From NCBI GenBank assembly GCA_944326735.1, contig CALVFC010000003.1:1-38312 (forward strand): 38,312 nucleotides of DNA, written 5' to 3'. The number at the start of each line of letters is the position of its first letter. The first letter of the stretch is position 1. Position numbers and translations under genes: made by a program. The notes under the pieces were generated by a model that had not been told where the DNA came from, did not search any database, and saw only the letters and a program-made list of their open reading frames with translations. Origin of the DNA: an uncultured Limosilactobacillus sp. (GTDB lineage: Bacteria > Bacillota > Bacilli > Lactobacillales > Lactobacillaceae). Of this stretch, positions 1-38,312 are shown piece after piece.

Positions 1-1188
1 ATGTCCTTTCGTCATAATGAAGAACTGGCACCTAACGTTAAATTAGAAAAAGAACCATTCATCACCATCATGATTCCTGCCCATAATGAGGAAGTTGTGA
101 TTCAAGATACTCTTGAATACCTCCTGAATGAGCTTAACTACCATAACTACGAAATCTTAGTAATGGATGATGGCAGTACCGACCGTACACCCACCATTCT
201 CAAACAAATGCAGGACCAGTATCCACGTCTCCGGGTAATCCAGATTGATGAAAATAAGGGAAAGGCGCACGCATTTAACATTGGGATTTTCTTTGCGAAG
301 GGCGAGTACATCCTCAGCAATGATGCCGATACGATTCCCGAACGTGATGCTCTAATGAAATACATGCGGTACTTCACCAGTCCGCGGGGGATCAACTATG
401 CCGCTATTACCGCTAACATGGATGTCTACAACCGTTCTACACTATGGGGAAAGTCGCAAACGGTCGAATTCTCCAGTATTGTAGGAATTATTAAACGCAG
501 CCAGACGGCCGTAAATAACACCATGTACGCTTATAGTGGTGCTAATACGATGTATCGGCGGGACTTTCTAATTGACGTCGGTGGTTTTCGCCAAGACCGG
601 GCAACAGAAGATATCAGTATTGCCTGGGACCATACTTTCATGAACGTCACCCCAAAATTTGCGCCCGATATTGTTTTCCATATGAACGTTCCAGAAACGT
701 TCCACGACCTTTATAAGCAACGCAAGCGTTGGGCCCAGGGCGGTACGGAAGTCTGGTTGACTAATTTCACCAAGATTCTCCGTCACCCGTGGCGCCACCG
801 CTTCGTCATTCCAATGTTGACTGATACGACGCTCTCGATCGTGTGGTCGTTCTTCTTCTGGATTACCAGTATTATTTTTGTCCTGTTGATGACTTATTTT
901 GCCGCTACCGGGAACTACGAACGGGTTTGGCACGGGATTGTCATGAGTATGATTTTCGTGACCTTCCAACTAATTGCGGGCCTTTTTCAGGTCCTCGCTG
1001 CCCTCGTCCTGGACTTTAATGGTTCCAAGCTCCGTTATTTAATGTTTTCACCGATCTACCTTCTCTTCACGTGGATCGTCAATCCATTGACCATCGTTAC
1101 CACCTTCCTTAAAGCCGTGAAAACGGTCATGGGCTACGGTAGTGGTAAGTGGGTCAGTCCCGAAAGGAAGGCCAATAGTAATGACTGA
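1..1188 (+). CDS. Family 2 glycosyltransferase, PgaC/IcaA-like processive polysaccharide synthase (5' end probably cut by window)
   Basis: Membrane glycosyltransferase expected to polymerise an extracellular polysaccharide from a nucleotide sugar and pass it through the membrane. GT-A motifs are in order: IPAHNEE (25-31), DDGSTD (56-61), DADT (108-111), TED with the catalytic-base Asp at 204, and QRKRW (240-244), the QxxRW signature of processive synthases. Three or four hydrophobic segments follow (about 270-300, 310-340, 345-370), and the tail ends in a WVSPER motif like that of PgaC. The first base of the window is the A of an ATG, but GT-A begins only 20 residues in, whereas relatives carry N-terminal membrane helices first; the true start is therefore probably upstream. 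The next gene's ATG overlaps this stop codon, so the two are translationally coupled. The product polymer (poly-GlcNAc, glucan or other) cannot be told from sequence. Confidence 0.85.
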   Translation: MSFRHNEELAPNVKLEKEPFITIMIPAHNEEVVIQDTLEYLLNELNYHNYEILVMDDGSTDRTPTILKQMQDQYPRLRVIQIDENKGKAHAFNIGIFFAKGEYILSNDADTIPERDALMKYMRYFTSPRGINYAAITANMDVYNRSTLWGKSQTVEFSSIVGIIKRSQTAVNNTMYAYSGANTMYRRDFLIDVGGFRQDRATEDISIAWDHTFMNVTPKFAPDIVFHMNVPETFHDLYKQRKRWAQGGTEVWLTNFTKILRHPWRHRFVIPMLTDTTLSIVWSFFFWITSIIFVLLMTYFAATGNYERVWHGIVMSMIFVTFQLIAGLFQVLAALVLDFNGSKLRYLMFSPIYLLFTWIVNPLTIVTTFLKAVKTVMGYGSGKWVSPERKANSND

Positions 1189-1975
1189 TTTAAAAATTTT
1201 CTTATGGTGGACCTTTGTTGTCTTTACCCTTATCTGTATCCTATTTTGTATTGAAGCCCACCTCCGTTACCGGAATAAAAAGGGCATCGACCAGGATCAT
1301 GGTTTTTCCAGTAAATACAAGTACTTCGGTCAACCAATTTATAACCAGGATGGTAAGATTCGTGGGTATGAATTACTACTCCGGGAATTTAACAAGCAGC
1401 AAAACAAATGGCAATTACCAAAAGACGTGGCCAACTTCCCGCTGAGTAAAATGGTCTACACAATTCGCCAGATTGATCCACAGATTACCGAGTCCATTCA
1501 GGTCTTAGCGCTAAATATGACGGTTAGTCAGATCACTGACTTTCGGGCTAATTACTTCTTCAAATGGGTATTAGGTGTGATTAATAAGCAACAATTATTC
1601 GTCGAAGTTGATGCTCATGATATTCGCAAAGCTGGTTTTATCCAACGCCGCCGGATGCTTACTGTTCTAAGGGGTCTTAACCACAACCACGTTAAAATCA
1701 CCATTGAAAACGTCGATTCATCCAAGGTGACTTACCAGATGTTGAAAAAGTTCCTACCATCCGTGGACTACCTTAAGTTCAATATCCACTCATTTAAGAA
1801 GTCACGAAACCATTGGATTGATATTACCCTGGCCCAGTGGCAACGCTTGATTAGCAAGTATCACATTACGCCAATCGTCGGTAAGGTCGAAGATCAGGAC
1901 CAAATCATCCTGGCTGACCAGTTGAAAATTAACCTGCGGCAGGGTTATGCCTATGGTCATCCTGGGAAAGTGTAA
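1181..1975 (+). CDS. Membrane-anchored degenerate EAL-domain protein (probable c-di-GMP effector, not an active phosphodiesterase)
   Basis: 264 residues starting at ATG 1181, which follows an AGGAAGG ribosome site and overlaps the upstream stop by 8 bases; a longer in-frame start at 1142 lies inside the synthase gene and lacks such a site. One transmembrane helix (about 6-26) is followed by an EAL fold (about 48-262). Conserved landmarks are ELLLR (64-68, in place of EAL-x-R), N112, E142, K199 and QGY..G.P (254-261). The catalytic Asp pair of DDFGTG is E176-N177, the KxD aspartate is N201, and the EGVE glutamate is replaced (VGKVED, 233-238). These residues coordinate the metal in active EAL phosphodiesterases, so hydrolysis of c-di-GMP is unlikely. 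By analogy with degenerate GGDEF/EAL receptors it may bind c-di-GMP and gate the adjoining synthase; that role is inference. Confidence 0.8.
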   Translation: MTDLKIFLWWTFVVFTLICILFCIEAHLRYRNKKGIDQDHGFSSKYKYFGQPIYNQDGKIRGYELLLREFNKQQNKWQLPKDVANFPLSKMVYTIRQIDPQITESIQVLALNMTVSQITDFRANYFFKWVLGVINKQQLFVEVDAHDIRKAGFIQRRRMLTVLRGLNHNHVKITIENVDSSKVTYQMLKKFLPSVDYLKFNIHSFKKSRNHWIDITLAQWQRLISKYHITPIVGKVEDQDQIILADQLKINLRQGYAYGHPGKV

Positions 1976-1978
1976 GAT

Positions 1979-2007
1979 TTGCTTTTTATATTAAGTCATG
2001 ATATATT
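1979..2007 (+). promoter_or_regulatory. Sigma-A promoter for the elaA-alaX unit
   Basis: TTGCTT (1979-1984), a 17-base spacer and TATATT (2002-2007) directly after the EAL gene stop. It would give a leader of about 120 bases before the acetyltransferase gene, holding two hairpins (2029-2048 and 2056-2111). Confidence 0.55.
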
Positions 2008-2028
2008 GACCACAATTAAATATCGCTA

Positions 2029-2115
2029 CCTGGTTCCCCGGAATCAGGAATAATAGCATCCAACTTTATCTCGTTAGGGCTTCCGTATGGAAGAGAGATA
2101 AGGTTGGATGCTTTT
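2029..2115 (+). promoter_or_regulatory. Structured leader with terminator-like hairpin ahead of the acetyltransferase gene
   Basis: A compact hairpin (CCTGGTTC...GAATCAGG, 2029-2048) is followed by a 17-bp stem (2056-2072 with 2095-2111, one G-U pair). The loop of that stem contains a further CTTCC/GGAAG hairpin. TTTT begins right after the stem, and the ribosome site AAAGGAGG follows at about 2120. As a plain terminator it would end the synthase-EAL operon. Because a good promoter lies upstream of it, it may instead act as an attenuator in the leader of the next operon. Confidence 0.5.
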
Positions 2116-2137
2116 GCTTTAAAGGAGGAATTGAGCG

Positions 2138-2584
2138 ATGAAAATAGTAGTAAAAAAGTTAGCAGAATTAAGCAGTGAAGAATGGTGCGATCTTGTTGCG
2201 GAACGGATTAAGGTTTTCGTGGTGGAACAACACTGTCCCTACCAAGAAGTTGACCAGGATGACCACCATGCTTACCACTTGGTTTTGAAAGATGACCAAA
2301 ATAACTTGGTTGGCTATACAAGAATTTACCGGCGAAATGACGGTAAGGTGACGTTTGGGCGGGTTCTTGTTCCAAAGGAATACCGAAAAAATCACTATGG
2401 TCGTCGGTTAGTTCAGGCAACAATTGACGAGGTTCATAAACTGTTTCCCCATGAGGATATTCAAATTCAGGCCCAGGCTTACCTAGAAAACTTCTACCAT
2501 TCTTTTGGTTTCCAACCGATCTCCAAAGTCTACTTGGAAGATAATATTCCCCACTTAGATATGTTATTGAAAGGAGCAAACTAA
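2138..2584 (+). CDS. elaA: GNAT acetyltransferase, ElaA family
   Basis: 148-residue single-domain N-acetyltransferase. The N-terminal block ERIKVFVVEQ..PYQEVDQDD (about 22-42) is the hallmark of the ElaA branch of GNAT proteins. The acetyl-CoA-binding region is GRVLVPKEYRKNHYGRRLV (about 74-92), and the C-terminal AQAYLENFYHSFGFQ block packs the substrate side. The natural substrate of ElaA proteins is not established. The ribosome site AAAGGAGGA lies about 10 bases before the ATG. The next gene starts one base after this stop, so both are probably cotranscribed. The symbol reflects family resemblance only. Confidence 0.8.
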   Translation: MKIVVKKLAELSSEEWCDLVAERIKVFVVEQHCPYQEVDQDDHHAYHLVLKDDQNNLVGYTRIYRRNDGKVTFGRVLVPKEYRKNHYGRRLVQATIDEVHKLFPHEDIQIQAQAYLENFYHSFGFQPISKVYLEDNIPHLDMLLKGAN

Positions 2585-2585
2585 A

Positions 2586-3704
2586 ATGATAAAACCAACT
2601 GCTTATGATAATTTTGAGAAGCTCACTTGTACCACCCAAATAGCGGAAGTTAAAAACGGCTACTATGCATTTAACGAGACTGTTTTCTACGGTGAGAAAG
2701 GTGGTCAATTAGCTGATCACGGAACCATTAATGGTTTACCAGTGATCGACCTGAAATGGGACCATGGAACGCTTTACCATAAGGTTGACGGTGATTTGCA
2801 TAACCCAATTCATATGCAAGTGGACGCCCAGACACGATGGATCAATACAACTGTCCAAAGTGCTTTCCACCTCTTAGATGGTTATTATGCTCATCAACCA
2901 ATGAAAATAATAGAAGTGCACGCCAATCCGGATAGTGAGTGGTACATTGTCGACTCCAAACAGGTGACTACCCAACAACTAGCTGATGTGGAGCAATGGA
3001 TGAATGATGTCATCCATCAAGATATCCAAACCAGTTTTAGTTATGTTAAAGGCAGTGAATATCCAGATAAAGCTGACCAGAAGTACCCTGTCGTGCGGTT
3101 AGTTCATTTTGGTAATATCAACACACAGCCTTGTGGTACCTGTCATGTTAACCATACTAGTCAGTTGCAAAGCTTTGCCATTATCGGCACGGCCAAGGTT
3201 TCCACAGGTACTAAAATCTACATTACGGTCAACCAAGTAACCACCGACCGTTTAAAGAAAGATGAACAAGTATTAAATGACGTTACCAATAAATTGAGCG
3301 TTAATCGTGATCAAATTTTACCTGGTATTTCTGACCTACAGGCAAAAAATAAACAATTAAAGAAGCAATTGAAGGCGTACCGTCAGCAATTAGCAAAGAT
3401 CACTATCCAGCAAATTATTATGAAAAATCAAGCTGTCAATTACATTAACATTAATAATGCCGGTGATTTATCGGTATTGGCACCACAATTACTTCGTCAG
3501 ATAAAAGAAACCAAGCTTATTCTCGCCCAATTTGAGAATAAAACCTACTTTGCCATTGTCTCACCACAAAATGTAGCCCATGACGTTTTAGCTAAGTTCC
3601 ATCAAGCTGGTGAGATTCGTGGTGGGGGCTCCGCACAAATCGTTACAGGCAATACATCAGTATCAGGGGAGCAATTATCAGATCTTTTTAAGACAATCCT
3701 GTAA
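2586..3704 (+). CDS. alaX: AlaX-type alanyl-tRNA trans-editing protein with C-terminal DHHA1-like domain
   Basis: 372-residue homologue of the editing half of alanyl-tRNA synthetase, expected to hydrolyse mischarged Ser- or Gly-tRNA(Ala). The N-terminal barrel contains FYGEKGGQ (34-41), matching the FYPEGGGQ motif. The zinc-site region is seen at QSAFHLLDG (91-99) and CGTCH (183-187). C183, H187 and H95 match zinc ligands, but the first His of HxxxH is Gln91. A coiled linker (about 245-275) leads to a DHHA1/C-Ala-like domain ending in IRGGGSAQIVTGN. With both domains it resembles long AlaX-L proteins. It has its own ribosome site (AAGGAG at the end of the previous gene). It converges on a prolyl-tRNA editing gene, a suggestive pairing of proofreading functions. 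Whether the Gln change impairs zinc binding is unknown. Confidence 0.82.
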   Translation: MIKPTAYDNFEKLTCTTQIAEVKNGYYAFNETVFYGEKGGQLADHGTINGLPVIDLKWDHGTLYHKVDGDLHNPIHMQVDAQTRWINTTVQSAFHLLDGYYAHQPMKIIEVHANPDSEWYIVDSKQVTTQQLADVEQWMNDVIHQDIQTSFSYVKGSEYPDKADQKYPVVRLVHFGNINTQPCGTCHVNHTSQLQSFAIIGTAKVSTGTKIYITVNQVTTDRLKKDEQVLNDVTNKLSVNRDQILPGISDLQAKNKQLKKQLKAYRQQLAKITIQQIIMKNQAVNYININNAGDLSVLAPQLLRQIKETKLILAQFENKTYFAIVSPQNVAHDVLAKFHQAGEIRGGGSAQIVTGNTSVSGEQLSDLFKTIL

Positions 3705-3783
3705 TGCTTACGCGACCATTCGTCACTCACTTGGTGATAACATGATCCTGAAGAGTTTATCAAAATATTCCACACCACAAGTA

Positions 3784-3820
3784 AAAGCCTGCAAAGCATC
3801 TCAACTTTGCAGGCTTTCTT
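3784..3820. terminator. Bidirectional intrinsic terminator between alaX and the ProX-like gene
   Basis: Perfect 13-bp stem AAAGCCTGCAAAG (3784-3796) with CTTTGCAGGCTTT (3805-3817) and an 8-base loop. It sits between two convergent genes, with T residues on the right and A residues on the left, so it can serve both. Confidence 0.85.
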
Positions 3821-3825
3821 TGCAT

Positions 3826-4320
3826 TTATAAATCAATAATTTCTGGTTCAAAATCAATCGCCTTAAGGAACTTAATCAGGTCCGTGGTCTTGATGAAAAT
3901 GGTATGGGTATTTTCATTCGGGTGGAAAGTCTGAATTGGTTCATCCACGATGTCCTTATCAATATAAACCTTTACGTTATGGTCCTGATTATTCAACAAT
4001 CCGAATGGTGAAACAATTCCTGGTTCCAAGCCCAACTCTTCTTCAAGGTGTTCCGGGCGGGCCATTGAAACCCGTTTTGTCCCGGTGAGGTCCATAAATT
4101 CATGGAAATCCATCCGTTTCTTATCATCCATGATGACCATGTAAAACTTCTTTTTTTTGCCCTTCAGGAACATTGTCTTGGTCCGAACCCCTTCATGTCC
4201 CTCAATGTAGCGGTCTGCTTCTTCCGTCGTATGCGCCGCCGGGTGATCAACGACATCGTAATCGTCAATGCCTAATTTTTTCAATGCATCTTTGACTTGC
4301 TGGTAGGTCCCAATTGCCAT
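3826..4320 (-). CDS. ProX/YbaK-family prolyl-tRNA editing protein (Ala- or Cys-tRNA(Pro) deacylase)
   Basis: 164 residues from ATG at 4320, chosen because AAGGAG lies about 10 bases upstream; an in-frame ATG 21 bases earlier would bury that site. The whole protein is one YbaK/ProRS-INS fold. It shows the conserved lysine in RTKTMFL (K48), the LEPGIVSPFGL loop (about 111-121) and the FHPNENTHTIFI segment near the end. The VSPFGL and FHPN blocks are closer to PrdX/ProXp-ala (Ala-tRNA(Pro) hydrolysis) than to E. coli YbaK (Cys-tRNA(Pro)), but the exact substrate is uncertain. It is monocistronic and ends at a terminator shared with alaX. Confidence 0.82.
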   Translation of the reverse strand: MAIGTYQQVKDALKKLGIDDYDVVDHPAAHTTEEADRYIEGHEGVRTKTMFLKGKKKKFYMVIMDDKKRMDFHEFMDLTGTKRVSMARPEHLEEELGLEPGIVSPFGLLNNQDHNVKVYIDKDIVDEPIQTFHPNENTHTIFIKTTDLIKFLKAIDFEPEIIDL

Positions 4321-4406
4321 GATAATCAACTCCTTGTTCAAGTACCTAATTTAATTATAATCGTCGTGCGAAAAAAGAGCACCCATTAAATGAATGCCCT
4401 TTCAAA

Positions 4407-5318
4407 TTATTGCTGTTCAATTGTTGCACGGTCAGGAATTGATGGCATGGCGCCATTCTTTTGAACCGCCAGGGATGACGCCCGTTGTGCATACGTGATG
4501 GCTGCTTTTATATTGGTGAGCTGGGGAGTGAGTTCCGCCGCCAGAGCACCGACAAATGTGTCCCCTGCCGCGGTTGTATCTACTGCCTTTACCCGGAATG
4601 CAGGAACCTGGCCCACCTGGTCATGAATAGCGTAAAAGACTCCATGTTCCCCCAAAGTGATCATTACATTGGGAATGCCATGCTGGCGGAACCATGCAGC
4701 GGTTGCTTGCATTGAGTCGCGGTCGGTGACTGCAACCCCCGTTAGTTTTTCCGCTTCGGTTTCGTTGGGGATAATTAAATCAGTATATTCAAACAGTTGA
4801 GGATCAATGGAATGGGCAGGCGCTGGATTCAAAATGGTAACTACCCCGTGCGCCTTCGCTTGGCGGAATAAGTCGACCGTCACTGCTTGCGGCGTCTCAA
4901 ATTGAGCAACCAAAAAGTCTGCTTTTTCCAACAAGCCGTCAACCGAACCAACCATTGTCGTTGTAAGGGCCTGGTTAGCACCACCATAGACCAATATATT
5001 GTTTTGCCCACTCTCTTCAACCGTTACTAACGCACTGCCCGTGGCGTGGTTATTATCGACCATCACATGCTGCGTGTCGATATGGTTCTCCTGCAACTGT
5101 TTGATCATTGCACGCCCATCATCATCGTTACCAACTGCCCCGATAAATGCCGTGTGGGCACCTGAGCGTGCTGCTGCCACTGCTTGATTGGCTCCTTTGC
5201 CACCAGGAGCAACATGCTTATCATTGGCACTAATTGTTTCACCAGGTTGAGGAAAGTGTTCCACCCGGTAAGTTGTGTCAACATTGATACTTCCTAATAC
5301 AATTACCCGATTTGTCAC
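4407..5318 (-). CDS. rbsK: Ribokinase
   Basis: 303-residue PfkB-family sugar kinase phosphorylating D-ribose (ATP-dependent) to ribose-5-phosphate in the cytoplasm. I place the start at GTG 5318 because GGAGGA lies 7 bases upstream and the product then begins directly with the first beta strand (VTNRVIVLGSINVD) at normal ribokinase length; the more upstream ATG at 5354 lacks a site. Both PfkB signatures are present: PGGKGANQA near residue 40 and DTTAAGDTF near 250, whose Asp is the catalytic base. No ribose transporter or RbsR repressor lies nearby, and the upstream partner is a small membrane protein 41 bases away. Confidence 0.9.
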   Translation of the reverse strand: MTNRVIVLGSINVDTTYRVEHFPQPGETISANDKHVAPGGKGANQAVAAARSGAHTAFIGAVGNDDDGRAMIKQLQENHIDTQHVMVDNNHATGSALVTVEESGQNNILVYGGANQALTTTMVGSVDGLLEKADFLVAQFETPQAVTVDLFRQAKAHGVVTILNPAPAHSIDPQLFEYTDLIIPNETEAEKLTGVAVTDRDSMQATAAWFRQHGIPNVMITLGEHGVFYAIHDQVGQVPAFRVKAVDTTAAGDTFVGALAAELTPQLTNIKAAITYAQRASSLAVQKNGAMPSIPDRATIEQQ

Positions 5319-5359
5319 CGCGCTGTCCTCCAATTCTGATGCTTGCCCATTCACGATTC

Positions 5360-5656
5360 CTACTTTGAATTATTATCTTTTTCTGCTTGGTTGATCTTCA
5401 AAGAGAAGTAAATAACCGCTAAAGCATTACAAATAAAGAGAATCAATATTACCCAGCGAATCCAATTACTAATGTGAAGTCCCCGATAGATTGATAAAAT
5501 CAGCAAAATCAAACTAACTGGCTCAATCACGTGTAAGATCCGCTTGTTCTTGGTTATTTCGTCAGGAGCGGTGTAGTAACTAGCTTCCTTGGGATCAGCA
5601 TAGTTACCGTCCTCATAGTTTTCTTTTACCTGGTCATGGAGTTCTTTCATTTTCAT
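5360..5656 (-). CDS. Small hypothetical protein with two membrane helices
   Basis: 98 residues from ATG 5656, preceded by AGGGGAT about 9 bases upstream. I do not recognise the family. A hydrophilic, acidic/tyrosine-rich N-terminal part (1-39) precedes two hydrophobic segments (about 42-59 and 66-85) and a short charged tail, so both termini probably face the same side, likely the cytoplasm. It lies 41 bases before rbsK on the same strand and could be cotranscribed with it. No function can be assigned. Confidence 0.6.
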   Translation of the reverse strand: MKMKELHDQVKENYEDGNYADPKEASYYTAPDEITKNKRILHVIEPVSLILLILSIYRGLHISNWIRWVILILFICNALAVIYFSLKINQAEKDNNSK

Positions 5657-5728
5657 TGCATAATTATCCCCTATTAATTTTGCTACCAGCATATCAGATT
5701 ATTCCCATGGACGCTAGTTATGATACAA

Positions 5729-5769
5729 AATGAGCAGGGAAGTTTCACATGAAACATTTCCTGCTCATT
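5729..5769. terminator. Terminator-like hairpin carrying the parS-like site in its loop
   Basis: AATGAGCAGGGAA (5729-5741) pairs with TTTCCTGCTCATT (5757-5769). The interior 5741-5756 is itself a palindrome matching parS. On the (-) strand the stem is followed by TTTT, suiting termination of the aldo/keto reductase transcript. Confidence 0.65.
5741..5756. other. parS-like ParB/Spo0J binding site
   Basis: AGTTTCACATGAAACA matches 14 of 16 positions of the firmicute parS consensus TGTTTCACGTGAAACA. Differences are the first base and one central G-to-A change. It lies about 15 kb from oriC, where parS sites cluster. ParB itself is not in the window. Confidence 0.6.
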
Positions 5770-5788
5770 AGTTGAAATAATTACTTAA

Positions 5789-6679
5789 TTACCAGTGATC
5801 TGGAGTTGCCACATAGTCACCAATGCCATCAGGATTACCATTCCATTGGAAATCATGGTACCACAGTGAATGCTTCTCCTGGTCCAAAGCGTCAATCTGT
5901 TTCATTTCATCGTCAGTTAGCTTGAAATCAAAGATATCCATGTTTTGGATCATTCGTTGCTCATGAATCGTCTTTGCAATTTCGATCATGCCATGTTGTA
6001 ATCCCCACCGCAATTCAACTTGGGCAGCTGACTTGTGGTGTGCATCAGCAATTTGGTTAACAACCGGGTTCTTCAGTAATGTTCCCGAACCCAATGGTGA
6101 CCATGCTTCAACCTTAATGCCATGGCCACGGTCAAACTTCACAATTTCCGGCTGGTGAATGTGCGGGTTAAATTCAATTTGATTAACCGCGGGGACAACT
6201 GTTCCATGGTCCATCAAGTCGGTCAACCGTTCGTTATTAAAGTTAGAAACACCAATTGCTCGGGCTTGACCATCTTTGAGGATTGCTTCCATTGCCTTCC
6301 AGGTTTCATTATATTTACCATCCACTGGCCAGTGTTCCAATAACAAGTCTACATGGTCAGTTTGCAGGTTCTTTAACTGTTCTTCAAAGGCGCGGCGGAC
6401 ATGATCGTAGTCGCCCTGGTCACCATTAAAAATCTTGGTAGTGAGGAAGATATCAGAGCGTTTCAAGCCATCATTCTTCATGGCCGCTTGAATACCATCC
6501 CCAACTCCCTTTTCGTTTCCATACTGCTTAGCGGTATCAATTAACACGTACCCATTGTGGAGGGCCGCTTGTACAGCATGTGAGGCATCTTCAATTGTTG
6601 ATTTCCAGACTCCCAAACCAAGTTGCGGAATCTTAACACCATTGTTCAATTCGATCAGTGGTTGCATATTTTTATTCAA
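5789..6679 (-). CDS. Aldo/keto reductase (2,5-diketo-D-gluconate reductase-like)
   Basis: 296 residues if read from TTG 6679, which sits 7 bases after AGAGGTG; an ATG four codons later is the alternative. It is a single TIM-barrel NADPH-dependent carbonyl reductase. The AKR catalytic tetrad is complete in this numbering: D48 and Y53 (IDTAKQYGNE), K82 (TTKIF) and H116 (LLLEHWP). Signature 2 is seen at IGVSNFNNERL, and the cofactor-binding IAKTIHEQRMIQN block lies near the C-terminus. Substrates of such enzymes are broad and not deducible here. It is monocistronic and divergent from the T-box operon, sharing a -35 region with it. Confidence 0.87.
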   Translation of the reverse strand: MNKNMQPLIELNNGVKIPQLGLGVWKSTIEDASHAVQAALHNGYVLIDTAKQYGNEKGVGDGIQAAMKNDGLKRSDIFLTTKIFNGDQGDYDHVRRAFEEQLKNLQTDHVDLLLEHWPVDGKYNETWKAMEAILKDGQARAIGVSNFNNERLTDLMDHGTVVPAVNQIEFNPHIHQPEIVKFDRGHGIKVEAWSPLGSGTLLKNPVVNQIADAHHKSAAQVELRWGLQHGMIEIAKTIHEQRMIQNMDIFDFKLTDDEMKQIDALDQEKHSLWYHDFQWNGNPDGIGDYVATPDHW

Positions 6680-6705
6680 TATTCTCACCTCTTACGATCC
6701 ACCTT

Positions 6706-6735
6706 AACATATTTTTCTAAAATTTCGTTTGACAA
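6706..6735 (-). promoter_or_regulatory. Promoter of the aldo/keto reductase gene
   Basis: On the (-) strand: TTGTCA (6735-6730), an 18-base spacer and TATGTT (6711-6706). The -35 hexamer lies on the same bases as the -35 of the divergent T-box promoter. Confidence 0.5.
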
Positions 6736-6757
6736 ATGATAATTGAGCGAGTAAATT
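6729..6757 (+). promoter_or_regulatory. Promoter of the T-box operon
   Basis: TTGACA (6729-6734), a 17-base spacer and TAAATT (6752-6757). Transcription would begin near 6764, about 50 bases before Stem I. A second TTGACA at 6791 is too close to Stem I and has no -10. Confidence 0.55.
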
Positions 6758-6811
6758 AAAATACAATTAGAAAATGATTATAAAAACACGTTGACAAGAA
6801 AAGTAATTATC

Positions 6812-7048
6812 GTTTCTTCCGCAGAGAGTCCTTGCGTGGTGAAAAAGGATGAAGCAACGTTAACGAAAATCACTTTGAGTGCCGGGATGAAACAGTAGTA
6901 ATCTTCGGTGGGAGTAGCCCATTACAGCTGCCGTGTTTAATACAGCCGTATTGAACATTGAGGTTAGTAGTGTGAGCTATTAACGAACACAGGGTGGTAA
7001 CACGCAGAAGCGTCCCTCAATTCAGCAATGGATTGAGGGGCGCTTTTT
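6812..7048 (+). promoter_or_regulatory. T-box leader, specifier read as AUC (isoleucine)
   Basis: Stem I closes by GTTTC (6812-6816) with GAAAC (6889-6893), then TTCCG with CGGGA and CAGAG with CTTTG. AGAGAG (6823-6828) is the usual Stem I box. The specifier loop reads CGAAA-ATC-A at 6864-6872, giving codon AUC at 6869-6871 with the conserved A after it. Stem III is 6935-6943 with 6948-6956. The T-box AGGGTGGTAACACG is at 6991-7004; its UGGU would pair with a tRNA ending ACCA, as tRNA-Ile does. The terminator is GCGTCCCTCAAT (7010-7021) with ATTGAGGGGCGC (7032-7043) plus T's. Uncharged tRNA should favour antitermination. Confidence 0.88.
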
Positions 7049-7095
7049 ATAATCATTCAACAATCACTTTAGCAATTAGAGAGGAAGTTTTGATT

Positions 7096-8046
7096 ATGAA
7101 ATTTACTGTAGTTGGTGCAGGTGCCATGGGTCTTCGCTTTGGTGTCTTATTACAAGAAGCTGGTAATGATGTTGATTTTGTCGAAGGCTGGAAGCCTCAT
7201 TATGACAAGATGAAGGAACAAGGTGGCGTCTATGTTACCCGTGAACACAAGAATAAGCACCTCGTTCCCGTTAATGTGTACACGCCGGAAGAATACACCG
7301 CCACAGACGCGGACTTCGTTTTCTTTGAACTGAAGCAAATGCAGATGGACGATATGCTACCACGTTGTGCCCACTTCTTGAAAGACCAGTATTGTCTAAC
7401 TGCGATGAACGGGATGGGACATGTTGAAAAGCTACTTAAGTACTTCCCAAAGGAAAAGCTCGTTGCTGGAACAGCCCTTGTTGCCACAATTTTAACCGCC
7501 GATGGTGAAGTTGAATTCGTCGGTGAACCCGGCATAGGGACCACCAACTGGGCTAATTACACTGAAAAGCCTGACGAAAAGACAAAGGAACTGATGGCTG
7601 CTTTGAAGGAAGCCAACTTTAACCCTTCACTAAAGACTAACTTTATGGGAACACTGATGGCCAAGGTGGTCTTCAATTCCGTCGTAAACACCCTTTGTAC
7701 CATGTTTGAAATCACAATGGGCGAATACGCCAACTTCTCCAAGGCTGACGAATTATCTCGTCAACTCATCGACGAAGCTTACGATGTTTGCGAACGGGCT
7801 GGTGTCCAATTAGTTGGTACCCGCGCTGATGAATTGGAAAGTGTTAACTACGTATCTAAGGTTGGTAACCCCCACCACTACCCATCAATGTACCAGGATA
7901 TGAGTCATAACCGGCCGGTAGAAGTTGACTACATCAATGGTTACCTGGTTAAATTAGGGCGTAAGTACCACTATGAAGCCAAGACTCACAACTTTGTAAC
8001 TAACCTGGTTCACTTAGCGGAAGCTACCCGTGAACACCAAGAATAA
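7096..8046 (+). CDS. panE: PanE/KPR-family 2-ketoacid reductase (ketopantoate reductase or D-2-hydroxyacid dehydrogenase)
   Basis: 316 residues from ATG 7096 with AGAGGAAG 10 bases upstream; reading from farther upstream would run into the T-box terminator. The N-terminal Rossmann domain has VVGAGAMG (5-12) for NAD(P)H. The C-terminal helical domain has the catalytic Lys and Asn residues in AKVVFNSVVN (K190, N194, N198). The family includes true ketopantoate reductases and the Lactococcus enzyme annotated PanE that reduces branched-chain 2-ketoacids to D-hydroxyacids. An isoleucine-type T-box upstream and an aminotransferase downstream favour the latter role: transamination yields the ketoacid, and this enzyme reduces it. 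That is inference from context. Confidence 0.85.
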   Translation: MKFTVVGAGAMGLRFGVLLQEAGNDVDFVEGWKPHYDKMKEQGGVYVTREHKNKHLVPVNVYTPEEYTATDADFVFFELKQMQMDDMLPRCAHFLKDQYCLTAMNGMGHVEKLLKYFPKEKLVAGTALVATILTADGEVEFVGEPGIGTTNWANYTEKPDEKTKELMAALKEANFNPSLKTNFMGTLMAKVVFNSVVNTLCTMFEITMGEYANFSKADELSRQLIDEAYDVCERAGVQLVGTRADELESVNYVSKVGNPHHYPSMYQDMSHNRPVEVDYINGYLVKLGRKYHYEAKTHNFVTNLVHLAEATREHQE

Positions 8047-8078
8047 TTAACGAACGAATTAGAAGAGGAGCGATGATC

Positions 8079-9269
8079 ATGACATTTCATTTTTCTAAAC
8101 GAGTCCCTGCCGACGGAACAGACGCTGTTGGTGCAATTTTGAAAGCTGCCGCCGATCCCAAGGTAATTTCCTTTGCCGGTGGTCTGCCTGCACCAGAATT
8201 GTTCCCTGTGGAGGCAATGAAGAAAGCAACTGACAAGGTCTATGAAGAACACGGTCGCGAAGCATTACAATATGGTGCCGCTGCCGGGGTAACTGCCCTC
8301 CGTCAACTAATCTTAGACCGGGTAGCAGAAAAAGAAGGCGTCCACGCCAATTTAGAAAATGTGATGGTCACTACCGGTTCAGAACAAGCCATTGACCTGG
8401 TTGGGAAGGCGTTCGTTAATCCGGGTGATACAGTCTTAGTTGAAGACCCCACCTACCTTTGTGCGCTGGATGTCTTCCGTTCTTACGGTGCTAACTTTGT
8501 CGGTGTCCCAATGGATGAAGACGGGATGCGCATGGACGCCCTCGAAGACGCTCTGAAGGCCCACCCAGAAGCTAAGTTGATCTACACCGTGCCTAACTTC
8601 CAGAACCCTACCGGGCGGACAATGCCCGCTGACCGGCGGAAGAAGTTCGCGGAATTAGCAGCAAAGTATGACGTTCCAGTATTAGAAGATAACCCTTATG
8701 GTGACATTCGGTTCGCTGGCGAGCACGTGCCTTCCGTGAAATCATTCGACAAGACTGGCCATGTTTTCTACATGAGTACGTTCTCCAAGATCCTGGCTCC
8801 CGGCTTCCGGCTCGGGTGGTTAGTCGCCGATGCTGAGGTGGTCAAGAAGTTGACGGTTCTGAAACAGTCCGCTGACCTCCATACTGATAACCTTGTACAA
8901 TATGTCGTTGCTGAATTCTTCAAGGAAAATGATGTGGATGCCCACGTCAAAGAAATCAGCGCCCTCTATGGCAAGCGCAAGCAATTAATGGTGGAGGGCC
9001 TCCAAAAGTACTTCCCAAAGTCTGTTAAGTATACTAATCCAGAAGGTGGGATGTTCCTGTGGGTTACCGTACCCGGTGTTGATGATACCGTCGCCCTCTT
9101 TAAAGAATGTCTCAAACACAACGTCGCCTTCGTTCCCGGTGACCCATTCTTCGCCGGCAAGCCCCAACCAGGTACCTTCCGTCTGAACTACTCTAATATG
9201 GCGGAAGATAAAATCACTGTTGGTCTGAAGCAATTGGGTGCTGCTCTTGACGAAGCATTGAATAAATAA
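8079..9269 (+). CDS. PLP-dependent class I aminotransferase (AraT/LysN-like)
   Basis: 396 residues from ATG 8079. The ATG two codons earlier leaves only 2 bases after GGAG (8067-8070), whereas 8079 gives a spacing of 8. It has fold type I features: GGLP.PELFP at the start, TTGSEQAIDLV, PNFQNPTG (172-179), LEDNPYG with the PLP-pyridine Asp, and the Schiff-base lysine K237 in YMSTFSKILAPGFRLGW. This branch contains aromatic, branched-chain and 2-aminoadipate aminotransferases (AraT, LysN, Aro8). There is no N-terminal GntR domain, so it is not a MocR regulator. It lies 32 bases after the PanE-like gene and shares its T-box, which suggests isoleucine, valine or leucine as substrates. Confidence 0.87.
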   Translation: MTFHFSKRVPADGTDAVGAILKAAADPKVISFAGGLPAPELFPVEAMKKATDKVYEEHGREALQYGAAAGVTALRQLILDRVAEKEGVHANLENVMVTTGSEQAIDLVGKAFVNPGDTVLVEDPTYLCALDVFRSYGANFVGVPMDEDGMRMDALEDALKAHPEAKLIYTVPNFQNPTGRTMPADRRKKFAELAAKYDVPVLEDNPYGDIRFAGEHVPSVKSFDKTGHVFYMSTFSKILAPGFRLGWLVADAEVVKKLTVLKQSADLHTDNLVQYVVAEFFKENDVDAHVKEISALYGKRKQLMVEGLQKYFPKSVKYTNPEGGMFLWVTVPGVDDTVALFKECLKHNVAFVPGDPFFAGKPQPGTFRLNYSNMAEDKITVGLKQLGAALDEALNK

Positions 9270-9281
9270 ACTCATCTCCCC

Positions 9282-9311
9282 CCCTTTAGTTTCACCGCTA
9301 AAGAGGGATTT
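9282..9311 (+). terminator. Weak terminator after the T-box operon
   Basis: CCCTTTAG (9282-9289) pairs with CTAAAGAGGG (9298-9307) with one mismatch. The following sequence ATTTCTA is a poor T tract, so read-through into the asparaginase gene is possible. Confidence 0.5.
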
Positions 9312-9314
9312 CTA

Positions 9315-9343
9315 TTGCCTTCATTCACCGAACTGCTTAAAAT
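9315..9343 (+). promoter_or_regulatory. Promoter of the asparaginase gene
   Basis: TTGCCT (9315-9320), a 17-base spacer and TAAAAT (9338-9343). This suggests asparaginase is transcribed independently of the T-box operon upstream. Confidence 0.55.
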
Positions 9344-9373
9344 ATCATTAAAAAAAGAAGTTGGGTGAATCTC

Positions 9374-10366
9374 ATGGCAAATAAAAAGTTACTATTGCTT
9401 TCCACTGGTGGGACAATTGCATCCGTCGTTTCTGATGACGGTCTCGTTCCCGAAGAGTCTGGTGAACAGTTGATTCAGATGTTGGGCAACGTTTCTTACG
9501 ATATTACCGTCAAGGATATTCTTTCCCTCGACTCTTCAAATATTCAGCCAGAAGAATGGAAAATCATTGCTGAAGCGGTTTATAAGTATCGCCATGACTA
9601 CGACGGCATCGTTGTTTCACATGGAACCGATACAATGGCTTATACAGCATCCATGTTGACCTTTATGCTGCAGGGAATTGATGTTCCCGTGGTTTTCACG
9701 GGGAGTCAGGTCCCAATGAACGTTATTTGGTCCGATGCGCCTGATAACCTCCGCCTCGCCTTCGCGGCAGCGGCATCATGTGCGCCTGATATTTACCTAG
9801 CATTTGACCGTAAAGTCATGCGGGGATGTCGTTCGGTCAAGGTCCGCACCACTGCCTTTAACGCCTTCGAAAGCGTCAATGTTCCACCGGTTGCGGAAAC
9901 CACCTCTGATGGGCTGACAATCCATCACCAGGCTCCCCACCCCAAGAAGGAATGTGTCCTCAATACAAAGATTGATACGAATGTGTCATTAGTTAAGCTT
10001 TTCCCTGGCTTTGACCCACGAATGCTGCACGCAATGGCGCAGAATGATTGTCACGGGATCGTAATTGAGGCCTACGGATTAGGTGGGATGACCTACATTC
10101 GACGGAACGTGGCGGCCGCAATTGGTGAATTAATCCGTCAAGGGATTCCCGTTATCGCTGCTAGCCAATGCCTATATGAACGTAGTGACTTAACCAAGTA
10201 TGAAGTTGGTCGTCAAGCATTACTAGAAGGGGCCATTAGTGCTCACGATATGACTTCCGAAAGTGCTATTACCAAGCTCATGTGGGGGTTGGGTCAAGGG
10301 ATGGACGTTGACCAAATTGCTCAATTCTTCGATACCGATGTGGCTGGCGAAGTCACCCTGAAATAA
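9374..10366 (+). CDS. ansA: L-asparaginase, cytoplasmic type I
   Basis: 330 residues from ATG 9374, with GGGTGA 6-10 bases upstream; an upstream in-frame GTG at 9365 overlaps that site. It hydrolyses L-asparagine to aspartate and ammonia. Both catalytic Thr motifs are intact: LLLSTGGTIAS (nucleophile T14) and VVSHGTDTMAYT (T85-D86). There is no signal peptide, which together with length fits the low-affinity cytoplasmic enzyme. The gene has its own promoter and ends at a strong terminator. It lies about 3 kb from an AsnB-family gene on the other strand, but no shared control is visible. Confidence 0.92.
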   Translation: MANKKLLLLSTGGTIASVVSDDGLVPEESGEQLIQMLGNVSYDITVKDILSLDSSNIQPEEWKIIAEAVYKYRHDYDGIVVSHGTDTMAYTASMLTFMLQGIDVPVVFTGSQVPMNVIWSDAPDNLRLAFAAAASCAPDIYLAFDRKVMRGCRSVKVRTTAFNAFESVNVPPVAETTSDGLTIHHQAPHPKKECVLNTKIDTNVSLVKLFPGFDPRMLHAMAQNDCHGIVIEAYGLGGMTYIRRNVAAAIGELIRQGIPVIAASQCLYERSDLTKYEVGRQALLEGAISAHDMTSESAITKLMWGLGQGMDVDQIAQFFDTDVAGEVTLK

Positions 10367-10371
10367 AATTA

Positions 10372-10420
10372 AAGGTCTCCTCACGGTTGATTTAACAACT
10401 ATGAGGAGACCTTGAGTTTT
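10372..10420 (+). terminator. Terminator of the asparaginase gene
   Basis: Perfect 12-bp stem AAGGTCTCCTCA (10372-10383) with TGAGGAGACCTT (10402-10413), then GAGTTTT. Confidence 0.85.
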
Positions 10421-10456
10421 AAAAAGCCGTTCCAGAAAATGACTGGAACGGTCTTT
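10421..10456 (-). terminator. Terminator of the murE-lepB operon
   Basis: AAAGCCGTTCCAG (10423-10435) pairs with CTGGAACGGTCTTT (10443-10456). On the (-) strand the stem is followed by T's (10425-10421). It converges directly with the asparaginase terminator. Confidence 0.85.
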
Positions 10457-10457
10457 A

Positions 10458-11063
10458 TTAATTTGCCCAATAGTGCTTCCACTCTTGGTTAACATTATTT
10501 CTGGTCGTCGCGGTACCGGTCCACGAAGGAACCTTTACCACCCCGTCAATTTTACTCTTTGGCACGAATCCCCAGTATCGACCGTCGTTAGATACGCTCC
10601 GGTGATCTCCAAGGACAAAGTATTCGCCACTTGGCACTTTAGTGGCCCCATTATGCTTGAGCCAGTTGTTCTGGACTGAAATACTCTTCAGCGTCCAGTT
10701 ACCAGTCCCATTGTCACGTTGGTCAGCATTAATGTAGTTCTGGTTAATCTTCTTGTTATTAACGTAGATATTGCCGTTCTTAGACTTAACAGTATCACCA
10801 GGAACACCGATGACCCGCTTAACATAGTTAGTTCGCGTGGCCACCTGGGGGTCAACCCCGTCAGCGTCAAAGATAACAACGCTCCCCCGGTGAATCTTAG
10901 CTGTCTTCAGGCAAAATACTCGTTCGTTATTTTGCAAGTTTGGTTGCATCGATGGACCATCCACCCGCACAATCTGAAACAGGAACTGCTTAATTAACAG
11001 TGCAATCAGTAAACCAATTACAATTGGTACAATCCAGCTTAACGTTTGACGAAATGCTTTCAT
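10458..11063 (-). CDS. lepB: Signal peptidase I
   Basis: 201-residue membrane serine protease (S26) that cleaves signal peptides from exported proteins. A single N-terminal membrane anchor (about 9-30) precedes box B GPSMQPN with the nucleophile S38. The general base K82 lies in NYVKRVIGVPGD, and box E GDHRSVSNDGRYWG supports the fold. The length and single anchor are typical of Gram-positive type I enzymes. It begins 14 bases after the murE stop, so the two form an operon ending at the terminator at 10421-10456. Confidence 0.94.
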   Translation of the reverse strand: MKAFRQTLSWIVPIVIGLLIALLIKQFLFQIVRVDGPSMQPNLQNNERVFCLKTAKIHRGSVVIFDADGVDPQVATRTNYVKRVIGVPGDTVKSKNGNIYVNNKKINQNYINADQRDNGTGNWTLKSISVQNNWLKHNGATKVPSGEYFVLGDHRSVSNDGRYWGFVPKSKIDGVVKVPSWTGTATTRNNVNQEWKHYWAN

Positions 11064-11077
11064 TATTCAATCCTCAC

Positions 11078-12628
11078 TTAATGTTCAATCTGATTAATAT
11101 ATTCTTTGGCAACCTTCATATCAGTTGGGTAAGGCGTATCAACACCTTTGATCTTTTGATATGGGTCTGCACCCTTACCGGCCAGCACAACGATATCGTT
11201 ATTATCACTGCGGTCAATTGCTTGGCGGATGGCTTTTTGCCGGTCCATTTCAAACTGGACTTCACCAACACGATCATGATCAATATAGGAATCAATTTCG
11301 TGAGCAATCTTCAATGGATCTTCATAACCCGGATCATCCGTAGTTAAAATCACCACATCTGCCCGTGATTCATTCAGGGCTTTACCGAAACCTGGTCGCC
11401 GCGAAATTCCCTTATCACCAGTAGCGCCCAACACAACCGTCACCTTACCAGCATCCGTTTGCCGCTTTAAGAACGCCAACAAACGTTTCAAACTAGCATA
11501 ATTGTGCGCGTAGTCAACGTAGATGGTACCGTGTTGCTTGGTCTTCAACATTTCCATCCGACCTTTAATGTGAACATGGTCGAGCGTCTTAACCGCGTCT
11601 TCTGCCTGCGCACCAGCAAGGCCACTTGCGATGATGGCGGCCACGGCATTTCCTTCATTGTAGTCACCAGGAACACTGGTTAAGTAACGGTGATCAAGGT
11701 GTAATTGTTTTCCCTTATCACTCGTCGCTGTCAGTTCGAATTCACTCTCATGAAGGTCTTCAAGGTCGTTCCGGTATTCAAAATCAACTGTCTGATCATC
11801 CGGCAATGATAGGTCAGCATTATGCCGGGCAAACAAGTAAATATTTTCTGGCTGGGTCGTTGCCTTCGCCGCGTAGTAAACATCTTTAACATGGGCGCTT
11901 TCCGCATTAATGATGCATGTCCGTGAATTGACCATTAACTGCTCTTTACAGTGAAGGTAATCAGCGAATGTCGGGTGTTCGTTGCGTCCAATATGGTCCG
12001 GCGAAATATTCAGAAAGATGCCGACATCATATTTTAATCCATAAACCCGGTTCTTCTTGAATGCTTGTGAGGAAACCTCCATTACTAAATGGGTCATTCC
12101 ATTATTAACTGCCGCCCGCATATCGTGGAACAGGTCCAGTGATTCTGGCGTCGTCAGATCGGATTTGAAACGATCTTCTGGTTTATTTCCCAAAACCCGA
12201 TCCTGCGTTGAGAAAAGAGCACTATGGTGGTTAGTGGATTGGCGAAGAACATTATCGGCAAAGTAAGCTGTGGTCGTCTTTCCTTTAGTCCCCGTAATAC
12301 CAATGATAAATAAATCATTTTGGGGGTAGCCATAAAAGGCCGCCCCGAGCAGTGCCATTGCCTTCTGCTCATCATTGACAATGATTGCTGGCAGTCCTTG
12401 TCCCTCTGGATATTCTTGCTCAGCAACGTAGGCAATTGCCCCGTGCTGCTTAGCAGATGCCAGGTAAGCCGGCTGGAAATTACCCTTACAGAAAAAGAGT
12501 GTCCCTTTTTTCACCTTTCGTGAATCATAGGAAACACTGGTTGCTGTAAAATCTGTTAAGTTGCTAACGTGATCTAGTAAATGGTGTTCTCTTAATAACG
12601 TAAGTGCAGGTGTAACATGCAGTTCCAT
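11078..12628 (-). CDS. murE: UDP-MurNAc-tripeptide synthetase (MurE)
   Basis: 516-residue cytoplasmic Mur ligase adding the third amino acid to UDP-MurNAc-L-Ala-D-Glu. The N-terminal UDP-binding domain (about 1-105) precedes the ATP-binding loop TGTKGKTTT (112-120). The likely carbamylated Lys is K228 (HCKEQLM), and the C-terminal domain starts near 350 (IKGRMEML). The amino-acid selector is DDPGYEDP (431-438). Enzymes adding meso-diaminopimelate have DNPR here, so the missing Arg points to a neutral-side-chain diamino acid such as L-lysine or L-ornithine; I cannot choose between them. It starts with ATG and a modest purine-rich site (AGAGGGG). lepB follows in the same operon. Confidence 0.93.
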   Translation of the reverse strand: MELHVTPALTLLREHHLLDHVSNLTDFTATSVSYDSRKVKKGTLFFCKGNFQPAYLASAKQHGAIAYVAEQEYPEGQGLPAIIVNDEQKAMALLGAAFYGYPQNDLFIIGITGTKGKTTTAYFADNVLRQSTNHHSALFSTQDRVLGNKPEDRFKSDLTTPESLDLFHDMRAAVNNGMTHLVMEVSSQAFKKNRVYGLKYDVGIFLNISPDHIGRNEHPTFADYLHCKEQLMVNSRTCIINAESAHVKDVYYAAKATTQPENIYLFARHNADLSLPDDQTVDFEYRNDLEDLHESEFELTATSDKGKQLHLDHRYLTSVPGDYNEGNAVAAIIASGLAGAQAEDAVKTLDHVHIKGRMEMLKTKQHGTIYVDYAHNYASLKRLLAFLKRQTDAGKVTVVLGATGDKGISRRPGFGKALNESRADVVILTTDDPGYEDPLKIAHEIDSYIDHDRVGEVQFEMDRQKAIRQAIDRSDNNDIVVLAGKGADPYQKIKGVDTPYPTDMKVAKEYINQIEH

Positions 12629-12728
12629 TCTGTCACTGACCCCTCTTATCTTTCTATCTAAAGCTATATTATTTCATTTTTTCTCGTAAATGTGAATATA
12701 TCATATTGAATCATAACAAATTTATCAT

Positions 12729-12742
12729 ATTTCCCGGGGAAT
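12729..12742. other. Noc-binding-site-like palindrome (13/14)
   Basis: ATTTCCCGGGGAAT differs at one base from the nucleoid-occlusion protein site ATTTCCCGGGAAAT. It lies right beside the terminator of the micropeptide transcript. Confidence 0.5.
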
Positions 12743-12782
12743 AAAAAATCCCAGTGAATGCTCGAGCCATTCACTGGGATTT
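12743..12782 (-). terminator. Terminator of the micropeptide transcript
   Basis: Perfect 15-bp stem AAATCCCAGTGAATG (12746-12760) with CATTCACTGGGATTT (12768-12782) and loop CTCGAGC. On the (-) strand it runs into a six-T tract (12748-12743). Transcription from the CRE promoter would give an RNA of roughly 230 bases. Confidence 0.88.
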
Positions 12783-12825
12783 ATTCAATTATTTATATGA
12801 TGACTGTCTGGCTTTTATTAGTAAG

Positions 12826-12873
12826 CTAATCGCCTATAAACTTACCTTCAACATTCGTAACATCTAAGCCCAT
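12826..12873 (-). CDS. Micro-ORF B: 15-residue acidic peptide (unrecognised)
   Basis: Reads MGLDVTNVEGKFIGD and stop. AGCGGAGT lies 7 bases upstream of the ATG, a good ribosome site. It is the second of two micro-ORFs on one short RNA running from the CRE promoter (12985-13013) to a strong terminator (12743-12782). The peptide has net negative charge and no hydrophobic stretch, so it is not an obvious membrane toxin. I do not know the family. The coding claim rests on the ribosome site and the dedicated transcription unit. Confidence 0.45.
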   Translation of the reverse strand: MGLDVTNVEGKFIGD

Positions 12874-12912
12874 TGGTATCACTCCGCTCTTTCAAACCTA
12901 AGCAACGGACAT

Positions 12913-12942
12913 TTACCTTACTGCTCGAATCATCTTTACCAT
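12913..12942 (-). CDS. Micro-ORF A: 9-residue basic peptide (unrecognised)
   Basis: Reads MVKMIRAVR and stop, with GTGAGGTG 7-8 bases upstream of the ATG. It is the first micro-ORF on the CRE-controlled short transcript and 39 bases ahead of micro-ORF B. It is net positively charged, opposite to B. It could be a leader peptide setting translation of B, one half of a two-peptide pair, or non-functional. No relatives are known to me. Confidence 0.4.
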   Translation of the reverse strand: MVKMIRAVR

Positions 12943-12984
12943 TGTAATCACCTCACTGGTCATTACCTATCTTTCTACACTTAT

Positions 12985-13013
12985 ATTATAGCACGTCTTG
13001 TTAGCGCTTACAA
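12985..13013 (-). promoter_or_regulatory. Strong promoter with embedded CRE (CcpA) operator
   Basis: On the (-) strand: TTGTAA (13013-13008), a 17-base spacer and a perfect TATAAT (12990-12985). Overlapping the -35 and spacer is TTGTTAGCGCTTACAA (12998-13013, plus-strand reading), which fits every position of the catabolite-response consensus WTGNNARCGNWWWCAW on both strands. An operator placed here should let CcpA repress transcription when preferred sugars are present. Confidence 0.82.
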
Positions 13014-13028
13014 CTACTGAATAAAGAA

Positions 13029-13061
13029 AAGCTGTGGTGCTTGTTATCAGCATCACAGCTT
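13029..13061 (-). terminator. Terminator of the AsnB-family gene
   Basis: AAGCTGTGGTGC (13029-13040) pairs with GCATCACAGCTT (13050-13061), followed on the (-) strand by TTTTCTTTATT. It isolates the amidotransferase gene from the micropeptide promoter just downstream. Confidence 0.82.
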
Positions 13062-13066
13062 AACTA

Positions 13067-14986
13067 TTAGTCTTCAGTGACCGCCTGTTTGGCGTGGTCG
13101 ATCCCACTTTCATCAAGCTTAAAGTGGTCAATGAAGTATAACTTGTACCATACCAGGAAGGTGTATACTGTCCAGATCTTCCGTCGACCATCGATCTTAC
13201 CGTTAAAGTTGTCATCAGCCAGCTTCAATAGCTTGTCTTGGTCAAAGAACTGGTTTACAAAGTCTTGTTCAAACATTTCACGAACGACCTTGTAGTACTT
13301 CTTCTCACGTAACCATTCCCGGACAGGGGTTGGGAACCCAAGCTTAGGACGGGTTGCCCATTCCTCAGGGAGGTGACGGTTAGCCGCCATCCGGAATGCC
13401 CACTTAGTTCCCTTATAGTTAAAGAGGTAGTTAGTTGGTGTTGTTTCAGCGACCTTCATAACTTCTTTATCCAATAATGGAACCCGGATTTCAACGGAGT
13501 TTGCCATACTCATCTTATCGGCCTTCAAGCAAATATCACCAGGCATGAACCGGTGTAAATCCACGTATTGCTTCTTAGCAACTTCGTTCATGTCCTTCTT
13601 TTCGTCGCACTTATCGTAAAGCGGCTTCAGTAAGTCGGTGATTGATGGGCCATCTTGATATTCTGGCTTCAGGTATTCGTTAGCTTCCGTTGGACTGAAA
13701 ATATAGGCTTGACCAATAAAGGTATCCCGAGCTGGTGCAAGGTTCCGGTAGAGGTGTTCTGAACCGTGGAACTGCTTTCCTTCCAGCCACTTACCAAGCT
13801 TGTAACGTTTTTCCTTTGGTAACTTCTTTAACTGATCAGTTACCCACCGCAAGAACTTAATCTTGGTGTTGAAACCATATGCAGTGTAGCCAGCGAACAA
13901 TTCATCGGCCCCTTCACCTGATAGGAGGGCCTTGTAGCCATTGTCCTTAGCCAACTTGTTTAAGAAGTACAAAGGCACAACGGATGGATTAGAGTCTGGT
14001 TCATCCAGGTAGTACTGGATCAGTGGAAACTTACTAAAGGCTTCCTCATCCGTTAACAACTTATCAGTGTTCTTAAGCTTCAACTTAGCAGCTAATTCAC
14101 GGGCCTGCTTGGTTTCGTCGTAACCACTATCAAACCCAATTGAGAAGGTGTTGTTAGGCCGCATCAATGCTGTTACCAGACTGGAGTCAACCCCGGCAGA
14201 TAAGAACGAACCAACTTTGATTCCCTTATCAGCAAAGGTGTGGGCTTTAACTGAATTCTTAACAACATCATCAATGTTATCAACCGCTTGATCAAAGGTT
14301 TCTTGCTTGGGATCGAAGTCCTCATCCCAGTACTGTTTCATTTCAAACTTACCATCTTTGTAAGTAAAGTAATGAGCTTCTGGCAGACGATATACCCCCT
14401 TAAAGAAGGTTTCCTGGGTCACGTTATATTGGAATGTCATGTAAGATTTCAATGCCCGTTTGTTGAGTTCCATCTTAAAGTTCGGGTGGTCTAAGAAGGC
14501 CTTGATTTCAGACCCCACAAAGAAGGTCCCGTTCATCTTGGCATAGTACAATGGCTTAATGCCAAAGTGGTCACGGGCCCCAAACATTTCGTGGGTCTTC
14601 AAATCCCAGATAATGAAGCCGAACATCCCGCGGAGCTTGTTAACAACGTCCTTACCCCATTGTTCGTACCCATGTAGGATAACCTCCGTATCAGCATGGG
14701 TCTTAAAGGTATGACCGTCTTTGATTAATTCCTCGCGCAGCTCTTCGAAGTTATAAATTTCACCATTAAATTCAATGGCCTTAGAGTTATTTTCGTTAAA
14801 GATGGGCTGATTTCCAGACTTAAGATCCACAAAACCTAACCGCCGAAATCCCAACGCAACGTGTTCATCAACATATTGCCCTTCAGCGTCCGGGCCACGG
14901 TGGATAATCCGTTCCTTCATTTTCTTGATCAGACTATCCTTAATCTGTGGCTTTTCGTTATCTACAAATGCAACAATTCCACACAT
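13067..14986 (-). CDS. asnB: AsnB-family glutamine-dependent amidotransferase (asparagine synthase or peptidoglycan amidase)
   Basis: 639 residues starting MCGIVAF, so the N-terminal Cys2 glutaminase nucleophile is exposed after Met removal. Glutaminase motifs RGPDAEG, FNGEIYNF and HADTEVILHGYEQWG fill about 1-210. The synthetase domain has the PP-loop FLSAGVDSSLVTAL (about 258-271), LSGEGADELFAGY and the VEIRVPLLD block. Its length matches the long branch (B. subtilis AsnB, L. plantarum AsnB1, L. lactis AsnH) rather than the 554-residue E. coli asparagine synthetase. Several long-branch members amidate cell-wall residues. Proximity to murE, and a MurE not of the DAP type, makes amidation of a D-Asp cross-bridge possible; free asparagine synthesis is the alternative. 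The ribosome site is TAGGAG. Confidence 0.88.
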   Translation of the reverse strand: MCGIVAFVDNEKPQIKDSLIKKMKERIIHRGPDAEGQYVDEHVALGFRRLGFVDLKSGNQPIFNENNSKAIEFNGEIYNFEELREELIKDGHTFKTHADTEVILHGYEQWGKDVVNKLRGMFGFIIWDLKTHEMFGARDHFGIKPLYYAKMNGTFFVGSEIKAFLDHPNFKMELNKRALKSYMTFQYNVTQETFFKGVYRLPEAHYFTYKDGKFEMKQYWDEDFDPKQETFDQAVDNIDDVVKNSVKAHTFADKGIKVGSFLSAGVDSSLVTALMRPNNTFSIGFDSGYDETKQARELAAKLKLKNTDKLLTDEEAFSKFPLIQYYLDEPDSNPSVVPLYFLNKLAKDNGYKALLSGEGADELFAGYTAYGFNTKIKFLRWVTDQLKKLPKEKRYKLGKWLEGKQFHGSEHLYRNLAPARDTFIGQAYIFSPTEANEYLKPEYQDGPSITDLLKPLYDKCDEKKDMNEVAKKQYVDLHRFMPGDICLKADKMSMANSVEIRVPLLDKEVMKVAETTPTNYLFNYKGTKWAFRMAANRHLPEEWATRPKLGFPTPVREWLREKKYYKVVREMFEQDFVNQFFDQDKLLKLADDNFNGKIDGRRKIWTVYTFLVWYKLYFIDHFKLDESGIDHAKQAVTED

Positions 14987-15032
14987 ACGAATTTCTCCTA
15001 ATCATAATTTTCTCGTATCTTCTGAAGCCTTA

Positions 15033-15061
15033 ATTTTACTCTTCTTTACTGATTTTTTCAA
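15033..15061 (-). promoter_or_regulatory. Promoter of the AsnB-family gene
   Basis: On the (-) strand: TTGAAA (15061-15056), a 17-base spacer and TAAAAT (15038-15033). Its -35 overlaps the T tract of the mnmG terminator hairpin. Confidence 0.6.
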
Positions 15062-15100
15062 AAAAAGGGGATCTATTTCCCGGGAAATAGGTCCATCCTC
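15061..15100. terminator. mnmE-mnmG operon terminator built on a Noc-type palindrome
   Basis: A long stem centred on CCCGGG: GGATCTATTTCCC (15069-15081) pairs with GGGAAATAGGTCC (15082-15094), flanked by an A tract to the left and a T tract to the right. It can terminate the (-) strand mnmG transcript. Its core is a perfect 18-bp DNA palindrome. Confidence 0.75.
15075..15088. other. Noc-binding-site-like palindrome (14/14)
   Basis: ATTTCCCGGGAAAT is an exact match to the published nucleoid-occlusion protein (Noc) consensus and extends to a perfect palindrome CTATTTCCCGGGAAATAG (15073-15090). It lies about 6 kb left of oriC. Confidence 0.7.
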
Positions 15101-15103
15101 TTT

Positions 15104-17020
15104 TTACTTGCGAATATATACCGACAAAATTGCAATATCTGCGGGGTTAACACCGGAAATCCGTGAAGCTTGCGCCAATGTTTCGGGCCGGATCTTTTCC
15201 AGCTTCTGCCGTCCTTCGGTTGCTAATCCATCAACTTGTTCATAGTCAATGTTTGCTGGAATCCGCTTGTTTTCCATCCGCTTCATGCGTTCAACCTTTT
15301 GCTCTTCCTTCTTGATGTAACCAGCATACTTCAATTGGATTTCAACTTGTTCAATCACATGGCGATCCAAGTCTTGGCTTGGCCCAGGAATGAACTTAAG
15401 CAGTGTCTGGTAATCAACATACGGACGTTTAATGAAGTCTGCGGCCGTTACGGCATCCTTCAGCGGGTTATCGCCATGTTGTTGGATGAATTCGTTAACC
15501 GCTTGGTCGTTGGGCTTCAGTTTTTCACTCTTCAACCGGGCAATTTCTGCCTCTACCTCTTGCTTCTTGGCTTCCATCTTGGCGTACCGTTCGTCCGAAA
15601 CCAAACCAATGGCGTGGCCCTTAGCCATTAAGCGGAAGTCAGCATTGTCATGCCGTAATAATAACCGGTATTCCGCCCGACTAGTTAGGAGACGATATGG
15701 TTCTTTGGTTCCCTTGGTAACCAGGTCATCGATCATCACTCCGATGTAAGCATCAGAACGCTTCAACACGAATGGCTTCTTGCCTAATGCCCGTAATCCA
15801 GCGTTAATACCCGCGATTAATCCTTGGCCGGCTGCTTCTTCGTACCCAGAAGTACCGTTCGTTTGTCCAGCCGTGTACAGGTTCTTAACTAACTTGGTTT
15901 CCAGAGTTGGGTGTAGTTGGTAAGGGGCCACGACATCATATTCAATTGCGTAACCAGGCCGCATCAATTCAGCATCTTCTAGTCCCTTTACTGAGTGGAC
16001 AATCTTTTGTTGAATTTCTTCTGGCATCGAAGTGGACAGTCCATCAAGGTACCATTCGTCAGTGTCACGACCTTCTGGTTCCAAGAAGACCTGGTGGCGG
16101 TCCTTGTCAGCAAACCGAACAATCTTATCCTCAATTGATGGACAGTAGCGTGGGCCAACCCCCTTAATCACACCAGAGAACATTGGTGCCCGATTAAGGT
16201 TTTCCCGGATGAGGTTATGGGTTCCTGGGTTGGTGTACGTTAACCAGCAGGAAATTTGGTCACTCACGGAAAGGTAGTGGGAATCTGGCGTGTCAAAACT
16301 GAAGTGGTGAACTTCTTGATCCCCAGGTTGTTCTTCCGTTTCATCATAGTGAATCGTATTACCGTTAACTCGTGGCGGCGTTCCCGTCTTGAATCGTTCA
16401 AGGTCAAAGCCGAGTTCTTCCAGGTTTTCAGAAAGCTTAACTGCGGACTTAGAGTTATTTGGACCAGATTGATATTGTAACTCACCAATAATAATCTTGC
16501 CCCGGGCCGCGGTGCCGACCGTTAATACCACGGCCTTTGCATGGTAACGTGCTCCAGTGTTGGTAATGACTCCCTTGCAGACGCCATCCTCAACGATTAA
16601 CTGGTCAACGGTTGCTTGTCGTAAGGTCAAGTTCGGTTGTTTTTCGATGGTTAGCTTCATTTGACGGTGGTAAGCGTGCTTATCAGCCTGTGCACGCAAG
16701 GCCCGGACTGCTGGTCCCTTACCAGTGTTCAGCATCCGCATTTGGACATAGGTCTTATCAATGTTATGACCCATTTCACCACCAAGCGCATCGATTTCAC
16801 GAACGACAATTCCCTTTGCAGGGCCACCAACTGATGGGTTACATGGCATAAAAGCAACCATTTCAAGACTAATCGTTACTAAAAGGGTCTTATTGCCCAT
16901 CCGTGCTGCTGCCAGGGCCGCCTCGCTTCCTGCGTGACCAGCACCAACAACGATCACATCGTAATCGCCGCCCTCATATTGAACGGCATCTGATGTTTTT
17001 AATGCTTCTGCAGACTTCAT
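15104..17020 (-). CDS. mnmG: tRNA uridine-34 5-carboxymethylaminomethyl modification enzyme, FAD subunit
   Basis: 638-residue MnmG (GidA), partner of MnmE in modifying U34 of certain tRNAs with FAD, methylene-tetrahydrofolate and glycine or ammonium. The N-terminal dinucleotide-binding motif is [17 protein letters not shown] (25-41). Family blocks [23 protein letters not shown] and [23 protein letters not shown] are intact. The helical C-terminal domain ends normally with [15 protein letters not shown]. The start is supported by TAGGAGGA. It begins 8 bases after the mnmE stop. Confidence 0.97.
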
Positions 17021-17028
17021 TTTTCCTC

Positions 17029-18417
17029 CTACTTTCCTAAACAGAACTGGCTAAACAATTGATCAAGCAACTCGTCCTGGTATGAATCACCAGTGATTTC
17101 ACCTAGTAAGTCCCAGCAACGGGTCATATCGATTTGGACAAGGTCAACTGGCATCCCATCCTTAATTCCTTTAAGGACATCCCCCAGGGCATCATCTGCC
17201 TGGTGGAGCAATCCAATATGCCGGGCGTTAGTAACCATGACACTATTCTGGCTATTCTCAATTCCTTGATCGAAGAACATATGGCTGATTGTCTGGCCAA
17301 GTTGGCTCATCCCCTCATTCTTAACAATTGAGGTTTCAATCAAATGATCCTGACCAACTAACTGCTTTAACTCGGTTCGATCAACCTTATTTGGCAGGTC
17401 CGTCTTATTTAAAATCACAATCCGTTGTTTATCCTTCGTTGCCGCTAATAACTCCCGGTCCTCATCAGTTAATGGCTCAGAGTTATCAATGAGCAGCAAT
17501 ACCAGATCAGCAGCATTAAGGGCCTTCTTACTCCGGTCCACCCCGATCTTTTCGACCGTATCATTGGTATCGCGAATTCCGGCCGTATCAATTAATTTTA
17601 GCGGCACACCATCAACGTTGACGTATTCTTCGATGACATCCCGAGTGGTCCCCGCAACGTTTGTGACAATGGCCTTATCTTCGTGGAGTAACGAGTTAAG
17701 TAAGCTGGACTTACCAACGTTTGGCCGGCCAATAATCGCCGTTGCTAATCCTTCACGAAGTACTTTCCCCTGCTTAGCGGTTTTGAGTAACGACTCAATC
17801 CGCTGGCGAATGTCGATGGCCTTTTCCTTCAGCATCTTAGTCGTCATTTCTTCAACGGCATCATATTCTGGGTAGTCAATGTTAACCTCTACTTGTGCCA
17901 ACACATCAAGAATATCTTTCCGCAAGTGGCGAATAAGGTGCGACAGGTTCCCATCAAGCTGGTTTAAAGCCACTTTCATGGACTTATCAGTTTTCGCCCG
18001 AATGAGGTCCATCACCGCTTCAGATTGTGATAAATCAAGTCGTCCATTTAGGAAGGCCCGCTTAGTAAATTCACCGGGTTCCGCCATGCGTGCACCATAT
18101 GACAGGACAAGCTGCAGGATCCGGTTAGTAGCGAGGAGTCCCCCATGACAATTGATTTCGACAACATCTTCACAGGTGTATGTATGGGGAGCCCGCATTA
18201 CTGATACCATCACTTCATCGACTTCTTCGTTCGTATCTGGATCAATGATATGACCATAGTTGATGGTGTTTGTATGGACCTTTGCCAAATCCTTACCGTG
18301 GTAAATTTTTTGCGCAACTTTAATTGCATCATCCCCGCTGATTCGGATGATCGAAATGCCACCTTCACCGATTGGGGTTGAAATTGCCGCAATTGTATCA
18401 TTATCAGTATTTGCCAC
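17029..18417 (-). CDS. mnmE: tRNA modification GTPase MnmE
   Basis: 462-residue partner of MnmG. The N-terminal tetrahydrofolate-binding domain (about 1-120) and helical domain surround a Ras-like G domain: GRPNVGKSS (230-238), GTTRD (256-260), DTAGIRDT and NKTDL. The C-terminal CLGK includes the catalytic Cys. Translation starts at GTG 18417, about 8 bases after AAAGGAG. A promoter (18541-18569) and a terminator-like hairpin (18438-18498) precede it, so expression may be attenuated. Confidence 0.97.
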
Positions 18418-18437
18418 CGTTCAGACTCCTTTCTATT

Positions 18438-18498
18438 AAAAAAAGTGCCCTCCACGTCATTCGACAATCAATTGCCGATCACATGGTCAAAGCACTTT
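18438..18498 (-). terminator. Terminator/attenuator hairpin in the mnmE leader
   Basis: On the (-) strand AAAGTGC (18498-18492) pairs with GCACTTT (18448-18442). Inner helices are CCATGT/ACGTGG and TCGGCAA/TTGTCGA, and a seven-T tract follows (18444-18438). It lies downstream of the mnmE promoter and only about 20 bases before the mnmE start, so it can end khpB transcripts and also interrupt mnmE transcription. Confidence 0.75.
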
Positions 18499-18540
18499 CA
18501 CTACTTTAACAGTAATCATTTAAATTTTATAACCGCAATT

Positions 18541-18569
18541 ATTCTAGTGTGAACTGACATAAAAGTCAA
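18541..18569 (-). promoter_or_regulatory. Promoter of mnmE-mnmG
   Basis: On the (-) strand: TTGACT (18569-18564), a 17-base spacer and TAGAAT (18546-18541). Start of transcription near 18533 gives a leader of about 115 bases. Confidence 0.65.
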
Positions 18570-18582
18570 TCACAAAAGCTGG

Positions 18583-19380
18583 TTAGTTTGCGGGGGCAAT
18601 GACAACACTCCGGTATGGTTCACGACCATGAGAATAGGTCCGGACGTGGCGATTATCCTCTAGTTCTTTATGAATCTGCTTCCGCTCACGGGCCGGCATT
18701 GGGTCTAAGAAGACCGCCTGGCCAGTTGCCACTACTTCGGTCACAGAACGTTCAGCAAGCGTGTGGAGCGCTTCTTGCCGCCGTTGCCGGTAATTAGCAG
18801 TATCGAGGATCACAATCGTCTTAGCAGCGCCGTGGTAGTTCATAAAGGCATTGCTTAGTTGTTCTAACGCATTAATCCGGCGACCATGGTGGCCAATAAT
18901 GCGCCCTGACTGTTCACTCTTCAGATCAATTACCACTTCATGCGACCGCACTTCTTTAATTTCTGGTTCCACATGGACATTCAATTGGGCAAAGATATCA
19001 CTCAGGTATTGAATTAACTGCTGACTACTCTCCCTTACCCGGTTGACGTTTTCTTCGTGGCGCCGCTTCATCTCGGCAGGATCAATTTCACCGTCCGCTT
19101 TCTGGTGAGCAGGCTGTGTTGGCTTATGTTGTTGCTTAGCCTTCTTCGTGGCATTTGGTTTAGCCGGTTTAGTCTTTTTAGCAACCTTCGCTACTTTGGG
19201 TTTAGCCTTCTTCGTCGCCTTTACTTTGGCTTCGATTACTGCTTCCCGCCGACCAATGCCGAGGAAACCGTGCCGCGGTTGTTGAATAACCGTCACTGTT
19301 AAGTGATCTTCGTTGGCGCCTAATTGTTGACTAGCCGCTTCAACGGCTGCTTCAACTGTTGCACCTTTAAACTGTCCCAT
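18583..19380 (-). CDS. khpB: KhpB/Jag RNA-binding protein
   Basis: 265 residues from ATG 19380, with GGAGGAGA 5-12 bases upstream; a longer in-frame start at 19431 lacks a site and adds non-family sequence. The Jag-N domain (1-50, MGQFKGATVEAAVE...FLGIGRREA) is joined by a Lys/Ala/Pro-rich linker (about 51-95). A KH domain carries the GRIIGHHGRR loop, and a C-terminal R3H domain has PARERKQIHKEL. KhpB with KhpA binds many RNAs and affects cell elongation in streptococci and lactobacilli. Its place after yidC is the usual one. Confidence 0.93.
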   Translation of the reverse strand: MGQFKGATVEAAVEAASQQLGANEDHLTVTVIQQPRHGFLGIGRREAVIEAKVKATKKAKPKVAKVAKKTKPAKPNATKKAKQQHKPTQPAHQKADGEIDPAEMKRRHEENVNRVRESSQQLIQYLSDIFAQLNVHVEPEIKEVRSHEVVIDLKSEQSGRIIGHHGRRINALEQLSNAFMNYHGAAKTIVILDTANYRQRRQEALHTLAERSVTEVVATGQAVFLDPMPARERKQIHKELEDNRHVRTYSHGREPYRSVVIAPAN

Positions 19381-19446
19381 TATTTCTCCTCCAAATATAT
19401 CTACTGAAAACGGAGAATGACATCTGGCCATCCTCCGTTATTTTGA

Positions 19447-20277
19447 CTATTTACGATGACTGCTGTAAGCACGCCGTTTAGCTTTCTCAAGCTTCCGCCG
19501 CTTTGCTTTATCAGCTTTTTCGCGTTCTTCACGTTCACGCCGAATCTTAAATGGATTCTGAAGTAAGAGGGTCTGCAGTACCTGGAAGGCGTTTGAAACT
19601 ACCCAGTACAAGGTAATAGCTGACGAGAACCCAAGAGCCATGAAGAAGACCATAATCGGCATAAACCAAGTCATTGCGGAGGTCATTGCATTACGCTCTG
19701 GCATTGATGCCATCGACAGCCATGAGCTCATGAAAGTGAAGACGGCCGCGAGAACTGGCAAAACGTAATAAGGATCTGTATGACCAAGTTGTAACCATAA
19801 GAAAGTCCCGTGCTTCAATTCAGGAGTTCGCCAAATTGCTTGGTACAGAGCCCACATGATTGGTAACTGGATCAGCATTGGCAACATTGAAGCCCATGGG
19901 TTAACCCCTGCTTCCTTATAAAGCGCTTGGGTTTCCTGTTGCATCTTCATCATCGAGTCCCGATCACGTGATGAGTACTTCTTTTGAATAGCCTTCAGCT
20001 TTGGCTGTAATTCCTGCGTCTTCAACATCGACTTGGTCTGATAGAACATCAGTGGCAGTAAGAGGACCCGAATGATAATCGTAAAGATAATGATCCCCAT
20101 TCCATAACCACCACAGGTATTGGATAGCCAAATGATAAACCGCGAAAAGTTGTAGATAATGTAGTGATCCCATAAACCAGTGCTGTGGCTGGTAACTGGC
20201 TTATTAGAACAAGCTGCTAAGAATAAGGTCAAGCTTGCAATCGCCGTTAAACTTAGGATCCGTTTTGTCTTTTTCAT
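19447..20277 (-). CDS. yidC: Membrane protein insertase YidC (lipoprotein form)
   Basis: 276-residue YidC/Oxa1 insertase. A lipoprotein signal peptide ends in FLAAC (C23 lipidated). Five membrane segments follow, with the conserved Arg of the hydrophilic groove in IIRVLLLPLMF. The C-terminal tail is highly basic (about 240-276) and can contact ribosomes. The gene begins 3 bases after the rnpA stop. Confidence 0.95.
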   Translation of the reverse strand: MKKTKRILSLTAIASLTLFLAACSNKPVTSHSTGLWDHYIIYNFSRFIIWLSNTCGGYGMGIIIFTIIIRVLLLPLMFYQTKSMLKTQELQPKLKAIQKKYSSRDRDSMMKMQQETQALYKEAGVNPWASMLPMLIQLPIMWALYQAIWRTPELKHGTFLWLQLGHTDPYYVLPVLAAVFTFMSSWLSMASMPERNAMTSAMTWFMPIMVFFMALGFSSAITLYWVVSNAFQVLQTLLLQNPFKIRREREEREKADKAKRRKLEKAKRRAYSSHRK

Positions 20278-20280
20278 TGA

Positions 20281-20637
20281 TTAACGATCCTCACTTTTTT
20301 CAGTTAATAGATGGGCCCGTTTTAGTACGTGGACCAAATTCTTTTTTGTTTCCGCCATTTCAAGTCCATCCGCTGCTGGCCGAGCAATTACTAAAAAGTC
20401 AACATCTTGCTTTAGTTGCGGCTTCACTTCTAATAGTGTCTGCCGGATACGTCGCTTAACCCAGTTTCTGTGGACCGCATTACCAATCTTCTTACCAACG
20501 GAAATCCCAACCCGAAAATGTTTCTGGCCTGGTTTAGCCATTTGGTAAATCACAAATTTATGGTTGGCAACGGAATTATGAGTTTCAAATACACGTTGAA
20601 ACTCGCTTTCTTTTTTGACGCGATATGATTTTCTCAT
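20281..20637 (-). CDS. rnpA: Ribonuclease P protein component
   Basis: 118 residues from ATG 20637 ([17 protein letters not shown], a standard RnpA start), with GGGGAA upstream. The RNR signature reads [11 protein letters not shown] and the central [10 protein letters not shown] block is intact. With the catalytic RNA it matures tRNA 5' ends. Two terminator-like hairpins lie between rpmH and rnpA (20670-20736, 20744-20768), so RnpA synthesis may be set below that of the abundant ribosomal protein L34. Confidence 0.95.
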
Positions 20638-20669
20638 AATGTATATTCCCCAGCCTAAACTCAATAGAT

Positions 20670-20736
20670 AAAAAGAGGGCCGGACAATGACAACTTCAAC
20701 GAAAAGATTGCTCATCAAGCTGACTGCCCTGCCCTC
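20670..20736 (-). terminator. Second hairpin between rpmH and rnpA, terminator-like
   Basis: On the (-) strand GAGGGC (20736-20731) can pair with GCCCTC (20680-20675), followed by TTTTT (20674-20670). About 50 bases lie in the loop, so its efficiency is doubtful. Confidence 0.4.
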
Positions 20737-20743
20737 AACAATT

Positions 20744-20768
20744 AAAAAAGCCACTAAATAATAGTGGC
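20744..20768 (-). terminator. Terminator after rpmH
   Basis: On the (-) strand GCCACTA (20768-20762) pairs with TAGTGGC (20756-20750), loop TTATT, followed by six T's (20749-20744). A partial terminator here would lower rnpA expression relative to rpmH. Confidence 0.7.
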
Positions 20769-20776
20769 CGTGTTGG

Positions 20777-20911
20777 TTATGCAGATAATACTTTTCTGCC
20801 CTTTTGACGCCGACGTGCTAATACCTTACGGCCGTTACTGGTGCTCATACGCTTACGGAAGCCATGGACACGTGCACGGTGACGCTTCTTTGGTTGAAAC
20901 GTGCGCTTCAT
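20777..20911 (-). CDS. rpmH: 50S ribosomal protein L34
   Basis: 44 residues beginning [19 protein letters not shown] and ending [12 protein letters not shown], the invariant L34 pattern. AGGAGGTG precedes the ATG. It is the first gene of the leftward operon rpmH-rnpA-yidC-khpB. It shows L34's normal size and extreme Arg/Lys content. Confidence 0.98.
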
Positions 20912-20948
20912 ACGATTGCACCTCCTATTCAAGATGAATGGTTTGGTT

Positions 20949-20977
20949 TCTATAGTCTAAAAAGACGATCTCTTCAA
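20949..20977 (-). promoter_or_regulatory. Promoter of rpmH
   Basis: On the (-) strand: TTGAAG (20977-20972), a 17-base spacer and TATAGA (20954-20949), about 35 bases before the rpmH start. Confidence 0.6.
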
Positions 20978-21072
20978 ACATACTTTGATAGTCTACCATA
21001 CTTTTTCCTAATAATAAACGAAAAATTTCATCAAAAAATTTTTTACTTATCCACAAAATCACCAAAATAATC

Positions 21073-21088
21073 CACAGCGTTGTGTAAA
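21073..21088 (+). repeat. oriC direct repeat, copy 1
   Basis: CACAGCGTTGTGTAAA, identical to 21302-21317. Its first twelve bases are near-palindromic (CACA-GCGT-TGTG). Function unknown. Confidence 0.8.
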
Positions 21089-21301
21089 CTTCTCTCCTGT
21101 GGATAAGTTATCAACGCGGATTTAACAGCATTGATCCACAATCCCCATCCTGTGATTAAAGTTATCCACAGGCATGTTTATAACTGTTCATAAGTCTTCT
21201 TAAACGCGTCATATCAACATTTAGTTATCCACAGATATAGTTGATAAGTGATTTTTAAACCTCACAATCCACATAATCAACAGCTTGCTTCCCTAATAAC
21301 A

Positions 21302-21317
21302 CACAGCGTTGTGTAAA
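21302..21317 (+). repeat. oriC direct repeat, copy 2
   Basis: Exact 16/16 copy of 21073-21088, about 90 bases before the dnaA start codon. Confidence 0.8.
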
Positions 21318-21404
21318 ATTTTTTCTTTTATCCACCATCCTGTGGAAAACTTTTTTTTGAAATGATAAAATACCGTTTGGAATTTAATATTAGGAGGAAT
21401 TATT

Positions 21405-22724
21405 TTGACTGAGCTCGATTCTCTATGGGAAGCGATCCAAAATTCATTTCGTCAAAGGAAAAGTCAAGTTACCTTTGAAACTCTGATTGCTCCGGCAAAA
21501 CCAATTTCTCTCTCTCATAACAATTTACAAATTGAAGTTCCTACTAAGGTTCACCGTGACTACTGGGAGAAGAACCTTTCTAGTGAGTTGATTCAAGCCG
21601 CTGAAGACGCCGGTTTTTCAGGGATTGAACCCCACTTCATTCTTGAGGGAGAATTTGACCCTTATACCCAAGGGCAAAGTGGCGACCAAACCAATTTCGA
21701 AATGGATACTCCCTTAAACCCACACTACAACTTCAATACCTTCGTTGTTGGTGAAGGCAATAAAATGGCCCATGCCGCGGCCTTCGCTGTTGCGGAAAGT
21801 CCCGGCCAACTATATAACCCCCTCTTCATTTATGGGGGTGTTGGTCTCGGCAAGACCCACTTAATGGAATCCATCGGTAATCATATGTTGGAATTGAATC
21901 CTTCTGCTAAGGTCAAGTACGTGACGAGCGAAGAATTTACTAACGATTTTATTCATTCTATTCAAAACAACTCTACGGAAAAGTTCCGCGAAGAGTACCG
22001 TACCCTGGACTTATTATTAATCGATGATATTCAGTTCCTTGCTAACAAGGAAGGAACCCAGATGGAATTCTTCAATACGTTCAACGCCTTACATGATAAT
22101 AAGAAGCAGATCGTGATGACTTCTGACCGTATCCCAAATGAAATTCCTGAATTACAAGACCGGCTAGTGTCACGGTTCCGGTGGGGGTTAACAGTTGAAA
22201 TTACCCCACCTGATTTGGAAACGCGGATTGCTATTTTACGCAGTAAGGTTGAGGAAGACCATATCAATATTGGTAATGACACCCTTAACTACATTGCTGG
22301 CCAAATTGATACCAACATTCGTGAACTTGAAGGGGCCCTCACCAAAGTTCAAGCCTTTTCTAACCTTAGTCATGAACCAATCACGCCCCACCTTGCTTCA
22401 CAAGCACTCAAGGGCCTGCAGCGGACCAAGAAAACCGTGGTCACCGTTTCTGCAATTCAAAAGAGCGTCGCGGATTATTATGACATCACGCAAGCAGATA
22501 TTGTTGGTAAGAAGCGGGTTAAGCAGATTGTTGTCCCTCGTCAAATTGCAATGTACCTTTCCCGTGAGCTAACGGATTACTCCCTACCTAAGATTGGGAA
22601 AGAGTTTGGCGGTAAGGATCACACAACTGTCCTCCACGCAATCGATAAGATTGAAGAGGAAATGAAGTCTAATAATGATCTCAACGAACAGATCAACACC
22701 TTAAAGGCCAAGTTACGTTCTTGA
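21405..22724 (+). CDS. dnaA: Chromosomal replication initiator DnaA
   Basis: 439-residue AAA+ initiator. Domain I (about 1-80) is followed by a short acidic linker (about 81-108). Domain III has Walker A GGVGLGKTH (144-152) and Walker B LLLIDDIQF. Domain IV ends with the DnaA-box-binding signature GGKDHTTVLHAIDKI. It starts at TTG 21405, 8 bases after TAGGAGG; no nearby ATG gives a better start. DnaA boxes directly upstream suggest autoregulation. The linker is on the short side. Confidence 0.98.
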   Translation: MTELDSLWEAIQNSFRQRKSQVTFETLIAPAKPISLSHNNLQIEVPTKVHRDYWEKNLSSELIQAAEDAGFSGIEPHFILEGEFDPYTQGQSGDQTNFEMDTPLNPHYNFNTFVVGEGNKMAHAAAFAVAESPGQLYNPLFIYGGVGLGKTHLMESIGNHMLELNPSAKVKYVTSEEFTNDFIHSIQNNSTEKFREEYRTLDLLLIDDIQFLANKEGTQMEFFNTFNALHDNKKQIVMTSDRIPNEIPELQDRLVSRFRWGLTVEITPPDLETRIAILRSKVEEDHINIGNDTLNYIAGQIDTNIRELEGALTKVQAFSNLSHEPITPHLASQALKGLQRTKKTVVTVSAIQKSVADYYDITQADIVGKKRVKQIVVPRQIAMYLSRELTDYSLPKIGKEFGGKDHTTVLHAIDKIEEEMKSNNDLNEQINTLKAKLRS

Positions 22725-22732
22725 TTAATGCC

Positions 22733-22885
22733 TGTGGATAACCTAGCTAGTTATTCCCAGGATTATCCACAAGTTATCAACAGGTGGATAACTTGATTTG
22801 ATGAGGATAATTAGACTTTTCCACAGTATTAACAATCCCTACTAAGACTACTAAACTTTAAAGTATTAAAATAAATATATATAAC
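22733..22885. other. oriC: oriC, downstream cluster with DnaA-trio-like repeats and unwinding region
   Basis: Between dnaA and dnaN lie perfect DnaA boxes at 22733-22741 (-) and 22763-22771 (+), and one-mismatch boxes at 22783-22791, 22802-22810 and 22817-22825. Next come CTA-based repeats (CTACTAAGACTACTAAAC, 22839-22856) resembling the DnaA-trio that loads DnaA on single strands in Bacillus, then a nearly pure A/T stretch to about 22885. This is the probable site of initial unwinding. Confidence 0.85.
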
Positions 22886-22908
22886 CACCACAGCAAAGAG
22901 GTCTGAAT

Positions 22909-24048
22909 ATGAAATTTACAATTAACCGTTCCGCATTCATTAGTCAATTAAATAATGTCCTACGTGCAATTTCATCAAAAACAACTATTCCAATTCTGAC
23001 GGGACTAAAGATGGTTGTTGATCAAAGCCAAATTATTCTTACTGGTAGTAATTCAGATATCACAATTGAATCTGTTTTATCTGCTAGCGATGAAAGTTAT
23101 GGTTTACAAGTTGATGAAACAGGAGCAATTGTTTTACCAGCGCGGTTCTTCAGTGAAATTGTTAAGAAGCTTCCTGATAAGCAAGTAACAATTGAAGTTA
23201 CAACTGGTTTCCAGGCAGAAATTACTTCTGGGACCGCTAAATTCCAGATCAATGGTCAAGATGCCGAAAACTTCCCGCACCTTCCAGAAGTGGAAACTGA
23301 TAAAACCGTTACTTTAGCAAACGACATGCTTAAAGAAGTCATTCGGCAAACCGTTATCGCCGTTTCCAAACAAGAAAGTCGGCCAATCTTAGCGGGTGTC
23401 CACGTTACGTTGCATGATGGATTACTAACGGCCGTTGCTACTGATAGTCACCGGTTAGCACAACGCAAAGTGCAATTAGATGGTGTTGATGGCGTTGATT
23501 ATGATGTCATCATCCCCGGCAAGAGCATGGACGAACTGTCTGGAATGATTTCCGATGTTAAGGATGACGTCCAAATGCAAGTTACCGAAAACCAGGTTCT
23601 GTTCATTTTTGGCAACACCCATTTCTACTCCCGTCTCTTGGAAGGAAATTACCCAGAAACCAGTCAACTGATTCCAGATACGGCGGACACCACGATTGAA
23701 CTGGATGCCGGAAGCTTCCTTCAATCAATCGAACGTGCTTCCCTGCTTTCCCATGAAAGTCGTAACGACGTGGTTAAGCTGACGATTAAGCCAGAAGATA
23801 ATCTCGTCCGGATTAGCGGCGACTCTCCTGATATCGGGATGGTTGAAGAAGAAGTTACCACTAGTGCGGTTGACGGTAATGATTTGGAAATCTCCTTCAA
23901 TCCAAACTACATGAAGGATGCGTTACGGTCATTTGGTCAGTCAACGATTAAGATTTCGTTTACCTCGCCATTACGGCCATTTACCCTGGTCCCAACAGAG
24001 GACACGGAAAACTTTGTCCACCTGATCACGCCAGTACGGACGTTCTAA
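22909..24048 (+). CDS. dnaN: DNA polymerase III beta subunit (sliding clamp)
   Basis: 379-residue processivity clamp built of three similar domains of about 125 residues. The start MKFTINRSAF and the C-terminal SFTSPLRPFTLVPTED....ITPVRTF block are typical. The ribosome site is AGAGG. A terminator 16 bases after the stop separates it from yaaA. Confidence 0.97.
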   Translation: MKFTINRSAFISQLNNVLRAISSKTTIPILTGLKMVVDQSQIILTGSNSDITIESVLSASDESYGLQVDETGAIVLPARFFSEIVKKLPDKQVTIEVTTGFQAEITSGTAKFQINGQDAENFPHLPEVETDKTVTLANDMLKEVIRQTVIAVSKQESRPILAGVHVTLHDGLLTAVATDSHRLAQRKVQLDGVDGVDYDVIIPGKSMDELSGMISDVKDDVQMQVTENQVLFIFGNTHFYSRLLEGNYPETSQLIPDTADTTIELDAGSFLQSIERASLLSHESRNDVVKLTIKPEDNLVRISGDSPDIGMVEEEVTTSAVDGNDLEISFNPNYMKDALRSFGQSTIKISFTSPLRPFTLVPTEDTENFVHLITPVRTF

Positions 24049-24064
24049 CCAAACGAATAATTCT

Positions 24065-24105
24065 GAGATCCACAAGGTAATTTTTGAACTTGTGGGTCTC
24101 TTTTT
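24065..24105 (+). terminator. Terminator of dnaA-dnaN
   Basis: GAGATCCACAAG (24065-24076) pairs with CTTGTGGGTCTC (24089-24100, one G-U), then TTTTT. The rest of 24106-24249 shows no gene. Confidence 0.88.
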
Positions 24106-24249
24106 GATTCTGGCAAATTTTAAATTGGCGAATGGTGTCAAATCGATTTTGAGCAAAAATGAGCACTCACGAGGCAAAATAGATGAAAAAGACCAAATGA
24201 ATCTAAAATGCCTCCCAAAGGCTCTAATCGCGTTTAACGCTTAAAACTG

Positions 24250-24258
24250 TGGTATAAT
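24250..24258 (+). promoter_or_regulatory. Extended -10 promoter for yaaA-recF-gyrB
   Basis: TGGTATAAT (24250-24258) is an extended -10 about 26 bases before the yaaA start codon. No good -35 is seen 17 bases upstream. Confidence 0.55.
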
Positions 24259-24283
24259 TAACCTCAGTAAAGTAGGTGATAGT

Positions 24284-24508
24284 GTGGAAACAAAGACGGT
24301 AACAATTGACCGACCATTTATTACCCTTGGTCAGTTACTGAAGGAAGAGGGAATCATCCCTACCGGAGGAGCTGCCAAGTGGTTTTTAAAAGATCATGAG
24401 GTCAGAATTAATGACGAACTCGAAGATCGGCGGGGAAAGAAACTCTATCCTGACGATGTCGTCATTATTCCAGAACACGAACCGATCATGATTAAGAGCA
24501 AGGGCTAA
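24284..24508 (+). CDS. yaaA: S4-domain RNA-binding protein YaaA
   Basis: 74-residue protein with one S4-like fold: FITLGQLLKEEGIIPTGGAAKWFLKDHEVRIN followed by GKKLYPDDVV. It is almost always found between dnaN and recF in Firmicutes; its RNA target is unknown. It starts at GTG 24284 after AGGTGA. recF begins two bases after its stop. Confidence 0.93.
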   Translation: METKTVTIDRPFITLGQLLKEEGIIPTGGAAKWFLKDHEVRINDELEDRRGKKLYPDDVVIIPEHEPIMIKSKG

Positions 24509-24510
24509 TT

Positions 24511-25632
24511 ATGATCCTATCGGAATTGCACTTACGTCATTTTCGCAATTACGATGATTTAACTGTTCACTTTGCCCCCGGGGTCAACGTCCTGATTGGC
24601 CATAATGCCCAGGGGAAAACTAATATGCTAGAAGCTATTTATGCGTTATCGCTGACGAAAAGCCACCGGACTAATAACGACCGCGACCTGATTAATTGGC
24701 AGCACCAGTCTGCCATGATCAGCGGCGTGGTTGAAAAACAGACCGGGCGCGTTCCTCTTGAGCTGCAGTTCACGGCGAAGGGGAAGAAGGCCAAGGTTAA
24801 TCACCTGGAGCAGGCGCGGCTGTCGTCTTATGTGGGTCAGCTTAACGCAATTTTATTTGCGCCTGAAGACTTGTCAATAGTAAAGGGTGCCCCGGCACTA
24901 CGTCGGCACTTTATGGATACTGAATTCAGTCAAATGAGTAGTAAGTACCTTTACGATGCAAGTCAGTATCGGACACTTCTTCGCCAGCGGAATAAGTACC
25001 TCAAGCAGTTAAAGTATGGCCAGCAGCACGACCGGGTATTACTGGGCGTCCTTTCCGACCAGCTGGCCGCGTACGGTGCCGAAGTGGTTGTGGCCCGTTA
25101 CCACTTTCTCCACCAGTTGGAGAAGTGGGCGGCTAACCTGCACGAACAAATTTCGTTGCAGGCGGAACAGTTAAAACTCAAATATGTCACCCAGGTTGAT
25201 GTTGATGATGATACAAGCGTCGACCAGGTCTATCATCAGCTACTCAAGATTTACCAGGACCACCAGGATCGGGAAGTGGATCAGGGAACGACGTCTTATG
25301 GTCCCCAACGTGACGATATTCATTTTGTGGTCAACGGTAAAAATGTCCAGGCGTTCGGCTCCCAAGGCCAGCAACGGACAACGGCTTTGTCAGTTAAATT
25401 AGCCGAAATTGACCTGATGAAAGAACAAACGGGTGAGTACCCATTGCTATTGCTGGATGACGTTCTATCGGAATTAGATACGATCCGTCAGACCCACCTA
25501 TTGACTGCCATTCAAGATAAGGTCCAAACCTTTTTGACGACAACGAGTCTCTCTGACGTTGCCCGGCAGTTAATTCACCAACCGACAATTTTTGAAATTA
25601 AAAACGGAAACTTGATCAAGGAGGAAGCATAG
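24511..25632 (+). CDS. recF: DNA replication and repair protein RecF
   Basis: 373-residue SMC-like ATPase that loads RecA at gaps with RecO and RecR. Walker A is GHNAQGKTN (30-38), the ABC signature is [16 protein letters not shown], and Walker B is [12 protein letters not shown]. The stop overlaps the gyrB GTG by one base, indicating translational coupling. Confidence 0.97.
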
Positions 25633-27578
25633 TGAGCGACGAGCAAAAAGAAACAAAAGCTGAGTTAGCGAGCGAATACGATGCCAGCCAGATTCAGGTC
25701 TTAAAGGGACTGGATGCTGTCCGGAAGCGTCCGGGGATGTACATCGGTTCGACATCAGCACAAGGTTTACACCACTTAGTTTGGGAAATCGTTGATAACG
25801 GAATCGATGAAGCGTTAGCGGGCTTCTGTGATGAAATTAACGTAACGGTTGAACCTGACAATAGTATTACCGTGACCGATAACGGGCGGGGAATTCCAGT
25901 TGATACCCAAAAGGAAACTGGTAAGCCAGCTCTGGAAACGGTCTTCACTGTCCTGCACGCTGGTGGTAAGTTCGGCGGTGGCGGATACAAAGTTTCTGGT
26001 GGTTTACACGGTGTTGGTGCCTCTGTTGTTAACGCCTTGTCAACCGAACTGGACGTTAAGGTTGCCCGTCAAGGGAAGCGTTACTACATGGACTTTGACC
26101 ATGGCCACGTCAAGACCTCAATGAAAGTAATTGACGATAACTTGCCAGAAGACGTTCATGGAACCACCGTTCACTTTAAGCCGGATCCAGAAATTTTCCG
26201 CGAAACAACGACTTACAATATCAATACCTTAACTAATCGTCTGCGGGAACTGGCCTTCTTGAACAAGGGTCTTAAGATCACGATCGAGGATAAGCGGGAT
26301 GAAAATCCTGAGCGTCAAGAATTCCACTATGAAGGTGGGATTCGTCACTATGTCGACTTCCTGAACGAAGGCAAGGAAACCCTATTTGAACCACCAATTT
26401 ATGTTGAAGGTAAGGAAAACGGCATTACGGTTGAAGTTTCTATGCAGTACACCAACTCATACCGGAGTGAACTGTTAACCTTCACCAACAACATTCACAC
26501 TTATGAAGGTGGGACCCACGAAACAGGATTCAAGATGGCCTTAACCCGGGTTATCAATGACTATGGTCACAAGGCCGGCGTCTTGAAGGGCAACGAAACG
26601 TTGTCCGGGGATGATGTCCGTGAAGGATTGACGGCGGTTGTTTCTATCAAGCACCCTGACCCACAATTCGAAGGTCAGACGAAGACTAAACTGGGGAACT
26701 CTGATGCCCGGACCGCGACTGACCATGTCTTCGCGGCAACCTTTAACCGTTTCTTGATGGAACACCCTGATGAAGCGCGGCAGATTATTGAAAAGGGTCA
26801 ATTGGCATCCAAGGCCCGGGTTGCTGCTAAGCGGGCCCGCGAAGTTACGCGGAAGAAGAGTGGCCTGGAAATCAGTAACTTGCCAGGTAAGTTAGCTGAT
26901 AACACCAGTAAAGATCCAAATATCTCCGAATTGTTCATCGTCGAAGGGGACTCAGCCGGTGGTTCTGCTAAGCAAGGGCGTTCGCGGCTGACCCAAGCAA
27001 TTCTTCCAATTCGGGGTAAGATTTTGAACGTTGAAAAGGCAACGTTGGACCGGGTATTGGCAAACGATGAAATTCGTTCCCTCTTCACGGCCTTAGGAAC
27101 TGGCTTTGGTGATGATTTTGATATTACTAAGGCTAACTACCATAAGCTGATTATCATGACCGATGCCGATGTCGACGGGGCTCACATTCGGACCTTGCTA
27201 TTGACGCTCTTCTACCGGTTCATGAAGCCAATGATTACTCATGGGTATGTTTACATTGCCCAACCACCTCTGTACCAGGTTCGGCAGGGTAAGTTCGTTA
27301 AGTACATCGAGTCTGACGAAGAGTTAGACCGGGTTGTGAACTCATTGCAACCAAGTCCTAAGCCAGTTATTCAACGGTACAAGGGTCTTGGTGAAATGGA
27401 TGCTGAACAGTTGTGGGAAACTACAATGGATCCTGAAAAACGCCACTTATTGCGGGTTAACCTCGATGATGCTGCGGAAGCCGATAAGATTTTCCCAATG
27501 TTGATGGGGAATAAGGTAACGCCACGGCGGCAATTCATTGAGGATAATGCTAAGTTTGTGGAGAATTTGGATTTGTAG
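25632..27578 (+). CDS. gyrB: DNA gyrase subunit B
   Basis: 648-residue ATPase subunit. GHKL motifs DNGIDEA, DNGRGIP and [14 protein letters not shown] are near the N-terminus. The transducer domain follows, then TOPRIM with [27 protein letters not shown] and the [15 protein letters not shown] metal site, and the tail [21 protein letters not shown]. It starts at GTG 25632 after GGAGGAAG. Confidence 0.98.
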
Positions 27579-27585
27579 TGTGCGA

Positions 27586-27680
27586 CACCCCAGAGAGCTC
27601 CTGGTAAGCTAACGATTTCTCCAACGAACGGCGACTTGTCGTCGGAGGAGGAGGTCGTTAGCTATAAGGAGCTCGGGTGG
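27586..27680. repeat. Long imperfect hairpin 1 between gyrB and gyrA
   Basis: About 95 bases forming an extended stem: arms containing CACCC, GAGCTCC, AGCTAACGA and CTCC on the left match GGAGG, TCGTTAGCT, GGAGCTC and GGGTG on the right. It starts 7 bases after the gyrB stop and is too long and interrupted for an ordinary terminator, with no T tract. Confidence 0.75.
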
Positions 27681-27726
27681 AGCATAGCTCGACTAGATAA
27701 CAGTTAAAAACATAAACAGTCATAAC

Positions 27727-27832
27727 GTGCTCGCCGGAAGCTTGCTAGTGCTAACCCTCTCCTTCCTAGACGCAAAGCGCCTTCGTCAGGAGAGAATGTT
27801 AGCCATCCGCAAGCTTTTAATCCGGCTCGCAC
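27727..27832. repeat. Long imperfect hairpin 2 between gyrB and gyrA
   Basis: About 106 bases. GTGC.CGCCGG, AAGCTTGC, GCTAAC and CTCTCCT on the left pair with AGGAGAG, GTTAGC, GCAAGCTT and CCGGCTCGCAC on the right. It shares the GCTAAC...TCTCC / GGAG...GTTAGC core with hairpin 1. It ends 12 bases before the gyrA ribosome site. Confidence 0.75.
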
Positions 27833-27857
27833 TCAAACACAAAGGAGGAACAACGAC

Positions 27858-30380
27858 GTGGCTGATAATGATATGCCAAATCGAATTACCGACGTCAATC
27901 TGACAAGCCAGATGAAAAATTCATTCTTGGACTATGCCATGAGTGTTATTGTTTCACGGGCGCTTCCTGACGTTCGGGACGGCCTCAAGCCAGTTCAGCG
28001 GCGGATTCTTTACGGGATGAACGAATTAGGGGTTACTCCTGACAAGCCATATAAGAAGTCTGCCCGTATTGTTGGGGATGTTATGGGGAAGTTCCACCCC
28101 CATGGTGACTCCTCAATTTACGAAGGACTTGTGCGGATGGCCCAAGACTTCTCATACCGGTATATGCTGGTTGATGGTCACGGTAACTTTGGGTCAGTCG
28201 ATGGTGATAGTGCCGCCGCTATGCGGTACACCGAAGCACGGATGAGTAAAATTGCCGTCGAAATGCTTCGTGATATCAACAAAGATACTGTTGATTTTCA
28301 AGATAATTATGATGGGACTGAAAAGGAACCAACTGTTCTGCCAGCTCGCTTCCCTAACCTCTTGGTAAATGGGGCTTCAGGGATTGCGGTCGGAATGGCA
28401 ACGAACATCCCAACGCATAACCTGGGTGAAGTTATTTCCGCCCTCCACGTCTTAATGAAGAACCCTGATGCAACGACGGAAGACTTGATGAAGGTCTTAC
28501 CAGGTCCTGACTTCCCAACTGGTGGGGTCGTAATGGGTAAATCTGGTATCCGGAAAGCCTACGAAACCGGTCGGGGAACCATCATCGTGCGGGCCAAGGT
28601 TGACATTGAGGAAAAGAAGAACGGTAAGCAGCAGATTATCGTCCATGAAATTCCATACATGGTCAACAAGGCCAAGCTGATCGAACGGATTGCCGACCTG
28701 GCGCGGAACAAGGAAATTGAAGGAATCACCGACGTTAACGATGAAACTGACCGTGATGGGATGCGAATCGTGATTGACGTCCGGCGTGATGCTAGTGCAG
28801 AAGTCATTTTGAACAACCTGTACAAGATGACCCTGATGCAGACCACCTTTAACTTCAACATGTTGGCGATTGTCAACGGCGCTCCTAAGATTCTGAGCTT
28901 GAAGGAAATCCTGCAATACTACCTGGAACACCAGGAAAATGTTGTTCGGCGGCGGACAGAATTCGACCTGAAGAAGGCCCAAAAGCGGGCACACATTGTT
29001 GAAGGTCTGCGGATTGCCCTTGACCACATTGATGAAATTATTAACATCATCCGGAACTCACAAACCAGTGAAGTTGCTAAGAAGCAATTGATGGATAACT
29101 ATGGTTTGTCTGACCGGCAAGCACAAGCAATTCTTGATATGCGGCTGGTTCGGTTAACCGGTTTGGAACGGGAAAAGATCGAAGCCGAATACAAAAAGCT
29201 GACCGAAGCAATTGCTGATTACAAGGACATCTTGGCCCACCAAGAACGGATTCAAGAAATTATTTACAACGAATTGCTTGAAATCCAAAAGAAGTTCGGC
29301 GACAAGCGGCGGACAGAACTTCAGGTTGGTGACATTACCAACATTGAAGATGAAGACCTGATCGAAGAAGAAGATATCATCGTTACCCTGACCCATAACG
29401 GCTACATCAAGCGGTTGCCAGTGGACGAATTTAAGTCTCAGCACCGTGGTGGTCGTGGTGTTAAGGGGATGGGTGTTCACAAAGATGACTTTATTGAGCA
29501 CCTGATTTCCAGTGATACGCATGACCTGATGCTCTTCTTTACCAATTCTGGGAAGGTTTACTCGATGAAGGGGTATGAAATTCCAGAATACGGTCGTTCG
29601 GCCCAAGGAATTCCAATTATTAACCTCTTAGGAATTGATAGCGATGAAAAGATCAATGCTGTCATTAATGTTTCACACAAGGCTGACAACGATGATAAGT
29701 ACCTGTTCTTCGTTACTAAGCAGGGGACCGTTAAGCGGACGCCGGTCAGTGAATTCCAAAACATCCGGAGCAACGGTCTGAAGGCAATTAACCTTCATGA
29801 TGATGATGAATTGATCCACGTTGCGATTATTGAAGACCATCAAAACATGATCATCGGGACCCACAATGGGTATGCCTTGAGTTTCGATTCATCACTTGTT
29901 CGGTCAATGGGCCGGGCAGCTGCCGGTGTGCGGGGAATTCGTCTTCGTGATAACGACTACGTAATTGGCGCCGCACCACTGAATGACGACAGTAATGTGC
30001 TGGTCATTAGTGAGTTAGGTTACGGTAAGCAAACCCCTGCTAGCGAATACCCAATCAAGGGTCGTGGCGGCATGGGTGTTAAGACCGTCAATGTGACTGA
30101 AAAGAACGGCCCACTTGCCGGGTTAACAACTGTCCAGGGCGACGAAGATATTATGCTGGTTACCGATAAGGGTGTCATTATCCGCTTCGGTATCGAAAGT
30201 GTTTCGCAAACTGGTCGTTCAGCGCTCGGTGTTCATTTGATTAAGATGGACAAGGGAACGACGGTTGCAACAATTGCTAAGGTTGCGAAGGAAGAAGACT
30301 CTGATGATTCAACTGAATCAGAAACCAATTCGGACCAAGCAACTAGTGAAAAACCGGCTGATACTGAATCAAAAAACTAA
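27858..30380 (+). CDS. gyrA: DNA gyrase subunit A
   Basis: 840-residue catalytic subunit. The winged-helix domain has the active-site Tyr124 ([10 protein letters not shown]). The quinolone region [11 protein letters not shown] (80-90) has Ser85 and Glu89 at the positions of E. coli Ser83 and Asp87, i.e. a susceptible-type pattern. The C-terminal beta-pinwheel contains the GyrA-box [11 protein letters not shown]. The final 28 residues are acidic and Ser/Thr-rich. It starts at GTG 27858 after AAAGGAGG. Confidence 0.98.
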
Positions 30381-30392
30381 ATAATTAGTGCA

Positions 30393-30441
30393 AAATCCTG
30401 AATTTTACGTCTATATAAATTAGACCGCAAATTCAGGATTT
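30393..30441 (+). terminator. Terminator of gyrA
   Basis: Perfect 13-bp stem AAATCCTGAATTT (30393-30405) with AAATTCAGGATTT (30429-30441), and an inner GTCTA/TAGAC helix. The right arm ends in T's. Confidence 0.82.
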
Positions 30442-30456
30442 CTTGTTAGCTGTTCC

Positions 30457-30485
30457 TTGTTTTTAACAAAGGTCTGTGGTATATT
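30457..30485 (+). promoter_or_regulatory. Promoter of rpsF-ssb-rpsR with structured leader
   Basis: TTGTTT (30457-30462), a 17-base spacer and TATATT (30480-30485) preceded by TGTGG. The leader of about 85 bases contains a bulged hairpin (ACTCT...AGAGT enclosing CTTCTC/GAGAAG, about 30515-30555). It may be an S6:S18 autoregulatory site, but I cannot confirm the known motif. Confidence 0.55.
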
Positions 30486-30575
30486 TTATTTCTGTGAGTA
30501 TACGTACAGACGTCTACTCTCCTTGTTCTTCTCAATTGAGAGAAGAGCCAGAGTCCATAAGGAGGTGTAACATTC

Positions 30576-30866
30576 ATGGAAACACGTAAATATGAAATTA
30601 CTTACATCATTCGTCCTGACATCGAAGAATCAGCAAAGAGCGAACTGGTTAACCGGTTCGACAAGGTTCTGACGGACAATGGTGCAACTATCGCTGATTC
30701 CAAGGATTGGTCAACTCGTCGGTTTGCTTACCCAATTGACAAGTACACTGAAGGTACTTACCACGTGGTAAACTTGACTACCGATTCTGACGAAGCCTTA
30801 AACGAATTCGATCGTTTGGCTAAGTTCAGCGACGATATCCTGCGTCACATGATCGTTAAGCGCTAA
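30576..30866 (+). CDS. rpsF: 30S ribosomal protein S6
   Basis: 96-residue S6 with the standard ferredoxin-like fold: [19 protein letters not shown] at the start, the [21 protein letters not shown] core, and [13 protein letters not shown] at the end. The ribosome site is AAGGAGGTG. First gene of the rpsF-ssb-rpsR operon. Confidence 0.98.
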
Positions 30867-30905
30867 GCTTAATCAATCGTCAACAAAAAGAGAGGAGATA
30901 CATCT

Positions 30906-31481
30906 ATGCTTAATCGTGCAGTCTTAACTGGACGCTTAACTAGAGATCCTGAGTTGCGGTACACAACCAGCGGTACGGCTGTTGTTTCATTCACTTTAGC
31001 CGTTGATCGTCAATTCCGGAACCAAAATGGTGACCGGGACGCTGATTTTATCAATTGCGTCATTTGGCGGAAATCTGCTGAGAACTTCAGTAACTTTACG
31101 CATAAGGGTTCTCTTGTTGGAATTGAAGGCCGGATCCAAACCCGGAATTACGAAAACCAACAAGGTAACCGGGTATACGTTACCGAAGTTGTTGTTGATA
31201 ACTTTGCGTTGCTTGAACCTCGTCAAGGTGGTAATAACCAGGGCGGTCAACAATACGGTGGCAACCAACAATCATTTGGTGGTCAGGGTCAACAACCACA
31301 ATTCAACAATCAGCCACAAGCAGGAAATAATGCTCCTCAGGCTAATTCGTCAGCTAACCAAGGCGGCTTTGGTGGTAACAATAACAACCAAGGACAAGCC
31401 AACAATAACCCATTCCCACCTGATAGTGGGGATGACGGTGGTCAATCCATTGACCTTTCCGATGACGAATTACCATTCTAA
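30906..31481 (+). CDS. ssb: Single-stranded DNA-binding protein
   Basis: 191-residue SSB. The OB fold (1-105) starts [21 protein letters not shown] Gln/Asn/Gly-rich disordered linker (about 108-180) precedes the acidic tail SDDELPF, which recruits partner proteins. Being between rpsF and rpsR is the usual Firmicute arrangement. Confidence 0.97.
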
Positions 31482-31510
31482 AAATTCAAGCCAGATAGGA
31501 GGGTAATTTC

Positions 31511-31747
31511 ATGGCACAACAACGTCGGGGCGGCCGTCGTCGTCGTAAGATCGACTTCATCGCCGCAAACCACATCGATTACATCGATTACAAAGACACT
31601 GATTTATTACGTCGGTTTATTTCTGAACGGGGTAAGATTTTACCACGTCGGGTTACTGGTACTAGTGCCAAGAACCAACGTAAGTTAACTATCGCTATCA
31701 AGCGTGCACGGATTATGGGTCTTCTGCCATTCGTTGCTGAAGATTAA
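31511..31747 (+). CDS. rpsR: 30S ribosomal protein S18
   Basis: 78 residues. The basic N-terminus ([12 protein letters not shown]) is followed by [50 protein letters not shown], the conserved S18 body that pairs with S6. Ribosome site AGGAGG. Last gene of its operon. Confidence 0.98.
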
Positions 31748-31753
31748 TCTGTT

Positions 31754-31788
31754 AAAGGCACTGTAACTTAGTTTGTTGCAGTGCCTTT
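31754..31788 (+). terminator. Terminator of rpsF-ssb-rpsR
   Basis: AAAGGCACTG (31754-31763) pairs with CAGTGCCTTT (31779-31788), with T's within and after the right arm. Confidence 0.85.
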
Positions 31789-31860
31789 TGTTATGTCTTG
31801 AATTCATATTTTCAAAAGTAACGGCCGCGAGCGATCCAGGCCGAATTTGCTAGTGGTTTA

Positions 31861-32010
31861 TGATATGATAGTACTTGATTAATTACGGGAGTAGGCCACC
31901 AAGCGTGGGCGACCTTGTCCAGCTAACTAACTACCTGGGGAGAAAAGTAGTTAGGATGATGCCTAATAATTTATAAACTTACACAGCGAGGAGATTATCG
32001 TTAGTCTCCG
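31861..32010 (+). promoter_or_regulatory. gdpP promoter and highly structured leader
   Basis: An extended -10 TGATATGAT (31861-31869) starts a leader of about 145 bases. A closing helix TAGGC (31892-31896) with GCCTA (31961-31965) encloses CCAC/GTGG, GAC/GTC and CTAACTAC/GTAGTTAG (31927-31934 with 31947-31954) hairpins. A further GGAGA/TCTCC hairpin (31990-32009) sits just before the ribosome site GGGAGG. The multibranch form suggests a regulatory RNA; I do not recognise the class. Confidence 0.55.
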
Positions 32011-32022
32011 GGAGGATTAAGG

Positions 32023-34047
32023 ATGCATAAGATTTTCAGTCGAGAATATTGGCTAGACTTAGTTAAACATCCAGCTGTGCGCTGGAACCTCTGCTATTTA
32101 CTAGTATTAACAGTGATTAGCTTAGTATTAGCTTTCAACCTTAATTTAATAGTGGGAATCCTTGTATTGGTATTAGCGATCATTGGAGGATTATTAAGTG
32201 TGCACCGGTTACGCGCCCTCGTCATTGATGCTCACGAGTACCTGGTAGATTTGACTTATCAAGTACAGCAGGGACAACAAGAGGCCCTCTTGGAAATGCC
32301 ACTGGGTATGATCATGCTCAACCAACGGAATGAGGTTGAATGGATTAACCCGTTCATGGCCCGTTACTTCAATCTAGAGATTATTGTTGGTAAAAAACTA
32401 AGTGAAGTTGACCAGGACTTGGCCGACTTAGTGGACGAGCACATTAACGACACGAAGCCGACAGTGGTTAATTGGCATGACCGACAATTTGAGTTTCTGG
32501 TCCAGAAATACCGCCATGCCATTTACTTGATGGATGTGACTGAGTATGAACGCATGAGTCAACGCTACCAGCAACAACAAATTTTCCTGGGAAATATTTA
32601 CCTGGATAACTACGTTGAATTGACCCAGGGGATGAGTGATACCGATGTCTCCAACCTGCATAATTACGTTACTTCCGAGATTAGTGAGTGGGCTGCTAAC
32701 AACCACCTTTTGATGAAGATCATTGATGACGATAATTACCTGATTATCGGTCACCAGGAGTCACTCAATAAACTCGAAAAGAAGAAGTTTAGGATCTTGG
32801 ATACAATCCGGGAAAGTACTTCGAAGCAAAACTCGCCAGTTACCCTAAGTGTGGGGATTGCTTATGGTGAGAGTGACCTAATTAAATTGGCCGATATGGC
32901 CCAAAACAACCTTGACCTGGCCCTTGGTCGTGGTGGGGACCAGGTTGTTGTTCGGTCCACGGATTCTGCTACCCGTTTCTATGGTGGTAAAACAAACCCA
33001 ATGGAAAAGCGGACTCGTGTGCGGGCCCGGATGATCAGTCAGGCCTTGCAAGAGTTGATGGTTCAAGCAGACCAGCTGTTTGTGATGGGGCATGATAAGC
33101 CGGATATGGATTCATTGGGTGCTTGTCTCGGTATTCGGCGGATCGCCGAAATGAATGATAAGGAGTGTTGGATCGTTGTCGACAATGACCAACCGCACTC
33201 TGATATTCAACGATTGATGCGGCAGATTGACAACTACCAAACAATCAAAGACCATATTATTTCGCCTGCAGAGGCGCTTGAGAAGGCGACAGACAGCAGT
33301 TTGCTGGTAATGGTTGACCACTCCAAGAAGAGTATTACCATTGCTCCTGAGCTTTATGATCGCCTTCAGAACCGGCTGGTTATTATTGACCACCACCGGC
33401 GGAGTGAAGAATTCCCTGAAAACCCACTTTTGGTTTACATCGAACCATACGCTTCCTCCACTTGTGAGCTGATTACGGAAATGTTTGAATATCAGCCGCG
33501 TGAAGGAGCCGGACTGAACAAACTCGAGGCAACAGCGATGCTAACGGGAATTCAGATCGATACTAAATCATTTACGAAGAGTGCGGGGACCCGGACCTTC
33601 GATGCCGCAAGTTACTTGCGGTCGGCCGGGGCTGATGGAATGATGATTCAGTCCTTTATGAAGGAAAATCCGCACAGCTTTATGCAGCGGAACCACTTGA
33701 TTTCTCGTGCCAAGATCGAGAACGCGATTGCAATTGTGGCCGGTGAAGAAGACCAGACGTACGATTCTGTTACGGCCGCCCAAGCAGCTGATATGCTGCT
33801 CCAGGTGAGTGGAGTTGATGCTTCATTCGTGATCACTAAGCGGGCCGATGGAATGACCTGTGTTTCTGCACGATCAATGGGTGACTTCAATGTTCAATTG
33901 ATTATGGAACAAATGGGTGGCGGTGGTCACCTTGCTAATGCGGCCACCCAAATTGAAGGCCAGACGATTCAAGAAGTTCAGGATTCTCTGATTGACCTAT
34001 TGAAGAAAACAGAGGAAGATAGTAGTAAAGACAAAAGTGAGGAGTGA
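32023..34047 (+). CDS. gdpP: Cyclic-di-AMP phosphodiesterase GdpP
   Basis: 674-residue membrane enzyme hydrolysing c-di-AMP to pApA. Two N-terminal membrane helices (about 20-58) are followed by a PAS-like domain (about 85-150) and a degenerate GGDEF domain (about 175-305, ending [12 protein letters not shown]). The DHH domain has [11 protein letters not shown] (from H357), VMVDHSK and IIDHHRR (D456-H458). The DHHA1 domain ends with [13 protein letters not shown]. It is followed by rplI and dnaB in the usual order. Loss of this enzyme raises c-di-AMP and beta-lactam or osmotic phenotypes in related genera. Confidence 0.96.
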
Positions 34048-34052
34048 CTAGG

Positions 34053-34505
34053 ATGAAAGTTATTTTTATTCAAGATGTTCGTGGTCGCGGCAAGCGCGGT
34101 CAAGTTAAGGAAGTTCCCGATGGTTACGCCCAAAACTTCCTCATTAAGCGGGGATTAGCTAAACAAGCAACCAAGGCCGCAATGAGTCAATTAAAAGGTC
34201 AACAACGGGCCGAAGAAAAGCATGCTGCTGAGGAATTAGCAGAAGCCAAGAAGTTGAAGACCATCTTGGAAGACGACAAGACAGTCGTTGAATTAAGCGG
34301 GAAAGCCGGAACGGATGGCCGGATGTTTGGTTCAATTTCAACGAAACAAATTGCCACGGCATTACAAAAGCAGTATGATGTGAAGATTGATAAGCGGAAG
34401 ATTGAATTAGCAGCGCCAATTAAGGCGTTAGGTTACGTGAATGTCCCAATTAAATTACATCCACAAGTAACAGCTGAAATTCGAGTTCACATTGCAGAAA
34501 AGTAA
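34053..34505 (+). CDS. rplI: 50S ribosomal protein L9
   Basis: 150 residues from ATG 34053, with GAGGAG about 10 bases upstream; an in-frame GTG at 34044 would add three non-family residues. N-terminal [30 protein letters not shown] binds rRNA. A long helix (about 40-75) links to the C-terminal domain. It begins 5 bases after the gdpP stop. Confidence 0.97.
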
Positions 34506-34536
34506 TTAACGATTCAGTTGAAGGAGCGGTATCGTT

Positions 34537-35928
34537 ATGGATAATGCACCAGTGCAGGAAGAGCCACGCGATCTGGATGCAGAAAAGGCGGTCTTAGGGG
34601 CAGCCTTTTTGAGTAAGAACGCATTGGTTGATGCAATGGAGTACTTACAGCCGCAGGATTTCTACCGGAAGGCCCATCAAATCATTTTTCAGAAGATGAT
34701 TGATCTTAACGATGAGGACCAACCGATCGATCCCCTGACGATGAAGAGTGCTCTTGATAAGGACAATCAAACAGAAAATATCGGTGGGGTTGCCTACATT
34801 GCCGAACTGGCCTCCGCGGTACCAACAGCAGCGAATGTTGTTTACTATTCGAAGATCGTCCACGATAAGGCCACACGGCGGCGACTGATTAATACCGCCA
34901 CCAAGATCATCAATAAGAGCTATGCGGATGATGACAGCGTCAGTGACCTCCTTGACAGTGCTGAGCAGCAGATTATGTCTGTGTCACAGGATAATGTCCA
35001 AAATGGCTTCCAGAACATTAAGGACGTCCTGGAGCAGTCACTGAGTCACGTTAATCAACTCTCGCAGAATGATAGTGAAGTAACGGGGCTTTCGACTGGC
35101 TATGCTCAATTGGACGAAATGACCACTGGTTTGCATAAGGATGAATTAGTCATTATTGCAGCCCGACCAGCTGTTGGGAAGACCGCATTTGCTCTGAATA
35201 TTGCCCAAAACGTAGCCACTAGTTCTGATACAACTGTTGCTATTTTTAGTTTGGAAATGGGCGCGGAATCACTGGTTAACCGGATGATTTGTGCAGAAGG
35301 TAATATTAACGCTAACCACCTGCGGACTGGACAATTAACTCAGGATGAGTGGAATAGTCTATTTGTCGCAACCGGTTCGCTTTCCAAGGCTAACATCTAC
35401 ATTGATGATACGGCCGGAATTAAAGTGGCTGAAATTCGGGCGCGTTGTCGACGACTAGCAAAGGAAAAGGGTAATTTGGGATTAATCGTCATTGATTACC
35501 TGCAGCTAATTGAAGGGACTAACCCCGATAACCGGCAACAGGAAGTTTCCGAAATTTCACGGCAGTTAAAGAAGCTTGCTAAGGAACTGGAAGTACCAGT
35601 AATTGCCTTATCACAGCTCTCACGGGGAGTTGAACAGCGGCAAGACAAGCGACCAGTCCTATCTGATATTCGTGAATCTGGTTCAATTGAACAGGATGCG
35701 GATATTGTTTCGTTCCTTTATCGTGATGACTATTATGAACACGATGAGGGTGACGACGAAGAAGATAATAATAACCAACAGCAGGACGATGATGGCTCAA
35801 ACGTCAGTGAAGTTGAAGTCATCATTGAAAAGAACCGTAGCGGTCCACGGGGGACGGTAAAACTGTTATTTGCTAAGTCCTATAACAAGTTTGCTTCGGT
35901 TTCTTATATTCCAGAAGATAATAATTAA
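34537..35928 (+). CDS. dnaB: Replicative DNA helicase
   Basis: 463-residue RecA-fold hexameric helicase (DnaB, called DnaC in Bacillus). The N-terminal helical domain starts PRDLDAEKAVLGA. The C-terminal domain has Walker A AARPAVGKTAF, Walker B LGLIVIDYLQLI and the ALSQLSRGVEQR arginine-finger region. An acidic Asp/Gln/Asn-rich loop (about 408-430) interrupts the last conserved block; such inserts are common here in lactobacilli. No intein. Confidence 0.97.
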   Translation: MDNAPVQEEPRDLDAEKAVLGAAFLSKNALVDAMEYLQPQDFYRKAHQIIFQKMIDLNDEDQPIDPLTMKSALDKDNQTENIGGVAYIAELASAVPTAANVVYYSKIVHDKATRRRLINTATKIINKSYADDDSVSDLLDSAEQQIMSVSQDNVQNGFQNIKDVLEQSLSHVNQLSQNDSEVTGLSTGYAQLDEMTTGLHKDELVIIAARPAVGKTAFALNIAQNVATSSDTTVAIFSLEMGAESLVNRMICAEGNINANHLRTGQLTQDEWNSLFVATGSLSKANIYIDDTAGIKVAEIRARCRRLAKEKGNLGLIVIDYLQLIEGTNPDNRQQEVSEISRQLKKLAKELEVPVIALSQLSRGVEQRQDKRPVLSDIRESGSIEQDADIVSFLYRDDYYEHDEGDDEEDNNNQQQDDDGSNVSEVEVIIEKNRSGPRGTVKLLFAKSYNKFASVSYIPEDNN

Positions 35929-35935
35929 TGGCATG

Positions 35936-35971
35936 AGGGCATCTTACGAGTGATCGAGCGAGAGGCCCTTT
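35936..35971 (+). terminator. Weak terminator after dnaB
   Basis: AGGGC (35936-35940) with GCCCT (35965-35969) followed by TTTTG; the stem is short and the loop long. Confidence 0.4.
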
Positions 35972-36009
35972 TGTATGTTTTTAGTTTTAGTAAATGAGGA
36001 GGCGTAAAG

Positions 36010-37209
36010 ATGAATCGTCAAGGAATTCAATTACGATGGTTGTTGCTCGGCATGTTTTTGGGGAGCATCGGTAATAGTTTTGTATGGCCATTAACGACTA
36101 TTTATATGCACCAGCAGTTACATGAATCATTAACGGTTTCGGGGATTGTCCTCTTGCTGTATTCTGGGGCCAACGTAATTGGGTCTTACATTGCCGGTTT
36201 GCTCTTTGATAAGAAGGATCCCCGTCGCCTCATGCTTGGTGGCACGGTAACGGCAACCGTTGTGATGGGATTATTAATCGCCTTCAACGGCTGGCCAGTT
36301 TATGGTATCCTGCTGACCGTTATCGGCTTTTTAAACGGCTGGATTATTACGATGGTGAACTCATACGGAACGCAATCGGGCCGCGACGGGCGGTACGTCT
36401 TCAACATGCTTTACTTTGCGAATAACTTGGGGATGGTGATTGGAACAACAATTGTCGGGCCACTTTACCAGTATGCTCATGGCAACATCTCCCCAATGTT
36501 CTCCATTACGACAGTCCTATATATTCTTTTTAGTACCGTTGTCTTTTTCTTCTTTAAGAGTGATGACGATGGCAGTGAACAGATTTCAAACCGTGGTCAC
36601 CAGGTTGATACTAAGGCGAAAATCAAGCTGCCAGTAAGTAACTTGATGATCTCATGGGCGTTTTTCATTAGTCTCGCCGTCATTTGGACAATGTACGAAC
36701 AGTGGTCCAGTAACCTATCTGTCTTTATGACTGACCAAGGCATCTCCATGACGAAGTACAGTCTCCTCTGGACGCTGAACGGGGTATTGATCGTGATTAT
36801 CCAGCTGATTATTACCTGGATTAATCGCTACCGGACAAACTTATACCTCCAAGTTTTCTTGGGAATCTTTACTGTTGCCTTATCATTCGTGATTTTACTA
36901 TTTGCTAAGTCATATCTGTGGTACGTCCTCGCGATGGTCGTGTTGACGATTGGTGAAGCCACGGCCTTTCCAACTATGCCCGCGATTGTTAACGAGCTAT
37001 CGCCAGTTGAAGTCAAGGGCAAGTACCAAGGAATTCTGAATGCTTTTTCGTCAATTGGGAAAGCTATTGGTCCCCTCTTCGGTGGGATTGTAATTGAACT
37101 GGCCAGTTACCGGATTCTATTTGTAGTTTGTGCCGTTTCTGTAATGGCGGTCTTAATTGCGGTCTTTGTTATTGTGCAATTCAACCAATCAAAGACGGTC
37201 CGATATTAA
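36010..37209 (+). CDS. Major facilitator superfamily transporter (multidrug-type)
   Basis: 399-residue membrane protein with about 12 hydrophobic segments. MFS motif A reads GLLFDKKDPRRLM between helices 2 and 3. The cytoplasmic loop between the two halves (about 183-205) is hydrophilic. The overall layout resembles drug/proton antiporters such as YttB-type proteins, but the substrate cannot be told. Ribosome site GAGGAGG. It ends at a strong terminator. Confidence 0.85.
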   Translation: MNRQGIQLRWLLLGMFLGSIGNSFVWPLTTIYMHQQLHESLTVSGIVLLLYSGANVIGSYIAGLLFDKKDPRRLMLGGTVTATVVMGLLIAFNGWPVYGILLTVIGFLNGWIITMVNSYGTQSGRDGRYVFNMLYFANNLGMVIGTTIVGPLYQYAHGNISPMFSITTVLYILFSTVVFFFFKSDDDGSEQISNRGHQVDTKAKIKLPVSNLMISWAFFISLAVIWTMYEQWSSNLSVFMTDQGISMTKYSLLWTLNGVLIVIIQLIITWINRYRTNLYLQVFLGIFTVALSFVILLFAKSYLWYVLAMVVLTIGEATAFPTMPAIVNELSPVEVKGKYQGILNAFSSIGKAIGPLFGGIVIELASYRILFVVCAVSVMAVLIAVFVIVQFNQSKTVRY

Positions 37210-37215
37210 TAAACG

Positions 37216-37256
37216 AAAACGGTCAAGTAACGTGGTAGACGTCACTTGACCGTTTT
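37216..37256 (+). terminator. Terminator of the MFS gene
   Basis: Perfect 13-bp stem AAAACGGTCAAGT (37216-37228) with ACTTGACCGTTTT (37244-37256). Confidence 0.88.
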
Positions 37257-37261
37257 GTTAT

Positions 37262-37275
37262 ATTTCCTGGGAAAT
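37262..37275. other. Noc-binding-site-like palindrome (13/14)
   Basis: ATTTCCTGGGAAAT, one central difference from ATTTCCCGGGAAAT. It lies between the MFS terminator and the tRNA-Lys terminator, about 15 kb right of oriC. Confidence 0.5.
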
Positions 37276-37302
37276 AAAAAAGCAGGCCAATAGCGACCTG
37301 CT
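37276..37302 (-). terminator. Terminator of tRNA-Lys copy 1
   Basis: AGCAGG (37281-37286) pairs with CCTGCT (37297-37302). On the (-) strand the stem runs into a T tract (37281-37276). Confidence 0.75.
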
Positions 37303-37312
37303 AAAGATATGA

Positions 37313-37385
37313 TGGGCAGTCAGGGGATCGAACCCTGGACCCACGGATTAAGAGTCCGTTGCTCTGCCAGCTGAGCTAACTGCCC
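37313..37385 (-). tRNA. tRNA-Lys (anticodon CUU)
   Basis: 73 bases on the (-) strand. The acceptor arm GGGCAGT pairs with ACTGCCC, discriminator A. The D arm is AGCTCAGCTGGCAGAGC. The anticodon loop ACTCTTAAT has anticodon CTT, read as Lys. The T arm is GGGTTCGATCCCC. CCA is not encoded. Confidence 0.96.
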
Positions 37386-37405
37386 ATATCTTGACAACAG
37401 ATACT

Positions 37406-37434
37406 ATCTTAGCAAGCTTTAGTGATCTTTGCAA
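37406..37434 (-). promoter_or_regulatory. Promoter of tRNA-Lys copy 1
   Basis: On the (-) strand: TTGCAA (37434-37429), a 17-base spacer and TAAGAT (37411-37406), placing the start about 14 bases before the mature tRNA. Confidence 0.55.
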
Positions 37435-37543
37435 GGGTTAATTTAAATAATAATGATAAATTCTGGACCAGGAATTGATTGAATATTCAACGAATCCCCG
37501 GTAGAGTAGAAGTTAGCAATATTATTGATAAAGGGATGAGAAC

Positions 37544-38182
37544 ATGAAAGGCGCAGTCCTCAGTTTAAACCACATTATTTTGAATACTGATGAACTTCAA
37601 TTTCAAGCATGGCGTGAACTAGCGATGTATGAATTTGGAATGGGACTTCCGGGAAAGATTGCCCAAAGTCTAGCAGGCCTTAGTCGCCAGGAAGCTCTGC
37701 AAGTGTTATTGCAGCACTTTAAGCAAACGGATGCGGATGAAGAAGCCTTGCTCAAGGAACAATACGAGATGTACGGCAAGGCAATTAAAGGGATCGGTGA
37801 CGATCAATTGCTGCCAAATGCTAAACGCCTGGTCATTAATTTCTATGATCATTATGTAGATTTAGCCGTGAACGATACCGACGGATATGCGCATGATATA
37901 TTGGAAAAATTGAACCTTGATGACTACTTTAATGTTATCGTCAAGGATGACCAGACTGATAACCTATATTTGAAGGCCTGTGATAAATTGTCAATTGAAC
38001 CAGCAGACTGTATTGGAATTGGCACTAGTCTGCATGAGATTCAACTGATGAAGGATGCAAATATCCTATCAGTGGGTGTCGGTGACAGTAAACAGGTTGG
38101 TACTGCTGACTATCAGGTAACCCAAGTAGGTGATCTGCGGTATGCAATGTTACGTAAATTATGGGAAGACCGGCAAGAATAG
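37544..38182 (+). CDS. Catalytically degenerate beta-phosphoglucomutase-like HAD protein
   Basis: 212 residues that align over full length with beta-phosphoglucomutases (L. lactis PgmB is 221). Preserved are FQAWRELA, the cap-domain GLSRQEAL with its Arg, EKLNLDDYF, and the late GVGD loop. The HAD active site is lost: FDLDG is replaced by LSLNH (S7 and N9 for the two Asp), the motif II ASAS serine lies at an N-D-T position, KPAPD has become DDQTD, and the metal-binding EDS is GTS. No phosphoryl transfer is expected, so it may be a binding or regulatory pseudoenzyme. It sits between two tRNA-Lys copies, with AAAGGGATGAG upstream of the ATG. Confidence 0.8.
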   Translation: MKGAVLSLNHIILNTDELQFQAWRELAMYEFGMGLPGKIAQSLAGLSRQEALQVLLQHFKQTDADEEALLKEQYEMYGKAIKGIGDDQLLPNAKRLVINFYDHYVDLAVNDTDGYAHDILEKLNLDDYFNVIVKDDQTDNLYLKACDKLSIEPADCIGIGTSLHEIQLMKDANILSVGVGDSKQVGTADYQVTQVGDLRYAMLRKLWEDRQE

Positions 38183-38183
38183 C

Positions 38184-38243
38184 AAAAATGGCTGACAGGT
38201 ACGATGCCCTAAAAAGGGAACGTCTGGCCCGCCAGCCATTTTT
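38184..38243 (+). terminator. Terminator of the HAD-like gene
   Basis: AAAAATGGCTG (38184-38194) pairs with CAGCCATTTTT (38233-38243), with an inner CCCT/AGGG hairpin. Confidence 0.82.
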
Positions 38244-38249
38244 ATTGAA

Positions 38250-38284
38250 TAAAAAAAGAGATTGAGAAGTAAATCTCAATCTCT
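38250..38284 (-). terminator. Terminator of the second tRNA gene
   Basis: AGAGATTGAGA (38257-38267) pairs with TCTCAATCTCT (38274-38284). On the (-) strand it ends in a run of T's (38257-38251). Confidence 0.82.
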
Positions 38285-38296
38285 GTAAACCTCTGA

Positions 38297-38312
38297 TGGG
38301 CAGTCAGGGGAT
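38297..38312 (-). tRNA. 3' end of a second tRNA, probably tRNA-Lys (cut by window edge)
   Basis: The last 16 bases read as the 3' acceptor strand ACTGCCCA preceded by ATCCCCTG on the (-) strand. They are identical to the matching part of the tRNA-Lys at 37313-37385, including two bases of flank. The anticodon lies outside the window, so the identity is inferred. Confidence 0.7.

Follow-up and report, generated by a model that had tools for sequence, protein, structure and literature searches.

The RNA SR1 is under sugar control by CcpN and CcpA, and SR1P, the protein it encodes, has 39 residues. Lambda bar is a regulatory minigene, and rli28-type RNAs are taken for type I toxin mRNAs. In the available portions of two accounts (PMC8501984, PMC8152036), SR1/SR1P of Bacillus subtilis is presented as a free-standing, dual-function small RNA that encodes a small protein. 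LipR of Bacillus thuringiensis, as described in an excerpt of PMC10989752, is a CcpA-linked, dual-function small RNA of a Gram-positive bacterium. Further regulatory minigenes, namely mg2 of axe-txe, the LEE1 and LEE4 leaders, and ycbK, appear in an excerpt of PMC8708949, in which ribosome occupancy of minigene leaders is reported or proposed to protect the RNA in cis. Copies of rli28 occur in L. casei Zhang, according to part of PMC8249650.

Here, we examined a locus within a stretch of 38,312 nucleotides from an uncultured Limosilactobacillus sp. (the whole stretch analyzed is referred to as the window). In the best reading of its sequence, the locus would be a one-unit member of a family of free-standing RNAs common to two genera of lactobacilli. 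The family is apparently undescribed so far. An earlier note on this DNA likewise knew of no described family, and Rfam, at gathering and relaxed thresholds, gave nothing significant either for the locus or in a scan of 16 relatives. Among titles and abstract openings in the open-access literature, there was no match for the peptide or for CcpA-controlled small RNAs of lactobacilli, nor any among L. reuteri small-RNA RNA-seq studies, nagA-linked small RNAs, small RNAs with multiple small ORFs, or dual-function small RNAs.

Architecture of the locus

The RNA unit lies on the (-) strand in the gap between asnB (which ends at 13067) and murE (which starts at 12628), and it consists of a promoter, a perfect catabolite-responsive element (CRE) over the -35 box, two micro-ORFs, and a terminator with a 15-pair stem. 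The promoter, TTGTAA-17-TATAAT (12985..13013, - strand), has its -35 hexamer TTGTAA at 13013-13008 and, after a 17-nt spacer, its -10 hexamer TATAAT at 12990-12985, preceded by TG. The CRE, TGTAAGCGCTAACA (12999..13012, -), overlaps the -35 hexamer, so that the consensus promoter overlapped by a perfect CRE that had been noted earlier (13013-12985 and 13012-12999, respectively) was found as described. Promoter and terminator together predict a transcript of about 240 nt (12740..12978, -; ends approximate), and the layout of a short (-) strand RNA with two micro-ORFs and a 15-pair terminator was confirmed. Micro-ORF 1 (12913..12942, -) encodes MVKMIRAVR and is preceded by the Shine-Dalgarno (SD) sequence GAGGTGAT (12947..12954, -). 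Micro-ORF 2 (12826..12873, -) encodes MGLDVTNVEGKFIGD; its SD sequence, GGAGTGAT (12885-12878, -), overlaps motif B, GTGATACCAATGGGC (12868..12882, -), which comprises a ribosome site and AUG GGC. The stem of the intrinsic terminator (12746..12782, -) is followed by a T-rich tail.

Taken alone, the scans for promoters and terminators are near chance: positions 12000-14000 contain 5 promoter-like matches against 3.8 expected and 3 terminator-like matches against 1.5 expected. The case for the RNA unit rests on conservation, not on these scans. The predicted RNA fold is more stable than those of shuffled sequences (z -4.2), to which the terminator hairpin is probably the main contributor. The locus had also been described as insulated by the terminator of asnB; an inverted repeat is visible by eye behind this gene (~13024-13064), but the terminator scan gave no entry for it.

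The Rfam scan of the window returned a T-box and a tRNA, both away from the RNA locus. The T-box leader (RF00230, 102.6 bits; 6782-7020, + strand) overlaps the start of an ORF at 6994-8046. For the locus itself, the best Rfam match was the covariance model of rli28 (RF01492), at 23.8 bits (E 0.33) over ribosome-site-plus-AUG stretches, which raises the idea that the RNA is a relic or a relative of rli28-type RNAs. This idea is barely credible, given a score far under the gathering score of 45 and no match with an E value of 1 or less in the relatives L025, L046, L048, L049, and L050. From the L. casei knockout target, in the part of PMC8249650 that covers it, we took a downstream holin-like toxin ORF as a further mark of rli28. 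Among ORFs of at least 60 aa, no such downstream toxin ORF was found, and in the window's ORF list none of that length overlaps the transcript. With the model match weak and below threshold and with no longer ORF, rli28 was set aside.

Conservation of the CRE and promoter

The CRE consensus of CcpA is TGWAANCGNTNWCA. Within the 38-kb window, TGTAAGCGCTAACA is the sole perfect match to it, where 0.12 are expected; one or more perfect matches occurred in 10 of 100 shuffles. Across relatives, a CRE with zero to two mismatches occupies a fixed place at the promoter in all 29 loci (12 perfect, 11 with one mismatch, and 6 with two), as would be seen in a CcpA regulon. In the Limosilactobacillus-type loci that were read, the promoter is present in 13/13, and the CRE, with at most one mismatch, starts 22 nt before the -10 hexamer in each of them. 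In the second genus, it starts 31 to 33 nt before the -10 hexamer (16/16 loci). The offset between the genera, ~10 bp, is about one helical turn, which suggests that the CRE moved while keeping its helical phase. The RNA gene is probably repressed by CcpA, as the position of the site suggests. Together with conserved micro-ORF starts, the conserved CRE bears out the compact free-standing unit envisaged in the earlier note.

Distribution and neighborhoods

An AsnB scan yielded 21 loci, whose titles give Limosilactobacillus, Lactobacillus, or Lactobacillaceae; the closest AsnB among them was that of L. frumenti (98%). The element is present in 6 (L001-L004, L018, and L019) of the 17 asnB flanks examined among these 21, some of which stop shortly after asnB. 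A sequence model built from 12 loci identified carriers in 12 of 50 Limosilactobacillus genomes, each with a best match of 1.8e-31 or better, and a clear gap separates them from the best match in any noncarrier genome of the genus (6.2e-6). In a second genus, reading by eye identified carriers with a diverged layout in no fewer than 16 of 75 genomes (L143 and 15 further loci; the weakest matches there were only partly read). The second genus is probably Lactobacillus, as judged from the sequence of its ntd gene, because by eye this shares ~80% identity with PDB 1f8x, which we take to be the L. leichmannii enzyme.

The element occupies at least four neighborhoods. In Limosilactobacillus, it lies after asnB, after rplA (L048-L050), in a third place (L025 and L047), and in a fourth (L046); in the second genus, it often lies between nagA and a convergent ntd. 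Because the context differs between loci, no neighboring gene is a constant cis target. In the window, the next same-strand gene is murE, and micro-ORFs followed by a terminator ahead of it have the layout of a leader peptide; the RNA might then act in cis as a leader or attenuator of this gene. Such a role is very improbable and was rejected on the differing contexts: elsewhere convergent genes (in the place after rplA in L048-L050; ntd in the place after nagA) or another gene follow, and in the window itself a promoter-like site (12696-12668) lies between the terminator and murE.

With E values of at most 0.1, a family-wide search with model R1 matched 268 of 396 genomes, and most of these matches are apparently CRE promoters only. 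Seventeen weaker R1 loci were read, of which L069 and L084 are members and the other 15 are without motif B by eye. An order-level search of 395 genomes with model R2 gave three matches, two of them members and one a CRE before another gene; R2 missed a known Limosilactobacillus member (G001), so that absence beyond the two genera is weakly tested. The element had no match in the plasmid and phage collections.

Other CRE-driven stretches were seen along the way. In four other Lactobacillaceae genomes (L071, L075, L076, and L091; ~1480-2000, match strand), a CRE-like promoter precedes a stretch that by eye has no long ORF and many short repeats (e.g., AAG-ACCA and AAGTATCAGAATCA), possibly another catabolite-controlled noncoding RNA. 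A second CRE-driven stretch (L077, L078, and L089; ~1480-2000, match strand), also without a long ORF by eye, shares CATATGGGCGTGTTACAGTAATGAAAC... between L078 and L089 and is a possible structured RNA. At L068 (~1580-1740, +), a CRE promoter precedes an ORF for a membrane microprotein that starts MLAAMNIASVSFIVLIVVVLLGVV (translated by eye).

Micro-ORF 1 and tandem arrays

Micro-ORF 1 contains motif A, GATGATTCGAGCAGTAA, which was seen only in Limosilactobacillus. Its peptide has the family form MxKMIRAVx or MxRMIRAVx, and its stop follows after 9 or 10 codons. In 21 copies from 11 loci (a set that omits the near-duplicate loci L002 and L004), codons 4, 7, and 8 are invariant, and codons 5 and 6 show only synonymous change (ATT/ATA and CGA/CGG/CGC). 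Of the conservation proposed as a check in the earlier note, both ribosome sites and peptide 1 are kept in relatives and peptide 2 is not; as for the synonymous change sought in both frames, all changes within MIRAV of peptide 1 are synonymous across the 21 copies, but the sequence of peptide 2 varies.

The SD sequence of micro-ORF 1 is conserved and would form a strong duplex with the 16S rRNA tail (-15.1 kcal/mol). When the 16 nt that precede the start are ranked against 1,749 predicted starts in 2.0 Mb of the related genome G044, site 1 falls within the strongest 7% and site 2 within the strongest 30%. These ranks are conservative because the reference starts, which came from a simple script favoring strong sites, were partly selected by SD strength. 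Of the two ribosome sites that had been called good, site 1 is good and site 2 is ordinary.

Motif B is present in one to four copies per RNA, and motif A in one to four copies in other loci; in L025 and L047, a single A accompanies two copies of B. Relative to the L. frumenti array, the window lacks exactly one A-B unit, and the missing block starts within one motif B and ends at the equivalent position in the following one. Judged by these breakpoints, the array in the window has contracted in the manner expected of recombination between repeats. A one-base difference plus substitutions separates MGLDVTNVEGKFIGD in the window from MGLEVDEC-stop in L. frumenti, and the second ORF of the window, at 15 codons, is the longest among 38 distinct ones. 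The suggestion of a two-peptide signal, one basic and one acidic, found no support in this comparison, since the acidic peptide is unconserved even in the closest relative, its frame being off by one base.

A gene for a micropeptide, with MxKMIRAVx as the active product (a signal or a ribosome-acting peptide) and tandem units that raise the dose, would fit the retention of MIRAV in 21/21 copies with only synonymous change, the rank of site 1 in the window among the strongest 7%, and the occurrence of up to four copies per RNA. We nevertheless hold it to be improbable. MxKMIRAVx is in none of the 16 second-genus members read, although the RNA is kept there, and the synonymous changes in MIRAV trace to only ~3 independent events (by eye), so that conservation at the RNA level could account for them.

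Motif B and early stops

Motif B is conserved in both genera. The exact 15-mer GTGATACCAATGGGC occurs in 5 of 396 genomes of the family, and all five places are members; the reversed control gave none. With the degenerate pattern GTGATWCCRATGGGY, 18 of 396 genomes gave 19 places, of which 8 belong to members and 11 do not; its reversed control gave 8 places. The 3' tail of 16S rRNA reads GGATCACCTCCTTTCT in the two genomes looked at, and motif B is largely complementary to it; the pairing stretches are GAGGTGAT-N-CC, GGAGTGATACC, and GAAAGG...GTGATACC. When the full upstream stretch is paired with the tail, 16 of the 17 tested motif copies reach -9.6 to -16.7 kcal/mol and one reaches -5.7; the weak single sites are A2 of L003 (-5.7 kcal/mol) and B2 of L025 (-9.6 kcal/mol).

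The ORFs that follow motif B (56 copies in 29 loci, 38 of them distinct) are 2 to 15 codons long. Among the distinct copies, 36 of 38 stop within nine codons; the two alternative frames give 24 and 20, and their longest ORFs reach 28 and 37 codons. When the copies are grouped into 35 clusters, 2 exceed nine codons versus 12 and 17 in the other frames (Mann-Whitney, P ~ 0.011, with independence overstated as copies share descent). Because of this shared ancestry, the statistics are support and not proof. Stops are also exchanged for other stops at the same place (GGCTGA/GGCTAA/GGCTAG, CACTTGA/CACTTAA, and AAATTGA/AAATTAA). Across loci, peptide 2 is mostly MG plus a variable tail of 0 to 11 residues (MG, MT, MGI, MGT, MGY, MGIVN, MGCENS, MGFELIGH, and others). 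Because the peptide varies in this way, the second element has the appearance of a motif for ribosome entry that is soon followed by a stop, and not that of a peptide gene. In most copies of motif B, GGC follows AUG, and ribosome binding leaves this GGC unexplained. In the second genus, L110, L113, and L143 each carry only one motif B, which directly follows the promoter; motif B is therefore the smallest common core. In another genome, L139 (~1490-1600, +) has a minigene-like start, GGGAGGTGATTCCGATGGGCTCC, without a CRE; it is possibly an unrelated strong ribosome site.

Third micro-ORF and RNA structure

All 15 second-genus loci extending far enough contain a third micro-ORF, which has 7 or 8 codons and ends in the first TGA of the terminator. 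Its peptides begin with M[IT]N in 10/15 loci and end in KK in 10/15, counts that lack control frames and come from an A-rich stretch favoring such residues. Downstream of the arrays in L049 and L050, we saw by eye MIKETEIKKRS-stop before the terminator, which resembles the third micro-ORF of the second genus, and in L003 and L018 a short ORF ending inside the terminator stem. No comparable further short ORF was seen by eye in the window.

In the second-genus consensus fold (that of alignment A2), 9 of 26 pairs change on both sides, three in a hairpin and six in the terminator. An outer stem, with arms that differ yet match, is present in 10 of the 13 loci searched. The consensus fold also pairs GUGAU of motif B with the distal arm of the outer stem; as modeled, the outer stem and the GUGAU pairing are alternatives. 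In several second-genus members, the minimum free energy (MFE) structures place part of motif B in a stem. The MFE stem and the GUGAU pairing would hide motif B and therefore count against ribosome entry. The consensus fold of the Limosilactobacillus alignment A1 has 12 pairs, none changed on both sides, and so gives no structural support.

Base-pairing is the commonest mode of action of small RNAs. The locus may accordingly encode an ordinary trans-acting, base-pairing small RNA under CcpA, with motif B (and, in Limosilactobacillus, motif A too) as the seed and with micro-ORFs that are incidental or merely stabilize the RNA. Conservation of the motif B sequence across genera is compatible with this alternative, as are the covarying hairpin (3 pairs) and outer stem (10/13 loci) of the second genus, features found in structured small RNAs. 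We regard it as possible but tentative, because no clear target emerged among the 1,749 predicted gene starts in 2.0 Mb of G044, one partial genome. There, with energies that have no accessibility term, the best target of motif B scored -20.9 versus shuffle bests of -18.4 to -22.9, that of the motif B core -13.5, with all 12 shuffles better, and that of the terminator stretch -18.2 versus -16.3 to -19.9; motif A reached -22.1 versus -21.7 for the best of 12 shuffles. A base-pairing small RNA would also leave the early stops, the stop-for-stop swaps, and the frame of the third micro-ORF unexplained.

Discussion

The reading that we prefer, and to which we assign an even chance, is that of a stand-alone, CcpA-repressed RNA whose action depends on ribosomes entering at tandem micro-ORFs; we infer from the sequence that the RNA is transcribed and translated and that CcpA binds the CRE. 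CcpA would bind the CRE over the -35 box, as the position of the site implies, and shut off transcription with a preferred sugar present. Once the sugar is exhausted, the ~240-nt RNA would be made. Ribosomes would enter at the repeated start sites paired to the 16S 3' tail, read a few codons, and terminate, a step proposed because sites, start codons, and early stops are conserved. Repeated short engagement, the most likely route of the conserved function, could keep the RNA ribosome bound and stable, and the number of tandem units might set the dose. In Limosilactobacillus, the RNA would also yield the conserved peptide MxKMIRAVx of 9 or 10 residues. Candidate outputs of such engagement are the tying up of ribosomes or tRNA, stabilization of an RNA with other partners, and delivery of the peptide.

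A more specific conjecture is a catabolite-controlled ribosome decoy, made on sugar exhaustion, in which a conserved series of ribosome landing sites with start-stop genes would tie up ribosomes (or else initiator or glycyl tRNA) in futile short rounds. It is doubtful, but, if true, would be a new way to throttle translation at starvation, with a dose set by the tandem units. Genes of 2 to 15 codons escape annotation, and here they are repeated, are found as a unit in differing neighborhoods, and are kept in two genera of lactobacilli under a conserved site for sugar control. If expressed as predicted, the RNA would offer a simple system in which to study the role of free-standing minigenes.

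Among the described systems, the resemblance to rli28 is a weak alignment across two ribosome-site-plus-AUG stretches, and the likeness to LipR is drawn from the excerpted description of that RNA and not from its sequence. With SR1/SR1P, as far as the consulted portions of its accounts describe it, the locus shares a free-standing RNA with small coding capacity; unlike there, the ORFs are only 2 to 15 codons long and in tandem, with no clear mRNA target in one partial genome. The locus and its relatives also resemble minigenes as characterized in the excerpt of PMC8708949, since a strong ribosome site, an AUG, one to a few codons, and a stop are found together, with signs of selection, the statistics for which are limited by common descent. 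The minigenes of that excerpt act in cis on a downstream gene. At our loci, different genes lie downstream, and in the rplA and nagA-ntd contexts the downstream gene is convergent; unlike those leaders, the RNA ends at its own terminator, and its minigenes are repeated.
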